A stretch of 40,198 nt of DNA from a virus. Below the pieces are notes generated by a model. It searched no databases, was not told the origin of the DNA, and saw only the letters and a program-made list of their open reading frames with translations. The position numbers and the translations under genes are program-made. Position 1 is the first letter of the stretch. The number at the start of each line of letters is the position of its first letter. The stretch lies in the IMG/VR virus record IMGVR_UViG_3300050821_006725, positions 1 to 40,198 of that record; one strand, written 5' to 3'. Positions 1 to 40,198 of the stretch are shown piece by piece.

Positions 1-77
1 GGCAAGACCCGGTCAAGGCCGCGCGCGCGGAAGCTGAGAAGTATTTCACAGAGCGCGGTATTATCCGGCGCCAGTAA
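1..77 (+). CDS. Scaffold-like protein, C-terminal fragment (duplicate of 3' end of 39678-40178)
   Basis: The reading frame codes for the last 24 residues of the protein encoded in full at 39678-40178, ending in TAA at 75-77. It is a consequence of the terminal redundancy and not a separate gene. Its stop overlaps the end of the opposite-strand HNH gene by 17 bases. Confidence 0.9.
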
Positions 78-97
78 GGTTTGATTCTCCGTTGAGG
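1..97. repeat. Terminal direct repeat, left copy (97 bp)
   Basis: These 97 bases are identical to positions 40102-40198. The repeat joins the end of the scaffold-like gene to the start of the region before the capsid gene, so the window closes on itself. It is either an assembly overlap of a circular or permuted genome or a genuine short terminal repeat. The non-redundant length is 40,101 bp. Confidence 0.97.
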
Positions 98-864
98 CCA
101 CCGTTTAACAGAGACGCACTCTGGTTGGGATGGTGTGCCTCTTGTTTGGAAACTGTGTAGCCGTGGACTTCGACGAACGAGATCGCCCATTCGATCTTGT
201 CTTCGAGTCGTTGGCCGGGAGGCTGCGCCGTCACCCACAGTTCCAAGTTCTCAATACGAAAGTCATCGCGCTGACCGTTTTTGTGGTGGACATTCTCATA
301 CTTGCGCAGCTTGCGACCAAGGTGCTGTTCCATCACATATCGGTGCTGCGCGACCATCTGGCCATTCACCGAGATCATGGGGTATCGCGCCGGTCTGTTC
401 GGATTTCTCCGCGCGTTGCCGCGGCCGATGCCGGCGCATCCGCGGGAGCAGTACTTGCGTCGACCCACATGCGACGCCTTCGCCAAGTACTTTCTACCGC
501 ACTGAGCGCAAGTGCATTCGACATTGATGTCGCGGCATTTCGCCGAACAGAAGCGCGCGACGTGACTGGTCGTTTCAAACTCGGTGCCGCATTTTTCGCA
601 CTGACGTTTTTTGGGTGCCGCAGTCAACCGCAGTCGCTGATACCAAATTTTGCGGCATGCTCGCGAACAGGTGACGCGCCGGTCCTCGTGAGATCGCGTG
701 CACTCGTATTCCTTCGAGCAAATCGGACAGGTCTTCTTCACCCATTCGCCTTGCGGCTTATGTCCCTGTTCGCGGCGCCATTTTTCGTAGTAGCACTGGC
801 GCGAGCAAGTGACATTGCTTTTCACGCGCGGCGTGAATTCCTTATCGCAGTTGACGCATTTCAT
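61..864 (-). CDS. HNH homing-type endonuclease with four zinc fingers
   Basis: Predicted 267-residue DNA endonuclease. Four consecutive CxxC...CSxxC zinc fingers are visible (cysteines near residues 3/6/20/24, 46/49/66/70, 89/92/106/110 and 119/122/139/143). A C-terminal HNH core follows, with a His-His pair at 193-194, Asn196 and a following IENLE stretch. The ATG at 862-864 is chosen because the first finger starts there; a longer frame reaches 900 without a better ribosome site. It lies on the opposite strand inside the morphogenesis operon and overlaps the scaffold stop by 17 bases, typical of a mobile, free-standing homing endonuclease. HNH assignment is firm; cleavage target and homing are inferred. 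Confidence 0.88.
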
Positions 865-967
865 CGTGTTTTTCCGTGTGGCCTTAAGAAGATAGATCAT
901 ACATCAACATTTCAAGAGTTGCAATCGGGAACGATGTACACTCGTAACTCATTGATCGGAGACGAAA

Positions 968-1978
968 ATGCCCGTTTATGGTAGTGGTATAGTCCCGGCC
1001 GCGGGCAGCGTGCAGGCAGAATTAACCGCGTTAACCCGCCGAGCCTTCGTGCCGAAGATGTATGTCCAAATATATAATACATGCCCAGCATTGGCGGCCC
1101 TCTTCGCGCACAGCCAGACCGCCTACGGTGGTGTCTCAAGCGTGACCGCCCCGGTGCAAGGCGCGCCGTATGTGAACACGTCTCAGACCGACTACAGCGG
1201 CACGTTTGCGCAGCCGGCGCAGCAGCAGGGCGCGTTCCCGGCCGAGTTCAATTTGAAGGCCAGCATCACGCCGATCCCGTTTTACGGCATGGAAGCCGCC
1301 TTGCAGTTCAACCACGCGGTGATCCCGATCGTGGAAGCGCGCATGAACGACTCGGTTGCGAGCCAGCGCGACTTTTTAGGCAATGCGCTCTATAACAACT
1401 TCTCGAACAACTTGCAGATGATCGGCTTCCCCGGCGCGATCGATGACGGCACGAACTTGGTCACTTACGGGAACATCAGCCGCATTGCCAACACGTGGTG
1501 GCAGAGCAAGGTCTATGCGGCGGGCTCGGTCGCCCCGACGCGCAAGTTGGTCTTTCAGTACACGGTAGGTGTCAACAAGAACGGCGCCGAAATGCCCACC
1601 TTTGGCCTGATGGGCTTCGGCACCTTTGCTAACCTCGCGAATGATTTCATCGGCAATGAGTCATACCAAATTCAGCCGGGCCGCGGCTTTGACTCGGACG
1701 CTGACCGGCCGCGCGCGGCGTTCCGGGCGCTCGATGTCGGCGGGGTGCCGATCTATGGCGATCCGTATTGTCCTGAGGGCATCCTGTACTTGGTGAATGC
1801 CAACTACATCAACTTGTACGTGCACGAGCAGGCGGCATTCTCCTTCACCGGGTTCGAGTCCCTGTTGTCAAACTACCAGTTAGGCTACATTGGTGCGGTG
1901 CTCACCTTGTGCGAACTCGTCAACGTCAAGCCTCGCGCGCACGGTCGCGTGTCTGGCTTCACATTCTTGCCAATTTGA
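968..1978 (+). CDS. Major capsid protein
   Basis: Protein of 336 residues that would assemble into the head shell. It follows the scaffold-like gene (interrupted only by the opposite-strand HNH gene) and precedes the head-tail genes, the usual place for the capsid gene. The C-terminal part has the pattern typical of phage capsid proteins: 'GVPIYGDPYCPEG' followed by a segment on which the chain reads as beta strands (residues about 257-290). A GGAG ribosome site at 958-961 supports the ATG at 968. Processing is not expected because no long N-terminal delta domain is visible. Assignment rests on position, length and pattern, not on a search. Confidence 0.8.
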   Translation: MPVYGSGIVPAAGSVQAELTALTRRAFVPKMYVQIYNTCPALAALFAHSQTAYGGVSSVTAPVQGAPYVNTSQTDYSGTFAQPAQQQGAFPAEFNLKASITPIPFYGMEAALQFNHAVIPIVEARMNDSVASQRDFLGNALYNNFSNNLQMIGFPGAIDDGTNLVTYGNISRIANTWWQSKVYAAGSVAPTRKLVFQYTVGVNKNGAEMPTFGLMGFGTFANLANDFIGNESYQIQPGRGFDSDADRPRAAFRALDVGGVPIYGDPYCPEGILYLVNANYINLYVHEQAAFSFTGFESLLSNYQLGYIGAVLTLCELVNVKPRAHGRVSGFTFLPI

Positions 1979-1987
1979 GGATTGCCG

Positions 1988-2254
1988 ATGGTCATCAGTG
2001 TCAGATCGTATGCAGACTTCAAATTGGCGGCCAATACCTTGCGCCATATTGACGCGGTGTTCTATAACAACAGCGTGAATATTGCTGGAACCTCTTATGG
2101 AGTGGCATACGCATTCAACTACATTGACGGCGCGTCAGTGTGCGGTGAGGTTGCTGGCGGTATTACCTTCTCCACGACAGATTTTCCGGGTGCAATCGCC
2201 ATTGGTGATCGCATGGCTGTGTCCGATTCTTCTGCTCTCAGTGCAAACTTTTAG
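1988..2254 (+). CDS. Small capsid-cluster protein, unknown function
   Basis: Protein of 88 residues between the capsid gene and a second structural gene. I chose the ATG at 1988 because GAGGA at 1977-1981 lies seven to eight bases upstream; an in-frame TTG at 1982 is possible but poorly placed. The sequence has no transmembrane segment or recognisable motif and reads as a small, mostly beta protein. Head decoration or a minor capsid role is a guess from position only. Confidence 0.65.
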   Translation: MVISVRSYADFKLAANTLRHIDAVFYNNSVNIAGTSYGVAYAFNYIDGASVCGEVAGGITFSTTDFPGAIAIGDRMAVSDSSALSANF

Positions 2255-2266
2255 AGGCGCATAGCC

Positions 2267-2947
2267 ATGTCAGACATACGTTTACCAGTCGCGGGCTCGG
2301 ACTTCTTCACAGAGCAGACGATTGCTCAGTTCGTGATCCCGGCCGGCGCCGGCGCTACCTTCGCGGCGGCCAACAACATCGGCACCATCACCTTCAACGC
2401 CGCGCACGGCCTCACCTTGGCGCCAGCCGCGAACGTGCCGCCGAACTACTACATCAGCTTCGGCGGTTCGACCTCCGGCCTCACCGGTACCGGTGTGCTG
2501 GTTGGCAACGTGTTCCGGATCTTGACGATCCCATCGACCACGGCGATCACGATCTACACCACGATCACCGCGGCCACCGTCACCTCTTTGACCGGCATCC
2601 CGGTGTTCTACCCGTGGTTGCAGTCCTCGCAGCAGTCAGGCTTTGTCGCCGGTCCCACTCAGACTATTGCGACCGTCGTCACCCCGTTCGCCCCGGGGTA
2701 CTTGCAGGCCGCAGCGTGGAACTTCTCGTTGGGAGCTAATTGCGTGTTGCAGTACTGCCCGGCGCAGAATGCGGTGATTTTGGATGGCCCGACCACGAGC
2801 GCTTTAGGCGGCACGCCGGCGGTAGCGCCCACCTATCGCACGATTGCGGCGGCCTCGACCTCGAATCAGATGTGGGTGGTGCCGCCGAATATGGGCCTGT
2901 TCGCCTCCGGTACCACGGCCAATTCCTTCATCTCGCAGATTCAGTAA
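2267..2947 (+). CDS. Probable head decoration or minor structural protein
   Basis: Protein of 226 residues rich in Gly, Ala, Thr and Ile with alternating hydrophobic residues, the composition of an all-beta virion protein. No enzyme motif is visible. It sits immediately downstream of the capsid genes with an AGAGG ribosome site at 2252-2256. The stop at 2945-2947 abuts the ATG of the following 49-codon gene. Likely a structural component of the head; exact role unknown. Confidence 0.7.
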   Translation: MSDIRLPVAGSDFFTEQTIAQFVIPAGAGATFAAANNIGTITFNAAHGLTLAPAANVPPNYYISFGGSTSGLTGTGVLVGNVFRILTIPSTTAITIYTTITAATVTSLTGIPVFYPWLQSSQQSGFVAGPTQTIATVVTPFAPGYLQAAAWNFSLGANCVLQYCPAQNAVILDGPTTSALGGTPAVAPTYRTIAAASTSNQMWVVPPNMGLFASGTTANSFISQIQ

Positions 2948-3097
2948 ATGGCGAGCCTGCCGTCCGTCAATCCGATCCGCACGCCTGGACGGACTCCGAC
3001 GCGCGGCGGCTCACCCACGCCATACCGCCCACCACCGGCCCGCGCCCAAGGGCGGGTGAACACGCCGCGTCAACCATCTAGGGTCTACTCGAGGTAA
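2948..3097 (+). CDS. Small basic Pro/Arg-rich protein (49 aa)
   Basis: A 49-residue reading frame that starts directly after the stop of the upstream structural gene and ends four bases before the next start. The product is rich in Arg, Pro and Thr, with no predicted fold, and should be strongly basic. It fills an otherwise empty 154-base gap in a tightly packed operon, and its 3' end carries the GAGG ribosome site of the next gene. No strong ribosome site of its own is visible, so it would rely on translational coupling. It could be a DNA-binding virion peptide, or the frame could be fortuitous. Confidence 0.5.
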   Translation: MASLPSVNPIRTPGRTPTRGGSPTPYRPPPARAQGRVNTPRQPSRVYSR

Positions 3098-3101
3098 AGT
3101 T

Positions 3102-3602
3102 ATGGCCAATGGAACCTTGTCCTTGAATCAGCCTCAGGCCTTGGGCGTCACGCCTCCGGAGCCTAAGATGGTGCCCTTCTTGGGCGGCGATGTATTCAAC
3201 CCGGCGGACTGGATTCGCGTCACCAACCATGACGAGCATTCGGTGGTGGGCAAGGGTGAGCGGGCAAAAAAAGTCATTCACGGCCGCTTCAACGGCAAGG
3301 ACTACGTATTCCCCTTTGGCGAGCCGGTGAATGTGCACATCGAAGTGGCCCGCCATCTGTTCGGCCTTGGGATGGATGACAAGTCAGCGGCGCTGGCTCG
3401 ATTAGGATGGGTACAGTCATCCGAACAGTACTATGAAGCGATCGACCGCCTCAAGAACATCAAATTTGACGACTTGCCGGAGCTGATGGAAGCGACCCGG
3501 TTCAAGTCCGACAGTGTTGCTCACGCGAGTGGCCTCGTGAAAGGCGACGGGACCGCGGGGGTGGCTCCGGCCACCCCCAAAGACCCGAACGCGGCGCGGT
3601 AA
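3102..3602 (+). CDS. Conserved-looking head-region protein, unknown function
   Basis: Protein of 166 residues with a mixed alpha/beta N-terminal region (a 'GKDYVFPFGEPV' segment near residues 66-78, followed by a helical 'ARHLFGLG') and a disordered Ala/Pro/Lys tail after about residue 145. No catalytic motif is recognised. A GAGG site eight bases before the ATG supports the start. Lying between the capsid cluster and the adaptor gene, it is probably a virion or assembly protein. Confidence 0.75.
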   Translation: MANGTLSLNQPQALGVTPPEPKMVPFLGGDVFNPADWIRVTNHDEHSVVGKGERAKKVIHGRFNGKDYVFPFGEPVNVHIEVARHLFGLGMDDKSAALARLGWVQSSEQYYEAIDRLKNIKFDDLPELMEATRFKSDSVAHASGLVKGDGTAGVAPATPKDPNAAR

Positions 3603-3605
3603 TAT

Positions 3606-4247
3606 GTGGGCGCGCTGGTCACCTATCAGACGCAAGTGCAGCGCCTGCTGCACGACACGTCGGCCAATTTCTGGCCCTTACCGGAACTGACCGACTACAT
3701 CAACGAGGCACGCAATCGCGTGGCCCAGGACACCAAGTGCCTGCGGCAATTGGTCACCGGATTGAACTTAACCACCGCGGTCGAGGCGTACAACCCGCAG
3801 ACCTTTATTCCGGCGCCAACCGGCCCGCTGGTGATAGATGTGATGGCGATCACCGTCTACTGGGGCAACACGCGACGCAAGCTCTTCTATAAACCCTTCA
3901 CCGAGTTCGACGCGACGTATCGGTACTGGAATCAGTTGCAGAGCATTCCGGAGGCCTACACGCGCATGAGCCCTACCATCGTCTTCATCGGCCCGATGCC
4001 GGATCAGACGTACGTGTCGGACTGGGAAGTGGCGGTGAACCCGACGCCGTTGATCACCGATTCGACTTTGGATCAGTTGCCGATCCCGTTCAGCGAAGCG
4101 GTTCAGTACTACGCCGCCTACAAAGCCAAGTACAAGGAGCAGGCACAGGGCGAGGCTGAAGTGTTTTTGAAACAGTACGCGAGAAACTTGTCGTGGCTGT
4201 GCCGGGCGTGGATGACACGTGTGGTTCCATCGGCCTATGAGCGCTAG
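3606..4247 (+). CDS. Head-tail adaptor protein (SU10/P22 gp4-like position)
   Basis: Protein of 213 residues. Its N-terminus has the layout of phage adaptor proteins that dock under the portal: a short strand, a helix 'VQRLLHD', then 'LPELTDYINEARNRVAQDT'. A C-terminal helical stretch rich in Ala, Lys and Gln follows (residues about 165-200). The start is GTG at 3606, just after the preceding stop at 3602, with no strong ribosome site. The order capsid - adaptor - nozzle-like - fibre is that of short-tailed phages of the SU10/P22 type. Function inferred from pattern and context. Confidence 0.65.
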   Translation: MGALVTYQTQVQRLLHDTSANFWPLPELTDYINEARNRVAQDTKCLRQLVTGLNLTTAVEAYNPQTFIPAPTGPLVIDVMAITVYWGNTRRKLFYKPFTEFDATYRYWNQLQSIPEAYTRMSPTIVFIGPMPDQTYVSDWEVAVNPTPLITDSTLDQLPIPFSEAVQYYAAYKAKYKEQAQGEAEVFLKQYARNLSWLCRAWMTRVVPSAYER

Positions 4248-4250
4248 GCT

Positions 4251-5798
4251 ATGAGCCAGCAAGTTTCCTTAAAAGACGAAGAGCCGCGGCGCACCAAGAT
4301 CTTCACCAAGTTCAAGGGTGTGGTCAACAACTCGGCGCGCAGCGCCTTGCCGGATGACGCCTGGTTTTACCTTGAGAACTTACACCCGATTGGCGATGCC
4401 AACATCCAGACGGTGCAGAACATTTCTGCGGCGCTGTTCGATTACACCACGCACTCGATTTACTGGTCGCAGTACGCGAATGTAAACGGGAACGATTATC
4501 TGATTTCCTTCGGCACCGATGGCACGGTGCACGCCTACAACATATCGGCGGCGACCAATACGCAGATCTTTGCCGCGCTCTCTGGATCTGGGTCCCGTAG
4601 CGCGCAGTGGAAGAACACGCAACTGCTTGTCATTGATTCGACCGGATACTACAACTGGCCAGGGAGCGGCACTCTCACGCTGATCTCAGGAACCGGAGTC
4701 CCATCGAACGGCACGGATATTGCGGTGGCCTTTGGCCGCGTGTGGATACTGCAAGGTCGCCTTATAACCTTTTCTGGCGCGAATGATTTTACTGCCGCCT
4801 CGTTCTTGGTCGCCAATGGCGCCGGCTCCGTGGCGCTCACCGATCCAACGCTGCGAACCTACATCACGAGACTACAAGCGCAGAACGGGTATCTGTACCT
4901 GATCGGCCCAACCGGCATCAACGTGATCTCCGATGTTTACGTTCCCTCAGGAGCCTCCCCGCCTACGCCTCTGTTCACGAACCTGAACATCCAAGCGATT
5001 ATTGGCAGCGATGAACCGGGCTCGATCTTCGCGTTCAACCAAGCGCTGGTATTCGCAAATCACTCCGGCATCTGGATGCTGTACGGCACGAACGCGCAGA
5101 AGATTTCCACCGACATCGACGGCACGTGGAAGTATGTAGACTTCACGCAGATCATCTCCGGTGGGCAGTTCGTCGATAACAACATCCTTTCGCACGCGAT
5201 GTTGATCAAGCGCTTGAATGATCCGAACTTCGGGAGCAATACGGTGCTTGCGTGCTGGAGCGATAATAAATGGTGGTTCGCGAACTTCGGCGCGCTCACC
5301 TTCGTGGTCTCCGCCATCGTCAATATCAACGCACTGACGGCGAATGAGCCGGCGCTTTTTGGCTTCATCGGCAATAAGCTGTATCAACTATTTGCGCAAG
5401 TAGCGATACCTCCTGCCACGATGGCGATGACGCCGCTGTGGCCGATGGAGGATCAACTCGCGGATAAGCAGTGCATCCGCGCAGGATTCGAGGTCGTGAT
5501 ATCTAGCTTCTCCGGGACCTTCGGCATGACGGTCGATTCGACCAATGCGTCTAGTCAAGCGGTCACACTCTCGACTTCAGGCAATGTGACCTGGATCAAT
5601 AATTTCGCAAACCAAGTTCTATGGCAGAACAATTCTTTGGTGACGGTGCAGTGGTTCACCGGCGTGTACTTGCTCTACAACGCAACGTCACCTGGAGTGT
5701 ACGGCAAGTATTTAGGCGCTACGATTTCTGCGAGCGCCTCCGCGTATCAATTATCCTCCGTAGCCTTGGATTACAAGCTGCGGGCAAGGTGGAACTGA
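4251..5798 (+). CDS. Tail nozzle / packaged-DNA stabilisation-type protein
   Basis: Protein of 515 residues, almost entirely beta, with repeated short strands such as 'YLISFGTDGTVHAYN' and 'LVFANHSGIWMLYG' that suggest a beta-propeller. P22 gp10 and related nozzle proteins close the portal channel beneath the adaptor and have this size and character. It starts three bases after the adaptor stop and ends two bases before the tail-fibre gene. Family membership is inferred from architecture and gene order; a different tail structural protein is possible. Confidence 0.6.
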   Translation: MSQQVSLKDEEPRRTKIFTKFKGVVNNSARSALPDDAWFYLENLHPIGDANIQTVQNISAALFDYTTHSIYWSQYANVNGNDYLISFGTDGTVHAYNISAATNTQIFAALSGSGSRSAQWKNTQLLVIDSTGYYNWPGSGTLTLISGTGVPSNGTDIAVAFGRVWILQGRLITFSGANDFTAASFLVANGAGSVALTDPTLRTYITRLQAQNGYLYLIGPTGINVISDVYVPSGASPPTPLFTNLNIQAIIGSDEPGSIFAFNQALVFANHSGIWMLYGTNAQKISTDIDGTWKYVDFTQIISGGQFVDNNILSHAMLIKRLNDPNFGSNTVLACWSDNKWWFANFGALTFVVSAIVNINALTANEPALFGFIGNKLYQLFAQVAIPPATMAMTPLWPMEDQLADKQCIRAGFEVVISSFSGTFGMTVDSTNASSQAVTLSTSGNVTWINNFANQVLWQNNSLVTVQWFTGVYLLYNATSPGVYGKYLGATISASASAYQLSSVALDYKLRARWN

Positions 5799-5799
5799 C

Positions 5800-6984
5800 A
5801 TGAGCAAACCAATCACGACGCCGTTCACGTTTCAGACTCAAGCTGGACCGATACCGCTATCAGAACTCGACACTGATTTTCTGACCGCCGCGAACGCCAT
5901 CAACGACTTTGCGACGTACTCCAATTACCTTGCCGACACCTCAGGCGCCGCGAATCAGATCACGGTCACGATCCCGGTAGGCACGACGTTCTCGTACAGC
6001 GCCGGCGTCGCTCTTCAGGTGCTGCTCGCGAACACCAACACCTCGACCGCCGTGCAGATCAATGTCTCAGGTATTGGCAACAAAGCCGTGCAGAATATCG
6101 ACGGCTCTGTGCCTGCGGTTGGGCAGCTCGTCGTCGGTATGATCTTGCAGTTGCAGTACAACGGCACGGTGTTTTTGTTGACCGGAGCGGCTTCAAAGCC
6201 TGGATCAATAGCTCCATTTACGGCAACACCGACCGGTGATGTGACTCTGCCGGCATCTACCGGTGGATCTCAAACGTTGCTGGTTAACGGAACCGCTAAT
6301 CAAGATACCATCCATGTAGCTGGAAGCTCTACAGTCGGGCAATCATTTGGTTATTTTGCTAACGCAGGTACGACTAGTGCTGATTACGGTCTACGCATTA
6401 ATAGCCAAGGAGGCACCACTCTTTTCATAGTTCGTGGTGATGGAGGAGTCGTCATAGCATCGCCCAGCGGCGGAGACATGGGGCTAGGAACCATCAACGC
6501 CACCGGGTTGTTCGTCAATGGGGTGTCTATTGGCGGTGGTTCTAGTCTCAATAAATTTAAACCAGCAAGCACATCAAGATCATCGAATGCAACGCCGACA
6601 ATAGACCCAGACTTACAAGTTACTTTGGTTTCCGGAAAAACCTACCAGTTTAGGCTAGTTACGTTTCTGTCTGCCGCCGGTGCAGGCGGATTCTTAGCGC
6701 AGTTAGGTGGGTCTGCAACATGGACAACAGCTACTGCTGGTGGATATGCACGACAAAATGGAGCCGCCGCAATAGTAACGCTTATTTTTGGGGTTTTTAC
6801 AAATCCAAATACGCTTACAGCAGGGGGTGGTGCCGCCGCTGTAAATGACAGTATTGATATAAGTGGAACAGTAACGGTTAACGCGGGTGGCACTTTCGGA
6901 ATTTTATGGTCGCAATTTTCGAGCAACGTAGCAGCTACAGCTGTAGGTATAGGTTCGTACTTGACAGTTACGCCAATGAATTAA
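5800..6984 (+). CDS. Tail fibre / receptor-binding protein
   Basis: Protein of 394 residues. The N-terminal part (about 1-135) is an all-beta domain of the kind that anchors fibres to the virion. A middle segment carries Gly/Thr-rich strands ending in 'GLFVNGVSIGGG' (about 236-250), a common lead-in to fibre tips. A C-terminal beta domain follows (about 255-394). The DNA of the second half, from about 6200, is clearly more AT-rich than the first half and than the neighbours, suggesting replacement of the receptor-binding tip by horizontal exchange. No intramolecular chaperone or enzymatic motif is seen. Confidence 0.75.
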   Translation: MSKPITTPFTFQTQAGPIPLSELDTDFLTAANAINDFATYSNYLADTSGAANQITVTIPVGTTFSYSAGVALQVLLANTNTSTAVQINVSGIGNKAVQNIDGSVPAVGQLVVGMILQLQYNGTVFLLTGAASKPGSIAPFTATPTGDVTLPASTGGSQTLLVNGTANQDTIHVAGSSTVGQSFGYFANAGTTSADYGLRINSQGGTTLFIVRGDGGVVIASPSGGDMGLGTINATGLFVNGVSIGGGSSLNKFKPASTSRSSNATPTIDPDLQVTLVSGKTYQFRLVTFLSAAGAGGFLAQLGGSATWTTATAGGYARQNGAAAIVTLIFGVFTNPNTLTAGGGAAAVNDSIDISGTVTVNAGGTFGILWSQFSSNVAATAVGIGSYLTVTPMN

Positions 6985-6988
6985 ATAA

Positions 6989-7342
6989 ATGCCATCTCTC
7001 GACGCATACCAAGGACTGCAACTCGATGACGAGGACAGCATCTGGTCTTGGCTTTTGGCACACAAGAGCCGCCACACCGCCTACGCTCAGGCCGCAGCAC
7101 TTCAGGGGGTGAACGCTCAGACCTACGATTTCGGAGACAACAGCATGCCGGACGATGATTGGTTCAGTCGGCACGCAAACGCGCACGTCGCCTTGCAGCA
7201 GTTCATGGTCCAAGATCAGACGGTGAGTTTGAATGTGCTCACGCAGTACACCTGGGACAACCAGAGCGATTTCGATGCGTGGATGCAGATGCACACGCTT
7301 ATTCACACGCGGCTCGATGAAGGGTTTTTGATATTCGGTTAG
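6989..7342 (+). CDS. Tail-region protein of unknown function
   Basis: Protein of 117 residues, helical, acidic and rich in His, Trp and Gln, with a central 'DDWFSRHANAHVALQQF' stretch. No known motif is recognised. It stands between the fibre gene and the first ejection protein. The ATG at 6989 has no obvious ribosome site. Position suggests a virion or assembly role. Confidence 0.7.
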   Translation: MPSLDAYQGLQLDDEDSIWSWLLAHKSRHTAYAQAAALQGVNAQTYDFGDNSMPDDDWFSRHANAHVALQQFMVQDQTVSLNVLTQYTWDNQSDFDAWMQMHTLIHTRLDEGFLIFG

Positions 7343-7361
7343 ATTAAGGTAGGCTCGATTT

Positions 7362-9851
7362 ATGGCACTACTCGACTTGAAAGACCCGGCGAACCCTGAC
7401 CCGTCCGTGACGGATCAGTCGAACACCAATTTTGGCAGTGCCGTCTCAAGCCCAGGGGCGCTTAACTCTGGCAGCCTCTCTGCGCTCAATGACCCGAACT
7501 ACTTTACCTCTGGCTCGATCGACACCGGCACGCTCGGCAATAATACGGTTCTAGCCCCCAACTCAGGCGCGCCGAACTCTGGAGACATCGGCGCCCTGAC
7601 CGGCGGCGCGGGCAATGTGAACGTAGGCGCGATCGATCCAGGATCGGCTAATGCAAACCTGCCTACCGATCCATCAGCCTTGAGCGGCGCCGCGCCTCCC
7701 GCCACTGCCACGGGTAGCCAGGGATTAAATCTAGGATCTCTGGGAAGCACGTTGGGCGGTCTTGCCCCATCACTCGCCGCCGGCGGCATTGGCCTCTCAC
7801 AAGCAAAGAGCGCGCAGGCCCAAAGCGCCCAGTACGCAGCGCAGCTCTCTGCGTTGGGCGGACCCTACACCGCCGCCGGGCAGGCGCTCTTGAAGCAATG
7901 GCAGAGTCAGCAAATCACTCCGACGCAGCAGAATGTCGTTAATACGCTAAACCAGCAAGGCTCAGCGCTCGAAAGTTCGGCAGCACCATTGTCTGCGATT
8001 GCGCAACAGGCGTACCAGAACTACCAGTCAGGCACGCTGCCGGCCGCTGATGAGCAGAGATTGAGCGATCAGGTAAACTCTCAAAAGCAGCAGGTCGCGC
8101 AGCAGTTGGCGAGTGCCGGCATCACCGACTCGACCATTCTCGCCGGCCAGTACGCGCAGATCGATAATCAGGCAACGATCACCCGACAGCAATTACTCGA
8201 TGCGAGATTTGCGACCGGCAACGTAGCCTACGATCAGTGGCTCTCCTCGACCACGCAAGGGCAGGCGCTACAGGCAGAAGCGGCCAAATTCGCCTCGACC
8301 TCACTCGATAACATGCTCCAGCAATCATTGGGCTTAGGCCAGGAGGGTATGCAACCGATCGAATCGGCGATTCAGTTGCAGATTCAGTCCGACGCCGCGC
8401 TATCCGCCCAGGTCAATCAACTGATGGGCAACTTAGCCTCCGCCTATGCCTACCAGCAGACCGGCGGCAAGCCACCGGCATCGGGCGGCGCGGCTGGTGG
8501 AGGTGTAGCTGGCGCCGCCGGGAGTCTCTTGAGCGGCGTGGGCAAGGCCTTGGGCGCCGCCGGTGGGTCTGGGAGTGGCGGACCCTCTTCGACCGACATC
8601 TCGAGTATCGAAAACAGCGGCTTGAATTACGCAGTAGACGCTACCCAGCAGACCGCCATTGACGCAACCGCGCCGGCCACCGACCCGAACAGCATTTCAG
8701 GGCTTGCCTCCACCGTTGATACGGGGAATCTGGGGGACACCAGTTCGGGCCCTAGCCCCGCTGGCGGGGAAGCCGCCACACCGGACTTAGGCGCCGCCGC
8801 TGCGAACGCGACCGCACCAGGCATAGACCCGAATACCATCTCTGGTCTTGCCTCCACCAACGCCTCATCTGGCGTCGATTTGGGCTCGCTGGGAGCCGCG
8901 GCAGGCATTGGAGCCGGCGCCATTGGCATCTACTCAGGTCTGACCAGTGGCAAGCCGGTGGGCGAGGCTCAGGCGGCCGTAGGAGCCACAAAACTGGCGG
9001 GCCAGGCTGGGCTTGTGAGCCCTAAGGTAAACGCCACGGCAGGAGAGATCGGCAATGTGCTCGGCATCTACACTGGAATCAAGCAAGGAGGCGTTGCCGG
9101 AGACGCCGGCGCCGCGGTCAACGCCGCGCAGTTGGGCTCAAAGTTAGGCGCATTCGGAGAGGCGAGCGGCACAGTGAGTACGGTGGCCGGCGATATTGCC
9201 GCGCCATTGGCGCTCTACAACGAGGTCAAGACCTGGCAGTCAGGCGCCACCGGCTCTGATGCACTCGCTGGGGCCGAGACTGGCGCCGCCGTGGGCAGCA
9301 TCATACCGGTGGTGGGAACGGTGATCGGGGCGGTGGTGGGAGGCATCTTAGGAGCGGTCTCGAGCGCCTTTGGCTCAGGTAAACCGGGCGCGGCCGCGGG
9401 CTCGTGGAATCAGCTTACCGCGTCTAACGCCTTATCCTCGACCCCGGGGCGAAATTTTACTTCGCAATCCTGGTCAGAGGCGTTCAAGGGCATGCTGGAT
9501 GAGGGCAACAACATCTTTTCAGGAGGCGGCGCGGATCGGCACAAAGACCCTGATGCGCTCGCGAAGCCTCTGGAAGCGCAGATCAAAAGCGGCATGGCGC
9601 AGCTTGGGCCGAGTGCAACCACCGATCAGGTATACAATCAGGTGATTGTGCCGTGGATGCAGACGAGTGGGTCAGGGCTTAACTGGTCGGTTCTCAAAAA
9701 TGAGCCACAGCAGCAGTTGATGATCAAGTCGGCGGTCGATCGAGTGCTAGCCGGTGAGCCGATTGTGAGGACAGAGATCGATGCTGACAATGCGGCGATT
9801 CAAGCAGCCATCAGTCGCGGCCCCAAGCAAGCGAGCCAGGAGCAGAAATGA
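7362..9851 (+). CDS. Large internal virion / DNA-ejection protein (first of three)
   Basis: Protein of 829 residues, very rich in Ala, Gly, Ser and Gln. Residues about 1-140 are low complexity, about 145-350 are Gln/Ala-rich helices, about 430-520 hold two copies of a 20-residue segment (A/D-P-N-[ST]-ISGLAST), and about 637-675 form a glycine-zipper-like hydrophobic stretch that could insert in a membrane. Size, composition and grouping with two more such genes resemble the three ejection proteins of P22-type phages (gp7, gp16, gp20), which leave the head with the DNA and form a conduit across the envelope. No lytic transglycosylase motif is visible. Confidence 0.6.
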   Translation: MALLDLKDPANPDPSVTDQSNTNFGSAVSSPGALNSGSLSALNDPNYFTSGSIDTGTLGNNTVLAPNSGAPNSGDIGALTGGAGNVNVGAIDPGSANANLPTDPSALSGAAPPATATGSQGLNLGSLGSTLGGLAPSLAAGGIGLSQAKSAQAQSAQYAAQLSALGGPYTAAGQALLKQWQSQQITPTQQNVVNTLNQQGSALESSAAPLSAIAQQAYQNYQSGTLPAADEQRLSDQVNSQKQQVAQQLASAGITDSTILAGQYAQIDNQATITRQQLLDARFATGNVAYDQWLSSTTQGQALQAEAAKFASTSLDNMLQQSLGLGQEGMQPIESAIQLQIQSDAALSAQVNQLMGNLASAYAYQQTGGKPPASGGAAGGGVAGAAGSLLSGVGKALGAAGGSGSGGPSSTDISSIENSGLNYAVDATQQTAIDATAPATDPNSISGLASTVDTGNLGDTSSGPSPAGGEAATPDLGAAAANATAPGIDPNTISGLASTNASSGVDLGSLGAAAGIGAGAIGIYSGLTSGKPVGEAQAAVGATKLAGQAGLVSPKVNATAGEIGNVLGIYTGIKQGGVAGDAGAAVNAAQLGSKLGAFGEASGTVSTVAGDIAAPLALYNEVKTWQSGATGSDALAGAETGAAVGSIIPVVGTVIGAVVGGILGAVSSAFGSGKPGAAAGSWNQLTASNALSSTPGRNFTSQSWSEAFKGMLDEGNNIFSGGGADRHKDPDALAKPLEAQIKSGMAQLGPSATTDQVYNQVIVPWMQTSGSGLNWSVLKNEPQQQLMIKSAVDRVLAGEPIVRTEIDADNAAIQAAISRGPKQASQEQK

Positions 9852-11233
9852 GCGTGCCACCTGATCAGATGCCATCGCCGCCTCCCTCAGGAGGCGGGCC
9901 AGACGCCTCGGCGATCAGCCAGTACTACGAGGGTCAGCTAAACGATGATACCGCGGCGCTCGCGGACATCGCCAAACAGGATAAGCCGCCTGAATTCGTG
10001 CCGCCCGGACCTGAGGGAGCGCCAGGCGCGCCGCAGAGACAGCCAGGGATAACCGCTGTCGCGCCTCTTCTGATAGGCCTAGCAGCCCTTGGCGGCAAGG
10101 CCGCGGGCATTCACGCGACCACCATGCTCGGGGCCACGAACGGCATGGTCGAGGGGTTGATCAAGGGCAACGAGCAGAAGTATCGCGATCAGAAGCAGGC
10201 CTATGACACTGCGTACCAGCAGTATCAGGACAAGTGGAATCAGCAGCAAAAAATCTACAACGAGATGCGCCAGGTGTACAAGGGCCGGGTGGACGCCGAT
10301 TTGAAGGCGTTGCAGTTCGCCCGCCAGGTGACCGGCGATCAGTCCAAGGTAGATCAGAACGCGGTCAAGAATTTTCAGCAGGCGCAGATCATCAACGACA
10401 AGTTTCACAAAACCAAAATTGATGAGTCATACAAGCAAGGTGAGTTGCTGCTGAAGAAGCGCAAGCTCGATCAGGACGCTGAAAAACTTCAACAGACAGA
10501 TCAGCCCTCGATCACCATGGAGACGGCTGATCTGATGGCGGCTCGTCTTGCCAACGGGGAGAAAGCCTCCGAGGTGTTTAGTAACTTAGGGCGCGGGAAA
10601 CAGGGTGCGGCGAATCTAGCTCTCGTACAGAACCGCTTTACAGCGCTATCGTTGGGTCAGGAAGGCGACCCAAGGCTAGTCAGCGCTGCGGAACATATTG
10701 CGACGCAAAAGCAGGTGCTGTCGGCCGAGAACAAGGAACGCCAGGTCGAGGGCGGTATCGCCGGAAAGATCCGATACGCCGAGGAGGAAATCACGCGCAT
10801 TGCGCCTAAGGTGCTGGAGGCCTCCGCCAAGGTGCCACGCGGTGAGTTCGTGCCATGGAATGAACTGAAGCAAAAAACACTGACCGCCACATCTGACCCG
10901 AACTTAAAGCAGTTGAAGTCATACATGAACACGCTCTCGAATTCATACGACGTGTTGGCGGCACGCGGCGGAACCGACATGGAGAAGCGCAAGCACAATC
11001 GAGAAATGTTCGATACCGCAGATTCACCAGAAGCGTTGCAGGCCGCGGTAGATGCGGTCATGACCGAAGCGAGCATTTCCGGAGAAGCGGCGGACGCGTC
11101 TATCAAGCCGCGCACTCCAGCCGCCCCGCAAAAGCAAGTGACGCGCACCGGAGTGGATTCGGCGACTGGGCGAAAAGTAGTGCAGTACAGTGACGGATCA
11201 GTCGCCTGGGCGAAAAGTAGTGCAGTACAGTGA
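9848..11233 (+). CDS. Internal virion / DNA-ejection protein (second of three)
   Basis: Protein of 461 residues that overlaps the upstream gene by ATGA and has an AGGAG ribosome site. A disordered Pro-rich N-terminus is followed by a hydrophobic segment (about 67-90) and a long charged coiled coil rich in Gln, Lys and Tyr (about 105-220). The very C-terminus lies within a 40-bp tandem duplication. Without the duplication the frame would end in '...YSDGSVAFAE', but here it reads on into the second copy and ends '...AWAKSSAVQ'. The role as an ejection protein is inferred from neighbours and composition. Confidence 0.6.
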   Translation: MSVPPDQMPSPPPSGGGPDASAISQYYEGQLNDDTAALADIAKQDKPPEFVPPGPEGAPGAPQRQPGITAVAPLLIGLAALGGKAAGIHATTMLGATNGMVEGLIKGNEQKYRDQKQAYDTAYQQYQDKWNQQQKIYNEMRQVYKGRVDADLKALQFARQVTGDQSKVDQNAVKNFQQAQIINDKFHKTKIDESYKQGELLLKKRKLDQDAEKLQQTDQPSITMETADLMAARLANGEKASEVFSNLGRGKQGAANLALVQNRFTALSLGQEGDPRLVSAAEHIATQKQVLSAENKERQVEGGIAGKIRYAEEEITRIAPKVLEASAKVPRGEFVPWNELKQKTLTATSDPNLKQLKSYMNTLSNSYDVLAARGGTDMEKRKHNREMFDTADSPEALQAAVDAVMTEASISGEAADASIKPRTPAAPQKQVTRTGVDSATGRKVVQYSDGSVAWAKSSAVQ

Positions 11234-11247
11234 CGGATCAGTCGCCT
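11166..11247. repeat. 40-bp tandem duplication across a gene junction
   Basis: Positions 11166-11207 and 11206-11247 are identical, giving a period of 40 bases. Because 40 is not a multiple of three, the second copy is read in another frame by the upstream gene. The second copy also supplies both the stop (11231-11233) and the GTG start (11230) of the next gene. Confidence 0.97.
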
Positions 11248-12981
11248 TCGCTGAGTAGCGTCGTCTGGAACGACGCTCCAGCATCTGGTGCGCCACCCGC
11301 GGCGGCCGCATCGGCGGCACCAGGAGCCGCACTATTGGCTACGAGCGAGCCTAATCGCGGCAATGTCGTGTGGGATCCGCCATCGAAAGGCGACTGGGAT
11401 GACGCTCCCGCGCCAGAGCAGTCTAAGTATCACACCTTGCAGGCGGTGGCCAGAGGCTTCTTAAGCACGCTTGATATGCTCACGGGGGAAACGCACGTTC
11501 CAGGATATTCCACTGAAGGGCGCAATAAGGCCTGGGGAATTGACGACCCTCACGCAGGGTTAGAGGATAAGTTCGCGGAAATGGCCGGCGGCCTGATTTT
11601 CCCAGTGCCAGGCTTAGGGCCAGCCAAAGCCTTGACCGAAGTGCGCGCCGCCGACCAAGCGCTAGGAACCTTAGGGCAGCAAACCGGCAGCGGAGCCGCC
11701 AAAGCGATCGAACGCACTCTGGCGCGCTTGCCAGGTGGCGGTGGACTGGTCAAGGCGCTGGAAGGTCAGACCGAACGACTCGCGCATACGAGCGAGGAAA
11801 TTGTGAAGCATTTAAGCGGTGGAGCGGACGCGTCCGCGACCGCCGCCGGGCAAACGATCAAGGGGCAATTAGGTGAGGCTGCCAAGCGAATGAAAGCCGA
11901 GTCCGCGGCGCATTACGATGAAGTCGAAAAACTGATTCCACCAGGAACTCACGTTGGCGTATCGAGTACGCTCGGCACGTTGCGCGAATTGACCGCGCCG
12001 ATGGCTGGCGCTGAGGCGACCAGCGCGGCGCTTGCCAACTCAAAAATCGCCACTATTCGCGAGGCACTAGAGTCAGATGTCAAGGCGGCAGGATCCGAAA
12101 GTCTGCCGTATTCGGTTCTTAAAAAACTTCGCACGAAAATTGGCGATCAGATCGAATGGGGTCCCTTTAGCACCGATGCGGCCAACGGACAGTTGAAGAA
12201 AATTTACAGCTCTTTGACCGCCGACATGAATAATGGAGCGGCGAGTGTAAGCAGTGAAGCTTCCGAGGCGGTAGGCAAAGCGAATGCTGCATACGCGGTG
12301 AGCAAGGAGCAGCAGAAAATATTAAGCAGCGTTTTGAATAAAGCCGGCGGCCCTGAAAAGGTATTCACCTCTCTGATGTCCGGAACCAAAGAGGGAGCCA
12401 CGACCTTAAAGCAAGTATTGGGCGCCATCGATCAGCCGAGCCGCAATGTGCTAGCCGCGAGCGCACTACAGCGCATGGGGCGCGCAACCGCTGTGGCTCA
12501 AGATGCTGCTGGCGCGGCCTTCAGCCCAGCCACATTCTTGACCAATTGGAACAAGATGGCTCCAGAAGCTCGCCAAGCCATGTTCGGTTCTCTGCCTGGA
12601 GAGTATTCCACGAACGTGACGAAGCTCGCAGAGAATGTCTCTCGATTGAAGGATTACTCAAAGGTTTTGCCAAACTCATCGAACACCGCGCAGGCGACTC
12701 TTTGGGGTGCTGAACTCGCTTCAGGCATCACGGCGGTACTCACCGGCAATCCGCTCCTTGCGGCCAAGATCGCGGTTCTGCCAGCGGGAACCAAGATGTT
12801 ATCCTATGCCATGACCAACCCGCAGACGGTGAAATGGCTGGCAGCTGAGACGAGCCGATTGATCCCGCCAGCGGTTCAGGCTACTGCGGCCGTGTCTGAA
12901 GATACGCCTCGAACTAGCCCAATGTCTGATTTGCGCAAGTACGGACAAGGCGCGTCAGACTTGCAGCAGCTCGCGCGATGA
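11230..12981 (+). CDS. Internal virion / DNA-ejection protein (third of three)
   Basis: Protein of 583 residues starting with GTG at 11230, which overlaps the upstream TGA as GTGA. The N-terminal 75 residues are disordered and carry two 'VVW-[ND]' motifs. The remainder is Ala-rich and helical, with hydrophobic patches near 122-135 ('GGLIFPVPGLG') and 495-525. An unusual feature is that the start codon sits inside the second copy of the 40-bp duplication. It completes a trio of large Ala-rich proteins downstream of the tail genes. No enzymatic motif is recognised. Confidence 0.6.
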   Translation: MTDQSPSLSSVVWNDAPASGAPPAAAASAAPGAALLATSEPNRGNVVWDPPSKGDWDDAPAPEQSKYHTLQAVARGFLSTLDMLTGETHVPGYSTEGRNKAWGIDDPHAGLEDKFAEMAGGLIFPVPGLGPAKALTEVRAADQALGTLGQQTGSGAAKAIERTLARLPGGGGLVKALEGQTERLAHTSEEIVKHLSGGADASATAAGQTIKGQLGEAAKRMKAESAAHYDEVEKLIPPGTHVGVSSTLGTLRELTAPMAGAEATSAALANSKIATIREALESDVKAAGSESLPYSVLKKLRTKIGDQIEWGPFSTDAANGQLKKIYSSLTADMNNGAASVSSEASEAVGKANAAYAVSKEQQKILSSVLNKAGGPEKVFTSLMSGTKEGATTLKQVLGAIDQPSRNVLAASALQRMGRATAVAQDAAGAAFSPATFLTNWNKMAPEARQAMFGSLPGEYSTNVTKLAENVSRLKDYSKVLPNSSNTAQATLWGAELASGITAVLTGNPLLAAKIAVLPAGTKMLSYAMTNPQTVKWLAAETSRLIPPAVQATAAVSEDTPRTSPMSDLRKYGQGASDLQQLAR

Positions 12982-13160
12982 ACTCAAAAAAGACCACGGA
13001 TCAGCTTCTCGACAAAATCATCGACGCGAACAGCGCTATACTCGATGACAAGGGCTCTGACGCGAAAACTAAGTTTTCCGCGCAGGATCGCATCTTGAAA
13101 GCCCTAGCGATCAAAGAGAAGCAGGGCAAGAAGTCTGGTAGAAAGTTTGATTTAACGTAA
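12978..13160 (+). CDS. Small Lys-rich helical protein, unknown
   Basis: Protein of 60 residues whose ATG overlaps the upstream stop by four bases. It is charged and helical (a 'TDQLLDKIIDANSAI' helix), ending in a basic 'KEKQGKKSGRKFDL' tail. The translational coupling supports a real gene. Function unknown. Confidence 0.65.
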   Translation: MNSKKTTDQLLDKIIDANSAILDDKGSDAKTKFSAQDRILKALAIKEKQGKKSGRKFDLT

Positions 13161-13171
13161 AAGGCCACACC

Positions 13172-13396
13172 ATGACGCAAAACCCGCCTACCGTATCGTT
13201 CATGACCGCCCTCGCGGTCGCGCTGAAGATCGTCAGCACCCGCGCGCTGTGTTTCGCGGCGCTTGCCATGTCTTTTGGACTCTTTACCTACGCCATGATA
13301 GAAAGGTCGGTGATTTCTTTCGTAACGGCGGCAACTTTCTCCGTCATCACGTATTTGCCCGCGCTGTGGCGCGATCACAAAGGATCAGCATCATGA
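13172..13396 (+). CDS. Small membrane protein (two transmembrane helices), holin candidate
   Basis: Protein of 74 residues with hydrophobic segments near 24-43 and 46-64 and a short charged C-terminus. An AAGG element lies upstream of the ATG at 13172. Its leader is repeated 500 bases downstream without the ATG. It may be a holin-like lysis component, although it lies 3 kb from the endolysin; other membrane roles are possible. Confidence 0.6.
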   Translation: MTQNPPTVSFMTALAVALKIVSTRALCFAALAMSFGLFTYAMIERSVISFVTAATFSVITYLPALWRDHKGSAS

Positions 13397-13641
13397 AAAG
13401 TGTGAACTGGCAGGCGCCCCTAGTTGTGCGACGCTTCAAATCCCCGACCGGGCCGCTCGCCGATGTCGACTCTGGTATGTGCTACGACTTTACGAAGCAG
13501 AGAAAGATTCTGCCAGAACCTTTAGGGTCTAAAAATCCAGAGGATCACTGCATCAATAGAAGTTGCACGGCGTCGCACGCTATTGTGACCAGTTTGGACA
13601 CCAACGGCGTTCCGCTCGATCAATTCCCATTCCCCAAGTGA
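13393..13641 (+). CDS. Hypothetical protein (82 aa)
   Basis: Starts with the ATG at 13393, overlapping the preceding stop by four bases, with AGGA at 13381-13384. The frame is open farther upstream, but that part is antisense in character to the membrane gene and unsupported. The product has no transmembrane helix and contains three cysteines; no family is recognised. Confidence 0.6.
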   Translation: MKSVNWQAPLVVRRFKSPTGPLADVDSGMCYDFTKQRKILPEPLGSKNPEDHCINRSCTASHAIVTSLDTNGVPLDQFPFPK

Positions 13642-13695
13642 GCGCGTAGACTCCAGACTTGTAAGGCCACACTGACGCTTCTAAGGAGGGCAGTC

Positions 13696-14004
13696 GTGGC
13701 CATTGATGCAACTTTTCAACCACAGGGGCCAACCGTTCTGGTTGGTACTACCGCAGTGCAGGTACCAGGTGCAGCCGGCGGCTCTACTTCGTATCGCATC
13801 AGAAACATTTCTGCATCCGTGCAGTATTTCTCATGGGGCACCGCCTCGGTCGGTGCGCCCGTCGCTCCAGTAGCTGGAACTCCGTCAGCGAATACGATCG
13901 GCATGTTGGGCGGCAGCGTGGAAACGTTTTGTATCTCATCTAACCCGTTTTTGATTGCCGGAACCGCGACTGGCTTTGAAGTTACGCCTGGGGAGGGCGT
14001 CTAA
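13696..14004 (+). CDS. Small all-beta structural-type protein
   Basis: Protein of 102 residues, Gly/Ala/Thr/Val-rich and predicted all-beta, beginning with GTG after a very strong AAGGAGGG ribosome site. Such small beta proteins beside tail-tip genes are often virion accessory or decoration components. It directly precedes the SGNH hydrolase gene. Function not established. Confidence 0.65.
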   Translation: MAIDATFQPQGPTVLVGTTAVQVPGAAGGSTSYRIRNISASVQYFSWGTASVGAPVAPVAGTPSANTIGMLGGSVETFCISSNPFLIAGTATGFEVTPGEGV

Positions 14005-14005
14005 G

Positions 14006-15184
14006 ATGGCCCTGCGGGCGGTGGGCGGCGGCGGCAGTGCGATCGGTGTCTCGCCGCAAAATAACGGTATATCCAACTTCACGGTCCAGAATACCCAGAA
14101 ACTTCGCATGGGTGCGGCCCGCATTCGTTCCGGTCCATTTGTAGGCAGCACGTTTAAGATCGCCTGCATCGGTGATTCGGTCATGAACGGCTACGATGCC
14201 GTGTCGACCAACAGCCTATATCCAGGCGCGCGGCCCTTAGCGATTCCGCAGCTACTCGCCAACGTTTTGTTGAACGGTTCTCGCCTGCCGGCTCAATCGG
14301 ATAGTTGGTTTGGCAATCCGCCGACCGGTACTGCCGCTGCGCTGATGGCCTATGATACCCGCCTCAATATCATCAATTTTACGACTACTGGATTCAACGG
14401 CCCCGGAGGCGCTGCACTGGACAGCGTTGTGAACGGAGCTAGCATCGCGTTCACGCCGGCCTCTGCCTTCGACACAATCGATATCTTCTACGCACAGCAA
14501 GCCACTGGTGGCAGTTTCACGGTCAATGTCGACGGGGGTGCAACCTTAGCGACCATCAACACGACGGGTGCTCTCGCGTATATCAAGCAAACGATTACCG
14601 GGGTTGCTCGCGGTACGCACACGATCAATCTCACGACGACTTCCACCACCGACACGCAGATCAATGGCATGGCGGTGCGCGACTCCACCATTCCGCGCGC
14701 CGAGATCTATCAACTCTCTATCAATGGCGTCACCGCAGGCTCTTATAATGGTGTTTTTTCAGGGCGCGGCCCCACGCTCGGCATCCCGGTGGTTGCACCA
14801 GATGTCAGCTTCATCAATCTCACGATTAACGATATCAACTTGGTCAATGAAACGGTGGCGGCCTACACGACCAATCTACAGTCTATCATTACGGCATGTG
14901 CTGCAAGTGGTGATGTGATCTTGTGCATCGGCAATCCTGGCTCAGAGGCGAATCAGACCAATGGAGTTGGACTGGGTTACATCAATGCGGTCTATGCACT
15001 CGCCGCGCCGGGTGGGCCGAACGGCGTCAATGGTTTGCCGGTCCTTGATTTTGTCGTGCGCATGGTTTCTTTTGCGGTGGCCAATGCCTTGAGCCCCTAC
15101 TACGACACCAATGTTCCATCATTGCATCCTGGCAGAATTTGGTATGCCGATCACGCCGCAGCCATGAGTCAATTTTTCCAGTAA
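14006..15184 (+). CDS. SGNH/GDSL-type esterase (probable sugar or glycan deacetylase)
   Basis: Protein of 392 residues. The Block I motif 'IACIGDSVMNGYD' places the nucleophile at Ser58. A block III-like 'TIND' gives Asn275, and 'LHPG' gives His374. The usual Asp three residues before that His is absent (Pro371), so the catalytic acid is uncertain. Residues about 165-230 form an inserted Thr/Gly-rich beta domain that could bind glycans. A GGAGGG site supports the ATG at 14006 over an upstream in-frame start. Phages use such enzymes on tails to deacetylate surface polysaccharide or peptidoglycan; substrate unknown. Confidence 0.8.
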   Translation: MALRAVGGGGSAIGVSPQNNGISNFTVQNTQKLRMGAARIRSGPFVGSTFKIACIGDSVMNGYDAVSTNSLYPGARPLAIPQLLANVLLNGSRLPAQSDSWFGNPPTGTAAALMAYDTRLNIINFTTTGFNGPGGAALDSVVNGASIAFTPASAFDTIDIFYAQQATGGSFTVNVDGGATLATINTTGALAYIKQTITGVARGTHTINLTTTSTTDTQINGMAVRDSTIPRAEIYQLSINGVTAGSYNGVFSGRGPTLGIPVVAPDVSFINLTINDINLVNETVAAYTTNLQSIITACAASGDVILCIGNPGSEANQTNGVGLGYINAVYALAAPGGPNGVNGLPVLDFVVRMVSFAVANALSPYYDTNVPSLHPGRIWYADHAAAMSQFFQ

Positions 15185-15193
15185 AGGTGCATC

Positions 15194-15619
15194 ATGGCGC
15201 TCAACCAGCCTATCCCAAATCCAATCACCAACAACACGCCTCTATACGCGGGGCAGATTCTGCTCTTTGCACTGCAAGCGGCCAATTTTCAACTGACCAC
15301 CGATCAGCCGTTTGCCAAGCAGTTCTCTGGAACAAATTATCAGGTTACTTCAGTTGTGGCGCGGCCTCGAAGCGGAGCCGCTTCGGTCGCTTGTGCGGGT
15401 GGTATTTACGATGCCGTGGGTAAGAGCGGAAATATTATTGTGCTTGCGGCGGCATCGTGGGTGGCGCTTTCTTTCACGGCCTCACCCCCCGTGTCGGTCA
15501 ATCCTGCCGTGAATTTGCTCGCTTCGGTTTTGGCGAACTTGCCCATTTTGTCACTCACCACGGGCAGCACCGCAGCGATCACGGCGGACGTTTTCATTTA
15601 CGGATATGATTTGACGTAA
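15194..15619 (+). CDS. Small beta-rich virion-type protein
   Basis: Protein of 141 residues rich in Ala, Val, Thr and Asn with alternating hydrophobic residues and no charged catalytic motif. It follows the SGNH gene by nine bases. Likely an accessory structural protein of the tail or head surface; function unknown. Confidence 0.65.
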   Translation: MALNQPIPNPITNNTPLYAGQILLFALQAANFQLTTDQPFAKQFSGTNYQVTSVVARPRSGAASVACAGGIYDAVGKSGNIIVLAAASWVALSFTASPPVSVNPAVNLLASVLANLPILSLTTGSTAAITADVFIYGYDLT

Positions 15620-15663
15620 GGCCATGAACAAAGCCGAAGCAATTTTAAATACGGAAGCAAATA

Positions 15664-15855
15664 ATGATATTGAAGGCCAGGGACGATGAGTTCGGAAACT
15701 TCAAGAATGCAGTCTTTCTGGCAGTGGTTCTCGGCGCTGGGGCAACGATATGGGCTCAGAGCAAGCAAAGCGCAGACCTCGAACGACGCATCACCATCCT
15801 CGAACTCGGCTGCGTGCGAAAGTCAACCATCAGCGCAGAGAATGCCGATGGATAA
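15664..15855 (+). CDS. Small single-pass membrane protein
   Basis: Protein of 63 residues: a charged N-terminus, one transmembrane helix (about 15-31) and a short coiled 'DLERRITILE' segment. GGAAG upstream of the ATG and overlap of the end with the next start favour this frame over a 148-residue frame that covers the same DNA from 15686. Probably part of the lysis or membrane cassette. Confidence 0.6.
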   Translation: MILKARDDEFGNFKNAVFLAVVLGAGATIWAQSKQSADLERRITILELGCVRKSTISAENADG

Positions 15856-16132
15856 AACTTCGCAGAAGACCTCTCAGGGGTCCGGCAGCAGCCATGTGGA
15901 GAGCAACATTCAAATCACTCAAGGAACCATATCCTTGGTATTCGCGGTAGCGGCATTCATGATGGGAATGTGGGCGTTATCGGAAGCACAGAAAGCTGGG
16001 CGTGAAACTCGTGTGTTCCAGCAACTTCTCATGGACCATGACGCACTGCTTATTCGTGAGGGATTGAAACAGCCAGGCGATGAATCGAAAGGTCCGGCGG
16101 CAAATTTAGACTACAAACCTAGGAGCAAATAA
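15848..16132 (+). CDS. Small membrane protein (one TM helix)
   Basis: Protein of 94 residues with a transmembrane helix near residues 28-47 ('TISLVFAVAAFMMGMWAL') followed by a charged helical tail. The ATG at 15848 overlaps the end of the preceding gene; an in-frame ATG at 15842 is an alternative. Start further upstream at 15686 would run wholly through the preceding membrane gene and is less likely. Lysis-region membrane protein of unknown role. Confidence 0.6.
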   Translation: MDKTSQKTSQGSGSSHVESNIQITQGTISLVFAVAAFMMGMWALSEAQKAGRETRVFQQLLMDHDALLIREGLKQPGDESKGPAANLDYKPRSK

Positions 16133-16133
16133 A

Positions 16134-16373
16134 ATGGGCGGTATCGTGTGTCAGATTTTGCACAATTCTACGGTTACTGTGAGTTCAACTGACCCGGCAT
16201 TCGATATGCAGATCAGGCGCTTCTTCTCATCCGATGAGGTAGCTCAGTCGGTAGTGAACGACACTCAATCTGCGGATACGCTGTGCTCTATTTTGGCAAA
16301 GGCCAAGTTTGACGCCGGCGATCGCGCGCAGTTGAATGAGATCGCACAGTCCCTATGGGGCGGATATAAGTGA
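16134..16373 (+). CDS. Small soluble protein before endolysin, unknown
   Basis: Protein of 79 residues with an AGGAG site and ATG at 16134. It reads as a small alpha/beta protein with no membrane helix. The stop at 16371-16373 overlaps the GTG start of the endolysin, so the two are translationally coupled. Function unknown. Confidence 0.65.
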   Translation: MGGIVCQILHNSTVTVSSTDPAFDMQIRRFFSSDEVAQSVVNDTQSADTLCSILAKAKFDAGDRAQLNEIAQSLWGGYK

Positions 16374-16804
16374 GCGCATCGCCGATCAGCGCCATTGATC
16401 TCGCGAAGCAGTTCGAGGGCTGCAAGCTACAGGCATACTTGGACACTCTTGCCAACCCGCCAGTGTGGACTATCGGTTACGGACATGTAGGCAAGGATGT
16501 GTATGAAGGCCTCACCTGGACTCAAGAGCAGGCAGACGATGCACTGTTGCACGATGTCAATGCGTCCAGAGCGCTCCTGGAGATGTACAGCCCTAACCTT
16601 GCCAATGGCGCGCTCGATGCGCTCACTGATTTTGTGTACAACTTAGGGATTGGCAATTACCGCACCAGCACGCTGTGTAAGTGCGTTAACGCACAGAATT
16701 GGCCGGCAGTTAAGGTAGAGTTGCTGAAATGGACCCACTCCAACGGCAAGGTGGTTCCTGGATTGCTTGCACGCAGAGAGGCGGAAGCCGCACTCATTTG
16801 GTAA
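16370..16804 (+). CDS. Endolysin, GH24 lysozyme
   Basis: Protein of 144 residues that should hydrolyse the peptidoglycan glycan backbone. The T4/P22-type catalytic arrangement is visible: Glu16 in 'FEG', Asp25 in 'YLD' and Thr34 in 'WTIGYGH'. The C-terminal 'RREAEAALIW' is also typical of GH24. No signal peptide or signal-anchor helix is present, so a holin must release it. It starts with GTG overlapping the previous stop. Confidence 0.93.
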   Translation: MSASPISAIDLAKQFEGCKLQAYLDTLANPPVWTIGYGHVGKDVYEGLTWTQEQADDALLHDVNASRALLEMYSPNLANGALDALTDFVYNLGIGNYRTSTLCKCVNAQNWPAVKVELLKWTHSNGKVVPGLLARREAEAALIW

Positions 16805-16814
16805 GGAGACTGCT

Positions 16815-17024
16815 ATGGACTTCTCATTGATCATTTGGATTCTAGTCGTGGCAGTCGTTCTCTCGATTGCCTTTGCGGTCATCAAGTTCCTCATCATGCC
16901 TGCGATAGCTCCAGGAGCTCAAGTGTATGTATGGGCAATTCTCGGTGTTTTGATTTTGATTGGATTGCTGTATGTGATCTCAAACGGCGGATTCGTACAC
17001 GGCCACGGTTTTAGCTTCAGATGA
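16815..17024 (+). CDS. Small membrane protein, holin candidate
   Basis: Protein of 69 residues with two hydrophobic helices (about 3-28 and 37-56) and a short His/Gly-rich tail. AAGGAG lies eight bases before the ATG. Its position immediately after the endolysin and its two-helix layout make it one of the better holin candidates. The stop overlaps the next ATG by four bases. Confidence 0.65.
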   Translation: MDFSLIIWILVVAVVLSIAFAVIKFLIMPAIAPGAQVYVWAILGVLILIGLLYVISNGGFVHGHGFSFR

Positions 17025-17305
17025 TTACTGGAGCGGATGTCGCGCTAATCATCACTGCCTTATCTACGCTGCTTGGGGTACTCGGCGGTATCTTGGTGCA
17101 AATTAGAGGTCAGAATGAGGCACGCTCAGACCGACTCGCACTAGCCAAAAAGTTTGATCTGCAATCTGAAACGGTGAAGAAGCTCGAACTGAATACGAAC
17201 TCAATCAAAGATGCACTGGTGGCCTCAACCGCCTCCGCCTCGGAAGCGAAAGGGCACGCCGAAGGACTGCAACAGGGGCGCGATGAACAAAAGCAAAATC
17301 CTTGA
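17021..17305 (+). CDS. Membrane-anchored coiled-coil protein
   Basis: Protein of 94 residues: one N-terminal transmembrane helix (about 5-27), then a charged coiled coil. It overlaps both its upstream and downstream neighbours. The layout recalls phage membrane accessory proteins in lysis cassettes. A holin, antiholin or accessory role is possible; no family signature is seen. Confidence 0.65.
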   Translation: MITGADVALIITALSTLLGVLGGILVQIRGQNEARSDRLALAKKFDLQSETVKKLELNTNSIKDALVASTASASEAKGHAEGLQQGRDEQKQNP

Positions 17306-17588
17306 TTTTGCCGAGAGCTTCGATGCTCTACGTATTGTTCCGCGGATCATCCTATTTGGCTACGCCGGATGGCTGGCCTACCTGACCGATCGACTTCTGA
17401 CCTGGTACATGGCGTTGCCGGCCGCCGCGCAGACTACTCAGGCATCCGGATTCTGCCTAGGTGCCATTGGTTCCTTGACAACGATCGGGGGTTTCGTGTA
17501 CAGAATTTATGCAAATACCGGAAGAAGCTGGGATAATCAGGCAACTGTGAGAACTTCTTCGACAACCGTGGAGCAAACAGTCAAATGA
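17283..17588 (+). CDS. Holin-like membrane protein
   Basis: Protein of 101 residues with two to three hydrophobic segments (about 20-36, 56-78), an amphipathic start and a polar, Thr-rich C-terminus ending near the next start. The 'GAIGSLTTIGGFVYRIYANTGRSW' pattern resembles small phage holin-type proteins found next to spanins. The ATG at 17283 overlaps the upstream gene by 23 bases. Confidence 0.65.
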   Translation: MNKSKILDFAESFDALRIVPRIILFGYAGWLAYLTDRLLTWYMALPAAAQTTQASGFCLGAIGSLTTIGGFVYRIYANTGRSWDNQATVRTSSTTVEQTVK

Positions 17589-17710
17589 TTTTTGATCTAC
17601 TTAGTTTCTTATTGGGCTGCCTCACTGGCGGCGTGGCCTGTGCGATCTCGGCTAAGACCTTGGGATGGTTCAATCGCCAAGTCAGTTCGGTGGAAAAGAA
17701 GATTCCTTGA
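17585..17710 (+). CDS. Small single-pass membrane protein (41 aa)
   Basis: A 41-residue product, too short for most gene finders. Its ATG overlaps the upstream stop (ATGA), and its TGA overlaps the proposed TTG start of the spanin gene. One hydrophobic segment (about 3-24) is followed by a charged tail ending in 'EKKIP'. Chain-linked overlaps on both sides make a real gene likely; function unknown. Confidence 0.65.
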   Translation: MIFDLLSFLLGCLTGGVACAISAKTLGWFNRQVSSVEKKIP

Positions 17711-18201
17711 CCGCCGAGATCAAGTTCATTGTGATCGGCGTGCTCATCGTCGGGCTGGCGCTGGGCGGATACCTGCTATACCGATCGGCCTACAATTCAG
17801 GACAGACCGCCGGCAAGGCCGAAGTGCAGACGCTTTGGGACGCGGATCGCTCCAAAATTCAGGCCGTCACCGATGCGGCTATCGCCAAGGCCACGCAAGA
17901 GAAAGAGGCGGCCATCGCGGCTAATGAGGGAATCCAAAATGACCTACAAGCACAGCTTGACTCTATGCACGGCCTCAATGCTTCTTTGGCTGAGCGGTTG
18001 CGCCGCGCCAACGCAAATCCTACAGCCCATAGCAGTCCCTTGCCCCAAGCCGCAGGTAACCAAAAGCCTGTTGCAGCCCCCGTCGACGACAGCGTGGGAC
18101 GCCTTAACCAGCTACTTGCAGATGCGCTTACCGAATGCCGCACCAACTGGGTCAACTACTCAGCCTTGATTAAGGAAGTCTCGCCGCAGGTTGCGCCATA
18201 G
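17707..18201 (+). CDS. Rz: Inner-membrane spanin subunit (Rz)
   Basis: Protein of about 164 residues with an N-terminal transmembrane helix (about 6-25) followed by a periplasmic coiled coil rich in Ala, Glu, Gln and Lys and a C-terminal region with a Cys. It would join the outer-membrane subunit encoded inside it to fuse inner and outer membranes at lysis. I propose the TTG at 17707 (TTGA overlap with the upstream stop); an ATG at 17665 is the alternative. The embedded Rz1 reading frame makes the assignment strong. Confidence 0.85.
   Translation: MTAEIKFIVIGVLIVGLALGGYLLYRSAYNSGQTAGKAEVQTLWDADRSKIQAVTDAAIAKATQEKEAAIAANEGIQNDLQAQLDSMHGLNASLAERLRRANANPTAHSSPLPQAAGNQKPVAAPVDDSVGRLNQLLADALTECRTNWVNYSALIKEVSPQVAP
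17939..18169 (+). CDS. Rz1: Outer-membrane spanin lipoprotein (Rz1), embedded in Rz
   Basis: A 76-residue reading frame wholly inside Rz in another frame. A lipoprotein signal is visible: hydrophobic core then lipobox 'LSGC' with Cys21 as the lipidated residue. The mature part is Pro/Gln/Thr-rich, as in known Rz1 proteins. A GAGGG ribosome site precedes the ATG at 17939. This nested arrangement is diagnostic of phages of Gram-negative hosts. Confidence 0.88.
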   Translation: MTYKHSLTLCTASMLLWLSGCAAPTQILQPIAVPCPKPQVTKSLLQPPSTTAWDALTSYLQMRLPNAAPTGSTTQP

Positions 18202-18276
18202 GACGATTGTAATTGTCATCTGGGAAGCGTTTAATCTTGACCTGATCGAAAACCCAGAATTCTTGAAGGAACTCAC

Positions 18277-18657
18277 ATGTCAGCCACTCTCGCCCAAGTT
18301 CTGATTTCCATTACCCCGATCAAGACGCCCCTGCCGACCGGCATCACTGCCGGAGCGCTGTCGGTAGTAGTCACCGATTCCACCGGTGTTGCGCAGCCCG
18401 CGGTTGCTCTGAACGGTTCGGAAACGCCTCCGTTCTCCTTTACGACCAGCCTGCCGATCTCGTCAGATGGCCTCACCGTCTCTGCGACGGTGGTTCAGAC
18501 CGCGCAAGATTCGACCGGTGCACCCATTGGCACCCCGCGCAGCGATTCTGTCAGCCTGACCGAGCCTAGCTTCAACGCCCCCGGTGCCGTCACCATGGTG
18601 TTGACGCCTGCCGCAGCCGCCGCGAATCCGGCCTTGGCCGCTGCGGTCAAAAAGTAA
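18277..18657 (+). CDS. Ig-like small beta-sandwich protein
   Basis: Protein of 126 residues composed of Thr/Val/Ser-rich strands with an Ala-rich C-terminal helix. The 'SLTEPSFNAPGAVTMVLTP' end is typical of phage Ig-like surface domains. GAAGGA lies upstream of the ATG. It may decorate virions or bind polysaccharide; inferred only from composition and context. Confidence 0.65.
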   Translation: MSATLAQVLISITPIKTPLPTGITAGALSVVVTDSTGVAQPAVALNGSETPPFSFTTSLPISSDGLTVSATVVQTAQDSTGAPIGTPRSDSVSLTEPSFNAPGAVTMVLTPAAAAANPALAAAVKK

Positions 18658-18663
18658 CGCCTC

Positions 18664-18846
18664 ATGTTCGAGTGGGCGCACGGTGACGGATGGGGCCGTG
18701 AGCGCAAAGAGGCTCACGAGCGGGCCGAACGCATAGAGCATCTGCTGAAGGAGGAAGTTCACCTCCTTCGACAGATTCTCGCTCAACTGAAGCATGCTCA
18801 GCAGACCTATAACGCTCCCGGTCCAGTAACCATGAAGAGGGTTTGA
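18664..18846 (+). CDS. Small coiled-coil protein (60 aa)
   Basis: A charged helical protein: a 'RKEAHERAERIEHLLKEEV' coiled-coil core followed by a Pro-containing tail. The stop overlaps the ATG of the following glycosidase gene (TGATG). Translational coupling suggests it works with that protein, perhaps as a trimerisation or attachment partner, but this is a guess. Confidence 0.6.
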   Translation: MFEWAHGDGWGRERKEAHERAERIEHLLKEEVHLLRQILAQLKHAQQTYNAPGPVTMKRV

Positions 18847-19943
18847 TGACAACCACAGTTCCGATTACCGTTACCCTGACAGTTGACGGGGTAGCCGTCC
18901 CCGCTCCCGGAATTGCCCAGATTCCTGACCAAGTGCCTCCCCCTACCGCCGCTGCTGTAGCCTCCGCATTGGCCGCTACGCCGTCGTTTGTCTCAGCCGT
19001 GGCGGCAGCATTGGGCACACCGCCCCCGCCTCCCCCACCGCCTACGGGTGGCTTCCAGGTCAAGGCTGGCAAACTCTACGACCCCAACGGTGTGCAGTTC
19101 ATCCCGCGCGGGGTAGACCGGGACCACTATGATTCATCGGCGTCGACAGCTGGTATCGCTAGGGCTGGAGCGAATGTGGTGCGCTTTGGCGAGTACTTGG
19201 ATACGCTGATCGGGAATTACATCCCAGTACTGAAGGCCCACATAGCCTCCAAAGTCGTGCCAATCGTCGCGATGTTCTACTTTCCTGATGGTTCTCTCAC
19301 AGTCGGCGGGCAGGACCCGGCTGAGATTGCCTTGGCTGCAACCTGGTGGGCCACCAATGCCGCAACCTTCCGGGCAGCGCTCGGCAAGAATTGGATGATC
19401 AATCTGGCTAACGAATGGGGGCCTCGAGGCTCTACCGTCTGGCGGGACGCGATGATTGCGGCGATCAAGACCATGCGTGCGGCCGGGATCACGGAGGTGA
19501 TCTGGTGCGATACGGGTGGATTCGGGCAGGACTTGAGTGATCTGACTCTCTATTCGACTGCCGTGTTCAACAGCGATCCCTTGAAAAATACCGCTTTCTC
19601 GCTGCACGTCTACAACTCGTACAATGACCTGCCGACCTTGAATGCGGCTCTCGCGCAGTTAAATGCTTTATCAGCTTCGATCGGTATGGTATTCGGCGTG
19701 CTGGAGTTCGGTCCCGGCCCTGGCGTCGGGGTGAGCTCGCAGTTGACCGCGACTCAGGTGATCGGTGCGTGCGAGGCGGCAGGCATTCCCTGGTGCGCAT
19801 GGGCGTGGGATGACTCAAGCCCAGGATTTGGCATGACCACGAACCCTGACGGCACCTACAATGTAGCGTCGGACCTTACGCCTTACGGGACGGCTATTGT
19901 GGCGCAGTTGAAGGCCTTGGCGAAGCCGGCGACTTCGGTTTAA
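18846..19943 (+). CDS. GH5-like glycoside hydrolase (cellulase/mannanase fold)
   Basis: Protein of 365 residues. Residues 1-58 form a beta/Ala-rich N-terminal region, 59-66 a run of eight prolines as a linker, and 70-360 a TIM-barrel glycosidase. The GH5 landmarks are visible: 'LANEWG' with the acid/base Glu190, 'SLHVYN' with His254, and 'VLEFGP' with the nucleophile Glu287. The ATG at 18846 overlaps the upstream stop; a TTG one codon earlier is unnecessary. It lacks a signal peptide, so action on host surface polysaccharide would be as a virion part or after lysis. Last gene of the late module; its end overlaps the converging minus-strand gene by 50 bases. Confidence 0.8.
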   Translation: MTTTVPITVTLTVDGVAVPAPGIAQIPDQVPPPTAAAVASALAATPSFVSAVAAALGTPPPPPPPPTGGFQVKAGKLYDPNGVQFIPRGVDRDHYDSSASTAGIARAGANVVRFGEYLDTLIGNYIPVLKAHIASKVVPIVAMFYFPDGSLTVGGQDPAEIALAATWWATNAATFRAALGKNWMINLANEWGPRGSTVWRDAMIAAIKTMRAAGITEVIWCDTGGFGQDLSDLTLYSTAVFNSDPLKNTAFSLHVYNSYNDLPTLNAALAQLNALSASIGMVFGVLEFGPGPGVGVSSQLTATQVIGACEAAGIPWCAWAWDDSSPGFGMTTNPDGTYNVASDLTPYGTAIVAQLKALAKPATSV

Positions 19944-20082
19944 ATTCGCCGCAAACGTACTCTCTTGGCGTCACTTTCGGCCTGGGATAGCGCTGGCAGT
20001 ACCCATAGCTTTGGAGCGTGGGCTTGTTAGCACGCTCATGGAAGTGATGGCAGTTACCGCAGCTTTGGTTCTGCACTGGCAT
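19894..20082 (-). CDS. Small zinc-binding protein with CxxC and C-terminal CGEF motif
   Basis: Protein of about 62 residues. Four cysteines are arranged C-x2-C ... C ... C, with a terminal 'VCGEFKP', a pattern of a small phage zinc-ribbon family. A second protein with the same pattern is encoded at 33360-33644. The ATG at 20082 is chosen because homologous-type proteins begin just before the first CxxC; a GTG at 20184 would overlap the neighbouring gene by over 130 bases. Last gene of the leftward operon. Function unknown. Confidence 0.6.
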   Translation of the reverse strand: MPVQNQSCGNCHHFHERANKPTLQSYGYCQRYPRPKVTPREYVCGEFKPKSPASPRPSTAPQ

Positions 20083-20377
20083 CAGAGGCGAAGTCTGGAT
20101 GGTGCTGTGTGCGTAGATCGAGGGCCTCTTCGCAAGCCAGCGAGCAAGGTCCGTCAACGTAGCAATCGCGATGTCCTGGGCCACCCGATTCGCCGTAGTC
20201 CTGCAAACCGCAAGCTCGGCAGACGTACACCGATTGCGAACAGTTGGGCGTGTAGTCCGCCGTCGATAGCGGACACTGGCGGCCGCCCTCCGTGATCCAA
20301 TCGTGGCCGAGTTCGGCGCACTGGTGCTTGCCGCCGGCCAGGACGGACGCCTCTGCGATTAGACGCTCAAGCCCCAT
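20054..20377 (-). CDS. Cysteine-rich hypothetical protein
   Basis: Protein of 107 residues. Several Cys/His residues are spread through the chain, including 'YVCRACGLQDYG' and 'HRDCYVDGPC', suggesting one or two zinc sites. The ATG at 20377 has GGAG about ten bases upstream. It overlaps the preceding gene by 11 bases and the next by 29. No family recognised. Confidence 0.6.
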   Translation of the reverse strand: MGLERLIAEASVLAGGKHQCAELGHDWITEGGRQCPLSTADYTPNCSQSVYVCRACGLQDYGESGGPGHRDCYVDGPCSLACEEALDLRTQHHPDFASDASAEPKLR

Positions 20378-20621
20378 GCTTCTCGTCTCCGCTGGCCTGT
20401 GTCGGTTCGATCCCGGTGCTGTCGCAGCGCTCGCACCTGGATTGTGAGCGTACCAAAAGTGCGTCACGTGCCTTGACGAACTCGGCGCACCAGGAATCCC
20501 GAACCGCAGCGCACTCAGCAAGTTCCGCAGTCAAAACTGCATAATCTGTGAAGTGCACAAACGGCCCAGTCTCTGACTCGTATTCCTCGCCGTCGCGATC
20601 CGTGTCGTATCTCTTGACCAT
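20367..20621 (-). CDS. Hypothetical protein with C-terminal CxxC
   Basis: Protein of 84 residues starting at an ATG that overlaps the upstream stop by one base (TAATG) and is preceded by GGAG. A helical middle ('TAELAECAAVRDSWCAEFVKARDALL') is followed by 'CERCDSTG', half of a zinc knuckle. Function unknown. Confidence 0.65.
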   Translation of the reverse strand: MVKRYDTDRDGEEYESETGPFVHFTDYAVLTAELAECAAVRDSWCAEFVKARDALLVRSQSRCERCDSTGIEPTQASGDEKHGA

Positions 20622-20824
20622 TATCGCGGCTCCAAGTTTTCCGGCTTCACGTGCCGCTCGATCATTCCGCCAATTCCCTCGGCACGGATGCGGACGGTCT
20701 TGCCGGTGCGGCTTGGGTTTCCAGCAATTGCCTTCACGCGCTGGCCCTTCTTGCCGATGCATGATAGCCACCAAACCGGCACCCATTTCTCCGGTTCGTG
20801 GCGGCGAATCGTTACCTCATCCAT
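20621..20824 (-). CDS. Hypothetical protein (67 aa)
   Basis: Basic small protein with a Trp-rich segment 'WVPVWWLSCIGKKG' and a beta-like C-terminal half. The ATG at 20824 has GGAGG eight bases upstream; the longer start at 20839 lacks a site. No known motif. Confidence 0.6.
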   Translation of the reverse strand: MDEVTIRRHEPEKWVPVWWLSCIGKKGQRVKAIAGNPSRTGKTVRIRAEGIGGMIERHVKPENLEPR

Positions 20825-20853
20825 GCTCCGCGCCTCCATCGAAAGATGTCACG

Positions 20854-21051
20854 TCAGTAGCTCCGGTGCTTGTTGAGAATCAGTTCGATGAAGTCGGCAA
20901 GCGGCTTTTCGGCATACCCGCAACCGTTCCTCTCCGGGTTTCTCCCATGCATGAACTGGATGCGAGTAACCTTTTCCCCATCCAAGCGAGCGCCACCAAT
21001 CTCGAATATCTCGCGGGCGATGATCGCGGCTAGTTCTTTGTCATCCACCAT
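20854..21051 (-). CDS. Hypothetical protein (65 aa)
   Basis: Acidic-to-neutral alpha/beta protein. An AGGAAA site precedes the ATG at 21051. A helical start 'KELAAIIAREIFEIGG' and a C-terminal helix 'ADFIELILNKHR' are visible. No family recognised. Confidence 0.65.
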   Translation of the reverse strand: MVDDKELAAIIAREIFEIGGARLDGEKVTRIQFMHGRNPERNGCGYAEKPLADFIELILNKHRSY

Positions 21052-21068
21052 TTGCGTTTCCTGCTGTA

Positions 21069-21350
21069 TTACCTTGTGAGTCCGGCATGCGCATCGAAAG
21101 CAATATTTTTGAGCCGTTCGATTTCTTCGCCTGCCGAGACGAGTTGACCTTCAAGGCGGCGATTTTCGTCATGAAGTTTGGTGATTACCGGGTCGTATAT
21201 CTCTTCCGTTGCGGTCGTAAAATCGCCTGCATGCGCCTTCGCATAGGCCAGACATCGCTCGCGCAGGTCATCCAAGTGTTCAGCGAAGTCGCTGGCCTCT
21301 TCGGCGCCTGGACCGTTGAGATCATCAAGAGTTGGGGCATCGCGGCTCAT
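21069..21350 (-). CDS. Coiled-coil hypothetical protein
   Basis: Protein of 93 residues with a long helix in the C-terminal half ('VITKLHDENRRLEGQLVSAG'). The ATG at 21350 follows an AAGGA site and overlaps the upstream stop by four bases. No catalytic motif. Function unknown. Confidence 0.65.
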   Translation of the reverse strand: MSRDAPTLDDLNGPGAEEASDFAEHLDDLRERCLAYAKAHAGDFTTATEEIYDPVITKLHDENRRLEGQLVSAGEEIERLKNIAFDAHAGLTR

Positions 21351-21619
21351 TTCGCATTTCCTTCTGGATTGGCTTGAGAACATCCGGCGACGTGCTGCCT
21401 TGTGTCGCCGCATTCCGAGCAATCAATCGCAGGAATCACCGCTGTAAGCCAGTCGCGCAATTCGCGAGCCTCTGCGATCGTCCAAGGCTCAAGTCCTTGC
21501 GGATCGCTACCTGACTTCTCGCTGTGGAATCCTAAATACAGCACGGATCGATCAGCACCGACGACGGCTCGGTGGTCGCCGCGCTGGTGAAGTACACCTT
21601 CCGATAGTCGCTCTTTCAT
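21347..21619 (-). CDS. Hypothetical protein with Cys-rich C-terminus
   Basis: Protein of 90 residues. The N-terminal half reads as beta strands ('RSVLYLGFHSEK'), the middle as a helix ('TIAEARELRDWL'), and the C-terminus holds 'CSECGDTRQHVAGC', a possible zinc knuckle. AAGGTGG lies upstream of the ATG. The gene overlaps neighbours on both sides by four bases. Confidence 0.65.
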   Translation of the reverse strand: MKERLSEGVLHQRGDHRAVVGADRSVLYLGFHSEKSGSDPQGLEPWTIAEARELRDWLTAVIPAIDCSECGDTRQHVAGCSQANPEGNAK

Positions 21620-21936
21620 TCGCCACCTTTGGATTGAGATTGTGAGCCATCCCCATAAATGGCGCGATTGACTTTCTCGTACTGAGGCCCGTAGGCGTTG
21701 TGAACTTTTTCCGCAAGAGTCCAACGCAATCGGCCCATCGCTTCCTGAACGTCAATCAATTCGCGCAACAGCCAGACCATATTTGGCTCTGCATCGACGG
21801 TCGGAATCTCAGGGTTGACTGAATGCAGTCCCCAGCGCTGGGTCTTTCCGGCGGCTGCAAGGAACTCCCCACATTCCTCAATTGCGTGAGCAAGTTGCTT
21901 CTCGAAGCCACTTTGCAAGTACTTAGGATTGCTCAT
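21616..21936 (-). CDS. MazG-like nucleotide pyrophosphohydrolase
   Basis: Protein of 106 residues. The MazG-type metal-binding layout is visible: E20-E21-x2-E24 in 'AIEECGEFLAAAG' and E59-x2-D62 in 'RELIDVQEAM'. Such enzymes hydrolyse nucleoside triphosphates, and phage MazG proteins have been linked to altering host alarmone or nucleotide pools. A GGAGG site precedes the ATG at 21936. Substrate is not deducible. Confidence 0.72.
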   Translation of the reverse strand: MSNPKYLQSGFEKQLAHAIEECGEFLAAAGKTQRWGLHSVNPEIPTVDAEPNMVWLLRELIDVQEAMGRLRWTLAEKVHNAYGPQYEKVNRAIYGDGSQSQSKGGE

Positions 21937-22045
21937 TGCGCAACGCCTCCATAAACAGAGCCGCAACTCGATATGCGGTCTCGACCGAAGTGCCGAATAG
22001 CAAGCACGTGTCTCGCACCCAGGCAGCCAATTGTTCGTCACTCAT
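21923..22045 (-). CDS. Small protein (40 aa)
   Basis: A 40-residue frame whose ATG overlaps the upstream stop by four bases and whose stop lies 14 bases inside the MazG-like gene. AGAGGG lies just upstream. The product is helical ('DEQLAAWVRDTCLLFG', 'AYRVAALFMEALRNE'). Chain-linked overlaps and a ribosome site support translation. Function unknown. Confidence 0.55.
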   Translation of the reverse strand: MSDEQLAAWVRDTCLLFGTSVETAYRVAALFMEALRNEQS

Positions 22046-22254
22046 TTGACACCCTCTGAAGTAGAGGGAGATGCGATGCCGCCATTGCGGACGGCTATTT
22101 CTATTACATCGCGGGCGTCGATCAGCATAGTTCGCACCTCCTCATGATCCATTAACTCTGGGTTCCACAGGCCGCCATTGCCGAGATATTCAGTAATCCT
22201 GGCAGGTAGGTCCCTAGTCGCTCTGTTGCGAAACTCACGCATCTGCTTTGTCAC
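22042..22254 (-). CDS. Hypothetical protein (70 aa)
   Basis: Starts with GTG at 22254 in a GTGA overlap with the upstream stop; an in-frame ATG at 22242 is the alternative. A basic N-terminus is followed by an acidic helix ('DHEEVRTMLIDARDVIEIAV'). No recognised family. Confidence 0.6.
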   Translation of the reverse strand: MTKQMREFRNRATRDLPARITEYLGNGGLWNPELMDHEEVRTMLIDARDVIEIAVRNGGIASPSTSEGVK

Positions 22255-22487
22255 TCAGCGTTGTCATTTTCTTTCTCCCGTTGAACTGTTGCGCCTGCCT
22301 TCATCGTTCCGTCTGGCGCATTCCAGTGATACACGTGCAGAATTGCGTACTCGACCACCTTGGGGATGGGTTGCTCGCCAGACACGTAACGCCGCATGGT
22401 GCGCTCGTTGATCTGAAGCTCCTTGGCCAAACCACGCTGTGATAGTCCAGCGTGCTTCAGCATCCGCTTGAGGCCGCGGCCGGTCAT
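22251..22487 (-). CDS. XRE-type HTH regulator
   Basis: Protein of 78 residues with an N-terminal helix-turn-helix (about residues 11-36: 'AGLSQRGLAKELQINERTMRRY') and a conserved 'SGEQPIPKVVEYAI' follow-up typical of Cro/CI-like domains. It lacks a CI-type cleavable C-terminal domain. The ATG at 22487 overlaps the stop of the zinc-ribbon gene upstream (ATGA). A dyad at 22670-22691 just upstream of the mini-operon is a possible target. Confidence 0.78.
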   Translation of the reverse strand: MTGRGLKRMLKHAGLSQRGLAKELQINERTMRRYVSGEQPIPKVVEYAILHVYHWNAPDGTMKAGATVQREKENDNAE

Positions 22488-22648
22488 TTCGCACCTGCTT
22501 TGCTGCCACACTTCGCGCACATGAACCCACCGAATTTCGCATCCACCACGACTCGATCGTGCGTGCTGACATGCTGCGAGCCACAACGACGGCACATGCC
22601 GAAGTAGCTAGAACCGCCGATTAAGTTGCCGAGGTATTCAAATTTCAT
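22484..22648 (-). CDS. Small zinc-ribbon protein (54 aa)
   Basis: A 54-residue protein with two CxxC knuckles (Cys19/22 and Cys44/47) about 22 residues apart, the signature of a zinc ribbon. GGAGATAAGAC precedes the ATG at 22648, and the stop overlaps the HTH gene's ATG. It is the first gene after a 47-base gap that holds a dyad and a TTGACA element. Probably nucleic-acid or protein binding. Confidence 0.75.
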   Translation of the reverse strand: MKFEYLGNLIGGSSYFGMCRRCGSQHVSTHDRVVVDAKFGGFMCAKCGSKAGAK

Positions 22649-22669
22649 GTCTTATCTCCTACTGGGTTA

Positions 22670-22709
22670 CTGTGGCTATATTAGGCCACAGTGCCCTATA
22701 TGGTGTCAA
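22670..22709 (-). promoter_or_regulatory. Dyad with possible internal promoter of the leftward operon
   Basis: Read on the minus strand, a perfect TTGACA (22704-22709) is followed 20 bases later by TAATAT (22678-22683). The -10-like element lies between the arms of a dyad CTGTGGC-N8-GCCACAG (22670-22691). The spacing is longer than ideal, so promoter strength is uncertain. An operator inside a promoter upstream of an HTH gene suggests autoregulation. Confidence 0.45.
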
Positions 22710-22923
22710 GCCCTATATCTCTCCAAGCATAATCTAGGAAATTCGGCTCATTTACTCGGCATTTAACAGTCCAGTTATGGACATAAAGCGGACTTGTGCG
22801 AAGCCGGCACCAAACCTCAATGCACTTATTCTGGGGCGCGACGCTCATGTCCGTTCGCCACTGGCTATCCGGTGCGTATGGCAGCACGTGAGGATTAACG
22901 ATTTCACCGTCAGTTCCGCTCAC
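22696..22923 (-). CDS. Hypothetical protein with C-terminal AWRDI motif
   Basis: Protein of 75 residues starting with GTG (GTGA overlap) after a strong GGGGAGG site. The 'EPNFLDYAWRDI' ending is common in small phage proteins of the DUF551-like type, which have no established function. The gene end contains the TTGACA of the downstream promoter candidate. Confidence 0.65.
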   Translation of the reverse strand: MSGTDGEIVNPHVLPYAPDSQWRTDMSVAPQNKCIEVWCRLRTSPLYVHNWTVKCRVNEPNFLDYAWRDIGLDTI

Positions 22924-23132
22924 TTGACACCTCCCCGGTTCAAGGCTGTGCGTTTGAGAGCGAGCGCCAGATCAATCTGGTGCCACGTCAAAAATGAAAA
23001 TGCGCCTTTGCAGTTCTCGTTAAACACCGATATTCCATCGTCCTCGACGTAGTACCAGCCGGGGGTCCAGCCGCAGTAGCAGCGGGTCTTGCGTGGTCGC
23101 AACATTGCGCGCTTAGCCTGACTTTGATTCAT
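22920..23132 (-). CDS. Hypothetical protein (70 aa)
   Basis: Basic N-terminus with two cysteines ('RCYCGWTPGWYYVEDDG'), then a mixed region. AAGGAAA precedes the ATG at 23132. Overlaps its upstream neighbour by 20 bases. Function unknown. Confidence 0.6.
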   Translation of the reverse strand: MNQSQAKRAMLRPRKTRCYCGWTPGWYYVEDDGISVFNENCKGAFSFLTWHQIDLALALKRTALNRGGVK

Positions 23133-23448
23133 CTTTCGTTTCCTTCGCTGTCCAAGGATGCGTATTTGGGTGCAGCTCTTTAATTTGATCGCAGATGGCG
23201 CAGAGCGTGGAGGCTGGCGTTTCCTTATTAACGGTCACGGCGATGTCTGATTTTGTTTTTCCAATAGAGTCCAAGGCGGTTTCTAATTTTGAGATATGTT
23301 CTTCGTCTCGGTCAATGCGCAAGCGGGCATCGGCAAGCTGGGTGGCAAGCTCTCTATACTCAGCCTTCAGCGTCTCGACTTCTTGATCACGCAAGGATAG
23401 ATCAGATCGCAATTTCGCGATCACGGCTAGTTCGGCAAGGTTGCTCAT
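23113..23448 (-). CDS. Coiled-coil protein with CxxC motif
   Basis: Protein of 111 residues. A long coiled coil covers about residues 12-62, followed by 'LCAICDQIKELHPNTHPW' which could bind one metal with two Cys and His residues. The ATG at 23448 overlaps the upstream stop by four bases. Function unknown. Confidence 0.65.
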   Translation of the reverse strand: MSNLAELAVIAKLRSDLSLRDQEVETLKAEYRELATQLADARLRIDRDEEHISKLETALDSIGKTKSDIAVTVNKETPASTLCAICDQIKELHPNTHPWTAKETKDESKSG

Positions 23449-23627
23449 GGCTGCGATTCCGAAGTGAGACCAAGAAATTTCATAACATCCTCTATGATTT
23501 CATCAGTGCAACCCTCTTCGTCCCACCAAAACTTAATTAATCTACGAGCTTCGGCCAGTTGGGCGGCGAGCGCGTCGCGCTCAACGATAAGAGCACGATA
23601 ATCTTCAATGGTTATTACTTTATTCAC
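23445..23627 (-). CDS. Small helical protein (60 aa)
   Basis: Starts with GTG at 23627 (GTGA overlap) after an AGAGAGG site; a longer in-frame start at 23759 would run through the neighbouring gene. The sequence is a coiled coil ('DYRALIVERDALAAQLAEAR') followed by an acidic Trp-containing tail. Function unknown. Confidence 0.6.
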   Translation of the reverse strand: MNKVITIEDYRALIVERDALAAQLAEARRLIKFWWDEEGCTDEIIEDVMKFLGLTSESQP

Positions 23628-23827
23628 TTCGCCTCTCTTTGCATCCACGAATCCGGCACCGAGTGCAACCACGGCAGCTTCCATGGATGTGAAACCCCGT
23701 AGCAGAATCCGCGCCATAAATCCCATAGCTCTTGTTTCCAATTCTCTTTGTGGCACCATAAGAACATACGCAGCAACACGTATAGGCCAGCCATGAAAAA
23801 TGCTAACAGAGCGCTGGTGAGTTTCAT
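23624..23827 (-). CDS. Small membrane-anchored protein
   Basis: Protein of 67 residues with one N-terminal transmembrane helix or uncleaved signal (about 4-23), then a Trp-rich amphipathic region. It overlaps its upstream neighbour by four bases. A membrane-located early protein of unknown role; superinfection exclusion is one possibility but unsupported. Confidence 0.6.
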   Translation of the reverse strand: MKLTSALLAFFMAGLYVLLRMFLWCHKENWKQELWDLWRGFCYGVSHPWKLPWLHSVPDSWMQREAK

Positions 23828-24237
23828 GGCTTTGAGTCTCTTTGCGCAGCGAAGTCTGGATGCTTAGTTTTTATGTGCTTCGCCATTTGGCTCACAGTCC
23901 GATAGCAGCAAGGACAGACGCCGGCCGCAATGCGCTTACGTAGGCGTGCCTTGGATTTCTGTTCCTTGGCCAGCGACTCCTGAGCGTCGTCACGTTGGCG
24001 ACGGATCGTTTCCTCGCGCTGGAGCGCGGCATCGCGCTCCCGCCGCAATTTATTGGCAAGTGTCTCACCGACGAACTGGCGAGGTTTTCCGCACACGGTA
24101 CAGAACCACTTGCGATGCTCGTCTATGCACACCTGCTTATGCTTTGTGCCCATAAATATCTTGTGCCCGCACCCATCGGAGTTAAAACCAATTCGAATAG
24201 CTTCTGCGCAATAATCGTCTAGGTACGTTTCAGCCAT
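23824..24237 (-). CDS. Coiled-coil protein with zinc-finger ends
   Basis: Protein of 137 residues: an N-terminal Cys/His cluster ('CGHKIFMGTKHKQVCIDEH', 'CTVCGKP'), a charged coiled coil (about 60-105) and a C-terminal C2H2-like finger ('CPCCYRTVSQMAKHIKTKHP'). AGGAG precedes the ATG at 24237. Likely nucleic-acid binding; function unknown. Confidence 0.7.
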   Translation of the reverse strand: MAETYLDDYCAEAIRIGFNSDGCGHKIFMGTKHKQVCIDEHRKWFCTVCGKPRQFVGETLANKLRRERDAALQREETIRRQRDDAQESLAKEQKSKARLRKRIAAGVCPCCYRTVSQMAKHIKTKHPDFAAQRDSKP

Positions 24238-24266
24238 TTGGCTCTCCTGACTTTGCAGAGGTTGAG

Positions 24267-24635
24267 TTAGACGGGACTTTCATCGTCATGCTGGCCACCG
24301 TCGAGTTCCAATCGCTCGCCGCCCTGGTACGCGGCCACTGACCGGCGAAGCTCTTTGATTCGATTGAGGGCGATGTCGGTACGCCGCTCCAACTCGCTGA
24401 TCTCTTCGTTCGCGCGAGAGATTTCCTGAAGCTTGCGGATGTTTTTCAGCAGGTCCTGCTTGTGGTCCTCCGCAATCTTCTCGACCTGGGCCTGTAGGGC
24501 TTGCGTTGCCGCGACCGGATCTTCGTCAGGCTCAAGACCGGCCTGCAATTGCACGTCGCAGCGGAAGTTAGAGTACTGCTCGAACGGATGATTGAAGGTC
24601 CGACCGGCAGAAACGTGTATGTTATGAATCTTCAT
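24267..24635 (-). CDS. Conserved-looking phage protein, unknown
   Basis: Protein of 122 residues. Residues 1-45 read as beta strands ('MKIHNIHVSAGRTFNHP'), then a coiled coil (about 42-100) and an acidic tail. AAGGGG precedes the ATG. The N-terminal pattern recurs in early-region phage proteins as far as I recall, but no function is established. Confidence 0.65.
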   Translation of the reverse strand: MKIHNIHVSAGRTFNHPFEQYSNFRCDVQLQAGLEPDEDPVAATQALQAQVEKIAEDHKQDLLKNIRKLQEISRANEEISELERRTDIALNRIKELRRSVAAYQGGERLELDGGQHDDESPV

Positions 24636-24656
24636 AAAACCCCTTGTTTTGTAGGC

Positions 24657-25043
24657 TCACAATCTTTTCCCAAAGTTGAATATCCGTCTCAGCAGCGACT
24701 TGCGCGGCGTGATGACGTAGAACTTGCGCACGTATTCCTGCACCGTCCACTGCCAGCGAGTACCAGCCGGAAACTGCATCGAGTCACCGACATCGAGGCG
24801 ATGCAGGGTCTCGTACTTATCCCCCATCTCGCGCACGAACACTGCACCGGCTAGGATAAACACCAGTTCATCGTCGGTGTAGCGCCACTCGAACTGACCG
24901 GCTGTCGCGTCCCACAAACCAGCATCGATGCCCTGGATGCTGAGCGGACGGCAACGAAATTTCGGGTTGCAGATGCGCCACCAGTTTTGCGGGAGGGGCG
25001 AATCGTGCCATCCGGAGTCGTCGTCTTGGAATTGGATGCTCAT
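24657..25043 (-). CDS. Cupin-fold protein
   Basis: Protein of 128 residues with the pattern of the cupin_3 group: 'GQFEWRYTDDELVFILAGAVFV', then 'LDVGDSMQFPAGTRWQW' and 'RKFYVI'. Metal ligands typical of catalytic cupins are mostly missing, with Glu replacing His positions, so it may bind a small ligand rather than catalyse. Its ATG overlaps the integrase stop. A metabolic-type passenger gene is unusual at this place in a phage. Confidence 0.75.
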   Translation of the reverse strand: MSIQFQDDDSGWHDSPLPQNWWRICNPKFRCRPLSIQGIDAGLWDATAGQFEWRYTDDELVFILAGAVFVREMGDKYETLHRLDVGDSMQFPAGTRWQWTVQEYVRKFYVITPRKSLLRRIFNFGKRL

Positions 25044-25849
25044 CGCAGTGGCTGAACTTCGCGCCGGTTCCGATCGTAAACCCCGCGCGTCATCTTCGGA
25101 TCAATGTGCCCTGCGAGCAGATACGCGTTATCGAAACTTGGATTGTCGCTGATCGACTTAGCGCGCAGGTCATGGTAGTGAAACCGCTCGTGCCCGGCAT
25201 TCTCCCACTGGCGGCAATAGCGTTGCCACATCGCCCTAAAGCCATCCTCGCTGTATCGCTTGCCCAACTTCGTTCGGATCACGTACTCGCGCGGCCAGTG
25301 AGGATGCATCAGCCAAGCGCGATCCAGCACCTTCTCAACGGTCGGAGAGATCACGATTGCGAGTTTCTTGCCGGTCTTACCCTGATCGATCTCGATTTTG
25401 TTGTCCTTCAGTTGCGACCACTTAAGTCCAATGATGTCCCCCTGGCGCTGGCCGGTGAGCAGCGCCAAATCCATGGCGATCTGTACTTGCGCGCACGTCG
25501 TCGCACGAAACGCTTCGAACTCCTCGGTGCTCACGTACCGATCCCGTGGGCGCGTCGGCCAGCGCTCGACGCCCGTGCATGGGTTTCGCAGATCGTCCTC
25601 AATGCACCATTTTCCGATCGCCTTTTTGAACACCGTCGACAGTATTGTGACCATGCGGTTTCGGTGGATGCGCCCTTTCTTGACCTGCAGGAAGTCAACC
25701 ACCATGCGAGGCGTCACTTCTTTAGGCTCGAAGCGGCCAAACGTGGCGCGCAGCTGCACCAGTATGTTGCGGTAGTCGCGCTGCGATCGTGGTTCGAGGT
25801 TAGGGATACATTCATCCTCGTAGCGCGCGAACAGATCGTTCATGCTCAT
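25040..25849 (-). CDS. int: Tyrosine-family site-specific integrase
   Basis: Protein of 269 residues, short for the family because it lacks an extended arm-binding domain. A core-binding SAM-like domain (about 1-85) precedes the catalytic domain. The catalytic set is complete: Arg135, Lys158 or Lys161, His226-x2-Arg229, His248 and Tyr258. It would integrate phage DNA at an attB site. Unusually it is embedded mid-operon, with ATGA overlaps to a lipoprotein gene upstream and a cupin gene downstream. No attP core can be picked out without a host sequence. Confidence 0.93.
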   Translation of the reverse strand: MSMNDLFARYEDECIPNLEPRSQRDYRNILVQLRATFGRFEPKEVTPRMVVDFLQVKKGRIHRNRMVTILSTVFKKAIGKWCIEDDLRNPCTGVERWPTRPRDRYVSTEEFEAFRATTCAQVQIAMDLALLTGQRQGDIIGLKWSQLKDNKIEIDQGKTGKKLAIVISPTVEKVLDRAWLMHPHWPREYVIRTKLGKRYSEDGFRAMWQRYCRQWENAGHERFHYHDLRAKSISDNPSFDNAYLLAGHIDPKMTRGVYDRNRREVQPLR

Positions 25850-26268
25850 TGGCGTGACCTGTACAGATCAGATCGTCCGGCCCAAGGCTTTAAGCCAACA
25901 TCAAAATTGTGAACCACGTTGTAAGTTTTCTCGCCCAGCGTGACCGACTGCCATGCCATATTCGCGACGTGCCAAGCGCCAGCGCCGTGATCCTGATTAT
26001 CGAGTAGCCGTGTCACAGCGTAGTGCAGCACAGCATCGCCGATCATGACCGAGTACACCTTGCCGGTGTCTGGGTGGCTTGTAGCGATTGCGCAAAGACC
26101 TGGGTTAGTCTCGTGCCAGTGCGTAGGCTCACGGCTGATCGTGACCGTCTGCCCGATATCCACCGCGTTCAATGTCTGCCAAGCCACTTCAGTAACGCGC
26201 GCCTGTTCGCTCATCGTGGCGCAGCCGCCGAGAGCCGAAAACAACGCTAGTAAAGTAATAATCTTCAT
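25846..26268 (-). CDS. Lipoprotein
   Basis: Protein of 140 residues with a lipoprotein signal: Lys2, a hydrophobic core and lipobox 'LGGC' with Cys16. The mature domain has two transglutaminase-unlike His/Trp-rich strands and no recognised enzyme motif. It overlaps the RecA-like gene upstream and the integrase downstream by four bases each. An early surface lipoprotein could serve lysogenic conversion or superinfection exclusion; that is an inference. Confidence 0.75.
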   Translation of the reverse strand: MKIITLLALFSALGGCATMSEQARVTEVAWQTLNAVDIGQTVTISREPTHWHETNPGLCAIATSHPDTGKVYSVMIGDAVLHYAVTRLLDNQDHGAGAWHVANMAWQSVTLGEKTYNVVHNFDVGLKPWAGRSDLYRSRQ

Positions 26269-27188
26269 CTCAGAGCCTCCTTTTGACTGTCGTACACCGC
26301 TTTGAGCTTCTTCATGGCTCGCTCGTCGCGAAGTCCTTTAGCTCGGGTGTAAGCGTGCCCGAAGGCGCTCTCTAAGGCTGTGAGCGTAGTCACGTCCATG
26401 GTCATGCAAAGGTGATCAAGTTCTGTTTCTGAGATGTTCGTGCCAGCGGCCCACTGTGCAACCATCTTCCCAGAGTCCTCGCTGATCGCCTTGTCGAGCG
26501 GGAACATGCCGCGGTGCTGCTGCTGAAGTTTGATCGGCTTTGGCATACCAGGAGCATCCGCCGTAAGGAGGAACGAAGTTGTCAGCTCGAACGGCAAATT
26601 CTTTTCGCATATGGGTATCCATCCGTTGATTCCAGTGAGTGACCGCTTGGCGACGATGACCATCTTCTTGGTCTCCTCGTCCTTTACCATCTCAATTTTC
26701 TCCTCCGCGCGGAAGCACAGGATCAGGTGAGCCCTCACCTGCAGGAGTCGCTGCACCATTTTCTTGTGATCCGTCTTCGGGCGTATCCACGCGGCCATCT
26801 TGCAGGCTTCGCGCTTCTTCCAATCATCCCCCGCCATGCGGTCGAGCTCCGCATCATGCATCTCTAGCACGCCTCCTTCGCCAGCCCACTCGTGGCTGGT
26901 GGAATCGACCACAATGCACGGATATTTGGCATCATCGGCCGCCAGTATCGCCTCGGCATACGCTTGAGGGGAGAACGGAGCGGCGAGATCTCCGTGATCA
27001 AACTTGAACTGATCGGCGTAGTGCTTGGCACGTCCTGCCTCGGTGTCTATAACAGCGAATGGCTTACCTCCGGAGATGCCGGAAGCCAAACGCATGGCGG
27101 AGAAGGTCTTGCCGCTGCCGGTGCCGCCGGCCAAGCCGATCAGCAGCCCCACCTGCTCACGGATGGCTGGCTTAAACTGAAAGCTCAC
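26265..27188 (-). CDS. RecA-like ATPase (Sak4-like recombinase candidate)
   Basis: Protein of 307 residues with a Walker A loop 'GGTGSGKT' (21-28), a conserved 'VIDTEAGR' (about 47-53) and Walker B 'CIVVDST' with Asp95. The AAA-type fold without an N-terminal DNA-binding RecA domain resembles phage Sak4 single-strand annealing or recombination ATPases. It starts with GTG after a GGAGG site and overlaps the exonuclease gene by 17 bases, supporting a joint recombination role. Confidence 0.75.
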   Translation of the reverse strand: MSFQFKPAIREQVGLLIGLAGGTGSGKTFSAMRLASGISGGKPFAVIDTEAGRAKHYADQFKFDHGDLAAPFSPQAYAEAILAADDAKYPCIVVDSTSHEWAGEGGVLEMHDAELDRMAGDDWKKREACKMAAWIRPKTDHKKMVQRLLQVRAHLILCFRAEEKIEMVKDEETKKMVIVAKRSLTGINGWIPICEKNLPFELTTSFLLTADAPGMPKPIKLQQQHRGMFPLDKAISEDSGKMVAQWAAGTNISETELDHLCMTMDVTTLTALESAFGHAYTRAKGLRDERAMKKLKAVYDSQKEALR

Positions 27189-28020
27189 TTAATGCCTCCT
27201 CGGCTTGCATTATTTCCCAAGGTTTTGGCTCGGCATACCGGATGCGCGCATCGTAGGACGGCCAGGAATCATCGGTGAGACACTTCTGCCAGAGCGATAG
27301 CGCTCGCTCGACCTTATCCTGCCCGACCTGTCTATAGGCATTGGAGAGCGCGGTGAGGGAGCAGGAGTATGGCGGCGTGATCTCCTGGGCGAGGAACACG
27401 AACACCATGTCCTCGCGGCCGGTGACCGCCTTGATGCCGCGCAGGTAGAATTCGGCCTGCAGGTCGTACCCTAAGCGCCCGATCTGGCGCGCAAAGGCGT
27501 CGTGCTGCGCACTCGCGGTGCTCTTGTAGTCGAGCACGACACGCCGCTCAACCGAGAAAAGGTCCAGACGTGCGCGGCAGGAGACGCCGCGGTCGGTCCA
27601 GAATATCGATTTTTCAGCCTCGCCAACGTCTAAGAGATCGCCGAGCTCTGATTTGAGCATGAACGCGCGAGCTTGAGCGCACATCGCCACGATATCTGCG
27701 TACTGACGATCGAGTACCGCGTACTTTCCGGCCTGTTGCGCCGCGTCGCGCGCCTCCTTTGCCGCTTTGGTGCGCCAGTCATCGGCCGCCACGCGCACGA
27801 TCCGATCCTCGCGCCGCTCCAGCAGCATCATGTGGGCGGCGGACCCTAAATCGAAGCGGCTGTCCTGATCAGGAACGTAGTTTGGATTCAATCTCGGGTG
27901 CGATAGCCAAGCGTGCAGCGGGGATTGATCCAGCAAAAGGTGAGCGATCGAGGCGGATAGCGAAGGGACCGGCGCTGGATCGGCGTGATACTGCGCTGAG
28001 GTTAGGGACTCAATGCTCAC
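27172..28020 (-). CDS. PD-(D/E)XK exonuclease (RecE/YqaJ-type)
   Basis: Protein of 282 residues. The nuclease landmarks are 'GSAAH' (G59...H63), a downstream acidic residue (Glu134/136), 'RARLDL' with Asp153, 'LDYKST' with Asp164 and Lys166, and 'YDLQAEFYLRG' with Gln188 and Tyr192. These resemble the RecE C-terminal / DUF3799-type exonucleases that resect double-strand ends for recombination. It starts with GTG at 28020 (GTGA) and is followed by the RecA-like partner. Confidence 0.82.
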   Translation of the reverse strand: MSIESLTSAQYHADPAPVPSLSASIAHLLLDQSPLHAWLSHPRLNPNYVPDQDSRFDLGSAAHMMLLERREDRIVRVAADDWRTKAAKEARDAAQQAGKYAVLDRQYADIVAMCAQARAFMLKSELGDLLDVGEAEKSIFWTDRGVSCRARLDLFSVERRVVLDYKSTASAQHDAFARQIGRLGYDLQAEFYLRGIKAVTGREDMVFVFLAQEITPPYSCSLTALSNAYRQVGQDKVERALSLWQKCLTDDSWPSYDARIRYAEPKPWEIMQAEEALSELSV

Positions 28021-28328
28021 GCGTCGCGCTCCTCGATCACCGTGACGGTGTGCTGGGTGCTTTGCCGCTCCAGCACCCTATCGAAGCGCTCCTTGATTTT
28101 TTCCCGATCCGGGCCGCTGGCGATGATGTACCAGTCATCGATTGCCGGAAGGTACTGCTCGCAGCGAAACCACGGCTGGCACGCCGCATCGTGATCCTGA
28201 ACTAGTCGAAGTTTCATTTTTGACCCTCTATTTGAGCAATCGTCGCACACCCAAGTCTCGATTCCTGCCGCCAGTACTGATCGCACGCCGGGGCGTGAAT
28301 CGCAGACATCGCAGTTCGCGGCGCTCAC
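28017..28328 (-). CDS. Zinc-ribbon protein fused to small alpha/beta domain
   Basis: Protein of 103 residues. A zinc ribbon with two CxxC knuckles occupies the first third, and residues about 38-103 form an alpha/beta part. The GTG at 28328 is chosen for its GTGA overlap with the upstream gene and a GAGGA site. A second strong site (AGAGGG) before an internal ATG at 28217 suggests that the C-terminal 66 residues may also be made separately. Confidence 0.65.
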   Translation of the reverse strand: MSAANCDVCDSRPGVRSVLAAGIETWVCDDCSNRGSKMKLRLVQDHDAACQPWFRCEQYLPAIDDWYIIASGPDREKIKERFDRVLERQSTQHTVTVIEERDA

Positions 28329-28561
28329 AGCTTCCTCGAGAACTTCATCGTCTCGGCGCGGCGCTGACATTCCTTGTACAAGCCATCCTTACGCCGTCGG
28401 CGCGCTAGAAGTTCGTCCCGAGGCATTGATGTGGCCATCACTGAGCGCGTCAGCGCCCGATACTTGGCGATCAGGTCGGCTACCCAGGCTGCGACGCCGA
28501 ACGCCACCAGAAGAACGCCAATTGCGAATATCAGAGCCGGCGCCCATCCCCAACCGCTCAC
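28325..28561 (-). CDS. Small membrane protein with basic tail
   Basis: Protein of 78 residues with an N-terminal transmembrane helix (about 6-31) followed by a strongly basic cytoplasmic region ('DELLARRRRKDGLYKECQRR'). Starts with GTG in a GTGA overlap. Function unknown. Confidence 0.65.
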   Translation of the reverse strand: MSGWGWAPALIFAIGVLLVAFGVAAWVADLIAKYRALTRSVMATSMPRDELLARRRRKDGLYKECQRRAETMKFSRKL

Positions 28562-28746
28562 GGCTTCACCGCCTTGATTCCATCGGTAATCGGCCGACTC
28601 ATGATCTTGGTCGCGTGCTTGCAGGCGGCTTCAAAACCGGCCTCGTAGCCTGCGCGAAAGGCGATCAGATACGCCTCGTTCTGTGCGCGGGCGAGGGCTA
28701 AAACATCGTCGGGGAGAATCGGTGCGGTGCTGTTCATATGGCTCAC
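28558..28746 (-). CDS. First gene of leftward operon, unknown (62 aa)
   Basis: Helical protein of 59-62 residues. GTG at 28746 and ATG at 28737 are both possible starts; no clear ribosome site decides. An 'AFRAGYEAGFEAACKHATKI' helix is the main feature. It opens the leftward operon facing the divergent HTH gene. Confidence 0.6.
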   Translation of the reverse strand: MSHMNSTAPILPDDVLALARAQNEAYLIAFRAGYEAGFEAACKHATKIMSRPITDGIKAVKP

Positions 28747-28758
28747 TCGTAACTTCTG

Positions 28759-28787
28759 TTGCGTTTTTCGACCTTGGAGCGTATGTT
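28759..28787 (+). promoter_or_regulatory. Rightward early promoter
   Basis: TTGCGT (28759-28764), a 17-base spacer, and TATGTT (28782-28787) form a reasonable sigma70-type promoter ending 17 bases before the ATG at 28805. An 11-base element, CGTATGTTATC, covers the -10 and recurs with two changes at 28802-28812, exactly 22 bases away. These may be operator sites for the HTH protein. I did not find an equally clear promoter on the other strand. Confidence 0.55.
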
Positions 28788-28804
28788 ATCGACATGGAGT
28801 ACGT

Positions 28805-28999
28805 ATGTCAACTATAGCAATGAGCAAAATTCGCGAACTGCGTCTCAAACTGAATTTGACGCAAAAGCAGCTGGCGGCGCTGCTGCGCACCGATCAGTCG
28901 CTAGTGTCAAAGTGGGAGACCGGGGGGCATAAGCCGATGCAGCGCATGAAGGCGCGCCTGGCTCAAGTCCTGCAGTGCGATCCGGCGGATCTGCTGTGA
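28805..28999 (+). CDS. Cro-like HTH regulator
   Basis: Protein of 64 residues consisting of an XRE-type helix-turn-helix (about 8-60: 'LNLTQKQLAALLRTDQSLVSKWE'). No effector or cleavage domain is present. GGAG lies six bases before the ATG at 28805. First gene of the rightward early operon, divergent from the leftward operon, the usual place of a Cro-type switch protein. Its stop overlaps the next GTG. Confidence 0.82.
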   Translation: MSTIAMSKIRELRLKLNLTQKQLAALLRTDQSLVSKWETGGHKPMQRMKARLAQVLQCDPADLL

Positions 29000-29394
29000 T
29001 TTCCGTCGCAGAGTGGCACGCGCTAAAGGGCGGTTGTAAGCCGACGAAGTATCGCAATAAGCGGGTGGTGGTCGATGGGTGGCCGTTTGATTCGAAGCTT
29101 GAGGCTAAGCGCTACGAGGAATTAAAGGCCTTGAGGGCAAGTGCGGCGGTCAAGTGGTTTCTCTGCCAGGTCCCCTTCAGGCTGCCAGGCGGCATCATAT
29201 ATCGGGCGGATTTTTTGGTGGTTTATCGCCGTTTCCCCGACCATCATCGCTATGTAGAACCGTGCGAGGATGAGTTCGTGCAGATTGAGGACTGCAAAGG
29301 CGCTAGGACTCGCGTATCGACCAACAAAATCCGCCAGGTTGAGGAAATTTACGGCATCAAGGTGCGGATTATCACCAGGGGGAAGCGCCGATGA
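28996..29394 (+). CDS. DUF1064-type predicted nuclease
   Basis: Protein of 132 residues. The chain has the order 'KYRNKRVVVDGWPFDSKLEAKRY' (Glu in a conserved helix), 'YRADFLV' (Asp) and 'QIEDCKGARTR' (Asp/Glu-x-Lys), matching a PD-(D/E)XK-like site. The family is common in phage early regions and is suspected to act as a resolvase or endonuclease. It begins with GTG at 28996, overlapping the upstream stop. Confidence 0.75.
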   Translation: MISVAEWHALKGGCKPTKYRNKRVVVDGWPFDSKLEAKRYEELKALRASAAVKWFLCQVPFRLPGGIIYRADFLVVYRRFPDHHRYVEPCEDEFVQIEDCKGARTRVSTNKIRQVEEIYGIKVRIITRGKRR

Positions 29395-29516
29395 AGCGCC
29401 ACGATGAGGTCCAGATGCTGGGCGTCGTTATTCTGGCGGCGTTGTGTGCGCTGATGCTTCTAGGCTTTTTCGCGATCGCCCGGCTTTTCCTTGCGTTGAT
29501 CGTCGCGGCGGCGTAG
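29391..29516 (+). CDS. Small single-pass membrane protein (41 aa)
   Basis: A 41-residue frame whose ATG overlaps the upstream stop (ATGA) and has a GGGGAAG site. After a short charged start, residues 9-41 are almost entirely hydrophobic. The overlap and site support a real gene. Function unknown. Confidence 0.65.
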   Translation: MKRHDEVQMLGVVILAALCALMLLGFFAIARLFLALIVAAA

Positions 29517-29527
29517 CGTACTTTGCT

Positions 29528-29614
29528 GTGGCGCCCACGGCGGGGGTTGATCTCCTCGCTGCCAAAAGCGGTTTTCTCACCTCCATCGTTCACGCTTTGG
29601 GCGCCACGTTTTTT
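29528..29614 (+). terminator. Long-loop inverted repeat followed by a T-run
   Basis: A perfect 10-base inverted repeat, GTGGCGCCCA at 29528-29537 and TGGGCGCCAC at 29598-29607, is followed by six T residues at 29609-29614. The 60-base loop is longer than in ordinary terminators. It lies in the only gap of the rightward early operon. It may be an attenuator, an antitermination target or a structured RNA. Confidence 0.4.
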
Positions 29615-29649
29615 CTGAACTGGAGGGGTTTGAAGCGATGGAGAAATAA

Positions 29650-29841
29650 ATGCGTCGGTACATCCCGCCCCCTCGGCCGCCCCACAAAAGCCACCTGCGG
29701 TATTTCAATTTGCTGACATTTGCCGAGCAATCGGCGTCGGTAAAGCGCTTGATTGCGGCGCACCAGAACGAGCGACACGTCGCCGAGCTCACTGGTTTGT
29801 CAGTCGAGCAGGTGAGAAGAATCGTAGGAAAATCTCCATGA
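29650..29841 (+). CDS. Small HTH-like protein (63 aa)
   Basis: Basic N-terminus ('RRYIPPPRPPHKSH') followed by two helices and 'NERHVAELTGLSVEQVRRIV', which reads as a helix-turn-helix. GGAG lies six bases before the ATG at 29650. Possibly a replication or transcription regulator; no family named. Confidence 0.6.
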   Translation: MRRYIPPPRPPHKSHLRYFNLLTFAEQSASVKRLIAAHQNERHVAELTGLSVEQVRRIVGKSP

Positions 29842-30257
29842 GGCCGGCGTATCTGCTGCTTGCGAAGCTTGTGGGGGTGAAGGCGACCGGAAAAGGGCGT
29901 TGGATGGCCTGCTGCCCGGCGCACGCCGATGCTTCGCCATCTCTCTCCTTGCGCGAGATGGAGGATGGGCGGCTGCTCATTCACGACTTTGGCGGGTGTG
30001 AGGCGCACGAAGTACTGGCGGCGGTGGGCATGTCTGTGGGGGAGTTATTCGCGGACAGGATCGGTCATTTTCTGCCGCCCATTCGCGCAGGGTTCACGGC
30101 GGACGAGCTGCTGATTTCAATTCAGCATGAGACGAGCGTGGCGCTTGAGATCATTGAGGCGGCGCAGGAGTCGTACTTGACCTTAGAGGCGCTGCGCCGA
30201 TTGCGCAGCGCGGTGAGCCGGATAGGCAAGGCTAGATCGTTGGCGTACCGGCGTTGA
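29838..30257 (+). CDS. Primase-like CHC2 zinc-finger protein
   Basis: Protein of 139 residues. The first 70 residues match a CHC2-type primase zinc domain: C26-x2-H29, then 'SLSLREMEDGRLLIHDFGG', then C54-x2-H57. The TOPRIM catalytic core is absent, and the rest is helical and unrecognised. It overlaps the preceding gene (ATGA) and the RepA-like ATPase gene (TTGA). It may load or recruit the host primase. Confidence 0.78.
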   Translation: MRPAYLLLAKLVGVKATGKGRWMACCPAHADASPSLSLREMEDGRLLIHDFGGCEAHEVLAAVGMSVGELFADRIGHFLPPIRAGFTADELLISIQHETSVALEIIEAAQESYLTLEALRRLRSAVSRIGKARSLAYRR

Positions 30258-31411
30258 GCGCTCACAAGGACGTGCCGCCCGCCTCCTTGCGTCTTGATGA
30301 TTTCGAGGACGAATCCAAATCTGCAAACGGACACGCCAAAACGACACTATTGCCAGCAGAACCGCCGATCGAATGGCCGACGCTTGAGGGTGAGCCGCCG
30401 CCTCGCATGTGGTGGATTCAGGATTGGCTAGGGCCATGGCCGACCTTGACGAGCGGCGCAGGTGGTGCCGGCAAGACGCGCCTGTGGCAGGCGGTGGCTA
30501 CATCGCTTGCGACGGCGCGGCCTTACCTTCAGGCCCAGGTAAAGCCGCTCAAGGTGCTGTCGTGGCTGTGTGAGGAGACTCGCGACGAGGTGTGGCGCAA
30601 CCAAGTGGCCATCAACCGTCATTTCACGTTGAGGATGGAAAACCTATCTAATTTGTCGATAGTTCCTCGTCAAGGACTCGACAACACGCTCATGGCGGTT
30701 GCCTACGGTCATCCGGTGTTTACACCGCTGCTGGAGCAATTGCGACAGCAGGTCAACGATTTGAAGGTCGATGTGTTGGTGCTCGATAACTTAGCGCAAC
30801 TGTTCGGCGGCAACGAGAACGACCGGCACCAGGCTACGTTTTTCGTCAATGCAATCGCCGGCATCGTGAGGGATCGGCCGTTCGCTCCGGTATTCGTCGG
30901 CCACACGGCCAGAGCTCAAGGGAGCGAGTATTCAGGCAGCGCGGCGTGGGAGAACGCGTGTCGCATGCGCTGGTATGTCGGATCGACGCTGCCCGATCAG
31001 AAACCCCAAGACGAGGATGAACCGGTCGACACCGATGTGGTGTATCTGGCGCGCCGCAAGGCCAACTACGCGCCAAAGGACTGGATGCGATTGAAGTACG
31101 AGAACGGGGTGCTCGTTCCTGAGGGTAGCGTGGATGCGCCGGCTGAGTCCCTATTTAGAAACGATGTGGCGGAGTCAATCGTGCTTGAGGCGATGCGAAA
31201 GCTTGCCGCGGTCGGAATCTTCATGACGGACGGCATCACCTCTCCAGACTACCTACCAAAGCAAGTGATGGCGAAGGGATTGGCGGCGCAGCACTCCAAA
31301 CGTGAGATTTGCGCAGCGATGAATCGGTTGATCGGTCACGGCCGATTGAAGCGGGATATCATCGGAAAATATGCGAATCGCTCCGCCAAGTACGGTCTTG
31401 TCATCGTGTGA
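30254..31411 (+). CDS. RepA-like replicative ATPase/helicase
   Basis: Protein of 385 residues with Walker A 'GAGGAGKT' (68-75) and Walker B 'VDVLVLDN' (about 171-178), followed by 'FVGHTARAQGSEYSGSAAWENACRMRW'. This is the AAA_25/RepA hexameric helicase pattern. The C-terminal 70 residues may form a winged helix. It starts with TTG, overlapping the upstream stop. Together with the zinc protein and the iteron region it defines the replication module. Confidence 0.82.
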   Translation: MSAHKDVPPASLRLDDFEDESKSANGHAKTTLLPAEPPIEWPTLEGEPPPRMWWIQDWLGPWPTLTSGAGGAGKTRLWQAVATSLATARPYLQAQVKPLKVLSWLCEETRDEVWRNQVAINRHFTLRMENLSNLSIVPRQGLDNTLMAVAYGHPVFTPLLEQLRQQVNDLKVDVLVLDNLAQLFGGNENDRHQATFFVNAIAGIVRDRPFAPVFVGHTARAQGSEYSGSAAWENACRMRWYVGSTLPDQKPQDEDEPVDTDVVYLARRKANYAPKDWMRLKYENGVLVPEGSVDAPAESLFRNDVAESIVLEAMRKLAAVGIFMTDGITSPDYLPKQVMAKGLAAQHSKREICAAMNRLIGHGRLKRDIIGKYANRSAKYGLVIV

Positions 31412-31686
31412 ATAGGACAGACGAGCCTACCAGGCAGCGTTTAGAGCGCATGTTCTCGTGCCTACCTCGTGGATCTAAAGGTCCGTTTGCCAGACTGTGC
31501 GGCTTCCCGGACCGTAGACGGCTACTAGCCACATCCAGATTCAATGCTATTTTGACGCCGGCCGTGGCGCGCAGGATAAACACCGTTATGGATGCCGTTG
31601 AGCGCGGGGAGTTTGTGCTTGTCGATTCTGGTCGAATGCATGCCGGAACCAGAGTTCTCGACTGGATAAGACGCTGCACAAAGTAG
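31408..31686 (+). CDS. Small basic DNA-binding-type protein, unknown
   Basis: Protein of 92 residues starting with GTG in a GTGA overlap. Arg-rich and helical, with 'GSKGPFARLCGFPDRRRLLAT' resembling an HTH region. Its stop codon overlaps the first iteron copies, so it is a candidate for binding them. No family recognised. Confidence 0.6.
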   Translation: MNRTDEPTRQRLERMFSCLPRGSKGPFARLCGFPDRRRLLATSRFNAILTPAVARRINTVMDAVERGEFVLVDSGRMHAGTRVLDWIRRCTK

Positions 31687-31725
31687 TGCACAAACTACCC
31701 AATTTAAAGTTTGTGCAGGCGTTTT
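31687..31725 (+). terminator. Inverted repeat with T-run after the replication genes
   Basis: TGCACAAACT (31687-31696) and AGTTTGTGCA (31708-31717) form a 10-base stem with an 11-base loop, followed after GGCG by TTTTT. It can act as an intrinsic terminator for the rightward early operon. Its arms are copies of the iteron, so it may be a protein-binding dyad instead of, or as well as, a terminator. Confidence 0.5.
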
Positions 31726-31843
31726 TAGACCTATGAAAATCAATAACTTATATGCTCTCGCTCTGGTTCCCCCCGAACCCCCCTCCCGGCGGACCGGGGT
31801 AGGATAACCCCAGTCCTCCGAACTGTCAAGAACGTGCACACAA

Positions 31844-31863
31844 TCTCGGCTATGAAGCCGAGA
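31844..31863. other. Perfect 8-bp hairpin
   Basis: TCTCGGCT-ATGA-AGCCGAGA forms a stable stem-loop with no T-run. Located between the C-rich stretch and the iteron cluster. It may be part of the origin, for example a single-strand initiation structure or a protein site. Confidence 0.55.
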
Positions 31864-31887
31864 CAGTGCGACACGTCAAGACAATAC

Positions 31888-31938
31888 TTTGTGCAGTTTG
31901 TGCAAGATTGTGCGGAAGTTTGTGCAACAGATTGTGCA
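31888..31938. repeat. Iteron cluster: five [AT]TTGTGC[AG] repeats
   Basis: Direct copies start at 31888, 31897, 31907, 31919 and 31931, with the consensus TTTGTGCA or ATTGTGCA and spacings of 9-12 bases. Additional copies are at 31675, 31687, 31710 and (shorter) 31835, partly in the reverse orientation. Such clusters are initiator or repressor binding arrays. Confidence 0.85.
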
Positions 31939-32059
31939 GAGACCTTACAAAGGTGATCGATAATCCACCTACCGGAGTGTTCCACGTGAATCAACTCAAT
32001 AGGCCGTTCGACACACCTTTGATCCATATGAAATTCGCTGCACTGCAATGGGGACAATC

Positions 32060-32068
32060 TGTGGATAA
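32060..32068. promoter_or_regulatory. DnaA box
   Basis: TGTGGATAA is the exact complement of the E. coli consensus TTATCCACA. It stands between the iteron cluster and the AT-rich segment, the usual order in host-DnaA-dependent origins. Confidence 0.65.
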
Positions 32069-32116
32069 CTAACTGTTTTCCCACTTGGGCCACCTCGTAT
32101 TCCAGACCACAATCGA

Positions 32117-32160
32117 GTCATATCAATATAATCAATGAGTTATGATACAATGTATACTCA
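32117..32160. other. AT-rich segment with TATAAT and small palindrome
   Basis: This roughly 44-base segment is far more AT-rich than its surroundings. It contains TATAAT at 32127-32132 and an 11-base palindrome ATACA-A-TGTAT at 32145-32155. It could be the DNA-unwinding element of an origin, a promoter for the HNH genes, or both. No good -35 element is seen. Confidence 0.5.
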
Positions 32161-32176
32161 ACCTCTATGACAGACT

Positions 32177-32689
32177 GTGAGTATCGAAAGGAATCCATTT
32201 GAGAGATCTATTTTGTTGCGTTGCACTAGGGTATGGGACGCGCGCATGGTGATGTCTGCCCCCGCACCTTCTCCCCCACCACAAAAAACGCGTACGGTAA
32301 CGGTTATGGCGAGATCACGTAGAAAGGATGGTTTGCTATGGGAGTGCCTAGGATCGGCGCACGTTGGGAACCGGATGCTCCCCAGAGGGCACTTTTCGAG
32401 GAATGGTGGAGGTGAGGGTCAGAGGCACAGTCAGTGTCGTGAGTGCCGGCGCGAGCACATGGCGGGGAAGGCGGCCAAGAGGCGCGGAGCTGGCGTCACC
32501 AAGATACCGCCCGGGTGGGTTAGGGCGTTGTGGCGGAGGCAGGGTGGGCACTGCGCGCTGTGTGGCCGGATCATTCACGGCCGCTACCACGTCGATCATA
32601 AGCGGTCGATAAAACTTGGAGGGAGACACGAGTTTTCAAACCTCCAGATAACCCACAGTGCATGCAACTTGAAAAAAAGTTGGAAGTGA
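32177..32689 (+). CDS. HNH endonuclease
   Basis: Frame of 170 residues. The C-terminal HNH/zinc domain is clear: C126-x2-C129, 'HVDHKRSIKLGG' with Asp140-His141, 'FSNLQITHSACN' with Asn155, His160 and Cys163. The N-terminal part has another Cys pair ('QCREC'). GTG at 32177 is the longest start but has no ribosome site; ATGs at 32246 and 32306 are alternatives, the latter just before a basic 'MARSRRKDG'. HNH proteins near terminase genes sometimes assist packaging; homing is equally possible. Confidence 0.8.
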   Translation: MSIERNPFERSILLRCTRVWDARMVMSAPAPSPPPQKTRTVTVMARSRRKDGLLWECLGSAHVGNRMLPRGHFSRNGGGEGQRHSQCRECRREHMAGKAAKRRGAGVTKIPPGWVRALWRRQGGHCALCGRIIHGRYHVDHKRSIKLGGRHEFSNLQITHSACNLKKSWK

Positions 32690-32725
32690 TTGCGTGAAGG
32701 AACTTTATGGTCTATACGTACTGAG

Positions 32726-33367
32726 ATGCCAGCAGCGATCAATATCACTGGAATTAAGTTCGGGTTTCTTCTCGCGTTGTCGCCTACTAGTATGCGCAGC
32801 GGTAGAAAGGTGGTTTGGCGATGCGTGTGTCGGTGCGGGACAGAATGTTTTGCGGCCATCAATCATTTGAGGGACGGCAGACGAGTATCATGTGGTTGTG
32901 CTCGCAAGGGTAAGAAAACCAATCTTGAGCACGGGCATTGTGTCAAGCGTCGAAACTCCAGGACCTACTCCACATGGTGTTCGATGCTCAACCGATGTCG
33001 AAACACGAAGATGGCCAGTTACCATCGGTATGGAGGGCGAGGCATACGGGTGTGCGAGAGGTGGGATAGGTTTGAGAATTTTCTCGCTGACATGGGAGAG
33101 AAGCCAGAAAATCTCACGCTGGAGCGCAAAGACAGCAACGGTAACTACGAGCCTAGCAACTGCCGATGGGCATCGAGTTTTGAGCAGCAAAGAAACACCA
33201 GTAGGAATAAATTCTTGACAGCCTTTGGAAAAAGGCAGGTGATGCGCGACTGGGAAAATGAGTACCGGATGTGCCGCAAAACTATCAACAAGAAACTAGC
33301 GGCCGGTAAGAACCTGGAACAGATTATTTCGGAATCTAAATTTATGAGGCCACATCCCCATGTCTGA
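32726..33367 (+). CDS. HNH-like/AP2-type homing endonuclease
   Basis: Protein of 213 residues with the layout of free-standing phage endonucleases: 'ITGIKFGFLLAL', a zinc ribbon ('CVCRCGTEC' and 'SCGC'), 'YSTWCSMLNRC', 'YGGRGIRVCERW', then 'LERKDSNGNYEPSNCRWAS'. The ATG at 32726 matches the usual family start; a TTG at 32690 with GGAAG is an alternative. DNA is noticeably less GC-rich than the terminase genes that follow, suggesting recent acquisition. Confidence 0.75.
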   Translation: MPAAINITGIKFGFLLALSPTSMRSGRKVVWRCVCRCGTECFAAINHLRDGRRVSCGCARKGKKTNLEHGHCVKRRNSRTYSTWCSMLNRCRNTKMASYHRYGGRGIRVCERWDRFENFLADMGEKPENLTLERKDSNGNYEPSNCRWASSFEQQRNTSRNKFLTAFGKRQVMRDWENEYRMCRKTINKKLAAGKNLEQIISESKFMRPHPHV

Positions 33368-33644
33368 ATCGAAAGTCACTGAGCGAGTCCGCGAGATCAT
33401 CAAGACCGATCGCACCCTGCGTGCCTCCACCGCGATCGATCCGGACGCCAAGGCTTGTGCCAACTGCACGCACGTGCATATGCGCATTGACTTGGCGTAC
33501 GAGTGCTGGAAGAGCCCACCGACTGCCGTGGCGGCGTGGGTACAGACGCGCGAGGGGTCGATGAATTTACAGGTTGGTGGTGCACGAGCCCCGGTGGAGC
33601 GGGACGCATGGTGTGGGGAGTTTGCCCGCAAGGTGAGTGCGTGA
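33360..33644 (+). CDS. Small zinc-binding protein with WCGEF motif
   Basis: Protein of 94 residues. 'CANCTHVHM...ECWKSPP' and 'DAWCGEF' give four cysteines in the same order as in the protein at 19894-20082, so the two look paralogous. A GAGG site precedes the ATG at 33360; it overlaps the endonuclease end by eight bases. First gene of the late module as laid out here. Function unknown. Confidence 0.65.
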   Translation: MSESKVTERVREIIKTDRTLRASTAIDPDAKACANCTHVHMRIDLAYECWKSPPTAVAAWVQTREGSMNLQVGGARAPVERDAWCGEFARKVSA

Positions 33645-33874
33645 CGCCTCAAAATCCTGTCCCGCCGCAGCACTGCTGGCATGAGAACGGCTACGACATG
33701 GCCGCCACTACTCAGACCAGGCGGTGGGTGTGCTGCAACTGCGGACTTGCGGTGAGCATGCCGAAGGTCAAGGCCGACATGGGCGTGCACGGCAAGTGCT
33801 TTGCGGTGCCGGTGATGTGGGAGTGGGCCGCGCCGCCGGCTCTTGGGTGCCCTCTGCCTCAGACGGTCGCGTGA
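33641..33874 (+). CDS. Small Cys-rich protein
   Basis: Protein of 77 residues starting with GTG at 33641 (GTGA overlap) after an AAGGTGAG site; the frame is open further upstream but there duplicates the preceding gene's DNA. 'CWHENG' and 'WVCCNCGLAVSMP' suggest a zinc ribbon. Function unknown. Confidence 0.65.
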   Translation: MTPQNPVPPQHCWHENGYDMAATTQTRRWVCCNCGLAVSMPKVKADMGVHGKCFAVPVMWEWAAPPALGCPLPQTVA

Positions 33875-34521
33875 AGATCGATCCGTACCGCGAGCTAGGC
33901 GTGCCGAAGGACGCGGACTCAGGCACGATCAAGCGAGCGTACCGCAAGGCCAGTTCCAAGGCGCACCCAGATCGCGGCGGGGATGTGATGGCCATGACGC
34001 GCGTCAATGTGGCCTACGACATCTTGAGTGATCCTGCCAGGCGCGAACGCTTCGACTTAGGCGGCGATGATCTGCCTCCCACGCCACCGCTTGAGTTGCG
34101 CGCCCGTATTCAACTCGCGCAAGCCTTTCAGTCGGTGCTGCAGAATCCGCTGCGCCTGAATATCGTTGCCGGCGCGAAGGCCTTTTTGCACGAGAACAAG
34201 CGCAAGGCTCAAGGCAACATTTCCGGTATGCGCTACATGCGCGAGCATTTTGAAAAGCGCGCCGCGGATGTTGAGTTCAAGTCCGTGAATGGCGAGCCGA
34301 ATATATTCGCCGATCAAGTCGCGCTGTCCATCGCGAACCTCGATGCGCAGTTGGAGAACACGCAAGGTACCGTCGAGGCGATCGGCCGGGCACTTGACAT
34401 GCTTGCTGCCTACGTATCGACCATGAAGGAGCCGCAATATGCAGCGTACGGCGGCTCCCCCTTACTTGATTTACTCAGCGCCACGACCCGGCGAGCTTTC
34501 CCTCAAGCCCATGATCCCTGA
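33871..34521 (+). CDS. J-domain (DnaJ-like) protein
   Basis: Protein of 216 residues. Residues 4-65 form a J-domain with the essential HPD at 32-34 ('SKAHPDRGG') and a typical 'YDILSDPARRERFD' helix IV. The remainder is helical and unique. J-proteins stimulate host DnaK; phages use this in replication or head assembly. It begins with GTG in a GTGA overlap, and its last 83 bases overlap the terminase gene in another frame. Confidence 0.87.
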   Translation: MKIDPYRELGVPKDADSGTIKRAYRKASSKAHPDRGGDVMAMTRVNVAYDILSDPARRERFDLGGDDLPPTPPLELRARIQLAQAFQSVLQNPLRLNIVAGAKAFLHENKRKAQGNISGMRYMREHFEKRAADVEFKSVNGEPNIFADQVALSIANLDAQLENTQGTVEAIGRALDMLAAYVSTMKEPQYAAYGGSPLLDLLSATTRRAFPQAHDP

Positions 34522-36484
34522 GGATCTTCCGGAACCGAACACCAAGAAGCGCCGCGGCCGCCCGCGCATCGCCGCGCCGCCACCGAAGCAATCACAGTTT
34601 GGGCAGATCGAAGGCTTTGATTTCGCTCACTTTCGCGAATATTTAAATGCGCTCAAAATATCCACGAAAGAGGAGGGGTTCATCCGCTTAGGTGAGCATT
34701 TGATGGGCACGCAAAAGCGCTGGCTATCGGAAGTTGAGGAGGGGATGAGCCGCGGCATTCGCGAGTTCGTGACCTTGAAAGCCCGGCAGATCGGGATCAG
34801 CTCGATCTCACTCGCGATGGACCTGTACTTCGCCAGCCGCTACCCCGGCCTCTCCGGCGCGCTCGTTCTGCACGAGGATGCGGCGCGCGCCAAGTTTCGC
34901 TCCATGCTCGAAACCTACTACGAGGGCCTCCCGGAGGAGTGGCAGAAAGGCATCGTTGCGCACAACGTGAACCAGCTCGTGCTCGAAAACGGCGCCACCT
35001 TGGAATACAAGGTCGCGGGCTTGAAGCAAACGAGCTCCAAGACCTTGGGCCGCTCCTCGGCGCTGGTGTTCGGGCACATGACCGAGCCCGCCTTCTGGGG
35101 CGACGGGAGCCAAATCTCGGCGCTTCGCGCGACCTTCGCCGAGCACAACCCGGTGCGCTTCTATCACTGGGAGTCGACCGCGAATGGCTTCAATCACTTC
35201 CAGCGCCTGTGGCAAGAAGCAAAGGCCTCGAGCACCATCAAGGCGATCTTTATTTCCTGGTGGGCGAATGACTACTACCGCTGCAAGGCAGGCAGCGCGT
35301 TGTTCGAGCGCTATTGGGGCAAAAAAGGCCGCGCGACACCGGAGGAGCGGGACTGGGCGCGCGAGGTACTGGAACTGTACGCGGTGAGCATCGAGCCTGA
35401 GCAGTTCGCCTGGTATCGCTACATGGCGGCCGAGAAGATCACGGATGAGATGGAACTCTTGCAGGAGTACCCGCACACCGAGAATCACGCTTTCATCGCG
35501 ACCGGCAGCCAGTTCTTCACCGCGCCGTCCTTGAACGATGCCTACCAGCGCCTCATCCACGAAGATAAGCCAGACACGTATCGCATCCAGATCGGACGGG
35601 AGTTCACCGAGACGCAGGTGATCATCGTGCCTCATAAGCAGGCTAATTTATTTGTGTGGGCGGAACCGGAAAAAGGCGCCTGTTACGTATTGGGTGCGGA
35701 CCCGGCCTACGGCTCGACCCACACCTCGGATCAGTTCGCCGCGACCGTGTATCGCGCGTGGTCCAATCGCTTAGAGCAAGTGGCGGAGTTCACCAGTAAT
35801 TCGATGTCGACGTTCGCGTTTGCCTGGGTGATCTGCTACTTGGCCGGCGCCTATGAGCCGTGTCTGGTGAACCTGGAGATCGACGGCCCCGGCGAGGCTG
35901 TGCTCAACGAGATGCAGAACTTGAAAAAGAGCGCGAACCTCTCGCAGCGCTTGGGCGGGGACACCAAGATTTTGCAGTCCGTCACGCGCGCGATTTCCCA
36001 GTACATGTATCGGAGAATCGATTCTCTGGGCGGAGCTCCTACCGCGATTCACACGCAGACTAATACTCGTGTGAAGGAGCGCATGTTCAACAATTTCAAA
36101 GACAATTTCGAGCGCGGGATTTTGATTCCACACAGCCGCTTGCTTGTCGATGAGATGCAGAACATCCGCCGCTACGATGGGGACATTCAGCCGGCGGCCG
36201 ATCACTCGGACCAAGACGATCGATCCATCGCTACGGCTCTGGCGGCCCTCGCCTGGAACGATCAGCTCAGAACCCGACTCATTGGCCAGGGGATGATCTG
36301 GACGCCCACGGTGGCGAAGTCCGCCCAATTACCCGAATACCGTGAGCCTGTTGTGCAGCGGCTCGTGAGAGACTATATGTACGGTTTGGGGTTGACGCGT
36401 CCGGCAAGCACGCAAAAGCGTCAGGTGTCGATCGGGGGCAAGGAGCCGCCGCCAAAGTTTGGCTTGAGGGCAATGAAATCATGA
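34439..36484 (+). CDS. terL: Terminase large subunit
   Basis: Protein of 681 residues that packages DNA. The ATPase part has a Walker A-like 'LKARQIGISS' (113-122), and the nuclease part has 'LGADPAYG' near 420, 'LEIDGPG' near 478 and 'QDDRSIATALAAL' near 592, the three acidic clusters of the RNase-H-like domain. The first 55 residues are extra and basic/Pro-rich. ATG at 34439 has a perfect AAGGAG site, although this means an 83-base overlap with the J-domain gene. No small terminase was recognised. Confidence 0.92.
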   Translation: MQRTAAPPYLIYSAPRPGELSLKPMIPEDLPEPNTKKRRGRPRIAAPPPKQSQFGQIEGFDFAHFREYLNALKISTKEEGFIRLGEHLMGTQKRWLSEVEEGMSRGIREFVTLKARQIGISSISLAMDLYFASRYPGLSGALVLHEDAARAKFRSMLETYYEGLPEEWQKGIVAHNVNQLVLENGATLEYKVAGLKQTSSKTLGRSSALVFGHMTEPAFWGDGSQISALRATFAEHNPVRFYHWESTANGFNHFQRLWQEAKASSTIKAIFISWWANDYYRCKAGSALFERYWGKKGRATPEERDWAREVLELYAVSIEPEQFAWYRYMAAEKITDEMELLQEYPHTENHAFIATGSQFFTAPSLNDAYQRLIHEDKPDTYRIQIGREFTETQVIIVPHKQANLFVWAEPEKGACYVLGADPAYGSTHTSDQFAATVYRAWSNRLEQVAEFTSNSMSTFAFAWVICYLAGAYEPCLVNLEIDGPGEAVLNEMQNLKKSANLSQRLGGDTKILQSVTRAISQYMYRRIDSLGGAPTAIHTQTNTRVKERMFNNFKDNFERGILIPHSRLLVDEMQNIRRYDGDIQPAADHSDQDDRSIATALAALAWNDQLRTRLIGQGMIWTPTVAKSAQLPEYREPVVQRLVRDYMYGLGLTRPASTQKRQVSIGGKEPPPKFGLRAMKS

Positions 36485-36960
36485 GCGTGATCAAGGAATG
36501 GCGCTGCGCCGCGCACGGGGAGTTCGAGAACGAGACCGGAAGGTGCGAGCAAGGCTGCCCGAAACGTTTCGTGGTGCAGGAGTTTCGCACCGCCCCCGCG
36601 TTTCACGATGGCATCACCGCGAACACCGACCGCACCTTGCGCGGCCTAGCCGACTCGGTAGGACTCAGCGATATGTCAAACCGAAATGGCAGTGTAATGA
36701 ACTCTCAGAAACCGAATCCGCAGCACCGCGGAATGGATTTTAGCCCACGCTGGTTGCCGATACCTACCGCTGCGCCTGGTTGGTCGCAGCGCGGCGAGCA
36801 ATCCCCGGTGGTCACGCCGCAGGAAATCGGCGGCATGACGGGCGCCAATGTGATCGACGAGTTTAAAAAACAAGGCATCCACTTACCTGGTCCCACGCTT
36901 CAAGCCTCTGAGAAGGCTGGGCTACTCGTCGGCCGTGCCTCGCGCGAGAGCTTGGAGTGA
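36481..36960 (+). CDS. Conserved-type protein between terminase and portal
   Basis: Protein of 159 residues. The N-terminus has a small Cys/His knuckle ('EWRCAAHGEFENETGRCEQGC'), and the middle and C-terminal parts are disordered with a 'GANVIDEFKKQGIHLPGPT' helix. It overlaps the terminase stop (ATGA). Probably an assembly or packaging accessory; function unknown. Confidence 0.7.
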   Translation: MSVIKEWRCAAHGEFENETGRCEQGCPKRFVVQEFRTAPAFHDGITANTDRTLRGLADSVGLSDMSNRNGSVMNSQKPNPQHRGMDFSPRWLPIPTAAPGWSQRGEQSPVVTPQEIGGMTGANVIDEFKKQGIHLPGPTLQASEKAGLLVGRASRESLE

Positions 36961-37124
36961 GACACCCAGACACACAAACCGTGTGGGTGATCAAAAGCGG
37001 TGAGCCACGCTGCGTTGATGAGACCGACGCAGTCGAGTGCATTCACTATCAGCCGCTTGCCGATCACTGCCCGCAGTGCTCAAGCGACTATCGTGACTAC
37101 GCTACCAACAACGGCGGCTTTTAG
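36957..37124 (+). CDS. Small Cys/His-rich protein (55 aa)
   Basis: A 55-residue frame starting with GTG in a GTGA overlap with the upstream gene and ending directly before the portal GTG. Four cysteines and several histidines (Cys19, Cys28, Cys38, Cys41) suggest a zinc site. Position and coupling support a real gene. Function unknown. Confidence 0.65.
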   Translation: MRHPDTQTVWVIKSGEPRCVDETDAVECIHYQPLADHCPQCSSDYRDYATNNGGF

Positions 37125-38795
37125 GTGATCATCCCGCACGCTCCCGCGGATGCCTTCGCCTTCTATCAGGATACGATGCGCAAGTGCACGGCGACGCGCA
37201 GCGAGAGACGCGCCCGCTACAACACGCTGCGCATGTACTACTCCTACGGCGCGGACCCTTCGCAGACTCAAGGGCCGGTGTACAACAAAATTTTCAGTTC
37301 TGTCGATCAAGTAGCCTCCTTCATGTACAGCCACGAGACGACGCGCTTTACGATCGAACTAGGAGAGTCCGTATCGACCGATTCGAAGGTCGGGGAGACT
37401 CGGAAAATTCCCGCGATGAAGTACGCGCTCTCGAAGGAATGGAACGCGAGCAACACCGACATCATTTTTGGATCCTCGATCCTCTGGGCCTTTGCCTTAG
37501 GATCCATGTTCGTGAAAGCAATCCCCGGCACCAAGGGCTCGATCATGCCGGGCGTGGTGGATCCGGAGGACCTCTCCGTGCTTCGCGAGGATGTGATGGG
37601 CCTGTATAACCAAGAGGCCTTCGTTCACTCCTACCTGATCACGAAAACCCAGCTCGCCAACGAACTCACCATGGCGGAGCACAAGCGTAAGGGCGAGATC
37701 TTGGAGCGCGTCACCGGTTCCCCGCGCACGCAAAACCAAGGCGATGGCGGCGTGTTCGATCACATCGTGGTCTCGGCCGTGACGCCCAATATCGTGGGCG
37801 CGCTCAGGGGCGGAATGTGGACCAACATGGCTCAGTTTACGAAAGCGAAGGTCTCCGAGTCATTGATCGAAATGCACGAGCTGTACGTCTTCGATGATGC
37901 GATTGATGACTATCGCATGGTCACGCTCGCCGCGCCCGAGGAGATCATCTGGGATCGGCCGCTAGAGCGCGCTTTCCTAAAAAACGAGTTGCCCTTCGTG
38001 CAGATTTGCCCCAGCCCTAATCCGCACTACTTCTACGGGGACTCGGAAGTGGAGCGCTTGATTCCCTTGCAGGAGAAATTAAACCGCAGGTTGGAAGAGA
38101 TCGATCACTTGTTGGAATTGCAAGCCAAGCCGCCTAAGTCCGCGAGCGGCTACTCCTCGCCGATCGATGAAATTGCGCTCGCGATGGATAGTCCAAACGG
38201 CTTGGTCAACACCGATATGCCGGGCGCCAAGATGGACGTGCATTCTCCAGCAATCCCGGAGGATCTGTACCGCGAGGTGCACGAGATCATCTCGATGTTC
38301 GATGACATCATTGGCCTGACCAACATCAACCAGGGTCGCGGTGAGCCTGGGGTTCGTAGCCAAGGCCACGCCTCGCAGCTCTCTCGACTGGGGAGCTCAC
38401 GCATCAAAAAGCGCGCGCTGGTCATTGAGGATTCCTTGGAAAAACTAGCTACCCTGTACCTGCAAATAAAACGCCGCTACGACAAGCGCCGCATGCGCGC
38501 GACCGAGGGCGAGGAGTTCATCGCCGCGCAGTTCACGGATGATTTCATTGCCAAGGTCGACGCGCACTCCAACTCTCCCATCTTCATGGAGGATCAGACG
38601 GCGCTCGCGTTCAAGTTGTTTGAGGTCAAGGCCATTGATCGGGATGAACTCTTGGACTTAGTCGAAGTGCCGATGCGCGAGTTGCTAAAGGAACGCTTAA
38701 AAGCTAAGATCGAACCGGCGGAAGCCCAGGCGGCGTCCGAGGCTCACAAGCTAGAGGAACGCAAGCTGCAATTGCACGTAGGCGGTAAGAAGTGA
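37125..38795 (+). CDS. Portal protein
   Basis: Protein of 556 residues that forms the dodecameric DNA entry ring. The chain fits short-tailed phage portals: a helical start with 'TRSERRARYNTLRMYY', a long central helix ('IPLQEKLNRRLEEIDHLLEL', about 308-327), 'MFDDIIGLTNINQGRG' (about 391-408) and a helical basic C-terminus. Size and position between terminase and scaffold agree. Starts with GTG right after the previous stop. Confidence 0.88.
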   Translation: MIIPHAPADAFAFYQDTMRKCTATRSERRARYNTLRMYYSYGADPSQTQGPVYNKIFSSVDQVASFMYSHETTRFTIELGESVSTDSKVGETRKIPAMKYALSKEWNASNTDIIFGSSILWAFALGSMFVKAIPGTKGSIMPGVVDPEDLSVLREDVMGLYNQEAFVHSYLITKTQLANELTMAEHKRKGEILERVTGSPRTQNQGDGGVFDHIVVSAVTPNIVGALRGGMWTNMAQFTKAKVSESLIEMHELYVFDDAIDDYRMVTLAAPEEIIWDRPLERAFLKNELPFVQICPSPNPHYFYGDSEVERLIPLQEKLNRRLEEIDHLLELQAKPPKSASGYSSPIDEIALAMDSPNGLVNTDMPGAKMDVHSPAIPEDLYREVHEIISMFDDIIGLTNINQGRGEPGVRSQGHASQLSRLGSSRIKKRALVIEDSLEKLATLYLQIKRRYDKRRMRATEGEEFIAAQFTDDFIAKVDAHSNSPIFMEDQTALAFKLFEVKAIDRDELLDLVEVPMRELLKERLKAKIEPAEAQAASEAHKLEERKLQLHVGGKK

Positions 38796-38833
38796 CACAT
38801 CGCAAAGGACACCGGCGTAAAATGCGCCGCTGA
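38792..38833 (+). CDS. Basic micro-peptide (13 aa)
   Basis: GTG at 38792 overlaps the portal stop (GTGA) and opens a 13-codon frame for MTHRKGHRRKMRR, with eight Arg/Lys residues and two His. The coupling is of the same kind as for the normal genes here. Paired with a second basic 13-mer 92 bases downstream. Translation is unproven. Confidence 0.4.
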   Translation: MTHRKGHRRKMRR

Positions 38834-38925
38834 TTTTGAAGGCTCCCTCAAGGAGCAGATCGCGATCCGTAGTAAGGTCGCGGAGCTATAAGGCCACGGT
38901 CTTGACACTTGAAGGAGAATCCACC

Positions 38926-38967
38926 ATGGCACGACGTGGCCGGCGCGGTAAACACAAGCGCAAGTAA
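38926..38967 (+). CDS. Basic micro-peptide (13 aa) with strong ribosome site
   Basis: A consensus GAAGGAG site lies eight bases before the ATG, opening a 13-codon frame for MARRGRRGKHKRK. The stop is four bases before a strong intrinsic terminator. Perfect signals on both ends for such a short frame argue for a real product. It could bind DNA, RNA or the portal/scaffold during packaging; unknown. Confidence 0.6.
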   Translation: MARRGRRGKHKRK

Positions 38968-38971
38968 GATG

Positions 38972-39002
38972 AACGGCCCCCACTTGCGGGGCCGTTTTTT
39001 TT
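38972..39002 (+). terminator. Strong intrinsic terminator inside the late operon
   Basis: AACGGCCCC, a seven-base loop, GGGGCCGTT and a run of eight T. It follows the second micro-peptide by four bases and lies 19 bases before the next gene. With no promoter visible after it, head genes downstream would need read-through, antitermination or an unseen promoter. Confidence 0.93.
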
Positions 39003-39020
39003 GGGGCACACTTCGGCGCA

Positions 39021-39434
39021 ATGCCGATGCCTCCACCACCTGGCGCTCCTCCCCCTGGCGGCCCACCTGCGCCGATGCCGCAAGGCGCGGGACCTGCGGA
39101 CAACGCGCCGCGCGCCTCCCCGATGATGACCCCGCAAGTTCCGGCCGGCGAGATGGAGGAGGCAAAAGTCCAAGTCTCGATGGCGCTCAAAGTACTGACC
39201 AAAGCGCTGGCCGTTTTCGGACCATCAAACCCCAAAGGTCATGCACTGCTCTCGGCCATCAAGACGCTAGCCAAGACCTTTGGGAGCGATGAGGAATCCA
39301 CGGAGGAGTTGCAACCTGCGGCGATAAAGCAGATGCTCGCAGGTATAGGAGGCCCTGGGACGCCGCCGCCGGGCGGTCCACCTCCGGGAGCGCCACCGGG
39401 ACCACCACCAGCCGCGCCGCCGATGGCGGCTTAA
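39021..39434 (+). CDS. Pro-rich protein between portal and scaffold
   Basis: Protein of 137 residues with Pro/Gly-rich ends (residues 1-40 and 111-137) and a helical core ('AKVQVSMALKVLTKALAVFG', about 48-68). Start ATG 39021 has a weak ribosome site close after the terminator. Proteins of this composition occur between portal and scaffold genes of related phages as I recall; function not known. Confidence 0.7.
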   Translation: MPMPPPPGAPPPGGPPAPMPQGAGPADNAPRASPMMTPQVPAGEMEEAKVQVSMALKVLTKALAVFGPSNPKGHALLSAIKTLAKTFGSDEESTEELQPAAIKQMLAGIGGPGTPPPGGPPPGAPPGPPPAAPPMAA

Positions 39435-39449
39435 AGAGGATCAAGAGAC

Positions 39450-39677
39450 ATGCCAGGCACACGACTTTTCAAACCGAACGACTCGTTGGATGTTCCGGAC
39501 TTGCAGAACAACACCAAGGATCGCGGCATGTTCGTGGTTCCGCCGACCTACGCGGAATTGGGCGGACTCTCAAGCGCCGATGCCACCGGCATCCACAAGA
39601 ACGGCGCGACCATTCGCATGCCGAATGCGACTCAGTCGAAAGTCCCTGAAACCACCACCGCCAAGAAGTCGGCCTAA
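39450..39677 (+). CDS. Small head-region protein (75 aa)
   Basis: Ribosome site AGAGGA lies before the ATG at 39450. The chain is polar with a basic tail ('TTTAKKSA') and no recognised motif. Its stop directly precedes the GTG of the scaffold-like gene. Probably a head component. Confidence 0.65.
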   Translation: MPGTRLFKPNDSLDVPDLQNNTKDRGMFVVPPTYAELGGLSSADATGIHKNGATIRMPNATQSKVPETTTAKKSA

Positions 39678-40178
39678 GTGTCGCTCGAAGACCTCACATC
39701 AGAGCAACGCGCCTACCTCGCCGCCGGCGAGCTGCTCCTCAAGAACCCGGAAGTCGCGATGGAGGCCAAGCGCTTGATCAAGAAAGTCAAGCCCGATGTG
39801 CGCTTTCAGGACTTGGAAACTCACGAGCAGATCGTCGCCTCGACCGCATCCTTGAAGGCCGAGCAGGAAAAGATCACCGAAGCGATCAACAAGGCTAACC
39901 TGGAGCGCAAGTTCGAGGAGCAGCGCGCCAAACTTCGCGCCGATGGGATCGATGTCGAGGCGCTCGAAGCCTTCATGAAGGAAAACGAACTGTATTCCTA
40001 CGAGAAGGCGGCGAAGATTTTCAAGCAGGTGAACCAGTTGGCGCCTGCGACCCCGCACTCGCTCATGCAGGACATGGACTTGCCGGACGCGAAGGCGTTT
40101 TGGCAAGACCCGGTCAAGGCCGCGCGCGCGGAAGCTGAGAAGTATTTCACAGAGCGCGGTATTATCCGGCGCCAGTAA
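39678..40178 (+). CDS. Scaffold-like protein
   Basis: Protein of 166 residues, nearly all helical, with a long charged coiled coil ('SLKAEQEKITEAINKANLERKFEEQRAKL', about 58-90) and a basic C-terminus ending 'ERGIIRRQ'. This composition and its place just before the capsid gene are typical of a head scaffold. Starts with GTG directly after the preceding stop. The last 77 bases are repeated at the left end of the window. Confidence 0.7.
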   Translation: MSLEDLTSEQRAYLAAGELLLKNPEVAMEAKRLIKKVKPDVRFQDLETHEQIVASTASLKAEQEKITEAINKANLERKFEEQRAKLRADGIDVEALEAFMKENELYSYEKAAKIFKQVNQLAPATPHSLMQDMDLPDAKAFWQDPVKAARAEAEKYFTERGIIRRQ

Positions 40179-40198
40179 GGTTTGATTCTCCGTTGAGG
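40102..40198. repeat. Terminal direct repeat, right copy (97 bp)
   Basis: Exact copy of positions 1-97. It includes the end of the scaffold-like gene and the last 37 bases of the opposite-strand HNH gene. Confidence 0.97.

What the first reader, a model, noticed from the sequence alone, without database searches (positions are those of the whole stretch)
38792..38967. Two consecutive 13-residue, highly basic micro-ORFs between portal and an internal terminator
GTG at 38792 (overlapping the portal stop) and ATG at 38926 (with an ideal GAAGGAG site) both open 13-codon frames whose products are mostly Arg, Lys and His. The second ends four bases before a strong terminator. Two equal-length basic peptides next to each other are unlikely by chance in this compact genome. 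They may be virion or packaging peptides, or leader peptides controlling the downstream terminator.
Basis: partly seen in the sequence, partly recalled or inferred. Interest (0 to 1): 0.7.

Follow-up and report, generated by a model that had tools for sequence, protein, structure and literature searches.

The report
Conserved tiny polybasic phage gene pair
Between the portal and head genes of a large, uncultured and mostly freshwater group of phages lies an unannotated pair of genes only about 13 codons long that make small, strongly positively charged peptides; evolution has preserved the peptides, in many relatives with a folded RNA element between them, so they probably do a real job such as neutralising DNA during head filling.

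Summary
GTG 38792-38833 (MTHRKGHRRKMRR) and ATG 38926-38967 (MARRGRRGKHKRK) are the only 9-18-codon ORFs with at least 60% K/R/H on either strand of the 40-kb window. A large group of IMG/VR phages with related portals (42% identity and up) carries the same arrangement: 138 of 144 dereplicated loci have 1-3 basic 9-18-aa ORFs between portal and scaffold/capsid genes, usually two (105). Blind DNA-pattern scans for the peptides landed just downstream of a related portal in 227 of 228 interpretable cases. Substitutions are mainly synonymous (dN/dS-like 0.18 and 0.38), so translated peptides are under selection.

In the sister clade, though not in the window's own clade, a covarying H-type pseudoknot lies between the two ORFs, about 10 nt upstream of ORF2's ribosome site. 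It has no Rfam match; a blind scan found it only in front of this micro-gene. The leader-peptide reading is disfavoured for the family but stays open for the window.

Best mechanism (inferred, about 0.45): protamine-like nucleic-acid-binding peptides serving head assembly or DNA packaging, with the pseudoknot as an autogenous-type translational operator where present. The genes are well shown; the function is untested.

The parts
37125..38795 (+). portal protein gene (GTG start), anchor of the locus
   Evidence: phrog_1216 portal E=1.2e-4; Pfam SU10_portal E=7e-7, 28.5 bits, just below its cut-off of 30; 44-47% identical to proteins annotated 'portal protein' in MW202825 and MW202753
38792..38833 (+). 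micro-gene 1: GTG start overlapping the portal stop, 13 aa MTHRKGHRRKMRR
   Evidence: L001 counterpart MTHRKGHRRRMRR, 8 nt differences, 6 at third positions, 1 amino-acid change (simulated p=0.00025); positional counterparts in sister clades, e.g. MYKKMKRGRKTRR
38834..38925 (+). 92-nt spacer between the two micro-genes; hairpin GCTCC-CTCAA-GGAGC (38842-38856) also present in L001; canonical family pseudoknot absent here
   Evidence: window fold not significantly stable (z -1.22)
38911..38917 (+). Shine-Dalgarno GAAGGAG of micro-gene 2
   Evidence: a Shine-Dalgarno match of 4 nt or more precedes 255 of 257 family micro-ORFs, but that set had been filtered for a Shine-Dalgarno except near the portal stop
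38926..38967 (+). micro-gene 2: ATG, 13 aa MARRGRRGKHKRK
   Evidence: L001 counterpart MAKRGRRGKHKR, 6 nt differences in 12 codons, 1 amino-acid change (p=0.007); sister-clade forms MARKARKGRKGRK, MRKGRKGRKSRK etc.
38971..39004 (+). intrinsic terminator GAACGGCCCC-CACTTGC-GGGGCCGTTT + T-run
   Evidence: similar terminators follow the pair in L001, L002, L003, L008, L009
39021..39434 (+). next gene, 137 aa, Pro/Gly/Ala-rich, no family match; first gene of the downstream stretch that leads to the major head protein
   Evidence: similar ORF in L001 7860-8306
39678..40178 (+). 166-aa protein just upstream of the capsid gene, candidate scaffold (by position only)
968..1978 (+). major head protein; in L001 the same gene (336 aa) follows the 166-aa ORF directly, so the window reads as a circular genome opened between them
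   Evidence: phrog_9953 major head protein E=1.3e-20; L001 9110-10120

Best explanation
The two ORFs are genuine tandem micro-genes of the head region. They make polycationic peptides (median +8 in 10-15 residues, almost no acidic residues) that bind nucleic acid non-specifically. Most likely they act during head assembly or DNA packaging as counter-ions/condensing peptides for the packaged DNA, or at the portal-terminase-DNA interface, i.e. protamine-like. In the sister clades an H-type pseudoknot about 10 nt upstream of the second gene's Shine-Dalgarno probably sets its translation, plausibly autogenously through peptide binding. In the window's own clade that element is missing; in the window and L001 the first gene is start-stop coupled to the portal gene. 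SHOWN: real conserved ORFs, synonymous-biased divergence, strict position, Shine-Dalgarno sites, pseudoknot covariation in the sister clade. INFERRED: nucleic-acid binding (from composition), role in the head (from position), autogenous control (by analogy with T4 gene 32).
For: Only two such ORFs in 40 kb. 138 of 144 dereplicated loci have 1-3; in the 59-locus set, 53 have at least one Shine-Dalgarno-preceded micro-ORF vs 13 of 1,770 shuffles and 1 of 59 reverse strands. Blind DNA scans for the peptides hit downstream of a homologous portal in 227 of 228 cases with enough DNA. dN/dS-like 0.18 and 0.38 in the portal-selected set; third codon positions vary about twice as much. 3 acidic residues in 3,274. 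Copy number varies 1-3 with the same composition, as a dosage-type polycation would allow. Always beside portal and ahead of capsid genes. Pseudoknot: 94.4% of cells paired, 79 double-change cells vs 19.3 +/- 3.6 shuffled; blind pseudoknot scan 50 of 50 directly upstream of a basic micro-ORF and 47 of 47 downstream of the portal.
Against: No proteomics, binding or virion data; the only annotated relatives found are uncultivated records. A 13-residue peptide may be unstable in cells. Nothing computed separates DNA condensation from RNA binding or a host target. The pseudoknot is absent from the window's own clade, so it is not needed for whatever the pair does there.
Confidence: 0.45

Rival explanations
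1. RNA-directed role: the basic peptides are minimal arginine-rich RNA-binding peptides whose main job is post-transcriptional control of the head genes (binding their own mRNA or pseudoknot, or acting on terminators), not DNA packaging.
For: Arg-rich short peptides commonly bind structured RNA (general knowledge); a conserved pseudoknot sits between the ORFs and is tied to ORF2; terminators follow the pair in the window clade.
Against: The pair persists in clades without the pseudoknot, including the window's; no conserved RNA target was found there; no Rfam match.
Confidence: 0.22
2. Leader/attenuator: translation of ORF2, whose stop is 3 nt before the terminator, lets the terminating ribosome block the terminator stem and so couples scaffold/capsid transcription to translation; the peptides themselves are by-products.
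For: In window and L001 the terminator starts 3-4 nt after the ORF2 stop, the next gene starts about 17 nt after the T-run, and no promoter-like site was found in 38600-39500, so downstream transcription may need read-through.
Against: Amino acids are conserved while codons change; in L002, L003, L008, L009 the terminator lies 17-26 nt away and in most of the family no T-run terminator was detected (21 of 137); TTGACA within 220 nt in 100 of 137; a leader needs neither two or three ORFs nor a fixed peptide sequence.
Confidence: 0.15
3. Host-directed micro-peptides: polycationic peptides that act on host nucleoid, ribosome, polymerase or membrane.
For: Small, strongly charged accessory genes with host targets are common in phages (general knowledge).
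Against: Position tightly locked to the portal-capsid interval in divergent phages, unusual for host-takeover genes; no hydrophobic or amphipathic pattern (composition).
Confidence: 0.13
4. Chance ORFs in a GC-rich gap, or remnants of a portal read-through extension.
For: The portal frame stays open for about 31 codons after its stop in the window (read).
Against: All statistics above; the extension is not conserved in sequence in L001 (read); codon-position bias fits the micro-ORF frames.
Confidence: 0.02

Closest known systems
Small basic packaged viral proteins (phiX174 J, adenovirus mu/pX, baculovirus P6.9)
   Same: Short, Arg/Lys-rich, encoded with structural genes; proposed role is charge neutralisation or condensation of the packaged genome (recalled knowledge).
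   Different: J, mu and P6.9 are longer or cut from precursors and serve other virus types; here tailed-phage genes directly encode two or three 10-15-residue peptides. No virion evidence.
T4 gene 32 autogenous pseudoknot operator (PMC535899)
   Same: An RNA pseudoknot (about 28 nt in T4; 28 nt plus linker here) 5' of the ribosome site of a gene whose product is, or here may be, a nucleic-acid-binding protein.
   Different: Different sequence and gene; present only in the sister clade, not in the window; no repression data.
Leader-peptide attenuators
   Same: Short ORF ending next to an intrinsic terminator, in the window and L001.
   Different: Peptide rather than codon identity is conserved, often two or more ORFs, terminator spacing not conserved, promoter-like element after it in most relatives.
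Lambda N-type arginine-rich antitermination peptides
   Same: Arg-rich and short.
   Different: N is far longer with RNA-polymerase-contacting regions (recalled); a boxB-like element was not looked for.
Surveys of phage small genes (review PMC11323111)
   Same: Unannotated phage small proteins under about 50 aa.
   Different: The review's text does not use the words capsid or packaging. I could not check whether larger small-gene surveys already list this family.

Membership tests
Packaged protamine-like viral peptide | short, strongly basic, nearly no acidic residues | tested here: met
   median +8 in 10-15 aa; 3 acidic of 3,274 residues
Packaged protamine-like viral peptide | encoded among virion/packaging genes | tested here: met
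   between portal and scaffold/capsid genes
Packaged protamine-like viral peptide | present in the virion bound to the genome | not testable with these tools
   needs virion mass spectrometry
Leader-peptide attenuator | ORF ends next to an intrinsic terminator | tested here: inconclusive
   met in window and L001 (3-4 nt); 17-26 nt in L002, L003, L008, L009; T-run terminator detected in only 21 of 137
Leader-peptide attenuator | regulatory codons rather than peptide conserved | tested here: not met
   synonymous codon changes, conserved residues
Leader-peptide attenuator | downstream genes depend on read-through | tested here: inconclusive
   no promoter-like site in the window; TTGACA in 100 of 137 relatives
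T4 gene 32-like autogenous pseudoknot operator | H-type pseudoknot upstream of the ribosome site | tested here: inconclusive
   met with covariation in the sister clade; not met in window, L001-L003, L008-L010
T4 gene 32-like autogenous pseudoknot operator | gene product binds and represses its own mRNA | not testable with these tools
   needs binding and reporter assays
Any Rfam RNA family | covariance-model match | tested here: not met
   no relevant match; weak hits far below gathering scores
Any Pfam or PHROG protein family | profile match of the longest family micro-peptides (21-25 aa) | tested here: not met
   the 13-aa forms are too short to scan

The most novel reading that the evidence does not exclude
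A large clade of tailed dsDNA phages carries genome-encoded protamine-like micro-peptides: two or three separate 10-15-residue polycations made next to the portal and packaged with, or used to package, the DNA, with autogenous control through a dedicated H-type pseudoknot in much of the clade. This would be a packaging or condensation aid that I know of in no tailed phage.
Probability: 0.3. Interest if true: 0.87.

Novelty: new variant of a known kind. Interest (0 to 1): 0.72.

Why it matters
Genes of 13 codons fall below the usual length limits of gene callers, so these conserved genes are unannotated; in MW202753 two hypothetical ORFs are called on the opposite strand over them. If the peptides are packaged they would add an unrecognised component to tailed-phage heads and bear on how packaged DNA is neutralised. 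If they act on RNA they are among the smallest conserved regulatory proteins, paired with a new pseudoknot family. Either way the conservation makes the role testable with synthetic peptides or small deletions once a member is cultured.

Tried and rejected
Portal stop-codon read-through: the frame is open in window and L001 but the sequence is unrelated. Megablast and tblastn against the phage records: only two uncultivated Manatee Spring records. Rfam at gathering and lenient thresholds: nothing relevant. Pseudoknot as a sequestrator of the ORF2 ribosome site: mean probability 0.06 that the site pairs with the pseudoknot region. Canonical or generic H-type pseudoknot in the window clade: none. 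A micro-ORF equivalent in SU10, whose portal family the window's portal weakly matches: a short gap, then a 78-aa ORF that is not strongly basic. Window-type peptide pattern in IMG/VR: only the contig already held as L001. Literature searches: none of the titles or abstracts listed describes such a gene pair. AlphaFold not used: 13-mers are uninformative.

Full report
OBSERVATION. Both frames exist exactly as described. GTG 38792-38833 encodes MTHRKGHRRKMRR and overlaps the portal stop as GTGA; ATG 38926-38967 encodes MARRGRRGKHKRK, with GAAGGAG 8 nt upstream and a 10-pair terminator starting 3 nt after its stop. On both strands of the 40,198-base window they are the only ORFs of 9-18 codons with at least 60% K/R/H. 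In 2,000 dinucleotide shuffles of the 608-nt region, 3 contained one Shine-Dalgarno-preceded basic micro-ORF and none contained two.

RELATIVES. A portal search in IMG/VR gave three relatives at 51-82% identity. L001 (82%) has MTHRKGHRRRMRR and MAKRGRRGKHKR, again with a GTG overlapping the portal stop and a terminator. L002 and L003 (51-52%) both have MRRHKRKTRR, followed by MRRKRRGRKSKR or MARKKRRGRKSRR, each with a terminator behind. The phage records MW202825 and MW202753 have MYKKHKRSRKTRR + MARKARKTRKGRK and MRKAYKKTRKTRR + MARAKRKGRKARK. A portal alignment reached 566 loci, of which 80 were kept, plus nine genome contigs. In a dereplicated set of 59, 53 carry at least one Shine-Dalgarno-preceded basic micro-ORF within 600 nt of the portal stop, against 13 of 1,770 shuffles and 1 of 59 reverse strands.

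In a larger set of 144 dereplicated loci, 105 have two, 7 have three, 26 have one and 6 have none by the filter; part of this set was found with peptide patterns, so its counts are enriched (the portal-selected part alone: 58 of 64 with at least one). Of the six, L031, L034 and L093 have basic ORFs that fail the length or Shine-Dalgarno filter and L029 has three micro-ORFs about 1.1 kb from the portal, leaving L092 and L095. Portals of loci with at least two micro-ORFs are as little as 42% identical.

BLIND TEST. Of matches with enough upstream DNA, 227 of 228 lie 167-479 nt downstream of a homologous portal match on the same strand.

CODING. Window versus L001: ORF1 has 8 nucleotide differences, 6 at third positions, 1 residue change; ORF2 has 6 in 12 shared codons, 4 at third positions, 1 residue change; simulated p = 0.00025 and 0.007. 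In the portal-selected set, where no peptide sequence was used to find the loci, third codon positions have about twice the entropy of the others and nearest-neighbour dN/dS-like ratios are 0.18 and 0.38. These ratios come from short sequences that had passed a basic-content filter, so they are indicative. Residues are 32% R and 29% K, 3 of 3,274 acidic; 249 of 257 starts are ATG. The high share with a Shine-Dalgarno partly reflects the filter.

PSEUDOKNOT. In the sister clade the median 75-nt gap between the ORFs carries a small hairpin and then nGGGTrTGGCTgcyTnCCCn ... ArGTGrCC. Read as an H-type pseudoknot (4-bp and 8-bp helices), 59 distinct sequences give 94.4% paired cells versus 82.1% shuffled and 33-58% when the partner is slid, and 79 cells with changes on both sides versus 19.3 +/- 3.6. 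The 28 columns used join the two conserved blocks with the variable linker left out, and the sequences were located by partly conserved motifs, which raises the baseline pairing; the double changes are the stronger evidence. Three positions of the second helix mismatch in some subclades. A blind pseudoknot scan found 50 of 50 usable new hits directly upstream of a basic micro-ORF and 47 of 47 downstream of the portal. It ends about 10 nt before the Shine-Dalgarno. It follows ORF2, being present where ORF1 is not detected (e.g. L015, L107, L149). Rfam has no relevant match. It is absent in the window, L001-L003 and L008-L010; the window spacer folds no better than shuffles.

CONTEXT. In L001 the gene order is portal, micro-genes, a Pro/Gly-rich ORF, a 75-aa ORF, a 166-aa ORF, major head protein (the matching window head gene is phrog_9953). 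The same order in the window, read across its ends, makes it look like a circular genome opened just before the capsid gene. The exact TTGACA occurs within 220 nt after the last micro-ORF in 100 of 137 relatives, which suggests, without proving, a separate promoter for scaffold and capsid; full promoter matches were found in 31 versus 15.6 in shuffles. The window has no such site.

MECHANISM. A polycationic product, conserved peptide, portal-adjacent position and variable copy number fit a dosage-type nucleic-acid counter-ion best, hence the packaging/condensation model at about 0.45. The RNA-directed model (0.22) draws on the pseudoknot but must explain its absence from the window clade. The leader model (0.15) is open only for the window and L001. 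Control resembling T4 gene 32 (pseudoknot operator upstream of the ribosome site, PMC535899) is an analogy, not membership.

VERDICT. A real, conserved, apparently undescribed tandem micro-gene family with an associated pseudoknot in its sister clade. Existence is near certain on sequence evidence; function is inferred.

Noticed in passing
L004, L005 and other portal relatives, spacer between the two micro-ORFs (e.g. L005 4800-4850): Strongly covarying H-type pseudoknot family upstream of the second micro-gene, without Rfam match.
   Followed up: yes
MW202753 (L319) 4740-4877 and 4874-5038, minus strand: Annotated hypothetical ORFs lie antisense over the micro-genes and are likely mis-calls.
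   Followed up: partly
mostly 30-90 nt downstream of ORF2 in sister-clade loci: TTGACA box, probably the promoter of the scaffold/capsid genes; not found in the window.
   Followed up: partly
window 38793-38891: Portal frame stays open after its TGA for about 31 codons; also open in L001 but not conserved in sequence.
   Followed up: partly
L005 4573-4737 and the same position in L004: Unknown 54-aa ORF between portal and ORF1, absent from the window clade; no PHROG match.
   Followed up: partly
L029 2943-3963: About 1 kb of extra DNA between the portal and three micro-ORFs.
   Followed up: no
L045, L050, L054, L103, L122, L127 micro-ORFs: Cys replaces Arg near the C-terminus in several peptides (GRKCRR, GRKSCK, GRKQCR).
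   Followed up: no
window 25040-25849 (-): Integrase-like gene (phrog_1, E=1.5e-40) in the window phage.
   Followed up: no
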